Assembly (NCBI GenBank): GCA_013812655.1
Contig: JACCTC010000324.1
Location: 1 to 42,404, forward strand
From: Deltaproteobacteria bacterium
GTDB taxonomy: Bacteria > Myxococcota_A > Polyangia > Haliangiales > Haliangiaceae
Direction: 5' to 3'
Length of the DNA: 42,404 nt
Below are positions 1-42,404 of the stretch, one piece after another. The position numbers and the translations under genes are program-made. Positions within the stretch are counted from its first letter, which is position 1. The number at the start of each line of letters is the position of its first letter. The notes under the pieces were generated by a model, which saw only the letters and a program-made list of their open reading frames with translations, made no database searches and was not told where the DNA came from.

Positions 1-2
1 TC

Positions 3-347
3 CCGAAACCGCCGAGCACGCAGCCGACTCCGCGGGCCGCGCCGTCGACCTCGCAGCCGACGCAGGCCATCCCGCGCCCGCCCGCCGCCGCACCAGCCAG
101 GCCCGCCGAGCGCCTCGGACCACCGCCCGGCATGACCGATGCCGACGTCACCGCGCTCTACGCGAAGTACGTCAAGGCGAAGCAGGCGGTCGGCGAGGAG
201 ACAGGGCCGGGGTCGTTCGGCAAGCTGCTGAAGACGATCAACTCGCAGGCGCCGAAGATCATGGAGCAGTACAAGGCGAAGGGCGTCGACTTCCAGGTGG
301 TCGTCAAGGACAACCAGGTCGTGATCCGCGCGAAGCCGAAGCCGTAG
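3..347 (+). CDS. C-terminal part of a MXAN_5187-like protein (5' truncated by window edge)
   Basis: The reading frame is open from the first full codon of the window, so the gene begins to the left. The visible part starts with a Pro/Ala/Thr-rich, probably disordered stretch of about 43 residues. It then has a compact 71-residue domain that begins MTDADVTALYAKYV and ends in VVVKDNQVVIRAKPKP. The pattern of a helical YxxYxxAKxxxGE segment, then FxKLLxxI, then FQVVVKDNQVVI matches the C-terminal domain of the myxobacterial MXAN_5187 family, recognised from memory, function unknown. The ATG at 132 could start a short independent protein, but the open upstream frame makes a C-terminal domain more likely. 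It abuts the convergent gene on the minus strand with no gap. Confidence 0.7.
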   Translation, partial: PKPPSTQPTPRAAPSTSQPTQAIPRPPAAAPARPAERLGPPPGMTDADVTALYAKYVKAKQAVGEETGPGSFGKLLKTINSQAPKIMEQYKAKGVDFQVVVKDNQVVIRAKPKP

Positions 348-1283
348 TCAGCGCCTGGTGAGGCGCTCGCGGAGCTCCGCAGGCAGCTCGTCGCGAAGCG
401 TGATGTAGCGACCATCGGCGCGGCGCGCGAGCCAGAGCGGTGGCCGCCGGCGACCGAGATACGCGTGAACGAGCGTGATGTTGTCGGCGCGACGCACGTT
501 GAAGGCGCGTACCTCGTCGGGGCGCCACACGGCGGCGAGTGCGCCGCGGGCAGCGGTGCGCGCGGTCGTGTCGTCTGGGGCAGCCTGCGCGGCGGCGACC
601 GCATCCTGTAGTGTCGCCGTCGTGCGTGCGGGATCGTGGGCCGCACGCCAGCGCAGGCGGATCTGCGCGCTCGGTGACGCGCGGTCGGAGCGCATCGCGA
701 AGATCGTCATCGCGGTCGCGAGCAGCACACTGATGCCGAGCATGATCGCGAGAGCCCGGCGATGCCCGCTCGTGTGATAGCGGACGATCGTCGTCACGAT
801 CGGCATCACCAGACACATCGTCACGAGGAGTTGCAGGAACAGCGACGCGATCGACGACGTGAAGAACGCACCGAACGGGATCTCGGGGCGCCAGTTCTTG
901 ATGTAGTCGTAGGCGCCGGCGCCGACCATCACGAGGAACGCGATCGCGTTGATCCGGCGATACAGCAAGAACTCGCGGCGGGCATCGCGAACGAACAGCC
1001 AGTACGGCGCGAGCAGCGGATACGCGATGTAGTAGATGAGCGGCTTCGGTGGGTGCTCGCGGTAGTAATCACCGAGCCCGGCGAGCTTCGAGAGAAACCC
1101 GCCGGCGACCGGGATCGTCGCGGTACGCGCGCGCCAGCGGTCGCTTCCGGCGAGCGCGATCGCGGTGGCAGCGCCGACGCCGACCAGCACGCCGCCCATC
1201 GGGACGACCACCGCGAGCGGCACCAGCGCGATGGGCGCCGCGATCACGAACACGAAGCGGAGCACGAGATCGACCGTCCACAC
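348..1283 (-). CDS. polytopic membrane protein with soluble C-terminal domain, unknown function
   Basis: This 311-residue protein starts with GTG at 1283. The N-terminal two thirds hold about five or six hydrophobic segments: around residues 4-25, 28-46, 95-113, 120-140, 148-178 and 182-205. The last ~100 residues are soluble, Ala/Arg-rich, and end in a short charged tail. I recognise no family. Its stop codon touches the stop of the convergent gene to its left. Its start lies 35 bases from the divergent thrC start, so the two promoters share a very short region. No clear Shine-Dalgarno precedes the GTG. The hydrophobic pattern and length make it a confident gene of unknown role. Confidence 0.75.
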   Translation of the reverse strand: MWTVDLVLRFVFVIAAPIALVPLAVVVPMGGVLVGVGAATAIALAGSDRWRARTATIPVAGGFLSKLAGLGDYYREHPPKPLIYYIAYPLLAPYWLFVRDARREFLLYRRINAIAFLVMVGAGAYDYIKNWRPEIPFGAFFTSSIASLFLQLLVTMCLVMPIVTTIVRYHTSGHRRALAIMLGISVLLATAMTIFAMRSDRASPSAQIRLRWRAAHDPARTTATLQDAVAAAQAAPDDTTARTAARGALAAVWRPDEVRAFNVRRADNITLVHAYLGRRRPPLWLARRADGRYITLRDELPAELRERLTRR

Positions 1284-1306
1284 GAGGCGCCGAGCATCGC
1301 ACGCGC

Positions 1307-1312
1307 TAGAGT
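1307..1312 (+). promoter_or_regulatory. putative -10 box for leaderless thrC transcript
   Basis: TAGAGT lies six bases before the thrC ATG and no Shine-Dalgarno is present. A sigma-70 transcript from this box would begin at or next to the A of the start codon. No convincing -35 is visible, so this rests on position and on similar boxes before other genes in the window. Confidence 0.4.
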
Positions 1313-1318
1313 TCGCAA

Positions 1319-2647
<1,329 letters not shown>

Positions 2648-2672
2648 CCGAGCGAAATCACGGCCCCGGATT

Positions 2673-2854
2673 GGGGACGGTCTCCACTAACTCAACTATC
2701 GATCCGCACACCCGCGGAATCGTTACGCGGACTGGGGACGGTCTCCACTGACTCAACTTAGCCCCCGCAAGTTGAGTTCGTGGAGACCGTCCCCATTCAC
2801 ACCAAGGATTACAAGGACCTCCACGTCGCAAGTTGAGTTCGTGGAGACCGTCCC
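2673..2854. repeat. nested array of four REP-like inverted repeats
   Basis: Four copies of a ~25-base unit, beginning GGGGACGGTCTCCAC and ending ACTCAACT, lie between thrC and the ECF sigma gene. Copies 1 (2673-2697) and 2 (2734-2759) are in plus orientation. Copies 3 (2769-2794) and 4 (2830-2854) are inverted. Copies 2 and 3 can pair almost perfectly around a 9-base loop, and copies 1 and 4 form an outer pair. The units differ at only one or two positions (CACT-A/G versus CACG-A). The layout resembles bacterial interspersed mosaic elements mobilised by REP-associated (Y1) tyrosine transposases. No transposase is in the window. The array may also act as a terminator after thrC. Confidence 0.85.
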
Positions 2855-2886
2855 TGTTCCGGAACTTTTGGTGGGGTTGCGGGTGA

Positions 2887-2892
2887 TAGGGG
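2887..2892 (+). promoter_or_regulatory. putative -10-like box before ECF sigma gene
   Basis: TAGGGG ends seven bases before the ATG at 2900, just after the repeat array. The spacing fits a leaderless transcript. The box is a weak match and could be fortuitous. Confidence 0.25.
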
Positions 2893-2899
2893 TTAGCCG

Positions 2900-3505
2900 A
2901 TGCCTGCTGTTGCGACCGTGCGCAAGACCGAGCCGCTCGACGAGTTGACGCTCCGGCGTGCGCAGCGCGGTGAGGAGCGGGCGTGGCGTGCGCTGATCGA
3001 GCGTTACCAGGGGCCGGTGCATGCGCTGGTGTGGCGGCTGCTCGCGGGGCGGGCGCGGCATCGCGTCGAGGATCTGGTGCAGGAGACGTTCGTGCGGGTG
3101 CTGCGCGCACTGCCGGAGTGGAATCCCGCGGGGTCGGCGTCGCTGCAGACGTGGATGCTGACGATCGCGGCGCGGGTGGCGCTCAACGAGCTGCGGCGGC
3201 CCGAGATGGCGGGGATCGTTGACGAGCCTGCGGCGCCGCGCGGCGAGCGGGCAGATGCATCGGCCGAGCGCCAGCGGCTGGGTGCCGCGATCTGTGCGGC
3301 GGTGGCTGCGTTGCCGGACGCGCAGCGGGCGGTGTTCGTCCTGCGCGAGTATCACGAGCTCGAGTACGACGACATCGCGAGCGCGCTCGAGCTCGATCTC
3401 AACACGGTGAAGTCGCGCCTGTCACGGGCACGATCGGCGATGCGGGCGCACCTCGAGGCAGCGTTGCCAGGCCTGCGTGACGAGCTGGGAAAGGGACGGA
3501 CATGA
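2900..3505 (+). CDS. ECF-type RNA polymerase sigma factor
   Basis: This 201-residue sigma-70 family factor has only regions 2 and 4. Region 2 (about residues 20-95) includes LIERYQGPVHALVWRLL, the core-binding VEDLVQETFVRVLRALP and the -10 melting segment LQTWMLTIAARVALNELRR. A short acidic linker follows. Region 4 (about 130-185) has LPDAQRAVFVLREYHELEYDDIA followed by the helix-turn-helix LDLNTVKSRLSRAR. The stop overlaps the next start in ATGA, so it is translationally coupled to a membrane protein that is probably its regulator. In such pairs the partner usually holds the sigma factor at the membrane until a signal arrives. The signal and target promoters cannot be read from the sequence. 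Confidence 0.92.
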   Translation: MPAVATVRKTEPLDELTLRRAQRGEERAWRALIERYQGPVHALVWRLLAGRARHRVEDLVQETFVRVLRALPEWNPAGSASLQTWMLTIAARVALNELRRPEMAGIVDEPAAPRGERADASAERQRLGAAICAAVAALPDAQRAVFVLREYHELEYDDIASALELDLNTVKSRLSRARSAMRAHLEAALPGLRDELGKGRT

Positions 3506-4974
3506 CCGACGACGAGAGCCCGATCGGGATCGATCTCGAGGCGTGGGCACCGCCGGCGCCGCCGCGTGGGATCGCGGATGGCGTGATCGCGCGGATGCAG
3601 GAGTCCGTGCGTGCGGCGGAGCTGCAGGCGATGCCGCGGAGTCACCGGCGCTGGTGGATCGCTGGCGGCGTTGCCGCGGCGGCGGTCGCGAGCGTCGTGG
3701 TGCTCGGCGTGTGGGGCGTGCAGCGCGCACCGGCGAATGGATCGGGCACGGTGGTCGCCGAGCGGCCACGTCATCTCGAGCTCGGCCCGACGTCGGCGGA
3801 GCTCGACGCGAACGCCGAGGTGCGGTGGCGCCGCGACGGCCATCGGCTCGCGATCGAACAGGTTCGCGGCGCCGCGACGTGGCGCATCGATGACGCGGAC
3901 ACGGTGGTGATCGATGCCGGCGCCATGGGGGCGTCGGTCGAGGCGACAGGCGCGAGCCTGCGCGTGGAGGTCTCGATGAAGCAACCGGAAGTCCGAAGTG
4001 ACGAGGGTGTCGAGGAACGCGCACGCAGCGCGCGCATGATCGGCGCGAGCGCGCTGACGGCGGCGGCGGTGGCCCTGGTCACGGTCGTGGTCTACGAGGG
4101 CCGCGTGAAGGTGACGAACGGCGGGCAGACGATCGCGCTCGCGCCAGGCACCTCCTACGAGGTGCGGCCGGCCTATGCGCCGCGCGAGCAGCTCACGGTT
4201 GGCGCGGCACCGGCGCAGGTCAGCGATCTCGAGGAGCGCGTCAGGATCCTGGAGGCTCAGCTCGCCGAGCAGCGCGCACGCACCGTCGATCCCGCGCCCG
4301 ACGTCGTCGACAAGACCGTGAGCCCGGACAAGCCCGCGGGCACCGACAAGCTCGAAGGCAAGAAGCAGGTCGATCCGTTCGCGAGATCGCGCGGCGATGC
4401 GGTCGATTCGCCCGATCGATCGGAGGACGACGTCGTCGATCCATTCGGCTCGCGCACGGGCTCGCGGGTCGATCCGTTCTCGTCACCGCGCACGCAGAAG
4501 GTCACCTGTGACGCCGAAACGCTCGGCGTGCAGGGGCGGGATCTCTACAGCGCCGGATCGTACGCGGAGGCGCTCGTGAAGTACGAGCAGGCGATCCGCT
4601 GCAAGCCGAGCCGACGCCTCGAGTTGCACGCGTTCATGGCCGCCTGCAACGCGAAGAACGTGCGCAAGGCCGGCGCTTACTACGCGAAGCTGTCTCCGGA
4701 CACACAGCAAATCGTGCTCTCGGTGTGCGTGCGCAATAACATCAGCGCCCGTCAGCTCTCGGCCGCGTCGCGCGGGGCCACCGGCAGGCTCAGCGTCGCC
4801 AGCACGCCGGTCGCCCGGGTCGCGGTCGACGGCGTCGACGTCGGCAAGAGCCCGGTCGCGCTCGACCTCGCACCCGGCAAGCACAAGGTGACGTTCACCA
4901 TCAACGGCGACCGCCACACGTTCTCGGTCACCGTCGAGGCGGGCAAGACCGTGACGCTCCGCAAGCAGCTGTAA
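3502..4974 (+). CDS. membrane-anchored FecR-like/PEGA protein, probable regulator of the ECF sigma factor
   Basis: This 490-residue protein overlaps the sigma gene by four bases (ATGA). In order it has a short cytoplasmic N-terminus (1-50), one membrane segment (about 51-74), and a FecR-like beta domain (about 85-225) ending in YEGRVKVTNGGQTIALAPGT. A short coiled coil follows (241-260, SDLEERVRILEAQLAEQRA). A charged linker contains three VDPF motifs (290, 312, 323). A TPR-like pair of helices follows (about 345-400, YSAGSYAEALVKYEQAIRCKP), then a C-terminal PEGA-like beta domain (about 428-490, VAVDGVDVGKSPVALDLAPG). The large C-terminal part is expected to be periplasmic. The coupling suggests an anti-sigma or sensor role, but the N-terminus lacks a recognisable zinc anti-sigma motif, so this is inference. 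Confidence 0.85.
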   Translation: MTDDESPIGIDLEAWAPPAPPRGIADGVIARMQESVRAAELQAMPRSHRRWWIAGGVAAAAVASVVVLGVWGVQRAPANGSGTVVAERPRHLELGPTSAELDANAEVRWRRDGHRLAIEQVRGAATWRIDDADTVVIDAGAMGASVEATGASLRVEVSMKQPEVRSDEGVEERARSARMIGASALTAAAVALVTVVVYEGRVKVTNGGQTIALAPGTSYEVRPAYAPREQLTVGAAPAQVSDLEERVRILEAQLAEQRARTVDPAPDVVDKTVSPDKPAGTDKLEGKKQVDPFARSRGDAVDSPDRSEDDVVDPFGSRTGSRVDPFSSPRTQKVTCDAETLGVQGRDLYSAGSYAEALVKYEQAIRCKPSRRLELHAFMAACNAKNVRKAGAYYAKLSPDTQQIVLSVCVRNNISARQLSAASRGATGRLSVASTPVARVAVDGVDVGKSPVALDLAPGKHKVTFTINGDRHTFSVTVEAGKTVTLRKQL

Positions 4975-5005
4975 CTTTCTCGCGCTCGACGGGCGCAGCT
5001 GCGTG

Positions 5006-5011
5006 TTATGC
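5006..5011 (+). promoter_or_regulatory. putative -10-like box before ceramidase-like gene
   Basis: TTATGC ends seven bases before the ATG at 5019, with no Shine-Dalgarno between. The spacing matches the other leaderless-type starts in this window. The match to the consensus is only partial. Confidence 0.25.
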
Positions 5012-5018
5012 AGCCCGC

Positions 5019-7553
5019 ATGCGTGCCACGGGACTCGCTGCGCTCTCGCTGATCTTGCTTGCCTGCGGCGGGGATGACGGCCCCACCGATCCAGGCGTGA
5101 CGACCGAGCGCTGCACCTACGTGCCGCTCGTGCCGACCGCCGGGACCGGCGGCACCGTGACCGCCGGTGCGCTGATGGCCGGCGCCGCAGATCACGTGCT
5201 GCACGTCCCGGTCGGCACCGCGCTCGGTGGCTACACCGGCCGCGCCGGCTTCCTCAGCTCGGCGGGCACCGTCGACGCGCGCAAGGTGCCGCTGTCGGGG
5301 ACGTTCAACCCGTCGATCGGCGTGACCGTCGCGCCGCGCGTCAAGGCGCTCGCGCTCAGCGCAGGCGGCGAGACCGTGATCATCGTCAAGGCCGACATGA
5401 TCTTCGCGTACGAAGGTCTGCTGTTCGATCTCGAGGCCCGGCTCGGCCCCGAGTACGCCGGCAAGATCGTGTTCGCGACCTCGCACAGCCACTCGGCGTG
5501 GGCGCAGTTCACCGGACACGCCCCGCTCAAGCTCGGCTCCGGCCAGCTCCGCGATCGCGTCTACCAGCGCTTCCTCGGCGGCCTCGAAGCCGCCGCCCGC
5601 GATGCGCTCGCGGCTCGCCGCCCGGCGAAGCTCGGAATCTTTCACACTCCCTCCTTCGACCCGCAGGACGTGGTGAACCGCGATCGCCGCGCCGAGAACG
5701 ACGCGCTCCCCGGCGGCAACCGCGGCGACGATCACCTCGCGCTGATCCGCGTCGACGGCACCGACGGCGCGCCGATCGCGATCGTGCCGATCTTCGGGCA
5801 GCATCCGACGCTCAACGATCAGGACAACCCGTTCGCGACCGCGGATGCCACGGGCGGCCTCGAGCGCGCGATCGCCGAGCAGTTCGACACCGAGGTCGTC
5901 GTCATGCACCTGCAGAGCGCAGGCGCCGACAGCTCGGCCGTCGGCCACGGTGGTATCGATTGCACCACGCGCCCCGGCAAGGAAGGTGACCCGTGCTTCC
6001 GGTGGGCCGCCGAGGAAGGCCACGGCCGTGCCGCGGTCGCCGAGCTGCTCGCCGCGTACTCGTCGGCGGGTGCCGCGATGCGCGAGAGCCTGGAGCTCGA
6101 GATGGTGACCCGCTCGATCGAGACCGGGCCGCGCGCCGACACGTTCACGATCCGCAGCGGCGCGCTCGCATACGCGCCGTTCGATCTGACGCGCACGATG
6201 CCCGACGGTGTCGTGTTCGAGGGCGGTTCGGTCAAGTCGCCGATCGACGAGTTCAACGCGCAGGTCGGTGCCGGGCTCTGCGAGACCGAGACGCCGATGT
6301 TCCCGGCCGCCGCGATTCCGGGCACCGAGGGCATCCGGCCTTATGGCTCGTGTCTCAAGCTCGATCTCGCGGGCGAGATCCTGGGCCCGATCTTCAACAT
6401 CGACTTCGGTGTCGACGACAAGCACCCGGTCTGCGAGACCACGCGCACCACGCTGTCGGCGCTGCGCATCGGCGACTACGTGTTCGGCACGCTGCCCGGC
6501 GAGGTCAGCATCCTGGTCGCCGATCTCGTTCGCGAGAAGTCACCGGCCGGCGCCGACAAGACGATCGTGATCGGCTACGCGCAGGGCCACGTCGGCTACA
6601 TGTTGCGTCCCGAGGACTGGATGCTCGGCGGCTACGAGCCCAGCGTGACGTTCTGGGGGCCGCTCGAGGCCGAGTACATCACCGAGCAGCTGCTCGCGCT
6701 GATGCCGCTCGCGAGCACGCCAACCCGCGAGAACGGCGCCGCCGATGGCACCGATCGCGTCGCCACGCCGACCATGATCGACAATCTCGTGGTCGACGAT
6801 CCAGCGCCGATGGCCGGCACCGTGCCGGCCACGATCCCCGCGGTGACGTGGGCCCGCACCGGCACACCCGCGCAGGGCCAGCCGGCGGCGACGATCCGGC
6901 GCGTCGAGGGCATCGCGACGTTCGCGTGGACGGGCGACGATCCGCAGGTCAGGACGCCACACGTCACGCTGCAGGTCGAAGCGGTCCCCGGCACCGGCGT
7001 GTTCACCGCGGTGACCCGGCGCAGCGGCCGCCGCGTCGAGGATGGCGAGATCGTGCTGGCCTACACGCCGTCGCCGCTTCAGCGCGGCAGCGGGCCGCAG
7101 ACCCATATGTGGGTCGCCGAGTGGCAAGCGGTCCCGTGGGTCGGCACGCCCGATCGCGACGGGCTCGATGCGCGCGGCGGCGTGCCGCTCGGCCGCTACC
7201 GGTTCCACGTCGAAGGCAACGGCTGGATGCTCGATAGCCAGGCCTTCGAGGTCATCCCCGGCGGCGTCGCGCTCGCGGTCCAGCGCACCGCGGGAACGAT
7301 CCGCACGACGGTGTCGTGGCACGCCCCCAAGGGCTGGCGGCTGATGGACATGCAGCAGCCGTCGAACCAGCCAATACCGGTCCGCTCGCAGACGGTGACG
7401 GTCACGCTTCTCAACAGCGCTGGCGTCGCGCTGTCGTCGGACGTCGTGCAGTCGGATGCAAGCGGCGTCGCGACGGTGACCGACAACGGGCTCGCGACAA
7501 TGGTCCGGATCACCGACCGCTTCGGCAACGTCGCGACGACCGCCATCCCGTAG
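5019..7553 (+). CDS. neutral ceramidase-like lipoprotein
   Basis: This 844-residue protein has a short signal ending in the lipobox LLAC (C16), so it is probably anchored in the envelope. Residues ~50-550 follow the neutral/alkaline ceramidase N-terminal fold. The zinc-site motif ATxTHSG appears as ATSHSHSAW (H156, H158). The second zinc-histidine segment appears as FGQHPT (H262). The segment that carries the nucleophilic Ser in Pseudomonas ceramidase (QTNAGNLSPN) appears as LQSAGADSSAVG. A C-terminal beta region (about 590-844) is Thr/Val-rich. Neutral ceramidases split ceramide into sphingosine and fatty acid. Some myxobacteria make sphingolipids, so a lipid substrate is plausible but unproven. 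The gene sits between a sigma/FecR pair and a large kinase, all on one strand. Confidence 0.78.
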   Translation: MRATGLAALSLILLACGGDDGPTDPGVTTERCTYVPLVPTAGTGGTVTAGALMAGAADHVLHVPVGTALGGYTGRAGFLSSAGTVDARKVPLSGTFNPSIGVTVAPRVKALALSAGGETVIIVKADMIFAYEGLLFDLEARLGPEYAGKIVFATSHSHSAWAQFTGHAPLKLGSGQLRDRVYQRFLGGLEAAARDALAARRPAKLGIFHTPSFDPQDVVNRDRRAENDALPGGNRGDDHLALIRVDGTDGAPIAIVPIFGQHPTLNDQDNPFATADATGGLERAIAEQFDTEVVVMHLQSAGADSSAVGHGGIDCTTRPGKEGDPCFRWAAEEGHGRAAVAELLAAYSSAGAAMRESLELEMVTRSIETGPRADTFTIRSGALAYAPFDLTRTMPDGVVFEGGSVKSPIDEFNAQVGAGLCETETPMFPAAAIPGTEGIRPYGSCLKLDLAGEILGPIFNIDFGVDDKHPVCETTRTTLSALRIGDYVFGTLPGEVSILVADLVREKSPAGADKTIVIGYAQGHVGYMLRPEDWMLGGYEPSVTFWGPLEAEYITEQLLALMPLASTPTRENGAADGTDRVATPTMIDNLVVDDPAPMAGTVPATIPAVTWARTGTPAQGQPAATIRRVEGIATFAWTGDDPQVRTPHVTLQVEAVPGTGVFTAVTRRSGRRVEDGEIVLAYTPSPLQRGSGPQTHMWVAEWQAVPWVGTPDRDGLDARGGVPLGRYRFHVEGNGWMLDSQAFEVIPGGVALAVQRTAGTIRTTVSWHAPKGWRLMDMQQPSNQPIPVRSQTVTVTLLNSAGVALSSDVVQSDASGVATVTDNGLATMVRITDRFGNVATTAIP

Positions 7554-7569
7554 GGGCGAGCCGCACTGA

Positions 7570-7575
7570 TATGCT
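7570..7575 (+). promoter_or_regulatory. putative -10 box for leaderless kinase transcript
   Basis: TATGCT ends six bases before the GTG start at 7582, the same spacing as at thrC. No Shine-Dalgarno is visible. The only nearby ATG (7571) is out of frame. Confidence 0.35.
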
Positions 7576-7581
7576 GGTCGC

Positions 7582-10500
7582 GTGGAGCCCGCCGACCAGA
7601 CGATGCGGGCGCTGGTCAGCGCGGGGAGCAGGTCAGTCGACGAGGCGTTCGTGCCGATCGCGCAGCTCGGCGCGGGTCCGGACGGCACCGTCGTGCTCGC
7701 GCGCCGCGGCGAGCGCCTGGTCGAGCTCCACCAGCTGACGTTCGGGCCGCGGTCGCCGCGGTGGGCCGGCCTCGCGATCCGCATCAAGGCGATCAGCGCG
7801 GTCGATCAGCCGACCGTGCGCCCGGTGCTCGCGTTCGATCCGGAGCCGCCGATGGTCGTCACCGAGGGTGACAGCTTCCCGCCGCTCGCCGAGCTCATCG
7901 AGCAGACCGCGGTCGAGCTCCCACGTGCCGTGCGGATCCTCGTCGAGCTCGGGCGCGGGCTCGCCGCCGCGCACCACGTCGGCGTGTTCCACGGCGGCAT
8001 CCACCCGTGGTCGGTGTGGGTCGGCGCCGGTGATCGCCCGCGCTTCGAGCTCATCGGCCTCGCGACGCGGCCCTCGCACCACGCCTGGGCAGCACGCTGC
8101 CGCGCCCCGGAGAGCGCCGACCTCGTTGACGGCCCGGCCGACGCCGCCGCCGACGTGTTCGCCGTCGGCGCGCTGCTCGAGCTGTTCGCGACCACAGGCG
8201 GTCGCGAGGCGGACGCTGATCTGCGGGAGATCGCGAGCGACGCCACGCTTGCCGATCCCGAGGCCCGACCGACAATGGTGGAGCTCGTCCGCCGGCTCCA
8301 TCACGTCACCGTGCCGGTCCGCGGCAGGCCGACACAGCAGACGATGACCGCGGCGCAGACGATCGCGCTCGACCCAACTGCGCTGTCGTCGCCGCGGCCT
8401 GCCGTCGGCGTCAAGATCGGCCGCTACGAGCTCGTCCGCCAGCTCGGCGCCGGTGCGATGGGCGAGGTCTGGGAATCGATCGACACCGCGAGCGAGAGCC
8501 GCGTGGCGCTCAAGCTCCTGCGTCCCGAGATCGCGCGCGACGCCGAGCTACTGCGCCGCTTCCGCAAGGAGGCGCGCGTGCTCGCGAAGGTCGGCAGCCC
8601 GTTCATCGCGAACTGCATCGATCTCAACGAGGACCGCGGGCTCCACTACCTCGTGCTGGAGCTCGTCGCGGGTGGCAGCGTCGGCGCCGCGCTCAAGCGC
8701 GTGACCCGGTTCCCCGAGCGGCTCGCGCTCGCGGTCGTCGCTGATGCGTGCCGCGCGCTCGTCGAGCCGCACCGCCTCGGCATCGTCCATCGCGATCTCA
8801 AGCCCGACAACATGATGTTCGTGCGGGCTGGCCTCGAGCTCGAACGTTCGCCGGTCGGTCAGCTCGTCAAGCTCGGCGACTTCGGCATCGCGCGGAGCGT
8901 CGAGGGCCAGCACGTCGCCGATGGCGCGACCCGCGAGGGCGCGGTACTCGGGACGCCCGACTACATGGCGCCGGAGCAGTGCCAGGGCACCCAGGTCACG
9001 CCGGCAACCGATGTCTACGCGCTCGGCTGCTGCCTGTTCGCGCTGATCGCGGGCCGGCCGCCGTTCGTCGTCGAGGGCGACAACCAGATGAGCGTGATCC
9101 TCGCGCACCTCAACGAGCCGCCGCCGAAGCTCGAGACCGTGGCTCCCGAGGTCTCGCCGGCGGTCGCCGCGCTCGTCGCTCGCTGCCTGGCGAAGGATCC
9201 GAAGCAGCGTCCGGCCGATGCCGCCGAGCTGTTCGACGCGATCGAGCAGATGTGCGAGGGCGCCGCGGTCTCGATCACGGCGCATCCCGCGCCGCCCGTC
9301 GTGCGCGCTTCGCTCGTGCAGACCTACGACTTCGTGTGGGACCTCGCAGCGTCGGCCGAGCAGCTGTGGCCGTTCGTGTCGAACACCGAGAAGATGAACC
9401 GCGCGACCGGTCTCGCGCCCGTGCGCTTCGAGATCGAATCGATCGGCGCGGTCGGCGAACCGTCGACGACCGGCAACCAGCGCGTCGCCGGGCTCGCGCT
9501 GAAGTGGCGCGAGCATCCCTACGAGTGGATCGAGGGCAGTCGCCACGTCGTGCTGCGCGTGTTCGAGAAGGGCGTGTTGCGCTGGTATGTCGCCGAGGTC
9601 CGGCTCGAGCGGCTGCCGGGCGGTGGCACGCGGCTTCACAACACGATCAAGCTCGAGCCTCGCGGCCTGCTCGCGCGCGTGCTCTCGCGCTGGGAGATCG
9701 GCGTCAAGTACAAGAAGCGGCTCGCGGCCGTGTACACCCGGCTCGACCGGCTGCTCTCCGCCGGCGGCCGCCCCGAGATCGATCCGATCGATCCCGACAT
9801 CAAGCTGCCCGCCGCGGCGCGGGCGCGTGTCGAGCATGCCTCGGCTGCGCTCGCCGCCGCGAACCTCGAGTCGCGCGCCGTCGACGCACTCACCGCGTTT
9901 CTGATGTCCGCCTCCGATCAGGACGTCGCCCGGATCCGGCCGCTCGAGCTCGCCGCGCGGTTCGGGGTTCCCGAGGAGGCGATGATCGAGACCTGTCTGC
10001 ACGCGGCGAAGCTCGGCGTGCTCGAGATGGTGTGGGACGTGATCTGTCCGTCGTGTCGGATCCCGTCGACGGTCGTCGAGTCGCTCGCCAAGATCGAGGA
10101 GCACGGGCGCTGCAAGACGTGCAACCTCGGCTTCGAGGTCGACTTCTCGCGCGCGATCGAGCTCGCGTTCCGCGCAGCCCCGGAGGTCCGGGCGGTCGAG
10201 ACCCGCACGTTCTGTGTCGGCGGGCCCGCGCACTTCCCGCACGTCGCTGCGCAGGTGCGGCTCGCACCCGGCGAGCGCTTCGCGCTGCAGCTCACGCTCG
10301 CGCCCGGCTTCTACCTGCTGCGCAGCCCGCAGGTCGCGCGCGTCCACGAGCTGCGGGTGAGCGCCCAGGGTGGCGTGCGTCGGATCGATGTCCGGCTCGG
10401 CGAGCGTAGCGACCTCGCGACGCTCACGGCCGGCGACCAGCTGCTCACGGTCGTCAACCCGGAGGACCGCGAGGTCGTCGTCCGCGTCGAGCGGGCAGGG

Positions 10501-11061
10501 GATCGCGCGTTCGCGCTGACCGCATCACGCGTGATGGCGACCGCGGCGTTTCGCGAGCTGTTCCCCGATCAGGCGCTCGCCCCCGGCCGCTTGATGGCGG
10601 TGACCCAGGCGACGCTCGTCGTCGCGCAGGTCGACGAGGCCCAGGCGTTGTTTCGCGATCTCGGTGACAGCAAGGCGTTCCCGGTCGCTGCGCGGTTCTA
10701 CGACCTGATCGGCGCACTCGCGCGCGAGTATGGCGGCTCGCTCATCAAGACGTTTGGTGGGCTCGCGATCGCTGCGTTCGAACGGCCCGGTCCCGCCGTC
10801 GAGGCCGCGCTCGCGCTGCAGGCCGCGATCGATGGCGAGCCGTTGACGCATGGTCTGCGCTGCCGTGTTGCCGTGCACCGCGGCCCGGTGATGGCGCTCA
10901 CCCACGCCGGCCGCCTCGACTACTTCGGACAGAACGTCGAGCTCGCGCTCGCGCGTGACGTCACGCTGACATCGCATCCGTCGCGCGAGGCCGCGAACCG
11001 GCTGTACTCGCGCCTTGGTTTCCAGCGCGTCGGCACGAACGTCTATCGACTTCCGCTGTAG
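7582..11061 (+). CDS. pseudokinase / Ser-Thr kinase / SRPBCC / DUF5939 / degenerate class III cyclase fusion
   Basis: This is one 1159-residue polypeptide with five parts. Residues ~20-250 are kinase-like (GAGPDGTVVLAR loop) but have HGG (137-139) in place of HRD and no DFG, so this is a pseudokinase. Residues 280-560 form a complete Hanks-type kinase: LGAGAMGEVW, K311, HRDLKPDN (D405), DFG (433-435) and GTPDYMAPEQ. Residues ~580-725 resemble an SRPBCC/START lipid- or ligand-binding fold. Residues ~745-1000 resemble DUF5939 with a four-Cys zinc ribbon (C822, C825, C844, C847). Residues ~1005-1159 have the class III nucleotide cyclase fold. The two metal-binding Asp positions hold Q1016 and G1060, and the Asn position holds E1120, so cyclase activity is unlikely. 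No membrane segment is seen. Confidence 0.9.
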   Translation: MEPADQTMRALVSAGSRSVDEAFVPIAQLGAGPDGTVVLARRGERLVELHQLTFGPRSPRWAGLAIRIKAISAVDQPTVRPVLAFDPEPPMVVTEGDSFPPLAELIEQTAVELPRAVRILVELGRGLAAAHHVGVFHGGIHPWSVWVGAGDRPRFELIGLATRPSHHAWAARCRAPESADLVDGPADAAADVFAVGALLELFATTGGREADADLREIASDATLADPEARPTMVELVRRLHHVTVPVRGRPTQQTMTAAQTIALDPTALSSPRPAVGVKIGRYELVRQLGAGAMGEVWESIDTASESRVALKLLRPEIARDAELLRRFRKEARVLAKVGSPFIANCIDLNEDRGLHYLVLELVAGGSVGAALKRVTRFPERLALAVVADACRALVEPHRLGIVHRDLKPDNMMFVRAGLELERSPVGQLVKLGDFGIARSVEGQHVADGATREGAVLGTPDYMAPEQCQGTQVTPATDVYALGCCLFALIAGRPPFVVEGDNQMSVILAHLNEPPPKLETVAPEVSPAVAALVARCLAKDPKQRPADAAELFDAIEQMCEGAAVSITAHPAPPVVRASLVQTYDFVWDLAASAEQLWPFVSNTEKMNRATGLAPVRFEIESIGAVGEPSTTGNQRVAGLALKWREHPYEWIEGSRHVVLRVFEKGVLRWYVAEVRLERLPGGGTRLHNTIKLEPRGLLARVLSRWEIGVKYKKRLAAVYTRLDRLLSAGGRPEIDPIDPDIKLPAAARARVEHASAALAAANLESRAVDALTAFLMSASDQDVARIRPLELAARFGVPEEAMIETCLHAAKLGVLEMVWDVICPSCRIPSTVVESLAKIEEHGRCKTCNLGFEVDFSRAIELAFRAAPEVRAVETRTFCVGGPAHFPHVAAQVRLAPGERFALQLTLAPGFYLLRSPQVARVHELRVSAQGGVRRIDVRLGERSDLATLTAGDQLLTVVNPEDREVVVRVERAGDRAFALTASRVMATAAFRELFPDQALAPGRLMAVTQATLVVAQVDEAQALFRDLGDSKAFPVAARFYDLIGALAREYGGSLIKTFGGLAIAAFERPGPAVEAALALQAAIDGEPLTHGLRCRVAVHRGPVMALTHAGRLDYFGQNVELALARDVTLTSHPSREAANRLYSRLGFQRVGTNVYRLPL

Positions 11062-11156
11062 TGCGCGGTGACGCGCGGCGCGTGTGCAGCGCTCGGTTTC
11101 GCGGCTCTCACTTCCGCACGCGTTGCCTCGCTCGCATGCGCCGGTATGCCTGATCC

Positions 11157-12092
11157 ATGCAGCCCTATAGCCGAGAAGCTGTCCTCGATCGCCGTCAACC
11201 CTACGTGCGGTGGAGTGCCGTATTCGCCGGCGCTGCGATCGCCGCCGGACTCTGGTTGCTCCTGCAACTGCTCTTCACAGGTGGTGCCTTGACCGCGATC
11301 GATCCCGACGAGATCGACAACCTCCGCGCGTTTGGCATCGGCGCCACGATCAGCTCGGTGCTCGCGCCGCTGCTCGCGATGTTCGCCGGCGGCGTGGTCG
11401 CCGGCCGGCTCGCATCGCACTACGATCGCAGGGTCGCCGGCATGCACGGTGCGCTGGTCTGGGCGCTCACGTCGATCTTTGGCCTCGTCCTGCTCGGCAG
11501 CGCGGTGTCGTCGATCGTCGATCGCTCGGACGTCACCGCGCACGGCGCGATGGCAGCGCCAGCGCCAGGTACCAAGGACTTCGTCGAGGACTCGCTCGAT
11601 AACGTCAACGCGCGGCTCGAGCAGACCGGCGCGCCGACGATCACGCTCGAGCAGCTGATCGATGCGTCGCACAACGCCGGCGGCCGGGCCGGCATCAACC
11701 GCGATGCCTTCGTCGCGCGGCTCGACAACCAGACGAACCTGTCGCGCCCCGAGGCCGAGGCCGCGCTCGGTCACCTCGGCGATCGCGCGCCCGACGTGAT
11801 CGCGGCCGCCACCGAGCTCGGCACCCATCGCGAGAACGCGCTCGAAGCCGCCGAGGAAACCGGCAAGGGCCTGCTCGCTGCCGGCGTCGCGCTGTTCCTC
11901 TGCCTCGCGCTCGCCATCGCCGGCGCGCTCTTCGGCGCTCGCCGTCTGGACCGTGACCGCGATCGTGGCACCCGCGGCTACGATCGCCCCGAGACCATCC
12001 CCGGCCGAGCGGCGGGCGTCTCCCACACCACCGCGCCGTATCCGACGACCGGCACCACCGACCCGTCGCTCCGCCGCGATCCGCTCGAGTGA
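11157..12092 (+). CDS. four-TM membrane protein, unknown function
   Basis: This 311-residue protein starts at ATG 11157. It has four hydrophobic segments: about residues 18-45 (WSAVFAGAAIAAGLWLLLQ), 62-84, 95-120 and, after a long soluble loop, about 238-262. The loop (125-235) is acidic and Ala-rich. The C-terminus after the last membrane segment is basic, then Thr/Pro-rich. The opening VRWSAVFAGAAIAAGLWLLLQ motif recurs in a widespread uncharacterised membrane family, recalled from memory. No Shine-Dalgarno precedes the start. An 18-base palindrome and a terminator-like hairpin follow the stop. Confidence 0.75.
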   Translation: MQPYSREAVLDRRQPYVRWSAVFAGAAIAAGLWLLLQLLFTGGALTAIDPDEIDNLRAFGIGATISSVLAPLLAMFAGGVVAGRLASHYDRRVAGMHGALVWALTSIFGLVLLGSAVSSIVDRSDVTAHGAMAAPAPGTKDFVEDSLDNVNARLEQTGAPTITLEQLIDASHNAGGRAGINRDAFVARLDNQTNLSRPEAEAALGHLGDRAPDVIAAATELGTHRENALEAAEETGKGLLAAGVALFLCLALAIAGALFGARRLDRDRDRGTRGYDRPETIPGRAAGVSHTTAPYPTTGTTDPSLRRDPLE

Positions 12093-12094
12093 GC

Positions 12095-12112
12095 GAGCCG
12101 AGCGCTCGGCTC
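12095..12112. repeat. perfect 18-bp palindrome after the membrane protein gene
   Basis: GAGCCGAGC is followed directly by its reverse complement GCTCGGCTC, three bases after the stop at 12092. It may be part of the transcription end or a binding site. No T-run follows it directly. Confidence 0.6.
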
Positions 12113-12119
12113 CACCCCA

Positions 12120-12155
12120 CGAGACTCCGTGCCTGTGGCGGGTCTCGCGGTTTTC
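12120..12155 (+). terminator. putative Rho-independent terminator
   Basis: CGAGAC (12120-12125) pairs with GTCTCG (12142-12147), extended inward by one wobble and one C-G pair. The loop is about 12 bases, and CGG then TTTTCTT follow. It would end transcription of the plus-strand membrane gene before the convergent lipoprotein gene. Confidence 0.5.
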
Positions 12156-12166
12156 TTACGTGGCGT

Positions 12167-12706
12167 TCACTTCGGCTTGAGTGACGTGCACATCTTCGCG
12201 ACGAGCGGGATGTGTTCCTTCGCGGTGCCCTTCTTGTTCATCGGGTAGAGGCGCGCGGAGCAGGTCAGCGCGCCGTCACCGAGGAACGTCTCGCCACGGA
12301 TCAAGTAATCCTGCTTGTCGGGCTTGGCATCGTTCTGGATGGCGTAGACGAAGCCGGTCGCGGTCTCTTCCTGGAACAGCACGTCGGTCGGGGCCTTGAC
12401 CGAGGACTCGCCCTTGAGCGCCTCGGCGAGTGTGTGCTTCTTGTCGGTCTTGCCGACCGAGACGTTCGGTGCGAACACGTAATCCTCGTCGCCGACGTTC
12501 GCGTGGTAGGCGTACTCGACGTTGTACGCCGACTCGACCGACGACTTCCGCATGCCCTTGGGCAACTGGATCGTGTAGGCGGCGCCGCCGAACGTGTCGT
12601 TGACCGTCTGGAGTGGTTGCTTGGACCAGTGCGTGGGGCCGTCGTTGCCCCCACAGGCGGAGGCGCTGACGAGCAGCGCGACGATCGTGATTCGCATCAT
12701 TCGCAT
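12167..12706 (-). CDS. small lipoprotein, unknown function
   Basis: This 179-residue protein has an N-terminal signal (MRMMRITIVALLVSASAC) ending in a lipobox-like SASAC and then GGNDGP, typical of exported lipoproteins here. The mature part alternates beta-like segments (AAYTIQLPKGM, YVFAPNVSVGKT, DYLIRGETFLGD) and ends with two cysteines that could form a disulfide (SARLYPMNKK ... AKMCTSLKPK). I recognise no family. It lies 10 bases after the stop of the MshEN-GAF-HEAT gene and is probably its operon partner. It ends convergently to the four-TM membrane gene. Confidence 0.78.
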   Translation of the reverse strand: MRMMRITIVALLVSASACGGNDGPTHWSKQPLQTVNDTFGGAAYTIQLPKGMRKSSVESAYNVEYAYHANVGDEDYVFAPNVSVGKTDKKHTLAEALKGESSVKAPTDVLFQEETATGFVYAIQNDAKPDKQDYLIRGETFLGDGALTCSARLYPMNKKGTAKEHIPLVAKMCTSLKPK

Positions 12707-12716
12707 CCGGGCGAGT

Positions 12717-15356
12717 CTACGACGGGTCGTGACGGATCGGCAGGACCGCGGTCGGGCGATGGCGCTCGTCGTCGCGGACCGTCGTGAACCGCCGCTGTCC
12801 GGAGTCTCGCCACCACGCGGCCCAGCGCTCGGCGGCGGCCTCGCGATCGCGCTTCGGCAGATCGTGGTGATAGCCGAAGTACTCGCCGGTGAGCCTGCGG
12901 AGCGCCTTGATCGCGTTCTCGCGGATCGCGTCTTCCTTGTGGCCGAGGCCCTCGATCAGCCACTCGATGCGATGGCGCGCGCGGGCGCCCTCGTGCCACT
13001 TGCGCCACTTCTTCTCGCTCGTCCCGAAGTCCTGGCCGGTCAGCGCGATCAGCGCCTTGCGTGCGTGCTCGCCGCCGCGATCGGCACGCTCGATCACGCC
13101 GATCAGATCAGGGATCGCGTCGATGTCGCCGAGCTCGACGATCGCGGCAGTCGCGGCGCCGACGACCTCGGAGTCAGTCGAGTGAACTGCGCGACGGGCG
13201 CGGAGCAGCGCGTGCCCGAGATCCTGCAGCGGATAACCGGCGAGCGCCTCGATCGCGCACGCGCGGACGCCGAAGTCCTGGTCGAACAGCCGCTCGGCGA
13301 GCGCGAACACCGCCGTCCGCGGGCGCAGCTCCGAGGTGCACAGCGTCGCGTAGAACCGGACGTCGCGCCCTGGCGCGCCCATCGTGTCGATCAGCAGCTC
13401 GGCGGCGACCGAACCGAGCTGGACCACGAGCTCGAGCAGCCCGCCGTACTGTGCGGCCCGCAGCGGCCGGCCGGAGACGCTGAACCGATCGACGCGCAAC
13501 TTGCCGGGGAAGCGCGTCATCAGCGCGGCGATCGTCTCTTTCGCGCGGTCGAGGGCTTCGCTGATCGCCTGATCGGACGCGCCTTCGCCACCGGCCTCGA
13601 TCGCGTCGAGGAGCTCGTCGATCGGCCGCGGCGGCTCGGCCTCGATCGAGAGCTCGGTCCCCTGCTCGAATGATGGCGCCGATGGCCGCTGGTCGGGGGT
13701 GGCCCAGTTGCCCTCGCGCGTGATCGGTCGGGTGTCGATCATCTCGGCCTCGATCTCGACGACTGGCGCGTCGGTCGGTGCGCGGTAGCCGGCGGACTTG
13801 TGCTTGACGATCAGCCGGGCGATCGCGTCGGATGCAGCCATCGCCATCGGCAACAGCTCGGTGACATCGGAGAGCCGGATATCGGAGTGAACGCGGTGGG
13901 CGACGACGATCGCGACGACCCGCTCGCGGATCACGATCGGCAGGAGCAGCGCGGACGGCGGCATCGTGCCACCGAGCCGCAGCACCATCGAGTCGATGCC
14001 CGGATCCCCCGAGACCAGCGGGCCGATGTGCGACTGGTGATTGGAGACCACCGTGCGAAACGGCGAGACGACGTCGAGCGGGATCAGGACCGTCTCGATC
14101 GCCTTGGTATCGAGACTCTCCTCGGCGAGCGCGACACGTCCGATCGCGGCGCCGCCCTGCACGGTGAGCAGCCCCGCCCAGCGCGCGCGCGAACGAGCCG
14201 CGCGCAGCAGCGTCAGGAACACGGTGTCGCGATCCTCCGCGGTCGCGAGCAGCTGGCGCGCGGTGACGATCATCAGCGGCGCGTCGCGGCCCTCCGTCGC
14301 GATCGGCGCGGTCGCCGGGCGGCGCTTGATCGCAGGAGCGCTGCCAGGCCGCTCGAGCGAGACAGGCATGCTCGTCTTCGGCTCCGTCACCAGGCGCGGG
14401 ATGCCGGTGCTCGGCGTGTCGACCTGCACCTTCACCTTCGGCTCCTCCAAAACGCCGCCACCGACGGCGGGCGCGTGCGGATGAATCCGGCTGTCGGCCT
14501 TGTTGGGGGTCACGCCGACGACCGTCGCCGTGCGCGAGCGCGGGATGTCGACGGGGATCGAAGCCACTGATGGATCGGGCGCGACGAGCTTGAGGGTATC
14601 GGCGGTGTTCGGGACCGGCGTGATCCGCTGCAGCTTGATCGTGGCGACCGGCGCGGTGCCGGGTGGGGTCGCGATGCGTCGCGGCGTCGGCGTCAGCCGC
14701 TGCGGCATCTCGGTCTTCTCGGTCGCATCACCCGAGGTCTCGACAGGTGCGGGCACCGCCGCGCGCGCCGGGTTCGGCACGATCGGGGGACGCGGGACTT
14801 CTTGCACGACCGTCACGTCCGACACCGGAGCGTGGTCGTCGACGATGATCGTCTTGGCCTTGCCGACCGGCGGCACCGTCGCGTCGACATCGAGTGACCG
14901 GGCGAGCGTCGTGAACCGTGCCGGCGCGTCGAGGGCGTAGGCGGCCGCGAACACGAGGTGCCAGCGATACTCGGGCGTGATCAGCGGCTGGATCGGGCGG
15001 TCGAGCAGGTCCGCGAGATCCTCGAGCGACGACAGCTCGAGCGGCGAGCACACGAGGACGCGAACGGCGTCGCTGTCGACGGTGACGGGCACGGCACGAA
15101 ATCGCTCCGCGAGCTCGCAGCCCAGCAGCGCGACCGCGGCCGGATCGACGTGCTCGCCCTCGTCGCGTGCGGCGGGCGGCAGGCCCGAGGCGAGCGCGAG
15201 GTACTGGGTGAGGCGATCCTCGGGGACGAGGTTCATCTCGAGGAGGATCGTGTCGAGGCTGCCGCCGTAGATGACCTGGCGCTGGAACGCCTTCTCCATG
15301 CGCTTGACGCCGACGAGGCCGTCGCGCACCAGCAGGGAGCTCAGCCGCGCGGGCAA
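12717..15356 (-). CDS. MshEN (GspE N-terminal)-GAF-HEAT repeat protein
   Basis: This 879-residue cytoplasmic protein starts with TTG at 15356, with GAGGCG upstream. Residues ~1-150 resemble the N-terminal MshEN domain of type II secretion/pilus ATPases (LVRDGLVGVKRMEKAFQRQ, LALASGLPP, LELSSLEDLADLLDRP). In other proteins this domain can bind cyclic di-GMP. Residues ~160-365 are a Pro/Thr/Val-rich linker. Residues ~370-540 look like a GAF fold (LLTVQGGAAIGRVALAEESL ... ALLLPIVIRERVVAIVVAHR). The C-terminal ~280 residues are helical HEAT-type repeats (VVGAATAAIVELGDIDAIPDL, AIRENAIKALRRLTGEYFG). No ATPase domain is present, so it is likely a signalling or scaffold protein. An RDD gene lies upstream and a lipoprotein gene downstream. 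Confidence 0.82.
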   Translation of the reverse strand: MPARLSSLLVRDGLVGVKRMEKAFQRQVIYGGSLDTILLEMNLVPEDRLTQYLALASGLPPAARDEGEHVDPAAVALLGCELAERFRAVPVTVDSDAVRVLVCSPLELSSLEDLADLLDRPIQPLITPEYRWHLVFAAAYALDAPARFTTLARSLDVDATVPPVGKAKTIIVDDHAPVSDVTVVQEVPRPPIVPNPARAAVPAPVETSGDATEKTEMPQRLTPTPRRIATPPGTAPVATIKLQRITPVPNTADTLKLVAPDPSVASIPVDIPRSRTATVVGVTPNKADSRIHPHAPAVGGGVLEEPKVKVQVDTPSTGIPRLVTEPKTSMPVSLERPGSAPAIKRRPATAPIATEGRDAPLMIVTARQLLATAEDRDTVFLTLLRAARSRARWAGLLTVQGGAAIGRVALAEESLDTKAIETVLIPLDVVSPFRTVVSNHQSHIGPLVSGDPGIDSMVLRLGGTMPPSALLLPIVIRERVVAIVVAHRVHSDIRLSDVTELLPMAMAASDAIARLIVKHKSAGYRAPTDAPVVEIEAEMIDTRPITREGNWATPDQRPSAPSFEQGTELSIEAEPPRPIDELLDAIEAGGEGASDQAISEALDRAKETIAALMTRFPGKLRVDRFSVSGRPLRAAQYGGLLELVVQLGSVAAELLIDTMGAPGRDVRFYATLCTSELRPRTAVFALAERLFDQDFGVRACAIEALAGYPLQDLGHALLRARRAVHSTDSEVVGAATAAIVELGDIDAIPDLIGVIERADRGGEHARKALIALTGQDFGTSEKKWRKWHEGARARHRIEWLIEGLGHKEDAIRENAIKALRRLTGEYFGYHHDLPKRDREAAAERWAAWWRDSGQRRFTTVRDDERHRPTAVLPIRHDPS

Positions 15357-15372
15357 TGTCGCCTCGTCCGCC

Positions 15373-16002
15373 TCATGCGCGGATCACGTAGGTACCGGCG
15401 ATCCAGTCCTGCAGGCCACGCTTCTCGCTGTCGAAGGCGATCCACAAAAACCCGAGAAACAACGTGGCGACCCCGGCGAGATAGCCGGCACACCGTGCCG
15501 CGCAGCGTGCGGGGGACGGGCGGTCGCCGTACACGTCGATGATCCGGATCTTGAGGAGGCGCATGCCGAGCGTGTGGCCGAGGACGATGTGGAACACCAG
15601 CAGGTACGTGAGCCCGATCGCGACGAACAGGCCAAAGCCCATCACGAGGGCCGGATCGGTCGCGAGCGCGAGGTCGATCCAGAGATCGAGATCGAGCAGG
15701 CGAAGGTTGCTCGGCGGCAGGTGAACGCCGGCGATCTTGCTGACGATGAGCGTGATCAGCAGCGCGCACGGGATGAGGACCGCGAGATCGACCAGCGCGG
15801 CGACCGCGCGCCGCCAGAACCCGACGACGTGCACGGTGGAGGCCGCACGAGCGGATGGGCGCAACACCGGCTCGGCTGCGGCGGTGAACGCCGGCGTGGC
15901 AGAATTCTTCACCGTGGCGTCGCCGTCCGTGGCGGCTTGCACACCTGGCCCATCGGCCTGGTCCCGCAGCAGGGACGGCTCGGTTTCCGACATCGAAGAC
16001 AT
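15373..16002 (-). CDS. RDD family membrane protein
   Basis: This 209-residue protein has an N-terminal ~65-residue disordered cytoplasmic stretch, then the RDD core. GFWRRAVAALVDLAVLIPCALL carries the Arg and Asp of the first motif. Two more hydrophobic segments follow (about LVMGFGLFVAIGLTYLLVFHIVLG and CAGYLAGVATLFLGFLWIAF). HTLGMRLLKIRIIDVYGDRP and the DSEKRGLQDWIAGTYVI ending are typical of the family. The open frame extends to 16224, but the upstream part is Arg/Ser-rich and non-family-like. ATG 16002, or ATG 15993 three codons on, is therefore the better start. Its stop is 16 bases before the MshEN-GAF-HEAT gene, which suggests co-transcription. RDD proteins often act in transport, but the substrate is unknown. 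Confidence 0.85.
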   Translation of the reverse strand: MSSMSETEPSLLRDQADGPGVQAATDGDATVKNSATPAFTAAAEPVLRPSARAASTVHVVGFWRRAVAALVDLAVLIPCALLITLIVSKIAGVHLPPSNLRLLDLDLWIDLALATDPALVMGFGLFVAIGLTYLLVFHIVLGHTLGMRLLKIRIIDVYGDRPSPARCAARCAGYLAGVATLFLGFLWIAFDSEKRGLQDWIAGTYVIRA

Positions 16003-16094
16003 TTCTAGCCCGTCGCCACTATCGAACGCAAATATGCGGAGGCGCTGGAGATCCTGGAGGTCCCGAAGTTGCTGACCCAGGGCCGGCGTCGATC

Positions 16095-16349
16095 TTGAAC
16101 CCCTACCGTCACGTGAGCACCCAACCGACTGATCTCGACGGCTATGTCGCGAGCGTCCTTGGCGAGTTGATCGGGCCCGAGCGAGCCGCCGAGGTGCTCG
16201 CCGACGCGACGACGTCACTCGCACTGGCCACGATCGAGAGCTGGGAACATGTCGCCCAGATCGGCGGGTTCCTCGCGGGCCAACCCAACTTCGTCGGCCT
16301 TGCCGGGGACCTGCTCGTGCTCAAGGCCCGCGACGCGACCGCCAGCTGA
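16095..16349 (+). CDS. small conserved-looking protein, unknown function
   Basis: This 84-residue acidic protein is rich in helix formers (YVASVLGELIGPERAAEVLADATTSLALATIESWEHVAQIGGFL). It starts with TTG at 16095, or GTG at 16113. It reads as one small helical domain with no signal peptide. Neither start has a good Shine-Dalgarno. It is divergent from the RDD gene and upstream of the LysR regulator on the same strand. I recognise no family. Codon choice looks like the neighbouring real genes. Confidence 0.55.
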   Translation: MNPYRHVSTQPTDLDGYVASVLGELIGPERAAEVLADATTSLALATIESWEHVAQIGGFLAGQPNFVGLAGDLLVLKARDATAS

Positions 16350-16357
16350 CGCGGTCG
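16336..16357 (+). terminator. weak hairpin across the stop of the small gene
   Basis: CGACCGC pairs with GCGGTCG around an 8-base loop that holds the TGA stop, followed by GGTTTC. A second short hairpin (ATCGGG-TTT-CCCGAT, 16371-16385) follows. Neither has a true T-run, so a terminator role is only possible. Confidence 0.25.
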
Positions 16358-16464
16358 GGTTTCGAGCGCCATCGGGTTTCCCGATGATGTCGCAATGGCC
16401 ACGGAGGTCGGGTCTGGGTCGTTGCGAGTCGCCGCCAGGCATGTTTACCGTCGGCGGGGGCTCG

Positions 16465-17349
16465 ATGCTGAACTACAACCACCTGCACTACTTCCACGTG
16501 GCCGCGGTCGAGGGCTCGGTCGCGGCCGCGGCGGAGCGGCTCGGGGTCACGCAACCGACGGTCAGCGAGCAGGTGCGAGCTCTCGAGCGCGCGCTCGTGG
16601 TCAGCCTGTTCGAGCGCACGCCCGGCGGGCTCAAGCTCACCGAGGCTGGCCGGCTCGCGTTCGAGCACACCTCGGTCATGTTCCGGGCCGGCGAGCGCCT
16701 GCTCGAGTCGCTCGGCACCGGCGGCTCCGAGGTCCCGCGTACGCTGCGCGTCGGGATCGGCAGCGGGGTCGCGCGCGCGAGCACCACCGACTTCCTGATG
16801 CCGCTGCTCGCGCTCGAGGCGTGCGTTCCGACAATCCGCTGCAGCGATGCCGCCGAGCTCCTGCGTGACCTCCGCAACAACGAGCTCGACCTCGTGCTGG
16901 TCGAGACCGAGCCGGTTGATAGCGCGCGCCCGGGCGTGAATTCGGTGGTGCTGCTCGATCGGGTCACGCTCGTCGCGGTGGCACCGTCGTCGGTGACGCC
17001 GATGGCGGACTGGCAGAACGTCGGGCTCGTGCACTACCGCGCGACGTCCGCATATCGCTGGGACGTCGAGGCATATCTCGAAGCGCACGGCCTGCGTCCG
17101 AAGATCGCCGCGGAGGCCGACGACTCGCTGTTTCTCGTCGAGGCGGCGGCGCACGGTGGCTACGTCGCGTTCGTGCCGCGATCGGTCGCTCGCGATGCCG
17201 TGGCCGCGAAGCGCCTGCGCGTGCTCGCGGAGGTCGCGACCGCGCACGCGGGGGTTCACGCGCTGTACTCGGACGGCGCGGGGGCCGAGCTCGCGCAGCG
17301 GGCCGTCGAGGTCCTGATCGATCACATGCGAGCGATGCATGCCGACTGA
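16465..17349 (+). CDS. LysR-type transcriptional regulator, NhaR-like
   Basis: This 294-residue protein starts MLNYNHLHYFHVAAVEGSVAAAAERLGVTQPTVSEQ, the N-terminal winged helix-turn-helix of LysR regulators. The opening NYNHLHYF is typical of the NhaR branch, which in enterobacteria activates a sodium/proton antiporter gene in response to sodium. Residues ~95-290 form the periplasmic-binding-protein-like effector domain (LRVGIGSGVA, DLVLVETEP, YVAFVPRSVA). A GGCGGGGG stretch sits just before ATG 16465. The upstream ATG at 16441 would add eight residues. No antiporter gene is in the window, so the regulated target is unknown. A receiver-domain gene follows on the same strand after about 70 bases. 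Confidence 0.88.
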   Translation: MLNYNHLHYFHVAAVEGSVAAAAERLGVTQPTVSEQVRALERALVVSLFERTPGGLKLTEAGRLAFEHTSVMFRAGERLLESLGTGGSEVPRTLRVGIGSGVARASTTDFLMPLLALEACVPTIRCSDAAELLRDLRNNELDLVLVETEPVDSARPGVNSVVLLDRVTLVAVAPSSVTPMADWQNVGLVHYRATSAYRWDVEAYLEAHGLRPKIAAEADDSLFLVEAAAHGGYVAFVPRSVARDAVAAKRLRVLAEVATAHAGVHALYSDGAGAELAQRAVEVLIDHMRAMHAD

Positions 17350-17418
17350 TCGGGTGTTTTCCGAGGCCCCGTCGCAGGCCCTTCTGGGTCGCTTCCTCAC
17401 GCTCTTCCTGCTTGCTGC

Positions 17419-17814
17419 ATGCGACGACGTGCGCCACGGTGTTGCGTGATCGTGGGAGGGCACCGGATCCTTGTCGTCGAGGACAACGACGACGCACGCG
17501 AGATGCTCGCCGATCTGCTGAGCGCCCGCGGCTACGCGACGTGTGCCGCGCCCGACGCCGATCGCGCGCTCGCACTCGCGGTCGATTTTCAGCCAACGAT
17601 CGCGCTGCTCGACATCGGCCTGCCATCCACGGATGGTTACGATCTCGCGCGCCGGCTACGCGAGGTGACCGGGCTGGAGGAGCTGAGGATCGTCGCGGTC
17701 ACCGGGTATGGCCAGGAAGCGGATCGCCGGCGCTCGCGCGAGGCTGGCATCGACGTCCACCTCGTGAAGCCGGTCGAGCTTGCGGTGCTGACTGCTGCCT
17801 TCGACCGCGCCTGA
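17419..17814 (+). CDS. single-domain response regulator (CheY-like receiver)
   Basis: This 131-residue protein is almost entirely a receiver domain. It has HRILVVEDNDDAREML with the acidic pair, the phospho-acceptor D65 in LLDIGLPSTDGYDLA, the conserved Thr in VAVTGYG, and K117 in LVKPVEL. There is no output domain. It would act by phospho-relay or by binding a partner, with the kinase encoded elsewhere. The start is uncertain: ATG 17419 lacks a Shine-Dalgarno, and GTG 17446 or 17452 would trim an Arg/Cys-rich tail. Its TGA stop touches the stop of the convergent receiver-NTF2 gene (TGATCA), so the two receiver genes sit tail to tail. Confidence 0.87.
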   Translation: MRRRAPRCCVIVGGHRILVVEDNDDAREMLADLLSARGYATCAAPDADRALALAVDFQPTIALLDIGLPSTDGYDLARRLREVTGLEELRIVAVTGYGQEADRRRSREAGIDVHLVKPVELAVLTAAFDRA

Positions 17815-18570
17815 TCACGCCAGGGCAAAGACCCGGGCAGCATCGACGCGCACGCCGATCTCGGTGATCTGCAGGCCGTCGAACACGAACAACACGGCGC
17901 CCGCAAGGGAGGTCCGCGAGCCGCTCGCGTCACACCACGAGCCGGTGTAGCGAACGAGTGCGCCGCGCGGGAGCGGGCGGATCTCGTGGATCTCGAAGCG
18001 CGGCTCGCGAAACGTCTCGAAGGTCGCGGCTGCGAACGCGCGAAATGCTTCGCGCCCGCGGATCGTCTTCGCAAACCGCGGATCGGTGCTGGGCAGGTGA
18101 TAGACGACGTCGGGCGTGCAAGCCGCGACGAGCTCGTCGTACGCGGCGCGCTCGAGGTGCTCGAAGTACGCGCGGATGGCCTGCTCGTGGGCCGGGCTCA
18201 GGGGGTGCGTCTCGAGGGCGCTGCTGAGCTGGGCGAGCAGGGTCTCGCTCGAGCAAGGCTTGGCGATCACGAACGCGAGGCCATGGTCGGACCGCTGCTC
18301 GGGCGTGATCGGCCACGCCGTCAGGAGTCCGACGGGACAGGGCCGCGCGAGCTCGACGAGACCATCGATCGCACTCCAGCTCGCCACCGGATCGATGGTG
18401 TCGACGAGGAAGTCCGCGAGGACCAGATCGTACGCGCCACGCCGCAGCTTGTCGGTCGCGATCGTGGAACGCTGCGCACCCTCGATGCCGAAGCCAGCCG
18501 ACTCCAGCAGCATGCTCAGCAGCTCGAGCGAGTCGTGATCATCCTCGATCACCAGCAGCTGTGGTGGCAT
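17815..18570 (-). CDS. receiver domain fused to SnoaL/NTF2-like domain
   Basis: This 251-residue protein is numbered from ATG 18570. The N-terminal ~120 residues are a receiver domain: LLVIEDDHDSLELL with acidic residues 9-11, phospho-acceptor D53 in LVLADFLVD, and K104 in FVIAKPCSS. Residues ~126-251 have the SnoaL/NTF2-like pattern: AIRAYFEHLERAAYDELVAACTPDVVYHLPSTDPRF, GREAFRAFAAATF, and ending IHEIRPLPRGALVRYTGSW. NTF2-like domains make a cone-shaped pocket used for ligand binding or dimerisation. As a receiver output this is unusual. The open frame reaches 18675, but the extra 35 residues look non-coding. TATAGG lies nine bases upstream of the ATG. Confidence 0.82.
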   Translation of the reverse strand: MPPQLLVIEDDHDSLELLSMLLESAGFGIEGAQRSTIATDKLRRGAYDLVLADFLVDTIDPVASWSAIDGLVELARPCPVGLLTAWPITPEQRSDHGLAFVIAKPCSSETLLAQLSSALETHPLSPAHEQAIRAYFEHLERAAYDELVAACTPDVVYHLPSTDPRFAKTIRGREAFRAFAAATFETFREPRFEIHEIRPLPRGALVRYTGSWCDASGSRTSLAGAVLFVFDGLQITEIGVRVDAARVFALA

Positions 18571-18708
18571 GGGGTCGACCCTATAGCACACCGTCGAACC
18601 AGAACCGTGACGTCCCGATGTCGAACCGGTGACGCCGATCAGGACGAGGAGCATGAATTTTCGTAGGCGGAGCACCTGCCACCAGTGCGGCGAGGGCGCA
18701 CGGCTGTG

Positions 18709-18714
18709 TAGGCT
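18709..18714 (+). promoter_or_regulatory. putative -10 box before dikinase-like lipoprotein gene
   Basis: TAGGCT ends eight bases before ATG 18723, without a Shine-Dalgarno. The placement fits near-leaderless transcription. Confidence 0.3.
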
Positions 18715-18722
18715 CGATCACG

Positions 18723-20690
18723 ATGACCCGGCTCGCCCTGATCGTGATCGCCGCCTTCGCGTGCAAGGGCAAGGAAGCGCCACCGCCGCCACCGAAGCCG
18801 CTGGTGATCGCCGACGCCGGCCTTGCACCTGACGCCGCCGAGACCGCCGCGACGCTAATTCCAGATACCGCGCCGGCGCTGCGGCTGTGGAGCTCGCGGA
18901 TCGACGACGCCCGGACCTTCGAGGCTTACTCGAAGGAGGTCGGCGGTGAGCGGTTCGCGAAGTTCGTGATCGATCTGCGGAGCGACGCCATCTACTACTT
19001 CGACGTCAACGTCTACGAGGTCCACAAGGACTTCGTGTTCAGCGTCCTCTACAAGAAGCCACGCACGAAGGAGGCCGTGCGGATCTTCGATCGCAACTAC
19101 ACCGCGACCAAGCCGGATTTCCTGCTCTGCTACCTCGTCCATCACCTCGAGCAGGATCTGTGGACCTTCGCGTTCTGGAACGGTGACCTCGCGACCCCGG
19201 CTCACGTGCGGCGTGCGTACGAGCGGATGCAGGAGACGTTTCATCTCGGGGCCGCCGTCCGCTTTCGTCCGGACTCGAACCATCAGGAGGCAGTGGCGAA
19301 GCTGACGAAGGACGTGCCATTCATCCTCAACGATCAGCTCTACAAGCTCTCCGACTACCAGGCCTTCAACAAAGGCACCGCCGTCGGCACGTTGCGCATC
19401 GTCGGCAAGGCGGACACCGAGCCCACGTTTGCCGCCGGCGAGATCGTCGTCCTCGCGACGACGCTGCCCGATATCACGCCGGTTGCCGGCATCATCTCGG
19501 AGGCGTTCAGCTCGCCGCTCTCGCACGTCAGCCTGCGCGCGAAGGGCTGGCGGATCCCGAACGTCGGGCTGCGCGACGCGGCGGCGATGCATGCACACCT
19601 CGCCGGCAAGATCGTCTATTTCGAGGCCCGTGACGCCGAGTACGTGCTGCGCGCGGCAACCGCCGACGAGGTAGCGGCTGCGAACGCGAAGATCGCGACC
19701 AGGAAGCAGATCGCGATTCCGAAGGCCGACCTCGTCGCGACCGACCTCGAGTTCCTCGACACGATGGAGGACGACGATGCCCGCCGCTACGGTCCGAAGG
19801 CCTCGAACCTCGGCGTGATCCTCAACGCCAAGCTGCCGGGCTTCGCCGTGCCCCCCGGGTTCAGCGTGCCGTTCGGCCACTTCGACGCGCATCTCCGCGC
19901 CGCCGGCCTCGACAAGACGATCGCCGCGTTGCTCGCCGATCCGGTCTTCGCGAAGGACCCCGCGGTCCGCAAGCGCAAGCTCGAGGAGCTACGCGCCGCG
20001 ATCGAGGCTGCACCGTTCGACCCCGCGCTCCGCACGCGGATCGAGGTCGCGCTCGCGAAGTTGCCCGCCGAACGTGGCGTGTTCGTGCGTAGCTCGACGA
20101 ACGCCGAGGATCTCGACAACTTCTCGGGCGCCGGCCTCCACGACACCCGCCCGAACGTGAAGGGCCTCGACGCCGTGTGCGACGCCATCAAGTTCGTGTG
20201 GTCATCGACGTGGACGCTCCGCGCCTACGAGGCACGCCACCATGCCGGCATCGATCAGTCCCAGGTCTACGGCAGCGTGCTCGTGCAGACCGGCATCGAT
20301 GCGACCGCGGCGGGCGTCCTCGTGACGATCCACCCGACCGATCCGAACAACGAGAAGAACTACACGATCAACGCGAAGAGTGGCCTCGGGATGGCCGTCG
20401 TCGACGGCCGCAAGGTCCCCGAGAGTCTGATCGTCAGCTGGTACAACCACGGCATCCGCGTGCTCAGCCGTTCCGACGAGGATACCCGCCTGGTCTTCGA
20501 CGAGCGGGGCGGCGTCCGCGAGATCCCGAACCCGAACAAGGGCAAGCCGGTGCTGACCAACAAGATGGCGATCCGACTCGCCGACGTCGCGCGCCGGCTC
20601 ACGAAGCTCTTCAAGAACAACCGCCTCGACATCGAGTGGTTGTTCGCTGGCGACCAGCTCTACATCGTCCAGACCCGGCCCCTCGAATAG
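18723..20690 (+). CDS. lipoprotein with water-dikinase-like phosphohistidine and PEP/pyruvate-binding (ATP-grasp) domains
   Basis: This 655-residue protein has a short signal with a lipobox-like AFAC (C14), then a Pro-rich linker. Residues ~45-200 are an unrecognised domain. Residues ~215-330 look like a swivelling phosphohistidine domain with the candidate catalytic H268 in SPLSHVSLRAKG. Residues ~355-655 match the PEP synthase/PPDK ATP-binding domain: YGPKASNLG, VPPGFSVP, VRSSTNAEDLDNFSGAG, VLVQTGIDATAAGVL and the ending DIEWLFAGDQLYIVQTRPLE. The order (His domain, then ATP-grasp) is that of glucan/phosphoglucan water dikinases rather than PEP synthase. An ATP-dependent enzyme behind a lipoprotein signal is odd. 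The lipobox is not ideal, so cytoplasmic location remains possible. Confidence 0.8.
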   Translation: MTRLALIVIAAFACKGKEAPPPPPKPLVIADAGLAPDAAETAATLIPDTAPALRLWSSRIDDARTFEAYSKEVGGERFAKFVIDLRSDAIYYFDVNVYEVHKDFVFSVLYKKPRTKEAVRIFDRNYTATKPDFLLCYLVHHLEQDLWTFAFWNGDLATPAHVRRAYERMQETFHLGAAVRFRPDSNHQEAVAKLTKDVPFILNDQLYKLSDYQAFNKGTAVGTLRIVGKADTEPTFAAGEIVVLATTLPDITPVAGIISEAFSSPLSHVSLRAKGWRIPNVGLRDAAAMHAHLAGKIVYFEARDAEYVLRAATADEVAAANAKIATRKQIAIPKADLVATDLEFLDTMEDDDARRYGPKASNLGVILNAKLPGFAVPPGFSVPFGHFDAHLRAAGLDKTIAALLADPVFAKDPAVRKRKLEELRAAIEAAPFDPALRTRIEVALAKLPAERGVFVRSSTNAEDLDNFSGAGLHDTRPNVKGLDAVCDAIKFVWSSTWTLRAYEARHHAGIDQSQVYGSVLVQTGIDATAAGVLVTIHPTDPNNEKNYTINAKSGLGMAVVDGRKVPESLIVSWYNHGIRVLSRSDEDTRLVFDERGGVREIPNPNKGKPVLTNKMAIRLADVARRLTKLFKNNRLDIEWLFAGDQLYIVQTRPLE

Positions 20691-20702
20691 CCTGACCGTT
20701 TC

Positions 20703-20850
20703 CCCGCCCGTCACGCGCCCGTCTGCGAGAACAGCCACTCCCAGAGCGGGCGGTGCGCGAATGCGTCCTGAGGATCGCCACCAGCGCTCGTTGGCCTGCG
20801 GTCTCGCCGCCGTACCAGCTTCCACCCCAGGTCTCGTTGTGTGGTAGCTG
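20703..20850 (-). pseudogene. possible remnant of an esterase/depolymerase-type gene
   Basis: On the minus strand one frame reads LPHNETWGGSWYGG, and after a frame change another reads DAFAHRPLWEWLFSQTGA and then a stop. That ending resembles the extreme C-terminus of PHB-depolymerase/phospholipase-type alpha/beta hydrolases (HDAWxxxYxxPxLYxWLL). No single frame joins the pieces and no start is found, so this is at most a decayed tail. It occupies most of the 265-base gap between the dikinase-like gene and the M41-like gene. Confidence 0.22.
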
Positions 20851-20943
20851 CGCACCGTATCAAGCGGATGCGGTGCGCGGCCCATCCGTCCGCGACGACG
20901 TGTTTCGGCGCACGGGGTCTCCGGATCGGCTCGGTGGGTGCGC

Positions 20944-20949
20944 TATAGA
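20944..20949 (+). promoter_or_regulatory. putative -10 box for leaderless transcript
   Basis: TATAGA (in CTATAGAACC) ends six bases before ATG 20956. This is the clearest -10-like sequence of the leaderless set, and it supports 20956 over the upstream GTG 20938 as the start. Confidence 0.4.
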
Positions 20950-20955
20950 ACCGTG

Positions 20956-22446
20956 ATGCGTCGTCCGCTGCGTCCGCTGCGTCCGCTGCCTGTCGATCGC
21001 GTGCTCACCCAGGGCCCGCATCGTACGTTCAAGCAGGGCGCGTGCGTGATGGAGGCTGTTGCCTGGACGGCTGGTGAACCGCATGGCCGCACACCCGAGT
21101 GCGCCTGTCCGGTCGTCACCCAGTGCGCGATCGTCGTGAATGACCACACGATGTCGGGACCCTCCGTGGACGCCCTGCGGACACAGAGCCTCGTTCCGCT
21201 GGTGCCCCTGATCGCTCGCTCGCGCGCCACCAAGGAGACCGAATCGGCCCGGTTGTGGCTGATCGCCGACTTCGTGGTGCGTACGTTGCTCGTCAATGCG
21301 CTGAACGCGTCTGCCTCGATTCCAATGTGTCGCGATCCGGCCAAGGTGAGAGCCGTTGCTACCAAGCTCGCGGCGCTTCCGCGGCTGACTCCGAAGAACC
21401 GGGCACGCGCTCAAGCCGCATGCCGCGAAGCTCATGACGTGGACCGCGCCGCAGGCTACGAGGTCTCCCTCGCCGCTGAGGTGGCGACCAACGCAGACGT
21501 GCTGCTGGAGGATCCAGACGACTTCGACCAGACGTTCAGTACCTTCGCGGGAGCCGTGAGGACAGCCGCGTATGCAACCGATCAGGCGTCCCAGGACATC
21601 CGGACCGCGAATCGCGACGATGACTCGCCCTACGAGTACGGGCTCGCCGGAGCGCGGGAGGTGCTTGTCACGTGTGCAGCGCTGATCAGATCCATGTGCG
21701 AGCTCGAGAGAGCCTCGACGCCGCAGGTGAATCGGCGTGTACCCTCCACCGTCTGTCCCCCTGAAGCGTCCCGAGCCAAGAGCGTCCCCGCAAAACAGCG
21801 CGGCCCTATCCCAAGGAGCCAAGACGTCCTCATGACAACGGCACCCGACACCGCGACTGCCTACTACGCCGCCGGGCAGGCGGTGGCTCACGTCCTGTAC
21901 CGTCACAAGCTCGAGAAGGTCTCGGTCGTCGTGCCCCCGAAGGCCGGGCGCCGGTGCAAGCTCCATGGACTGAAGTTGTTGCCCGGGTTCGACCCCAACT
22001 ACGTGAGCGCATCCCTGGCAGGTCCGATCGCAGAGCGCATGCACACCGGGAAGTGGAACTTGCCAGGAGCAGCGACCGATCTCGGCTACGCCGCCGCCTG
22101 GATCCGTGCTGCTGGTTCCCTCGGTCCGAGGCCCTATTACGAGCTCGATGAGTGCGTGAGCTTCGCCGCAGCCTCGCTCGTGAACTTCTGGTCCGTGGTG
22201 ACACGCGTCGCGAAGGAGCTGGTCACCTATGAAGAGGTGACCGCTGTAAAGATGTCGAAGCTCGTTGACGGCCCGGTCCGACGGGGCACAGAGTTCCCCC
22301 CGAAGGAGCTCGCCGTCCTCCGCCGGTTCGTCAGCAAGAGCCTGAACTCGCTCGCGGACGATGCGATTGCCAAGGATCAGAAGCTTGGCAGCAGCATCGA
22401 TAAGACGCGGAAGCTGTACCGCGATGCGATCAAGCGGCTGAACTAA
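20956..22446 (+). CDS. two-domain protein: Cys-rich N-terminal domain of unknown family plus degenerate M41 (FtsH)-type peptidase-like domain
   Basis: This is a 496-residue protein. The N-terminus has three identical 9-base repeats (20962-20988) that encode RPLRPLRPL, then ACVMEAVAWTAGEPHG and PECACPVV, a motif set I associate with uncharacterised proteins of accessory regions. The linker (about 255-292) is Pro/Ser-rich. From M293 the sequence follows an FtsH-type M41 peptidase: TAYYAAGQAVAHVLY stands where AYHEAGHAVVA is expected, and LAGPIAERM then GAATDLGYAAA follow. The HExxH residues are Tyr, Ala and Gln (Y304, A305, Q308), while the third ligand Asp in GAATDL is kept. Catalysis is therefore unlikely. 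A second gene starting at ATG 21832 is a possible alternative. Codon use looks a little less GC-biased than the neighbours. Confidence 0.7.
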   Translation: MRRPLRPLRPLPVDRVLTQGPHRTFKQGACVMEAVAWTAGEPHGRTPECACPVVTQCAIVVNDHTMSGPSVDALRTQSLVPLVPLIARSRATKETESARLWLIADFVVRTLLVNALNASASIPMCRDPAKVRAVATKLAALPRLTPKNRARAQAACREAHDVDRAAGYEVSLAAEVATNADVLLEDPDDFDQTFSTFAGAVRTAAYATDQASQDIRTANRDDDSPYEYGLAGAREVLVTCAALIRSMCELERASTPQVNRRVPSTVCPPEASRAKSVPAKQRGPIPRSQDVLMTTAPDTATAYYAAGQAVAHVLYRHKLEKVSVVVPPKAGRRCKLHGLKLLPGFDPNYVSASLAGPIAERMHTGKWNLPGAATDLGYAAAWIRAAGSLGPRPYYELDECVSFAAASLVNFWSVVTRVAKELVTYEEVTAVKMSKLVDGPVRRGTEFPPKELAVLRRFVSKSLNSLADDAIAKDQKLGSSIDKTRKLYRDAIKRLN

Positions 22447-22448
22447 TC

Positions 22449-24737
22449 TTAGTCCCGGTCGGCGAGGATCTTGAGGGCGGTGTTGCCCTTCGAATCTGGC
22501 GGCGCGGCCCAGCGGATGCCCGCGGGTGCGCCCGCGCGGCGCAGCCGCTCGAGGATCGCTTCGCCCTTGAGCTCGGTGAGGACCCGCATCGACGCGGTGT
22601 ACTGCTCCCACACGAACTTCGCGCCGGCGAGCTGCGCGGCGAGCGTGGCGTCGGTCGGGGCGGCAGCGACGGCAGCGGTCAGCTCGCGCAGCCGCGTGAC
22701 GTAGTCCTCCTCCATGCCGAGCTCGATCTGCAGCTCGTTGACGAGCACGGTGTGGAACACCTTGGTCGCGGGCAGCGGCTGCGCGAAGCTGCGCTCGGTG
22801 GCGGGGATCGAGTTCCACTCCTCGGGGCTCAGCATGTCGGTCATGTCGGTCGTGTCGATCATGAAGTTCGACCACGCGCGCGACGAATTCGGCACCCACA
22901 GCTGGCGGGCCTGATCGAACCACAGCTGGCGGGCGGCGATGCCGGCGGTCTCGATCTGGCGCTCGCCGATCGTCAGCGTCATCTTCTCGAGGTAGCCGCC
23001 GAGGCGCGTCCACGCCGCATCGTCGAGCGGCTCGAAGTCCTCGAAGTCGTCGTTGTTGGCGGCGCGCTGCGCGGCACCGTAGGTGTTGAAGCCGGCGATC
23101 GAGCCCGCGCGGTTCGCGGCGGTCGACAGCGAGCGGTACGAGTTGAGGAAGCTGTCGTAGGTCGTCTTGACGGCGAGGGTGCGGTCGAGCCCGACGCGCC
23201 AGGCGCGGAACATCTCGGCGTAGTCGTCGAAGTCCTCGTCGACGGCGTTCGTCAGGATGCGGTCGGCGTCGTCGAGCGCGGCGGCAAACTCGTGGAAGAC
23301 GGTGTTGATCGTCTCGGCGATCACGCGGTTCTTGTCGAGCGCCGCCGGGGTCGTCGGCTGCGGCTGGGCGTCGGGAAGCACGAGGTTCGCGGCAGTGACG
23401 CCGAGGCCCGGCGCCGCAGCGTTGATCCGCTCGGCGAGCAGCGTCTTGTCGAGGATGCGGCGGCCCATCACCTCGAGGGCGTCGACGGCCGCGCGGTTGG
23501 CAGCAGGGATCGTGCCGGCAGCCTGCGCGCGATCGATCGCGTTGAGCGCCGCGTTGATCCGCGTCGTCGCGTTCGCGTAGATGGCGCGGATGTTCTCGAT
23601 GCGCGCCTCGTTCATGTGATAGCGGCTGCGCGTCGACCGCAGGTGCGCCTTGGGATCGAGGAGCAGGACGTCGGCGTGGGCGCCGATGTCGACGAGCGAG
23701 TTCTTCACCGCGAGCTGCTCGTAGACGCCCTTGATCGGGATCGCCGGCGAGTCCGTGCCGTTCCAGTTGGTCTTGCCGCGGCGGACGTCGTTGTCGAGCG
23801 TCGCGAGGTGGGTCATGCCGCTGTCGGTGCGGATGTCGACCTTCGCGTTCGTCTTGTTTCCGGCGGCATCGATCTCGGTGCCGAACTTCGCCGCGATCAG
23901 CAGGCGGCGGACGGTGGTCGCGTTGTCCCAGCGCGCGCGGCCGCGAAGCTCGACGGCGTTGCCGAGCAGCGTGTAGCCGGGCGTGTCGTAGTAGCTGTCA
24001 TCCATCAGATCAGTGCCGAGGGAGAGCTCGCGCCCGCCGTCCTCGACATCGATCGCGAACCGATCCGGCTCGATCGTCAGCGCGACGTGCGGCATCAGCT
24101 CGCGCGCGGCCTGGCTGTCGGAGTCCCACGGGATCTCGTCGAGCGAGAACCCGTAGGTGAAGGCCTCCATGCGGCGGCTCCGGCGCAGCCGATCGTAGAG
24201 CGTGCGGCCGTTGCCATCGACGGTCATCAGCAGCGCGCGCAGGCGCTGGCCGGTGATGCCCTGGACGCCGAGCACCGACTCGACCTCCTGGTTGTCGCGC
24301 GCCCAGCCGCCGGGCGGGCTGCCCGCGAACGTCCTCGCATCGATGAACGGGCGGGTCGCGAGATCGACCTCGCAGCGCGGCAGGATCGCCTCGACCAGCT
24401 TGCCGAGCGCGAGCGCCCCCACGAAGTCGACACCATCGAGCTCGTCGAGGTCATCGAACACGTCATCGTCCGCGGTGCCGGAGTCACCATCGGCACCATT
24501 GCGGTGCGCGACGATCGCGCGTGCGGCGTTGTCGGCGAGGCCGGCGTCGGCGAGCTTGTCGACCGTCGAGGTCGACTCGTTCGCGAGCTTGAGGACCTCG
24601 GCGAGCTGGCAGGAGCTGAAGGCGCCGTCGTCCTTCGCGCCCTTGCCGCCGAAGCTGTCATCCCGGGAGTCACCGGGGCCACCGTCGGTACAACCACCCG
24701 CAACCACGAGAACCGCCGCCGAGAGGAGCTTGTGCAT
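22449..24737 (-). CDS. large lipoprotein with helix-hairpin-helix-like N-terminal segment, unknown function
   Basis: This 762-residue protein is numbered from ATG 24737 and begins MHKLLSAAVLVVAGGC, a lipobox-type signal, followed by a Gly/Asp-rich tether. The next ~75 residues run VLKLANESTSTVDKLADAGL, then AARAIVAHRNGADGDSGTADDD and ELDGVDFVGALALGKL. This is a hairpin-like pattern I have seen at the start of other myxobacterial lipoproteins. The remaining ~600 residues are helix-rich with no catalytic motif that I recognise. The frame also offers ATG 24761, but the shorter start gives a cleaner signal. It ends two bases from the convergent M41-like gene. Confidence 0.78.
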   Translation of the reverse strand: MHKLLSAAVLVVAGGCTDGGPGDSRDDSFGGKGAKDDGAFSSCQLAEVLKLANESTSTVDKLADAGLADNAARAIVAHRNGADGDSGTADDDVFDDLDELDGVDFVGALALGKLVEAILPRCEVDLATRPFIDARTFAGSPPGGWARDNQEVESVLGVQGITGQRLRALLMTVDGNGRTLYDRLRRSRRMEAFTYGFSLDEIPWDSDSQAARELMPHVALTIEPDRFAIDVEDGGRELSLGTDLMDDSYYDTPGYTLLGNAVELRGRARWDNATTVRRLLIAAKFGTEIDAAGNKTNAKVDIRTDSGMTHLATLDNDVRRGKTNWNGTDSPAIPIKGVYEQLAVKNSLVDIGAHADVLLLDPKAHLRSTRSRYHMNEARIENIRAIYANATTRINAALNAIDRAQAAGTIPAANRAAVDALEVMGRRILDKTLLAERINAAAPGLGVTAANLVLPDAQPQPTTPAALDKNRVIAETINTVFHEFAAALDDADRILTNAVDEDFDDYAEMFRAWRVGLDRTLAVKTTYDSFLNSYRSLSTAANRAGSIAGFNTYGAAQRAANNDDFEDFEPLDDAAWTRLGGYLEKMTLTIGERQIETAGIAARQLWFDQARQLWVPNSSRAWSNFMIDTTDMTDMLSPEEWNSIPATERSFAQPLPATKVFHTVLVNELQIELGMEEDYVTRLRELTAAVAAAPTDATLAAQLAGAKFVWEQYTASMRVLTELKGEAILERLRRAGAPAGIRWAAPPDSKGNTALKILADRD

Positions 24738-24792
24738 GCCGCCAGCCGCTCCAAGCCCCATGCCACGGTGTGTCGTCGCAACTCCCCGTCCT

Positions 24793-24818
24793 CATGGGCC
24801 GGGGCTGCAGGCCCCATG
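24793..24818. repeat. imperfect inverted repeat between SDR and lipoprotein genes
   Basis: CATGGGCC and GGCCCCATG flank a GGGGC-TGCAG-GCCCC hairpin. It lies downstream of the SDR stop and upstream of the large lipoprotein start, on the minus strand. It could be a terminator without a T-run or an operator. I see no other feature in this 189-base gap. Confidence 0.35.
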
Positions 24819-24926
24819 GCTCGAACAGCCGGTTGCATGGCTAGCCGATCCGCCACTCAGGCGTGTGGCCAGCGTCCGAGCTGCCGTCCCTGATCGAACG
24901 ATTGTGACCTGGCAGCGCTGGCTGGC

Positions 24927-25793
24927 TCAGGCGCCGATGGTCTCGCCGCCGAGCACCGGCAAGATGATGCCGGTGATGAAGCTCGAGTCGGCTTCCGACG
25001 CCAGGAACACGTATGCCGGTGCGATCTCCTCGGGTTGGCCCGGCCGCTCGAGTGGCGTCTTCGCGCCGAACTCCGCGACCTTCTCGGGCGTCATGCCTTC
25101 GTCGGCGGCGTTGAGCGGCGTCCACACCGGACCCGGCGCCACCGCGTTGACACGAATGCCCTTGCTGACCAGCTGCTGCGCGAGCACCTTCGTGAACTGG
25201 TTGATCGCGCCCTTGCTCGCCGAGTAATCCGGCAGCTCCTCGTTGCCGCGAAACCCGGTGCTCGAGCTCGACGCGATGATCGCCGAGCCCGGCTTCATGT
25301 GCGGCACCGCAGCCTTCGCGAGGTGATAGTAGGCATAGACGTTCACCTTGAACGTGCGGTCGAACTCCTCGGGCTCCAGCTCCTCGAGCTGCTTGCGATT
25401 CTGGTGCGCAGCGTTCGAGACGAGAATGTCGATCCCGCCCAGCTCCTTCACCGTGCGCTCGACCAGCTCGACACAAACCTTGGCGTCCCCGAGATCCCCG
25501 GGCGCGAGCACGCATCGTCGGCCCTCGGCCTCGACCGCGCGCTTGGTCTCCTGGGCATCGCGTTGCTCTGCGGCGAGATAGTTGATGACCACGTCCGCGC
25601 CCTCGCGCGCGAACAGCACCGCCACCGCTCGCCCGATTCCCGAATCACCTCCCGTGATCAGGGCGCACTTGCCGACCAGCTTGCCGGCCGCCTTGTAGCG
25701 CGGTGCCTCGTACTTCGGCCGGGGCTTCAGATCCGCCTCGAGGCCGGGCTTGTCGAGCTTCTGCTCCGGAAACGGAGGCTTGGGCTCCTGCAT
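24927..25793 (-). CDS. SDR family oxidoreductase (general-stress/YghA-like)
   Basis: This 288-residue NAD(P)-dependent short-chain dehydrogenase has the N-terminal ~40-residue extension typical of the YghA/general stress protein 39 branch (FPEQKLDKPGLE, then YKAAGKLVGK). It has the cofactor loop TGGDSGIG (47-54), NAAHQN, catalytic Ser and Tyr in SSSSTGF and PDYSASK, and NAVAPGPVWTPL after it. Length and ending (FITGIILPVLGGE) are normal. ATG 25793 has AGGA about eight bases upstream and fits the family start. ATG 25826 would add 11 residues. The natural substrate of this branch is poorly defined, and the role is probably in stress. It is a single gene downstream of rsmE. Confidence 0.88.
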   Translation of the reverse strand: MQEPKPPFPEQKLDKPGLEADLKPRPKYEAPRYKAAGKLVGKCALITGGDSGIGRAVAVLFAREGADVVINYLAAEQRDAQETKRAVEAEGRRCVLAPGDLGDAKVCVELVERTVKELGGIDILVSNAAHQNRKQLEELEPEEFDRTFKVNVYAYYHLAKAAVPHMKPGSAIIASSSSTGFRGNEELPDYSASKGAINQFTKVLAQQLVSKGIRVNAVAPGPVWTPLNAADEGMTPEKVAEFGAKTPLERPGQPEEIAPAYVFLASEADSSFITGIILPVLGGETIGA

Positions 25794-25846
25794 CGGTCCG
25801 TCCTGGCGTTGCTGCTTGTGCTGCATCCACAGACAACCTGCAAGAA

Positions 25847-25866
25847 GGGGACAGACGTAACTCGGG
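25847..25866. repeat. single REP-like fragment related to transposase-associated repeats
   Basis: GGGGACAGACGTAACTCGGG lies between the SDR start and the rsmE end. It begins like the four units near 2.7 kb (GGGGAC-G/A-G) and resembles a repeat type I recall from transposase-flanking DNA in related genomes. There is only one copy, so the call is tentative. Confidence 0.35.
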
Positions 25867-25871
25867 CAAGT

Positions 25872-25887
25872 ACCGATCGCGATCGGT
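25872..25887. repeat. perfect 16-bp palindrome after rsmE
   Basis: ACCGATCG is followed by its reverse complement CGATCGGT, just beyond the rsmE stop. It could be a regulator site for the SDR gene or chance in a GATC-rich, GC-rich genome. Confidence 0.4.
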
Positions 25888-25889
25888 CC

Positions 25890-26600
25890 CTACGTGCGGG
25901 TGGCTGCGCGGACGAGCGCGATCGCGACGAGCGGTGCGGTCTCGGCGCGCAGGATGCGAGGTCCGAGACCTACCGAGACGAAGCCGCTTCGGGCGAGGGT
26001 CTCGAGCTCGTCCGGGGCGAGGCCGCCTTCGGGACCGGAGGCAATCGTGATGTCGACCGCGGCGGTGACGTGAAGCGGCCCATCGGATGCAGGATCGAGG
26101 ACCAGGCGCGTGGCGCCGGCGGGGAGGGCGGCGAGGGCGGCGGCGAGATCGTCGGCGAGGGTGATCGCCGGGATCTGGGCGCGCCCGCTCTGGCGCGCGG
26201 CCGCCTGGAGGGCCCCCTGGTACTTCGCGAGGCGCGCGGGCTTGCGGGCCGGGTCGAGGCGCACGACGGAGCGCGCCGCGGGCCACACGGTGATCGCGTC
26301 GACGCCAACCTCGACGAGCTTCTCGAGGCAGGTGTCCATGCGGTCGCCCTTGATCAGCGGGACGAGCGCGCGGACGAGCGGGGGCAGCGCGGCGATCGCC
26401 TGTGGCGTCTCGACGGCGAGGGCGGTGTCGGCATCGGTGATCCGCGTGATCGCCGCGGCGGCGCGGCGACCGGCACCGTCGACGAGCTCGACGCGATCGC
26501 CGGCGCGCGCGCGACGGACGCGGGCGAGGTAGTGGTGCTCGTCACCGCGGACGACGAGCTCGCCGGCAACGAGCTGGGCGGGGGTGACAAAGATCCGCAC
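25890..26600 (-). CDS. rsmE: 16S rRNA (uracil-1498-N3)-methyltransferase
   Basis: This 236-residue SPOUT methyltransferase methylates U1498 of 16S rRNA using S-adenosylmethionine. The N-terminal PUA-like part reads VRIFVTPAQL and GDEHHYLARVRRARAGDRVELVDG. Then come LIKGDRMDTCLEKLVEVGV and AARQSGRAQIP. The knotted SAM site holds IASGPEGGL and LGPRILRAETAPL, the family signature. The start is GTG 26600, five bases after the prmA stop, which gives the usual length. The open frame upstream of this point overlaps prmA and is not used. prmA and rsmE are neighbours in many bacteria and are probably co-transcribed here. Confidence 0.93.
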   Translation of the reverse strand: MRIFVTPAQLVAGELVVRGDEHHYLARVRRARAGDRVELVDGAGRRAAAAITRITDADTALAVETPQAIAALPPLVRALVPLIKGDRMDTCLEKLVEVGVDAITVWPAARSVVRLDPARKPARLAKYQGALQAAARQSGRAQIPAITLADDLAAALAALPAGATRLVLDPASDGPLHVTAAVDITIASGPEGGLAPDELETLARSGFVSVGLGPRILRAETAPLVAIALVRAATRT

Positions 26601-26605
26601 GGCGA

Positions 26606-27487
26606 TCAGCGCGCGAGCGTGACCGCGGACCACTGCGGGTCGTCGGTGCTGGCGCGGATGCGAACGATGCGCAGGCCCGCGGCGGCAAACTCCTGCGCGA
26701 GCGGCTCGGCCTGTGGCGTGAGCAGGCCCGAGAGGATCAACGTGCCGCCCGGCGCGGTGCGCGCGAGGAGCAGCGCCCGCAGCTCGCGGAGCACGTGCGC
26801 CTGGATGTTCGCGAGGACGAGCGGAAACTCCTCGGCAAGGGTGTCGAGCGTGGCGGTCGATGCGTGGATCCGATCGGCGACCCGATTGACCGCCGCGTTG
26901 TCCATCGTCGCGGCGATCGCGATCGGATCGTTGTCGACGGCCGCGCACGTCGAGCCAGGCCAGCGCTTGACCGCGGCGATCGAGAGGATGCCGGACCCGC
27001 ACCCGACGTCGAGGATCCGCGTCAGCCCGACGCCGCCGTCGGCGAGCGCCTGGAGCTCCTCGAGGACGAGCCGCGTGCTGGCGTGGGTGCCGGTGCCAAA
27101 TGCCATGCCGGGATCGAGATCGATCACGACCTCCCCAGGCAGTGGCGCGTAGGTCTCCCAGCTCGGGACGACGACGAACTGCCGCGTCAGCTTGCTGACC
27201 TTGAAGTAGCGCTTCCACGCGTCGCGCCACTCGGCCTCGGGCATCGCGGTCGCGAGCCGGACCTTCGCGGGATCGACGGCGACGCCACCGGCTTGCCAGC
27301 GCATCACCGCGTCGCGGGTCTCGGCGAGCGCGGCCGGGCCGTCGTCGACGGGCACCCAGAACACGACCTCGTCACCACGTTGTTCGGTCCCCGCCGCAGC
27401 AGACGGGATCTCCGAGGCGATCAGCGCCGCGACATCATCGACGTCAGCAGCACCGACCTGCACGATCAGCTCGAGCCAGTCAGCCAC
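26606..27487 (-). CDS. prmA: ribosomal protein L11 methyltransferase
   Basis: This 293-residue protein transfers methyl groups from SAM to ribosomal protein L11. The N-terminal domain (WLELIVQVGAADVDDV) is followed by EWRDAWKRYFKVSKL and VVIDLDPGMAFGTGTHASTRL, the PrmA hallmark. The SAM motif I is ILDVGCGSGILSIAA, and NIQAHVLREL lies at the catalytic site. GTG 27487 gives the usual MxDWLEL-type start. A TTG at 27511 would add eight residues. It is followed at once by rsmE and preceded by rpsU on the same strand, forming a translation-related cluster. Confidence 0.93.
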   Translation of the reverse strand: MADWLELIVQVGAADVDDVAALIASEIPSAAAGTEQRGDEVVFWVPVDDGPAALAETRDAVMRWQAGGVAVDPAKVRLATAMPEAEWRDAWKRYFKVSKLTRQFVVVPSWETYAPLPGEVVIDLDPGMAFGTGTHASTRLVLEELQALADGGVGLTRILDVGCGSGILSIAAVKRWPGSTCAAVDNDPIAIAATMDNAAVNRVADRIHASTATLDTLAEEFPLVLANIQAHVLRELRALLLARTAPGGTLILSGLLTPQAEPLAQEFAAAGLRIVRIRASTDDPQWSAVTLAR

Positions 27488-27550
27488 GCTCGACTCGCGT
27501 GGTTGCGCCAACGCAAGCCAGCGGCTCGCGTCCTCGCAGGGTCACCAAGC

Positions 27551-27784
<234 letters not shown>

Positions 27785-27832
27785 GGCGGACGACGTGGGT
27801 ACCCGATCGGGGAACCCTGGTCAAGCGGCGGT

Positions 27833-28069
27833 TTAGGCCTTGTTCCCGTGCTTGTAGAACAACGTGATCGTCAGGCAGTGAAACTCGGAATCCGAGCTCT
27901 GGGTGACGATCTTGTCGACGATCTCGTGATCCGGGTGGCTGCGAATCCAGTCCGTGATCAGCTCCCCGAGGAGCTCGCGCTCCTTGGCCTTGGTAGCAGA
28001 AAACACCTTCACGCCGGTCACATCGATCATCCGGCCCTCGTCTACGGAAGCTGCTTGAATACGTGCCAC
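27833..28069 (-). CDS. small cytoplasmic protein upstream of rpsU, unknown function
   Basis: This 78-residue protein starts with GTG 28069, preceded by GAGGTGA at a proper Shine-Dalgarno distance. The core (VTGVKVFSATKAKERELLGEL, then ITDWIRSHPDHEIVDKI, and SEFHCLTITLFYK) predicts an alternating alpha/beta domain without a signal or membrane segment. I do not recognise the family. It has the best promoter of the window upstream and rpsU downstream, so it may be well expressed with the translation genes. Confidence 0.75.
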   Translation of the reverse strand: MARIQAASVDEGRMIDVTGVKVFSATKAKERELLGELITDWIRSHPDHEIVDKIVTQSSDSEFHCLTITLFYKHGNKA

Positions 28070-28123
28070 GACTCACCTCACTCTGCGCGGTCCTGCGGCC
28101 GCGACGGTTTTCAGGATGCGCCA

Positions 28124-28151
28124 ACTCTACTCGACCGAAGATTCCAGTCAA
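28124..28151 (-). promoter_or_regulatory. sigma-70-type promoter for the small gene/rpsU cluster
   Basis: On the minus strand TTGACT (-35, 28151-28146) and TAGAGT (-10, 28129-28124) are separated by 16 bases. Transcription would start about 48 bases upstream of GTG 28069, leaving room for its Shine-Dalgarno. The region is locally AT-rich. On the plus strand the same spot holds a perfect TATAAT (28156-28161) that could serve the M16 operon, but its -35 is poor. Confidence 0.55.
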
Positions 28152-28343
28152 GGGATATAATTCCACTATCGGTGAACTATTTGATCGGCGCTGCCTACAT
28201 CCGAGGCTAGCTCGCCCTCGATGCCGCTACTGGCGGAAACGCCGTCCTCACCGCGATCTAGCCGGAACTGCGTAAGGGCCGGGCGATCCGCTGGCAACCC
28301 TCGAGGCGCTTGGTAGTGTCCGCGCACCCTTGAAGGAGATCTC

Positions 28344-29822
28344 ATGCGTCGTCTGCTCCTGACCGCCTGTGCGGTCGCGCTGGCTCCATTCATCGCCCTG
28401 GTGCCGGCTCCGGCTGCCGCGCAGGCGCCGCCCGCGACTCCACCGCCACTCGCGACCCCCGCGAAGCCGGCGCCGCGCGCGATCAACAAGTTACCCACGA
28501 TCGACATGTTCGAGCTCGCCAACGGGCTGCGCGTCGCGGTGCTCAGAACCGATGCGGCGCCGGTCGTGTCAGTCCAGCTCTGGTATCGCGCCGGCAGCAA
28601 GGACGAGCCCCGCAACCGACGCGGCTCGGCCCACATGTTCGAGCACATGATGTTCAAGGGCACGCGCAACGTGCGCTCCGAGTCCCACGCGCAGTTCATC
28701 AGCGGTGTCGGCGGCTACGTCAACGCGCAGACCGACGAGGACGCGACCCACTACATCAACACGCTTCCCGCGGACTACCTCGACTTCGCGATCAAGCTCG
28801 AGGCGGAGCGGATGCGAAACCTCCTGTTCCGGCCCGACATGATCGCGACCGAGCGCGAGGTCGTGAAGGAGGAGATCCGACAGCAGGAGAACTCGCCGAT
28901 CGCGAAGGGCTTCCTGCGCTTCCTCGAGGTCGCGTTCAGCAAGCACCCGTACGCGTGGACCGCTGGCGGTAACCTCCGTGACCTCGACGCGACGACGCCC
29001 GAGGATCTCAAGAGGTTCTACGACGCCTATTACCAGCCGAACAACGCGCTGCTCGTCGTCGTCGGCAAGACCACGACCGAGGCGGTGAAGGCCGCGGCCG
29101 AGAGGCACTTCGGGGCGCTCGCGAAGGCCCCGCCGCCTCCGCGCCCGGCCGCGGAGGCCGTCGAGCCGCTGCAGACCGCCAAGCGTCGCGAGGTCGTCGA
29201 GCCCGGGCAGATCGGGCTGGCCCTCGTCGGGTTTCACATCCCACCCGCGAAGCACAAGGACGTCTACGCGCTCCAGGTCGCGTCGATCATCCTCGGCGCC
29301 GGCGAGTCGTCGCGCCTCAAGCTCCGGCTCAAGGCAACCGATCCGAAGACCAAGCGTCCGATCGCGCTCGACGGCGGCATGGAGTCGATCGTCCGCGAAG
29401 ATCCGGGCATGGCGATCGCGCTCGGCGCGTATCTCGATGCCCCGCAGGGTGACGCGATCGAGGCGGCGATCTTCGACGAGCTCGGCAAGCTCGGCGCGAA
29501 GGGCCCGACGCCCGACGAGCTGCGCAAGGCGAAGAACCAGGTGCAGTCGGGCTTCGTGTTCTCGCTCGAGAACGCCCAGGGGCTCGCGCAGGCGATCGGC
29601 CGCTCGTGGATCCTGACCGGCGATCCCGGCATGTTCATGCGCGACGTCGACGAGATCGAGAAGATCAAGGCGGCGGACGTCCAGCGCGTGGTCAAGCAGT
29701 ACATGACGCCGTCGCTCGCGACGGTCGTGATCATCCCGCCGAAGGGTGTGGCTGCACCACCGCCGGCGGCGAAGGCACCGCCCGCCACGCCTGCTGCGCC
29801 TGCCAAGAAGGGAGCGAACTGA
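28344..29822 (+). CDS. M16 family zinc peptidase, catalytic subunit
   Basis: This 492-residue exported protein has a signal peptide (MRRLLLTACAVALAPFIALVPAPAAAQA) and a strong GAAGGAGAT Shine-Dalgarno. The inverted zinc motif HxxEH is intact as HMFEHMMFKGT (H97, E100, H101). The distal Glu ligand lies near residue 176 in EREVVKEEIRQQ. The second, non-catalytic half of the M16 fold follows (IGLALVGFHIPPAKHKDVYAL). The tail is Pro/Ala-rich. M16B peptidases act as heterodimers or homodimers and degrade peptides, here probably in the periplasm. The stop overlaps the next start (ATGA), which couples it to a second M16 subunit. Confidence 0.92.
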   Translation: MRRLLLTACAVALAPFIALVPAPAAAQAPPATPPPLATPAKPAPRAINKLPTIDMFELANGLRVAVLRTDAAPVVSVQLWYRAGSKDEPRNRRGSAHMFEHMMFKGTRNVRSESHAQFISGVGGYVNAQTDEDATHYINTLPADYLDFAIKLEAERMRNLLFRPDMIATEREVVKEEIRQQENSPIAKGFLRFLEVAFSKHPYAWTAGGNLRDLDATTPEDLKRFYDAYYQPNNALLVVVGKTTTEAVKAAAERHFGALAKAPPPPRPAAEAVEPLQTAKRREVVEPGQIGLALVGFHIPPAKHKDVYALQVASIILGAGESSRLKLRLKATDPKTKRPIALDGGMESIVREDPGMAIALGAYLDAPQGDAIEAAIFDELGKLGAKGPTPDELRKAKNQVQSGFVFSLENAQGLAQAIGRSWILTGDPGMFMRDVDEIEKIKAADVQRVVKQYMTPSLATVVIIPPKGVAAPPPAAKAPPATPAAPAKKGAN

Positions 29823-32095
29823 TGAAGCGCCTCGTCGTCCTCGCGCTCGCGCTCGCCGCGTGCGGACCCAAGCCAACGCCCGCCGTGGTCCCCGTGCTGC
29901 CCGGTGACGGCGACGCACACGTCGCGAAGCCGTCGGTCACCACGAAGCCCACCGCCGCCGATCCATGGGCGGGCCGCACCGATCTGATCACCGCGCCGGC
30001 GCCCAAGCCACCCGCGCCCGTCGAGTTGCCGCAGATCGAGAGCTACAAGCTCGCCAACGGCCTCCAGGTCTTCGTGATCAAGAGCGATCGGCTACCGGTC
30101 GCCAGCCTGCAGCTCGCGATCAAGGCGGGCCGCATGCACGAGCCACGCGCGCGGCTCGGCGTCTCGGAGTTCACCTCCGACATGCTGGTCAAGGGCACGC
30201 GGCGTCGCGATGCCGTCGCGCTCGCGAAGGCGATCGACTTTGTCGGTGGCACGATCGCGGCAGACTCGACGTTCGAGGCGACGCTGATGTCGTGCAGCGT
30301 GCTCGCGCGCAGCCTCGGCACCTGCCTCGAGCTCGTGCCCGAGATGCTGACCCAGCCGAGCTTCCCCGAGAGCGAGCTCGCGAAGGTCCGCGATCAGATG
30401 CTCGGGCGCGTGCGGCAGCGCCTCGATGACGCCGGCGGGCTGGCGTCCGCGCACGTCCAGAATCTGCTGTGGGGCAACGAGCACGTGCGCGGCTGGATCA
30501 GCAACGAGCAGTCGGTCGCCGCGATCAGGCGCGACGATCTCGTCGCCTGGCACAAGACCTGGTTCGTGCCCGGCAACGCGATGCTCGTCGTCGCGGGCGA
30601 CGTCGATGCCAAGAAGCTCAAGGGTGATCTCGAGCGCTCGTTCGGCGTGTGGAAGAAGGGCCCGGTGCCGCCGACTCCCTCGTACAAGGAGCCCGGGCTG
30701 TCGGGCAGCCGGATCCGGCTCGTCGACAAGCCGGGCCAGACCCAGACCCATATCCGGATCGCGCAGTTCGGCATCAAGCACGACGACGCGCGGTTCTTCG
30801 ACTCGCTGGTGTGGAACTACGCGCTCGGCGGTGGCGGGTTCAGCTCGCGGATGATGAGAGTCGTACGTGTCGAGGGCGGCAAGAGCTACGGCGCGAGCTC
30901 GAGCTTCGATCGCAACGTCGACAAGGGCTCGTTCGTCGCGCAGTCGTTCACCCGCAACGCCGAGGCGGTCACGACTACGAAGCTGCTGCTCGCCGAGATC
31001 GCCAAGATGGCGAAGGACGGTCCGACGCAGGACGAGGTCAGCAGCGCGATCGCGAACATCGCCGGCGGTTATGGCCTGCGCTTCCAGGCTGCCGCCGATG
31101 TCGGGGCTGCGCTGATCGGCGCGGAGCTCCACGGCTTTGGCCGCGAGTACTTGACGAACTATCCGGTCGCGGTCGGCAAGGTCGACGTCGAGAGCGCGAA
31201 GCGCGCGGCCTCGGAGATCCTCGATCCCAAGGCCTACGTGATCGTGATGGTCGGCGACGCCAAGGATCTCGAGCCGCTGCTCAAGAAGGAGGGGTGGCGT
31301 TACCAGAAGGTCGCGTTCACCGAGACGATCACCGCGCCGGTCGCGGTGCCCGACGCGCCGATCGATCCGAAGGTCGCGGCTGCCGCGAAGCAGCTACTCG
31401 CCGAGGCGATCGCCGCGAAGGGCGGCCATGCGAAGCTGTCCGGCCTCAAGGGCTTCAAGATGATTGCGACCGGCTCGACGACGATCAGCGGCCAGACCGT
31501 CCCCGTCGAGATCGAGCGCGTCTACGTGCTGCCCGACAAGATGCGGATCGACGCGCTGCTCGCCGGCCGCGTCAAGGTGATCGTCGCGGTCGACGGCAAG
31601 GCCGGCTGGCAGCTCGCGCCCGATCCGAGCGGCGCGAAGATCCAGTTGACCGAGATCAGCGCGAGCGATCTCGCGTCGATCGAGTTCGAGCAGTGGCGCG
31701 AGCCGGAGCTGATCCTGCTGCGCGCGCAGGAGCCGGGTGCGCGGCTATCGCTCGGCCCGGACGAGGTGATCGATGGCCGACCGCATGCCGTGCTCAAGCT
31801 CGATCCGCAGCGTCATGTCGACGTCACCCTGTACATCGACAAGAAGACGAAGCTCGTCACCCGGATGAGCTACTCCGAGACCGCCGGTGCCGAGACCGAC
31901 CAGTTCTCCGACTACAAGGATGTCGGCGGCCTCAAGATCGCGCACAAGCGGCACAGCAAGGGCAGCGGCCGGGAGACCAAGCTCGAGCTCAAGGCCGTCG
32001 AGCTCGATCCGAAGCTCGATCCCAAGCTGTTCGAGAAGCCGACGGTTCCCGCCGCCACGCCAGCGCCAAAACCCGCACCGACCACGCCGAAGTAG
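29822..32095 (+). CDS. M16-like non-catalytic subunit lipoprotein with C-terminal LolA-like domain
   Basis: This 757-residue protein has a lipobox signal (MKRLVVLALALAAC) and overlaps the catalytic M16 gene by ATGA. The M16 fold is clear (YKLANGLQVFVIKSDRLPVASLQL; LVKGTRR). At the zinc motif, however, HxxEH is replaced by EFTSD (116-120), so the subunit cannot hold zinc. In known M16B pairs the partner subunit supplies substrate-binding residues. After about residue 535 comes an extra beta-rich domain (LKGFKMIATGSTTISGQTV, YVLPDKMRI, LYIDKKTKLVTRMSYSE, FSDYKDVGGLKIAHKR) resembling the LolA/outer-membrane lipoprotein-sorting fold. It probably tethers the peptidase complex to a membrane. Confidence 0.88.
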   Translation: MKRLVVLALALAACGPKPTPAVVPVLPGDGDAHVAKPSVTTKPTAADPWAGRTDLITAPAPKPPAPVELPQIESYKLANGLQVFVIKSDRLPVASLQLAIKAGRMHEPRARLGVSEFTSDMLVKGTRRRDAVALAKAIDFVGGTIAADSTFEATLMSCSVLARSLGTCLELVPEMLTQPSFPESELAKVRDQMLGRVRQRLDDAGGLASAHVQNLLWGNEHVRGWISNEQSVAAIRRDDLVAWHKTWFVPGNAMLVVAGDVDAKKLKGDLERSFGVWKKGPVPPTPSYKEPGLSGSRIRLVDKPGQTQTHIRIAQFGIKHDDARFFDSLVWNYALGGGGFSSRMMRVVRVEGGKSYGASSSFDRNVDKGSFVAQSFTRNAEAVTTTKLLLAEIAKMAKDGPTQDEVSSAIANIAGGYGLRFQAAADVGAALIGAELHGFGREYLTNYPVAVGKVDVESAKRAASEILDPKAYVIVMVGDAKDLEPLLKKEGWRYQKVAFTETITAPVAVPDAPIDPKVAAAAKQLLAEAIAAKGGHAKLSGLKGFKMIATGSTTISGQTVPVEIERVYVLPDKMRIDALLAGRVKVIVAVDGKAGWQLAPDPSGAKIQLTEISASDLASIEFEQWREPELILLRAQEPGARLSLGPDEVIDGRPHAVLKLDPQRHVDVTLYIDKKTKLVTRMSYSETAGAETDQFSDYKDVGGLKIAHKRHSKGSGRETKLELKAVELDPKLDPKLFEKPTVPAATPAPKPAPTTPK

Positions 32096-32124
32096 CGGAC
32101 GGGGCACGCGGGCTGGCTGCTGGA

Positions 32125-32871
32125 TCAAGGTCCGACGACGAAGTTCTGCTCGATCTCGGCGCCGGTGAGCGCGCGGCAATAGAACGCCGCGAGAAACAGC
32201 CGTCCCTCCCACAGCACGCCACCGTCGGGGGCATTCCCGAGTGTGACCGGTAGCGTCGGATCCCAGGAGTCGAACGTACCCACCGTGGTGACCTGCGTGA
32301 TCTCGGCGCCGTCGAGATACAGGCGTCGAACGCCATCGGCCGATCGTGCGTGCGCCAGATGCGTCAGGCTGCGGCTCACCGCCCGTGGGCTCACGAGCTT
32401 CGTCGACGCGCTCGTGGTACGGACCTGCCCGTAATACGCGGTGGCTTCCTGCCCGAGGCTGAGCACAGCGACGTTGTTGTCCGATGCGACGCCCACGATC
32501 CGGCCTGCTCCGACGATCGAGGGCTGCATCGACTCGACCCACACTTCGATCGTGCTCTCCCCGCTCGCCATGCAGCGGCTGGTGATCTTCGTTGCGGGGG
32601 CGACGCTGATGGTCGCGGTGGCCGCGGCTCCAAATTCGAGACCACCCGGGATCCACGCGGTGTCACCGCCGAGCTGCAGATCGAGTGGCGGGTCGATCTG
32701 CGACACATCGCCAGCGCGGGTGCCGGTTCCTTCCTCGAACGTGTACAGCGCGACCAGCCCTGCGGCGACGCGGCCGAGCCTCTCGGCATCACCTGCGGCG
32801 TCCGGAACGAGATCGAACCCGGTGCGACCGCAGCCGAACATGACGCTCGCCGCCATGACCACGCGGTACAT
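32125..32871 (-). CDS. LamG (concanavalin A-like) domain lipoprotein
   Basis: This 248-residue protein is numbered from ATG 32871 and begins MYRVVMAASVMFGC, a short lipoprotein signal. The mature part has the LamG pattern: GLVALYTFEEGTGTRAGDVS, STIEVWVESM, NNVAVLSLGQE, LTHLAHARSADGVRRLYLDG and the C-terminal LFLAAFYCRALTGAEIEQNF. Such domains are beta-sandwich modules that often bind glycans. It is a single-domain protein with no catalytic part. ATG 32880 is an alternative start. The open frame to 33045 reads as non-coding. It runs convergently to the M16 operon. Confidence 0.8.
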   Translation of the reverse strand: MYRVVMAASVMFGCGRTGFDLVPDAAGDAERLGRVAAGLVALYTFEEGTGTRAGDVSQIDPPLDLQLGGDTAWIPGGLEFGAAATATISVAPATKITSRCMASGESTIEVWVESMQPSIVGAGRIVGVASDNNVAVLSLGQEATAYYGQVRTTSASTKLVSPRAVSRSLTHLAHARSADGVRRLYLDGAEITQVTTVGTFDSWDPTLPVTLGNAPDGGVLWEGRLFLAAFYCRALTGAEIEQNFVVGP

Positions 32872-32878
32872 CTGCTCC

Positions 32879-32884
32879 ATCCTA
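32879..32884 (-). promoter_or_regulatory. putative -10 box for leaderless LamG lipoprotein transcript
   Basis: On the minus strand TAGGAT ends seven bases before ATG 32871. This placement favours 32871 over 32880 as the start, because the box overlaps the latter. Confidence 0.3.
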
Positions 32885-32948
32885 TCATCTGTGAGGATCC
32901 CCGATCCGGCGGCTGCATCGGGGCACGCCGGCTGCAACACCAGCAGGC

Positions 32949-33179
32949 ATGGCGAGGACAACCCACAACGACAAGTCGCAGCATGCCGAGCCCTCGAGCG
33001 CACGAGGCCGTGGAGCGTTCGGCGAGACCGAGCCCACCTTGGCATCGCCGGGGCAGGGTGCCGCGGCGAGCGCGAAGATGCCTCCTACCCGGCGCGTGCG
33101 GAGGGGCCTCCAGGCTATCGGCGCGCTCTTCACGTTCATCGAGCATCTCCGCCACAAGCGGTCGCGATCGCGATCGTGA
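32949..33179 (+). CDS. small basic protein, doubtful
   Basis: This 76-residue frame starts MARTTHNDKSQHAEPSS and ends in RRVRRGLQAIGALFTFIEHLRHKRSRSRS. The middle is disordered and the end is one amphipathic helix with a basic tail encoded by a GCGATC-type repeat. AGCAGG precedes the ATG. It has no known relative that I recognise. It is divergent from the LamG gene. It could be real or fortuitous in GC-rich DNA. Confidence 0.4.
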   Translation: MARTTHNDKSQHAEPSSARGRGAFGETEPTLASPGQGAAASAKMPPTRRVRRGLQAIGALFTFIEHLRHKRSRSRS

Positions 33180-33330
33180 AGCCAGCCACGGCGCGCCGTG
33201 GTGCGAGGTCTCGGTAGGCGTACGCGCACGGCGGCACGCTTCGAGATGGCGGGACCGCGCAGGGTCGTCGAGGAGATGAGCGCCGATAGCACACCGCGGG
33301 GTAGGCACGTAGGATGCACCTGATCCTGTC

Positions 33331-33633
33331 ATGGCAACCAAACGCGGACCCACGGTGACGGACGAGCACGATATCGAACGCAGCCGGGAGGGTCGCTTCC
33401 AGGCAGAAGTCGCGGGCGTCAACCACCCCTCGACCGACGACGCGAAGCGCCGCCCGAAGCCGGAGGCAGCTCCCGGCGAGGGAGACGTTGCAGGTCGCAA
33501 GCGGGCGTCGAGCCGCGATTCCGAATCTCCAGATGGCACCGGCGGTCGTGGCGCCGGCCGCACGACCAAGGGCGCGATCCATCGCGCTTCCAAGCTCCGC
33601 GCGCGATCTTCGACCCGATCTTCGAAGCGCTGA
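33331..33633 (+). CDS. small disordered basic protein, unknown function
   Basis: This 100-residue protein is rich in Lys, Arg, Glu, Ser and Gly, from MATKRGPTVTDEHDIERS to a tail AIHRASKLRARSSTRSSKR, with no hydrophobic segment. It would be intrinsically disordered and might bind nucleic acid. Codon choice looks like real coding DNA. There is no good Shine-Dalgarno. The stop is about 20 bases from the convergent Mo-hydroxylase gene. I recognise no family. Confidence 0.5.
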   Translation: MATKRGPTVTDEHDIERSREGRFQAEVAGVNHPSTDDAKRRPKPEAAPGEGDVAGRKRASSRDSESPDGTGGRGAGRTTKGAIHRASKLRARSSTRSSKR

Positions 33634-33654
33634 TCGCCGCCGCGCTGGATCGCG

Positions 33655-35958
33655 TTAGATCCCGAGCGCACGCGTGATCGGAAACTCGCGGATGCGCTGG
33701 CCGGTCAGTGCAAACACCGCGTTCGCGAGCGCGGCACCGACCGGTGGCACCGGAGGCTCGCCGACACCCGACGGCGGCGCCTCGCTGGCGACCAGGTCGG
33801 TGTGAATGCGGCGCGGCACGTCGCGGATCCGTGCGATCCGGGCGTCGCGAAAGTTCGACTGCTCGACGCGGCCGCGCTTCAGCGTGATGCCGCCGTACAG
33901 CGCGTTGCTGATGCCCATGATCAGGCCGCCCTCCATCTGCGCGTGCACGCGATCGATGTTGACGACCGTGCCCGCATCCATCGCGATCCATGCCTCGTCG
34001 ATGCGGAACTTGCGCACCGGATCGGGCACGACCGAGATGACGACGGCGGTGTAGGCGACGAAGCTGCGATGCGCCGCGAGCCCGAGGTGGCGACCGGCGC
34101 GCTTGCGGTCGTCCCACTTCGCCGAGGCGGTGACCCGATCGATCACGCCGCGCAGCCGGCCCGCGTCGACGGGGTGGCGATCGAGCGACTCGCCGTAATT
34201 CGCGAGCTTGGTGATCCCGAGCTCGTTGAGATCGGCCTTGCGTGCGGGGCCGAGCACGGCGTGCCACATGTCGCGCGCGTCGAGCTTGCTGGCATGTGCC
34301 AGCTCGTCGATGAACGAGCCCACGGCGAAGGCATGAAAAATATTGTAGACGGAGCGGTACCAGCCGATCCGCACCGGTGCCTTCGCCTTGCAGGCCTCGG
34401 CACGCACGTTCGGGATCGCGAGCGGCAGATCGAGCACACCCTGCTGGAGATCGCCGAGCGAGGGCTCGACAACTGCCTCGTTGAACGTGCTGCCGATCGG
34501 CGTGAACGCGGTCCGGTGATGCCACGCGACGAGCTTGCCGTTCGCGTCGAAGCCCGCGCGCAGCCGCTGCGCGTTGACCGCGTTGTAGTAGCCATTGTGG
34601 ATGTCGTCCGCGCGCGTCCACTGCACGCGGACAGGTGCGCCGACCTCGCGCGCGAGGAACGCGGCCTCCGACGAGAAGTCCGCCTTCGACTTGCGACCGA
34701 AGCCGCCGCCGATCAGCGTGACGTTGATCGTGACCTTGTCCTCGCCGATCCCGAGGACGCGCGCGACCTCGGCGCGCGCCGCCTGCGGGTGCTGGGTCGG
34801 CGCCCAGACCTCGGCCTTGCCGTCCGCGAAGCGCGCGATCGCCGCCGGCGGCTCCATCGGCAGGTGCGCGAGGTGCGGGACCAGATACTCCGCCTCGACG
34901 ACGCGCGCGGCCGTGCCGATCGCCGCATCGACATCACCGACGCTGCGCAGCGGCGTCCCGGGCGCGCGTACCGATGCGAGCAGCTCGTCGCGGAAGCTCG
35001 CCGAGTCGTAGCTCGCGTGGGTGCCGTCGTCCCAGGTGACCGCGAGTGCGGCGCGCCCCTTGAGCGCAGCCCACGTGCTGTCGGCGACGATCGCGATGCC
35101 GCCCCACGGCTGGAACATCCACGGTCGCTTCGGCGCGGGCATCGCGATCACGTGCTTGACGCCCGGCACCGCGAGCGCGGCGGCACGATCGTGGCTGGCG
35201 ACCGTGCCACCGACGACCGGCGGCCGTGCGATCACCGCGATCAACATGCCGGGCAGCGTGACGTCCGCGCCGAACAGCGCCTTGCCCTCGACGTAGCCCG
35301 CGCCGTCGAGCAGCGGCAGCGACGGATGGTTGACGTTGCGCAGCTCCTTGAACGGCCGCAGCACGAGCTCGCCGAGCTTGGGGACCGGCAGCTTGCTCGC
35401 TGCAGTGACGAGCGCGCCGAAGCCGAGCGCGCGCTTGGTCGGCGGATGGACGACCTGGTGATCGAGCGCGATGCAGGTCTCGGGGCGGACCTTCCACTGC
35501 TTTGCCGCGGCCGCGATCAGCATGTGGCGAGCGGCGGCACCGGCGCGGCGCAGATCGTCGAGGAACTTGCGGATGCTCGACGAGCCGTCGGTGTTCTGAT
35601 CGCCGTACTTCTTGTCGCCGATCGCCTGGCGGACGATCACGTGCTCGAGCTTGGCGCCAAGCTCGTCCGCGATCAGCACGGGCAGCGAGCTGCGCACGCC
35701 CTGACCCATCTCGGAGCGATGGCAGATGATCGTCGTCGTGCCGGTCGCGTCGGCCGCGATGTGCACGAGCACGTTCGGCGCCAGCCCGGCGGTCGCCGAC
35801 TCGTGCGCCTGCGAGACCGGACGCGGGCCCGGTCCGGTGAAGCCGGTCGGCTCGTCGGCCGAGGCCTCGAGGGTGTGGAACCCGAGCGCGAGCCCACCGA
35901 CGCCGAGGTTGAGCGCGACGAGAAACGATCGCCGCGTGATCTGCACGGGGTCGGTCAC
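33655..35958 (-). CDS. molybdopterin-binding subunit of an exported xanthine dehydrogenase-family (isoquinoline 1-oxidoreductase-type) hydroxylase
   Basis: This 767-residue protein starts with GTG 35958, inside GTGA with the stop of the [2Fe-2S] gene. A twin-arginine signal ([20 protein letters not shown]) predicts Tat export of the folded, cofactor-loaded enzyme. The IorB-type pattern follows: [55 protein letters not shown] and the C-terminal [22 protein letters not shown] with the active-site-type GEP. These enzymes hydroxylate N-heterocycles or oxidise aldehydes. The substrate cannot be told here. The open frame to 36660 overlaps the [2Fe-2S] gene and is not the start. It is the last gene of a three-gene operon. 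Confidence 0.9.
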
Positions 35959-36428
35959 TTGTCGTCCCCAGGCTCGTCCCTGGGTACGCCGGCGGTCTTC
36001 TTGATCGCGGCGCGGATCCGCGGATAGGTCCCGCACCGGCACAGGTTGCCCGCCATTGCAGCGTCGATATCGGCGTCGTTCGGGCGCGGCTTCGCGGCGA
36101 GCAACGCGGCCGCGGTCATGATCTGGCCGGTCTGGCAGAACCCGCACTGCGGCACCCGCAGCGCCAACCACGCCTGTTGCAGCGGATGACTGCCGTCCTT
36201 CGAGAGGCCCTCGATCGTCGTCACCGCCTTGCCGTCGACGCGGCGCATCGGCGTGACACATGAGCGCACGGCCAGGCCGTCGACGTGGACGGTGCACGCG
36301 CCGCATAGCGCCTCGCCGCAGCCGTACTTCGTGCCGGTGAGCCCGAGGGTGTCGCGTAGCGCCCACAGCAGGGGCATCTCGGGATCGACCTCGAGCGTGC
36401 GTTCGACGCCGTTGACGCGGATCTTCAT
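35955..36428 (-). CDS. [2Fe-2S] subunit of the Mo-hydroxylase
   Basis: This 157-residue protein carries two [2Fe-2S] clusters. The plant-type cluster ligands are C37, C42, C45 and C57 ([17 protein letters not shown]). The second cluster is C95, C98, C130 and C132 (QCGFCQTGQ and [11 protein letters not shown]). It passes electrons from the Mo site towards the cytochrome. ATG 36428 overlaps the previous stop (ATGA) and has AGGAG seven bases upstream. It has no signal of its own, so it is probably exported with the Tat-signal subunit. The length is normal. Confidence 0.93.
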
Positions 36429-37066
36429 CGGCTCTCCTGCGGGTTGTCGGGACATGCGGCACCGGTCTCGACCCAGGCCGCGACGAGCGCGCCGAACTGC
36501 TGCTGCGTGCCGGGCGCGGGCTCGCGGTCGGCGCCGGGCTGCCATCCCCAGGCGACGAGCTCGTCGTGTGCGCTGTGCTCGACGATCTGCGCCAGCGTCT
36601 TGCCGCCGTTACGCTTCGGATCCTTGAGCTGGTCGCAGATCGCGCCCGCCGAGCGGCCAACCCACGCCATCTCGATCGGCGCGAGGTGCCAGTTCGGCGC
36701 GCCCGGGACGCGCGTCATCGGCTGGTTTCGATCCTGGTGACACGACGCGCACTGCATGCCGGCGACGCCGCGATTATCGGCACCGCGAACGACCGGCGGA
36801 TCGTGCAGCTGGAGCTGCATGCCCTGGTGCGGCACGTCGCCCGCGGGGTGGCAGTTGATGCAGCGCGGATGCAGCAACACGCGGCTGGCCTCGCCGAACA
36901 GCGCCTGCGAGCGCGCGGTCGAATCCGTGATCCCGGCGAAGTCGCCGACCGACCGCAGCTCGGTGATGGGGACCTCGCGGAGCACGAGCGGCGCGTGCGA
37001 GCGCGGGGTGCCGCCGCCGCAGGCGCTGCCTGCGAGGACGAGCCCGATCGCTAGGGGGACCTGCAT
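36425..37066 (-). CDS. diheme c-type cytochrome lipoprotein
   Basis: This 213-residue protein starts at ATG 37066 with a signal ([16 protein letters not shown]) and a GGGTP tether, probably lipid-anchored. Two haem-binding motifs are present, CINCH (69-73) and CASCH (106-110), with several Met and His that could be axial ligands ([22 protein letters not shown]). It is the first gene of the Mo-hydroxylase operon and overlaps the [2Fe-2S] gene. The expected role is to take electrons from the iron-sulphur subunit and hand them to the respiratory chain. Nicotinate-type Mo-hydroxylases use comparable cytochrome partners. Confidence 0.87.
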
Positions 37067-37185
37067 GGCGGCAGCATTGGGGGAATTCGTAGACCTGCCA
37101 ACCCGGGAGCCACGGTTTCTGGATGACCTCACGACGGCGTCGGGCGCACACCCACCACGGCACTGTTCTTGTAACTCCGCGAGTC

Positions 37186-37842
37186 ATGCGGCGCGTCCTC
37201 GTCCTGGCTCTACTAGCGACCGCCGGTTGCTACGAGCCGAAGTTGCGAGAGTGCACAGTTCGCTGCGAGGTCGACGGCGACTGCGCGCCAGAGCAGGGCT
37301 GCGGCGTCGACGGCTGGTGCGCCACACCAGGCCAGATCGGGCAGTGCGCCGACGTCGTGACGATCGGCGGCATCTTCGACGGACCCGACGCGATCGTGGT
37401 GGATGCCGGGTTGCCCGCGGACGCGATGATCTCGGATGCCGCCGTCGCCGATGCTCCGATCGCGCCCGACGCTCCCGGCCCGAGTTGCGCGCCGGGATGC
37501 CCGGGCAGCTGTCAGGCCGGCGTCTGCGTGATCGAGTGCAGCGGGAACAAGAGCTGTGCGGACGGCGTGACGTGTCCCGACGACGGGCCGTGCCGCGTCG
37601 TGTGCTCGGGCAACATGAGCTGCGAGAAGCGCGTTCGCTGCGGCGACGGACCGTGCACCGTACTGTGCCTCGGCAACATGAGCTGCGAGGCCGGTGTGCG
37701 CTGCGAGGACTCGTGCGCCTGCGACGTCACCTGTACGGGCAACGCATGCGGCGACGACGACGATGACGTGCGCTGCTCGTCTCCGGCCTGCGAGACGCAG
37801 AACGGCTGCACGTCGGCGCGTCCCGGCTGCAACCAGTGCTAA
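37186..37842 (+). CDS. cysteine-rich repeat lipoprotein
   Basis: This 218-residue protein begins MRRVLVLALLATAGC, a clear lipoprotein signal. An N-terminal Cys cluster (CTVRCEVDGDCAPEQGCG) is followed by an Ala/Asp-rich spacer of about 45 residues. A run of Cys repeats follows with the unit C-SGN-x-SC, then about 9 residues and C (CSGNKSC, CSGNMSC, CLGNMSC), and the end reads CNQC. Disulfide-bonded surface exposure is likely. Asp/Ala spacers and Cys repeats of this sort are frequent in myxobacterial lipoproteins. The start at 37186 is chosen for the signal. The open frame begins at 37123. Confidence 0.78.
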   Translation: MRRVLVLALLATAGCYEPKLRECTVRCEVDGDCAPEQGCGVDGWCATPGQIGQCADVVTIGGIFDGPDAIVVDAGLPADAMISDAAVADAPIAPDAPGPSCAPGCPGSCQAGVCVIECSGNKSCADGVTCPDDGPCRVVCSGNMSCEKRVRCGDGPCTVLCLGNMSCEAGVRCEDSCACDVTCTGNACGDDDDDVRCSSPACETQNGCTSARPGCNQC

Positions 37843-37848
37843 CCCGTG

Positions 37849-38385
37849 CTAACCCGCGGCGAGCCGCATCCGCGCGACGCTCGAGTTGAGGCGATGCGCC
37901 GAGCTGGCGGCGGACACGATGCAGAACAGGTGCAGCACGAGGCCGGGCAAGATGAGCGCGTAGCCTGCGGTGACCGCGAGGAACCACAGGATCGCCGCGG
38001 CCGCGCGACCGGCGTAGAGCTGTCCGGCTCCCGGGATGAACAGGCTGAACGCGGCAGCGAGGGTCGGGCTGGCCTCGCGACCGGCGCGGATCGCGAGCGG
38101 CATGTCGTGCAGCCGGGTCAGCGCCGTCGAGTGCTCGCGCGGCTCCGGGCGTTCGGGGCGCGGCTTGAGCTTCTGGCGATCGGCGATCTCGTAGTAGACG
38201 CCGCCGTTGTCGTCGATCTCCATCGCGATCCGATCACGGGCGGTGAGGTTGTCGAGGACCTTCTCGGCGTCCTCGATCGAGCACGGCGCGAAGTACGCGA
38301 GGACCGGTGCGGTGATCCGCGCGTCGGTCGTGTACGCGAGCTCGAGGAGCCGGTGCTCGATGACATTCAGATCGTTGGTTCGCAT
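37849..38385 (-). CDS. protein with helical N-terminal domain and TM2-like membrane domain
   Basis: This 178-residue protein overlaps the LigD-like gene stop by one base (TGATG) and has GAGGAG eight bases before its ATG, so it is translated after LigD. The first ~75 residues (VIEHRLLELAYTTDARITAPVLAYFAPCSIEDAEKVLDNL) look like a winged-helix or small helical domain. Residues ~110-160 read AAAFSLFIPGAGQLYAGRAAAAILWFLAVTAGYALIL, which is like the TM2 domain (GxGxLYAG). No link between membrane TM2 proteins and end-joining is known to me, so co-transcription may be incidental. Confidence 0.78.
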   Translation of the reverse strand: MRTNDLNVIEHRLLELAYTTDARITAPVLAYFAPCSIEDAEKVLDNLTARDRIAMEIDDNGGVYYEIADRQKLKPRPERPEPREHSTALTRLHDMPLAIRAGREASPTLAAAFSLFIPGAGQLYAGRAAAAILWFLAVTAGYALILPGLVLHLFCIVSAASSAHRLNSSVARMRLAAG

Positions 38386-40046
38386 CACTTGCTCCTCGGT
38401 TTGCCGCCGACCGCGCGCCACGCCGCCGCCGTGATCGCTTGCTTGACGTCGTAGATGCCCTGCCACGGATCCGTCGTCAGCCCGGCGAGCCGACGCGGCA
38501 CCGACACCGTGTTGAACGCGAGTGGGTCGACGCCGTGCGCGAGCTCCTCCCACGTGATCGGCACCGCGACCGGTGCGCCATCACGCGCGCGCGGCGAGTA
38601 CGGCGCGATGAACGTCGCGTTGCGGCGGTTGCGCAGGTAGTCGAGGAAGATCTTTCCCTTGCGCGCGCGCTTCGCCATGTTCGTCGTGTAGAGCGCGGGC
38701 TCGTCGCGCTCCATCTGCTCGACGACGGCCTTCGTGAAGTTCTTGAGCTCGTCCCAGTCGACGCGGCGCTCGAGTGGCATCACGACGTGGAGGCCTTTGC
38801 CTCCGGTCGTCTTGAGCCAGCTCTCGAAGCCAAGCTCGTGGAGCCGGCGGCGCATGTCGAACGCGGCGAGCGCGACCTTCTCCCAGCCGAGGCCGACGTC
38901 GGGATCGAGATCGAACACCGCGAGGTCCGGACGCTCCGGCTTGTCCGCGCGCGAGCCCCACGTGTGGAGCTCGAGCGTGCCGAGCTGCGCGAGCGCGATG
39001 AGCCCGGGCATGTCGCGGATCTTCATGTACTCGACGAGCTCGCCGCTCTCCTCGTGGATCGGTAGCTTCTCGATCGCGTCGGGCGAACCGGCGAGCACGT
39101 GCTTCTGGTAGAAGCACGGCTTCTTGCGGCCGTCGGGGCAGCGCACGATCGTCAGCGGCCGGTCCGCGACGTGCGGCAAGAGCCAGTCGGCGACGACCGC
39201 GAGGTACGCGATCAGCTCGCCCTTGGTGATGCCCTGATCGGGATAGAGGACCTTGTCGAGGTTCGTGAGCTTGAACCCGAGCGGCAGCTGCGCGACGAGC
39301 GCCAGCAACTCCCGCGTGTTGGTCGCCGGCTTGGCGCGCCGCTCGTGCCGCTCGTTACCAGGCGGACTGCGCTTCGCGCTCGCGATCCGGGCCGCGCGCC
39401 TCTGCGCGACCGTTGGCTCGGCGGGGCGGTTCGATTGCCACACTCGATCGGGCGCCGCTGCGATCTGTTCGACGGTGCGACCCGACAGCACGCTCTCCGG
39501 TTTCTCGCTGACGATGTCCGCCTTCTCGTCGGCGTCGTCGTCGCGACTCTTGAACAGGAGCCAGTTCTCGGTCTTCTCGTCGCCGCGGCCCTTCGTCCGG
39601 ACGAGGTGCCAGCGGCCGTGGAGCTTCTCGCCGTGCAGCGTGAACGACAGTCGGCCCTTCTTCATGGCCGCCTGCGCGTCGCCTTCTGCCTCCCACGTCC
39701 CACGATCCCAGACGACGACGGTGCCGCCGCCGTACTGGCCCGCCGGGATGATGCCCTCGAAGTCGGCGTAGTCCAGTGGATGGTCCTCGGTGCGCACCGC
39801 GAGCCGGCGCTCCGTCGGAGACAGGCTCGGGCCCTTCGGCACCGACCACGACAGCAGCACGCCGTCGAGCTCGAGCCGGAAGTCGTAATGCAGCCGCCGC
39901 GCGGCGTGCTTCTGGATGACGAACGCCGGGCCATGAGAAGGACTTGGAGAGGCGGGCGCTTTCGCACCGCTGGGCTCGGCTGTAGTCCCGAAGTCCCGCA
40001 TCGAGCGGTACTTCGCGAGCTTCTGCGCGGCGTTGCTCCGGGCCAT
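38385..40046 (-). CDS. ligD: LigD-like protein with phosphoesterase and polymerase domains but no ligase domain
   Basis: This 553-residue protein starts at ATG 40046. The N-terminal 3'-phosphoesterase domain (about residues 30-160) keeps all the known catalytic residues: HAARRLHYDFR (two His, Asp, Arg) and EDHPLDY (His, Tyr). A ~90-residue charged linker follows where Pseudomonas LigD has its ATP-dependent ligase domain. No KxDG ligase motif is seen. The archaeo-eukaryotic primase-type polymerase domain (about 255-553) has GFKLTNLDKVLYP, the metal pair in VFDLDPD, and FLDYLRN. It would trim and fill DNA ends in non-homologous end joining but needs a separate ligase. No Ku gene is in the window. 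Confidence 0.9.
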   Translation of the reverse strand: MARSNAAQKLAKYRSMRDFGTTAEPSGAKAPASPSPSHGPAFVIQKHAARRLHYDFRLELDGVLLSWSVPKGPSLSPTERRLAVRTEDHPLDYADFEGIIPAGQYGGGTVVVWDRGTWEAEGDAQAAMKKGRLSFTLHGEKLHGRWHLVRTKGRGDEKTENWLLFKSRDDDADEKADIVSEKPESVLSGRTVEQIAAAPDRVWQSNRPAEPTVAQRRAARIASAKRSPPGNERHERRAKPATNTRELLALVAQLPLGFKLTNLDKVLYPDQGITKGELIAYLAVVADWLLPHVADRPLTIVRCPDGRKKPCFYQKHVLAGSPDAIEKLPIHEESGELVEYMKIRDMPGLIALAQLGTLELHTWGSRADKPERPDLAVFDLDPDVGLGWEKVALAAFDMRRRLHELGFESWLKTTGGKGLHVVMPLERRVDWDELKNFTKAVVEQMERDEPALYTTNMAKRARKGKIFLDYLRNRRNATFIAPYSPRARDGAPVAVPITWEELAHGVDPLAFNTVSVPRRLAGLTTDPWQGIYDVKQAITAAAWRAVGGKPRSK

Positions 40047-40157
40047 GAGGGAGATCAATGCGAAGGGGGTGCCACGTGGTGCGATGCCGCGTGGAGCGGC
40101 GCACTCCGAGAAGGCGAGAAGGTGACAAGGCGCGCGGCGTGCACGCGATCTCGATCG

Positions 40158-40510
40158 ATGGCGCGTGCATTCGTCGGGACGAGCGGCTGGGTCTACCCGG
40201 GATGGCGCGAGCACCTCTACGCCGACACGCCGGTCAAGCGCTGGCTCGAGGTCACGTCCACGTCTACTTCGACAACGACGCCGAGGGCCACGCGGTCCGC
40301 AACGCGCTGACGTTTCGCGCGATCCTCGACGGCGCGAGCCTGCCGATACCGCCGCCGATCAACCAGTACGCATGGAAGCGCCGGATCGCACCGCGCCCGC
40401 CACCGCAATGGGGCCCCAAAAACGGCACGAAGAAAGCGCCGAAGAAGCCTGCGGTCAGCTCCGCAGCGGGCGAATCGCGTCCGCCAGCTCGTCGGGCGGC
40501 AGGGCGTTGA
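40158..40510 (+). pseudogene. DUF72 (YecE-like) gene remnant with internal deletion and frameshift
   Basis: From ATG 40158 one frame reads MARAFVGTSGWVYPGWREHL and on to VKRWLE, the start of a DUF72 protein. At about 40250 the frame is lost. A second frame then reads HVHVYFDNDAEGHAVRNALTF and AILDG, which matches the family C-terminus. The ~180 residues normally between them are missing. The second frame runs on with a basic Pro/Lys-rich tail to 40510, overlapping the end of polX. This explains most of the 408-base stretch between ligD and polX. Confidence 0.7.
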
Positions 40511-42137
40511 GCACGTCCTGCTTGCGAATCCGCGCGCGCCGCGCCATCGCGACTGCGAAGCGAACCGCGTCGAGGCCGCGTGTCGAGTGCGCGTCGCTCG
40601 AGAGCACGAACTTGATGCCGCGCGCGACTGCCTTGCGGGCGTTCACCGGATCGAGATCGAGGCGGTGCGGATCGCCGTTGATCTCGATCGCGGCAGGTGA
40701 CTCGGCGATCGCGTCGAGCACCTCGTCGAGGCGCACCGGGATCGGCTCGCGACGCAGCACCATGCGGCCGAGCGCGTGGCCCCAGATCTTGAAGAACGGC
40801 GAGCGCATCGCCGTCACGAGCCGGCTCGTCATCGCATCCTCGTCGGCCTTGTAGCGCTGGTGAACGCTCGCGATCACGAGGTCGAGCTCGCCGAGGATCT
40901 CGGGCGGTACGTCGATCGTTCCGTCGGCGAGGATGTCGGCTTCGGTGCCGCGCAGGATCCGCGCCTCCGGTGCCTCCAGTCCCGCGATCTCGGCGTGCTG
41001 CGCGCGTAGCCCCGCGAGATCGAGCCCGCCGGCATAGGACGCCGCCGCCGAGTGATCGGTGATCGTGATCGCCTCGAAGCCGAGCTCGGCCGCCGCGCGC
41101 GTCATCTCGGCGATCGAGTGCTTGCCGTCGGAGTACGTGGTGTGGCAGTGGAACGCCGCGGTGAGATCGTCGAGCGTGATCAGATCGGTGAACCTGTCGC
41201 CGGCGAGCGCGGCCGCCACCTCGTCGGTCCCGTCGCGGACCTCCGGTGGCAAGAACGGCAGCCCGAGCGCGCCGTAGACGTGCGTCTCGTCGACCGCCTC
41301 GAGGATCTCGAGGCTCATGCCGCGATCGGCGGCCCGCTGGCGCAGCAACGCGACGTGCTCCTGCGATCCGGTCGCCTGGATGTGCGCCCAGCCGAACTTC
41401 GCGGGCGGCGCGATCCACACCTCGGCGCGCATGCCGCCAGCGAGGTACCCGATCGCGGGATTCGACTCGCGATCGACGGACGTCACCAGCGCGAAGCTGG
41501 CGAGCCGGTCGACGATCGCGTCGCGGCGGTCACTGGCGACCGCGTACGCCAGATGATCGACGACCTCGCTCCACCGTCGCACCGGCCCGCAGACCTCGAC
41601 CTGCTTGGCCGCGGGATCGGCCCGCAGGTGGTGGCCGAGCGATGTCGCTGGACCCTCGGCGTCGAGCAGGATCACCTGCGCGCCCTTCTCGCGGCGCTCC
41701 TCGATCGCGCGCAGGATCTTCTCCTCGCTGATCTTGCCGAACCCGGAGATCTCGCGGATGAGCCCGGCACGACACGCCGTCGCGACCGCATCGAGGTTCG
41801 CGGGCGCGAGCGTCTGGAAGATCTTGCGCGCCTTCGGGACGCCGACCTTCGGCAGCTGCGCGAGCTCGACGACGATCGCCGGCCACTCGCCGCGCAACCG
41901 CTCGAGCACACCGACGTTGCCGCGGCGCGCGAGCTCCGCGACGACCCGCGCGATCGACGGCCCGACGCCGGGCAGCTCCTCCAGCCGACCCTCCTCGATC
42001 AGCCTGTGCAAGCCGTTCGCGGCCTCGACCGACTTCGCGGCGCGCTCGTACGCGAACGCACGGTGCTTGTCACCGTCGAGCTCGTAGTAGACGGCAAGCT
42101 CGCGTAGCTGCGCCGCGATCGTTGCCGGTTCCATCAT
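40455..42137 (-). CDS. polX: PolX-type protein with degenerate polymerase palm and intact PHP domain
   Basis: This 560-residue protein starts at ATG 42137 (a second ATG follows directly). The N-terminus carries PolX helix-hairpin-helix motifs (LPGVGPSIARVVAEL, LPKVGVPKARKIF, ISGFGKISEEKIL). The polymerase palm should read GSxRR then GDIDILV. Here it reads CGPVRRWSEVVDHLAYAVAS (183-202), with Pro for Ser and no DxD, and the third Asp position appears as AEVW. The PHP domain (about 325-560) keeps its metal residues: HCHTTYSDG (H330, H332, D337), ITDHS, GTEADIL, SVHQRY, WGHALG and SSDAHS. It therefore probably acts as a nuclease or phosphoesterase rather than a polymerase. It lies six bases after the preceding minus-strand gene. 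Confidence 0.9.
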   Translation of the reverse strand: MMEPATIAAQLRELAVYYELDGDKHRAFAYERAAKSVEAANGLHRLIEEGRLEELPGVGPSIARVVAELARRGNVGVLERLRGEWPAIVVELAQLPKVGVPKARKIFQTLAPANLDAVATACRAGLIREISGFGKISEEKILRAIEERREKGAQVILLDAEGPATSLGHHLRADPAAKQVEVCGPVRRWSEVVDHLAYAVASDRRDAIVDRLASFALVTSVDRESNPAIGYLAGGMRAEVWIAPPAKFGWAHIQATGSQEHVALLRQRAADRGMSLEILEAVDETHVYGALGLPFLPPEVRDGTDEVAAALAGDRFTDLITLDDLTAAFHCHTTYSDGKHSIAEMTRAAAELGFEAITITDHSAAASYAGGLDLAGLRAQHAEIAGLEAPEARILRGTEADILADGTIDVPPEILGELDLVIASVHQRYKADEDAMTSRLVTAMRSPFFKIWGHALGRMVLRREPIPVRLDEVLDAIAESPAAIEINGDPHRLDLDPVNARKAVARGIKFVLSSDAHSTRGLDAVRFAVAMARRARIRKQDVLNALPPDELADAIRPLRS

Positions 42138-42143
42138 GACGTT

Positions 42144-42404
42144 CTACCGCGGTGCGGTCGGAGGCGTACCCGGCAGGGCACCTGGCGTGATTGGACCGGT
42201 CGGCGACGGGCTGCGGGGCGGCGTGGGGAGACCGGGTGCGGGCGGAGGAAGCGTCGGACCGGGCGCAGGAGTCCGCGGCGGCGCCACGATCCCCGCATCG
42301 CCACCGCCGCCGATCCCGCCACCGCCGATCCCGCCGTCGCGATTGCCCACGATCCCGGCGTCGCGGGTGCGGTCGAGCCCAGCGTCGCCGATGCCGCCGA
42401 TCCC
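42144..42404 (-). CDS. C-terminal part of a Gly/Pro-rich protein (5' end beyond window)
   Basis: The minus-strand frame is open from the window edge to TAG at 42144. The visible 86 residues start with Gly/Ile/Asp repeats (GIGGIGDAG, GGIGGGG), then become Pro/Thr-rich (PAPGPTLPPPAPGLPTPP) and end TPPTAPR. Low-complexity tails like this occur in exported or surface proteins of this group. A GTG at 42350 could start a 68-residue protein, but the frame is open above it. It is six bases upstream of polX, so both may be in one transcript. Confidence 0.5.
   Translation of the reverse strand, partial: GIGGIGDAGLDRTRDAGIVGNRDGGIGGGGIGGGGDAGIVAPPRTPAPGPTLPPPAPGLPTPPRSPSPTGPITPGALPGTPPTAPR

Follow-up and report, generated by a model that had tools for sequence, protein, structure and literature searches.

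A candidate Ser/Thr kinase whose regulatory half resembles a class III adenylate cyclase without its catalytic residues

What might a protein do that joins a protein kinase to the fold of a class III cyclase, when the catalytic residues of the cyclase have been replaced? The question is raised by a reading frame in contig JACCTC010000324.1, from a member of the Haliangiaceae; the whole 42,404-nucleotide stretch that was analysed is called the window here. The first-pass annotation had described five domains in one continuous frame, and Pfam, profile comparison, predicted models and orthologue alignment bear this out. The frame has 0 internal stops and encodes, from the N- to the C-terminus, a pseudokinase, a Hanks kinase, an SRPBCC-like domain, a DUF5939 region with a CxxC...CxxC motif and a class III cyclase fold (Table 1). 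No transmembrane stretch was evident in the protein, in which the top 19-residue hydropathy mean, 1.64, lies within the kinase. From sequence comparison we think it fairly probable that this is a Ser/Thr kinase with a regulatory half taken from a class III adenylate cyclase, in which the dead cyclase domain acts as a relay or dimer element.

Table 1 Features of the reading frame, in window coordinates
Feature	Position	Strand	Remarks
Whole reading frame	7582..11061	+	1159 aa, GTG start; genus orthologues align to residue 1124
Pseudokinase domain	7645..8316	+	Residues about 22-245; HGG replaces HRD; DFG and VAIK lysine absent
Hanks-type Ser/Thr kinase	8413..9261	+	Residues about 278-560; K311, D405 (HRD), D433 (DFG) present
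SRPBCC/START-like domain	9322..9801	+	Residues about 581-740; Polyketide_cyc2 below cut-off; order from orthologue model
DUF5939 region	9802..10536	+	Residues about 741-985; PF19363 match at 763-874
Zinc-ribbon-like CxxC...CxxC	10045..10122	+	Four Cys, C822, C825, C844, C847; site check
Class III cyclase fold without catalytic residues	10591..10953	+	Residues about 1004-1124; end truncated
Q1016, replaces first metal Asp (D1)	10627..10629	+	Site letters
G1060, replaces second metal Asp (D2)	10759..10761	+	Site letters
E1120, replaces transition-state Asn	10939..10941	+	Site letters
GNAT acetyltransferase gene tail	10954..11061	+	In-frame fusion, outside cyclase; matches G008 GNAT end

The second domain was matched by Pkinase above cut-off when the whole protein was searched against Pfam (residues 282-545, E 3e-47), and it carries the VAIK-type Lys, the HRD and the DFG of a Hanks kinase. 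By these intact motifs it looks catalytically competent, and among N-terminal fusions HRD and DFG are found in 35/35 copies and the lysine in all 34 that cover the position. For the N-terminal 270 residues, a single-sequence Pfam search returned no match. When orthologous N-termini were scanned singly, 6/11 matched Pkinase with E values of 1 or below, the lowest being 2e-4; the N-terminal profile matched the in-protein kinase with 98.9% probability and had PknB as its best PDB sequence match (E 8e-13). An AlphaFold model of the domain (mean pLDDT 86) likewise matched kinases, with a Foldseek E of 4e-12. The domain is thus a kinase fold without catalytic motifs, as expected of a pseudokinase.

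Polyketide_cyc2 (PF10604) scored 22.3 bits on the SRPBCC segment against a cut-off of 27.4, and no NCBIfam match or convincing PDB sequence match was obtained for the domain. Among family members, 7/11 matched the same profile with E values no higher than 0.1 (lowest 8.5e-6), and the predicted model of the orthologue L068 has the order beta-alpha-alpha-beta-strands-alpha in this part, which fits SRPBCC. The DUF5939 match is stronger, at 71.6 bits against a cut-off of 22.5 (E 8e-20, model positions 16-128 of 281), and all 11 orthologous cores match. The four Cys that had been noted in this region are present, and every fused or standalone copy covering the site has all of them (20, 3, 12 and 43 copies in four groups).

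The last domain has a cyclase fold, although Guanylate_cyc stayed below the Pfam cut-off on the segment (E 0.034). The fold matched Ma1120 at E 9e-6 as a single sequence and at 2.5e-10 by profile; a predicted model, made for the intact orthologue L068 rather than for the truncated copy in the window, matched Rv1900c and Ma1120. The assignment of the C-terminal region to this fold is upheld by the profile matches and the model. A site check confirmed the residue numbers given earlier for the three replaced positions: the two metal-binding Asp of a working class III cyclase are absent, as is the transition-state Asn, and A1124 occupies the transition-state Arg/Lys position. The site letters were also read for a rebuilt metal site. 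D1 is Asp in 2/35 fused copies (L106 and L107), both without the Lys and the Asn; D2 is Asp in 12/34; and among fused copies the Asn is kept only in the 3 from Schlesneria, where both metal Asp are missing. In the window copy a D stands two residues after Q1016, so that by alignment alone an Asp at a shifted position is possible. Two further positions behave differently. The Lys and Asp that we take to be the adenine-recognising positions of class III cyclases are kept in 18/19 and 17/18 readable copies, respectively, of the branch bearing the pseudokinase, in contrast to 0/12 and 0/3 (Lys) and 1/12 and 0/3 (Asp) in the other N-terminal fusions.

The description of a dead cyclase domain nevertheless needs one correction: the metal Asp and the Asn are changed as described, but the last 35 residues are not cyclase. 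Over 33 aa, residues 1125-1159 share 79% identity with the end of a GNAT gene in G008 (L044 8146-8244), where that gene comes after the orthologue of the window gene, and about 0.5 kb at the 3' end is absent from the window relative to G008. Since these residues match a GNAT tail, the 3' end would represent either a real deletion or a misassembly; unless it is the latter, the final part of the cyclase fold and most of the adjoining GNAT gene are missing from the window copy. A sequencing join affecting the whole frame, which the first-pass annotation had named as a danger, was rejected up to residue 1124 because genus orthologues align across it, and is still possible for residues 1125-1159.

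The first-pass annotation knew of no described protein with this exact order. As a singleton the protein did not survive comparison: the architecture recurs in 11/16 genomes of the genus (no orthologue was found in the other 5/16, one of them 97% complete), in some other families of its class and in three Planctomycetota MAGs, whose fusions have the kinase without the pseudokinase. Near the genus orthologue, a ceramidase-like gene lies at about 0.7 to 2.4 kb in G003, G004, G006, G007, G012 and G014 and was not found in the G001, G008 and G021 stretches, while the contigs of G002 and G010 end too near the orthologue to judge; a lipid-sensing link was considered and is kept as a remark only. In a class-level sample of 80 ORFs, with fragments set aside in the standalone count, both metal Asp, the Lys, the Asp and the Asn are intact in 43/43 copies without a visible kinase, and the metal pair plus the Asn is kept in 0/33 fully readable kinase-fused copies, the counts being of sequences and not of independent events. 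By this sequence measure DUF5939 otherwise accompanies cyclases with intact catalytic residues, in line with what had been stated, and the idea that the sensor-cyclase half has become the partner of a kinase holds across the whole family. A phylum-wide DUF5939 sample of 37 genes comprised 24 live unfused copies, 12 fused copies with 0 live and 1 dead unfused copy. Since the last of these, L206, is dead yet unfused, the cyclase can be lost without a kinase being present in its chain. The same sample contained a second arrangement, in which the kinase is at the C-terminus, behind an eroded relic cyclase that matches the dead cyclases (hhalign 89%, E 2e-6). One of the 12 fused copies, L205, is a C-terminal fusion that is split by a frameshift and nested in the clade of dead copies.

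In the class-level tree (6/80 rows, fragments or near-copies, dropped) all fused copies fall on one side of a branch with an SH-aLRT of 99, and the same split has a support of 91 without the cyclase columns (4/80 rows dropped). A single event could therefore explain the N-terminal fusion set. A single clade for N-terminal fusions was not rejected (p-AU 0.45), while one for all dead copies, with L205 and L206 counted in, was weakly disfavoured (p-AU 0.07). In the free tree (18/110 rows dropped as fragments or near-copies), the live standalone copies L192 and L197 fall inside the N-terminal-fusion clade with a support of 93.

These comparisons suggest that a sensor has been rewired from cAMP synthesis to phosphorylation control. 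The features read directly are the domain content, the kinase motifs, the cyclase residues lost in fused and intact in standalone copies, and the conservation of the dead domain. In the mechanism that we propose, the module of SRPBCC and zinc-ribbon DUF5939, which precedes an intact cyclase in standalone relatives, would sense a signal. The cyclase domain, its catalytic residues lost and its fold kept, would serve as a structural relay, probably as the dimer interface normally formed by class III cyclases. A signal at the module would then change pairing and trans-phosphorylation of the attached, presumably active kinase, and the N-terminal pseudokinase may be a regulator added in the window's branch. 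It might gate the active kinase, as the first-pass annotation had supposed; the Planctomycetota fusions lack it.

Would a domain that only decays look different? Among genus members the identity of the dead cyclase is 75%, level with the kinase (73%), near the SRPBCC (71%) and DUF5939 (71%) parts and above the pseudokinase (56%), and the domain is therefore probably under selection; its motifs hardly vary (KTFGG or KIFGG; NVE; at D1 usually Q, with H and T as well). This speaks against a decaying fusion, with the cyclase part as a passenger and the window gene, short of its 3' stretch, becoming a pseudogene. Such decay would fit the window copy's lost end, if that is no misassembly, and the wider pseudokinase-bearing branch, where the dead cyclase is 46% conserved, below SRPBCC (52%) and DUF5939 (50%), compared with 72% in live standalone-clade relatives; we hold it to be highly improbable.

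The kept fold and the conservation in the genus would also suit a dead domain that pairs with live standalone SRPBCC-DUF5939-cyclases in the same cell, bringing the kinase to phosphorylate or poison them. A mixed dimer should be inactive, as the dead partner lacks the metal Asp and the Asn. Possible partners exist, in that the window's own genome encodes two unfused live relatives and other fused genus genomes hold further core matches of standalone size; in the three fused Planctomycetota MAGs, which may be incomplete, no second core match appeared at E 1e-30, and we judge such pairing distinctly unlikely. Slightly better placed, if still unlikely, is a nucleotide sensor that binds a purine nucleotide with no metal involved and relays its state to the kinase. 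Retention of the adenine-recognising pair after catalysis has gone points this way within the branch bearing the pseudokinase; other N-terminal fusions have lost the pair, so its retention is not general, and the metal Asp by which the phosphates are held are absent. A broader reading combines several of these elements: SRPBCC-DUF5939 would be a portable sensor that changed its output from cAMP synthesis to protein phosphorylation at least twice, with the kinase at opposite ends of the chain, the cyclase killed but kept and, in the pseudokinase branch, turned into a switch for the kinase that senses adenine nucleotides without metal. We advance it as a speculation, with doubts that outweigh our confidence. 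The kinase with a cyclase-derived relay or dimer element is the reading that we prefer.

The family offers a natural experiment. On its own, the sensor module precedes a live cyclase; in fusions it lies ahead of a kinase or after one, and none of the copies read combines a kinase with a live cyclase. One genome holds both a dead and a live relative, and output swapping and the re-use of a dead enzyme could be tested directly in bacteria. For naming, cyclase-like matches in these proteins should not imply cAMP production. In a literature search with subscription papers and preprints outside its scope, the architecture was unnamed in titles and abstract openings among the matches listed, and no paper was found for DUF5939, 'kinase-cyclase fusion' or 'pseudocyclase'. 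In the portion of PMC11032199, on Planctomycetota kinases, that a term search covered, 'cyclase' occurs 0 times.

The closest known likeness is to the standalone SRPBCC-DUF5939-class III cyclase genes (e.g. G000:C246 and L046), which share the three C-terminal domains, their order and the four Cys at about 27-34% identity over the core, but have the metal Asp, Lys, Asp and Asn intact and no kinase domains. The mycobacterial class III cyclases Ma1120 and Rv1900c, by their PDB titles adenylyl cyclases in complexes with ATP, GTP or an analogue, share the fold of the last domain, in which the window protein has the metal Asp and Asn changed; in this comparison the only matches of the N-terminal domains were to the window family. 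PknB-type Hanks kinases resemble the active kinase domain and the pseudokinase fold, whereas here a cyclase-type sensor forms the regulatory half, and the PknB_PASTA model scored 258 bits where its cut-off is 450. The TOMM kinase/cyclase fusion TIGR03903 has, by its model name, kinase and cyclase in one chain, but scored 117.9 bits against a cut-off of 705.75, with the match covering the kinase stretch only. Membrane receptor guanylyl cyclases also combine a kinase-like and a cyclase domain in one chain, the kinase-like domain being dead and the cyclase live. The window protein shares with them the pairing of the two domains, one catalytically dead, and differs in that the kinase is intact, the cyclase is dead and a pseudokinase is added. 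If SRPBCC-DUF5939 is indeed a portable sensor with a swapped output, the family would be the mirror image of the receptor guanylyl cyclases.

A Pfam search of the whole 1159-residue protein placed a protein kinase at residues 282-545 (E 3e-47) and DUF5939 at residues 763-874 (E 8e-20); matches to Polyketide_cyc2 (SRPBCC-type) and to a cyclase were both under their Pfam cut-offs, and residues 1-270 had zero matches. The domains left unsettled by Pfam were identified with profiles built from orthologues. The N-terminal region is a kinase fold, as judged by profile comparison with the protein's own kinase (98.9%) and with PknB (E 8e-13) and by a structure model (mean pLDDT 86) whose closest folds are kinases, and it lacks HRD, DFG and the VAIK lysine. 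The orthologue profile of the C-terminal region matched the class III cyclase Ma1120 at E 2.5e-10, and the model of an intact orthologue, L068 (mean pLDDT 77.5), matched Rv1900c and Ma1120 (E about 1e-9). The SRPBCC domain is the weakest assignment: seven of the 11 members give a sub-threshold Pfam match, the best at E 8.5e-6, and the order of strands and helices in the L068 model agrees with SRPBCC, with nothing useful for this region from NCBIfam or a PDB sequence search. No transmembrane stretch was evident in the protein. The five-domain order in one frame proposed in the first-pass annotation was borne out, in part by Pfam and in part by profiles and models, with SRPBCC as its putative member; the cyclase fold of the C-terminal part was borne out as well.

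Coordinates of the studied gene and of features discussed with it
Feature	Location	Strand	Remark
Studied frame, 1159 residues	window 7582 (GTG) to 11061 (end of stop)	+	single open frame
GNAT acetyltransferase gene remnant	window 10954-11061	+	joined in frame to the 3′ end; match to GNAT end
Neutral/alkaline ceramidase-like gene	window 5019-7553		28 bases upstream of studied gene; Ceramidase_alk E 1e-6
MshEN and HEAT-repeat protein	window 12717-15356	-	
FHA-EAL gene	L073 2648-3553; L074 6824-7969		next gene downstream of the kinase-SRPBCC-DUF5939-dead cyclase gene; seen at two out of the three Schlesneria loci
DUF5939 protein, 474 aa	L003 961-2382 (G000:C292)		window's own genome

The possibility that sequencing had joined the frame artificially was dismissed up to residue 1124, through which the orthologues align before extending roughly 50-70 residues further, and is one of two possibilities for the last 35 residues. 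Those residues match a GNAT acetyltransferase at its end, with 79% identity over 33 aa in the congeneric genome G008 and 76% over 29 aa in G012. In G008, an intact GNAT gene directly follows the orthologue, ending at L044 8250, and about 527 bases present there are missing from the window. A second copy of the joined piece was absent from the window's own genome, which gave two weak 40-base matches only. The junction reflects a genuine deletion that kept the frame, or else an error of assembly.

Within the genus, 11 of 16 genomes, counting that of the window, carry a full-length or partial orthologue (59-72% identity); none was found in G005, G009, G011, G013 and G015 (completeness 59-97%). 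The G008 copy lies in two frames on either side of an assembly gap. One genome (G021) from another genus of the same family has an orthologue at 40% identity. The architecture sought in relatives does recur. When named genomes were scanned with the SRPBCC-DUF5939-cyclase core, 15 loci matched; three of these, from Schlesneria MAGs (Planctomycetota), encode kinase-SRPBCC-DUF5939-dead cyclase without the pseudokinase. A class-level search with this core covered 289 genomes, of which 72 matched at E 1e-62, and added fused copies in families f14, f24 and f25 and a fragment in f27; every listed match with an open frame of at least 850 residues was fetched, and shorter ones in part.

After duplicate removal, the 80 ORFs from these loci fell into three groups: pseudokinase plus kinase (19), kinase alone (16; one, L014, cut at a contig end) and no kinase (45). 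Two of the last group are pieces of dead copies, namely the latter half of the split G008 gene and L104, a contig-start piece whose upstream part is not in the contig. The other 43 all retain both metal Asp, Lys, Asp and Asn; among them, L025 lies on a contig that stops just before the core, so that an upstream kinase is possible, and L023 is a fragment downstream of an in-frame stop. Whether relatives with the architecture always lose the cyclase Asp residues had been left as a question. In fused copies, the first metal position is Asp in 2/35 and the second in 12/34, Asn is retained in 3/33, and all three occur together in 0/33 fully readable copies; HRD and DFG are present in 35/35. All counts given here refer to sequences rather than to independent events.

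Because selection by query similarity could bias this live/dead split, we also sampled the phylum by DUF5939 alone. Of 112 genomes, 31 had matches, and the 37 genes found at E 1e-8 were all read. Twenty-four are unfused with a live cyclase (in one, L184, the contig ends before Asn and the C-terminal side lies outside the data). Eleven are fused in one frame and one, L205, is frameshift-split but follows a fused relative collinearly at about 60%; none of the 12 is live. The remaining gene, L206 (G347), encodes SRPBCC-DUF5939 with an eroded cyclase, unfused and dead; a kinase was found neither in its chain nor within the 6 kb retrieved, and the gene is an exception to the fused-equals-dead pattern. 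The window's own genome also encodes a DUF5939 protein whose cyclase is live and which is too short to hold the usual SRPBCC domain (see table).

The kinase lies at the C-terminus in nine of the 12 fused genes (L181, L182, L183 and L186-L191), and in L205 across the frameshift, in the order SRPBCC-DUF5939, a stretch of about 150 residues, kinase. A profile of eight such stretches matched dead cyclases (hhalign probability 89%, E 2e-6, 88 columns) but hardly live ones (3%, E 0.015), and the stretch therefore appears to be a much more strongly eroded cyclase. By pattern search, HRD is present in 8/9 and DFG in 7/9 of these kinases, so some may be altered. The two types separate in a tree of SRPBCC-DUF5939 with the cyclase columns left out, and their attachment at opposite chain ends argues for at least two gains of the kinase. 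Constraining all dead copies together was not firmly rejected (p-AU 0.07), and a single origin of the N-terminal type was not rejected (p-AU 0.45). One loss of cyclase activity may have preceded both arrangements.

Among eight orthologues of the genus (28 pairs), mean identity is 75% in the dead cyclase, 73% in the kinase, 71% in both SRPBCC and DUF5939, and 56% in the pseudokinase; the dead cyclase is probably in use. Across the pseudokinase-bearing branch (16 members) the dead cyclase shows 46% identity (SRPBCC 52%, DUF5939 50%), and in 16 standalone copies the live cyclase shows 72%, versus 52% and 51%. Such lower constraint on the dead than on the live cyclase is as expected if catalysis no longer matters. 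In the pseudokinase-bearing branch, Lys and Asp at the adenine-recognising positions of class III cyclases are retained in 18/19 and 17/18 members; the pair is not retained in the other N-terminal fusions.

Alongside these observations on the composition, residues, conservation and distribution of the fusion family, we propose that the SRPBCC-DUF5939 module would sense a signal, which the dead cyclase would relay, most simply as a dimer interface, with the kinase as output. The adjacent Schlesneria FHA-EAL gene, not directly downstream at the third locus (L072), would suit an output read via a phosphothreonine-binding domain, hinting at a link between the kinase and c-di-GMP turnover. Six further genomes of the genus have a ceramidase-like relative close to the orthologue (the window's Ceramidase_alk match, at 28.2 bits, is under the cut-off of 32.1), and relatives of the MshEN and HEAT-repeat protein lie near it in several genomes of the genus. 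A literature search found no paper mentioning DUF5939, a pseudocyclase or a kinase-cyclase fusion; the first-pass annotation knew of no described protein with this exact domain order. The parts are of known kinds, and their combination and the live/dead split have, as far as our searches reach, no earlier description.
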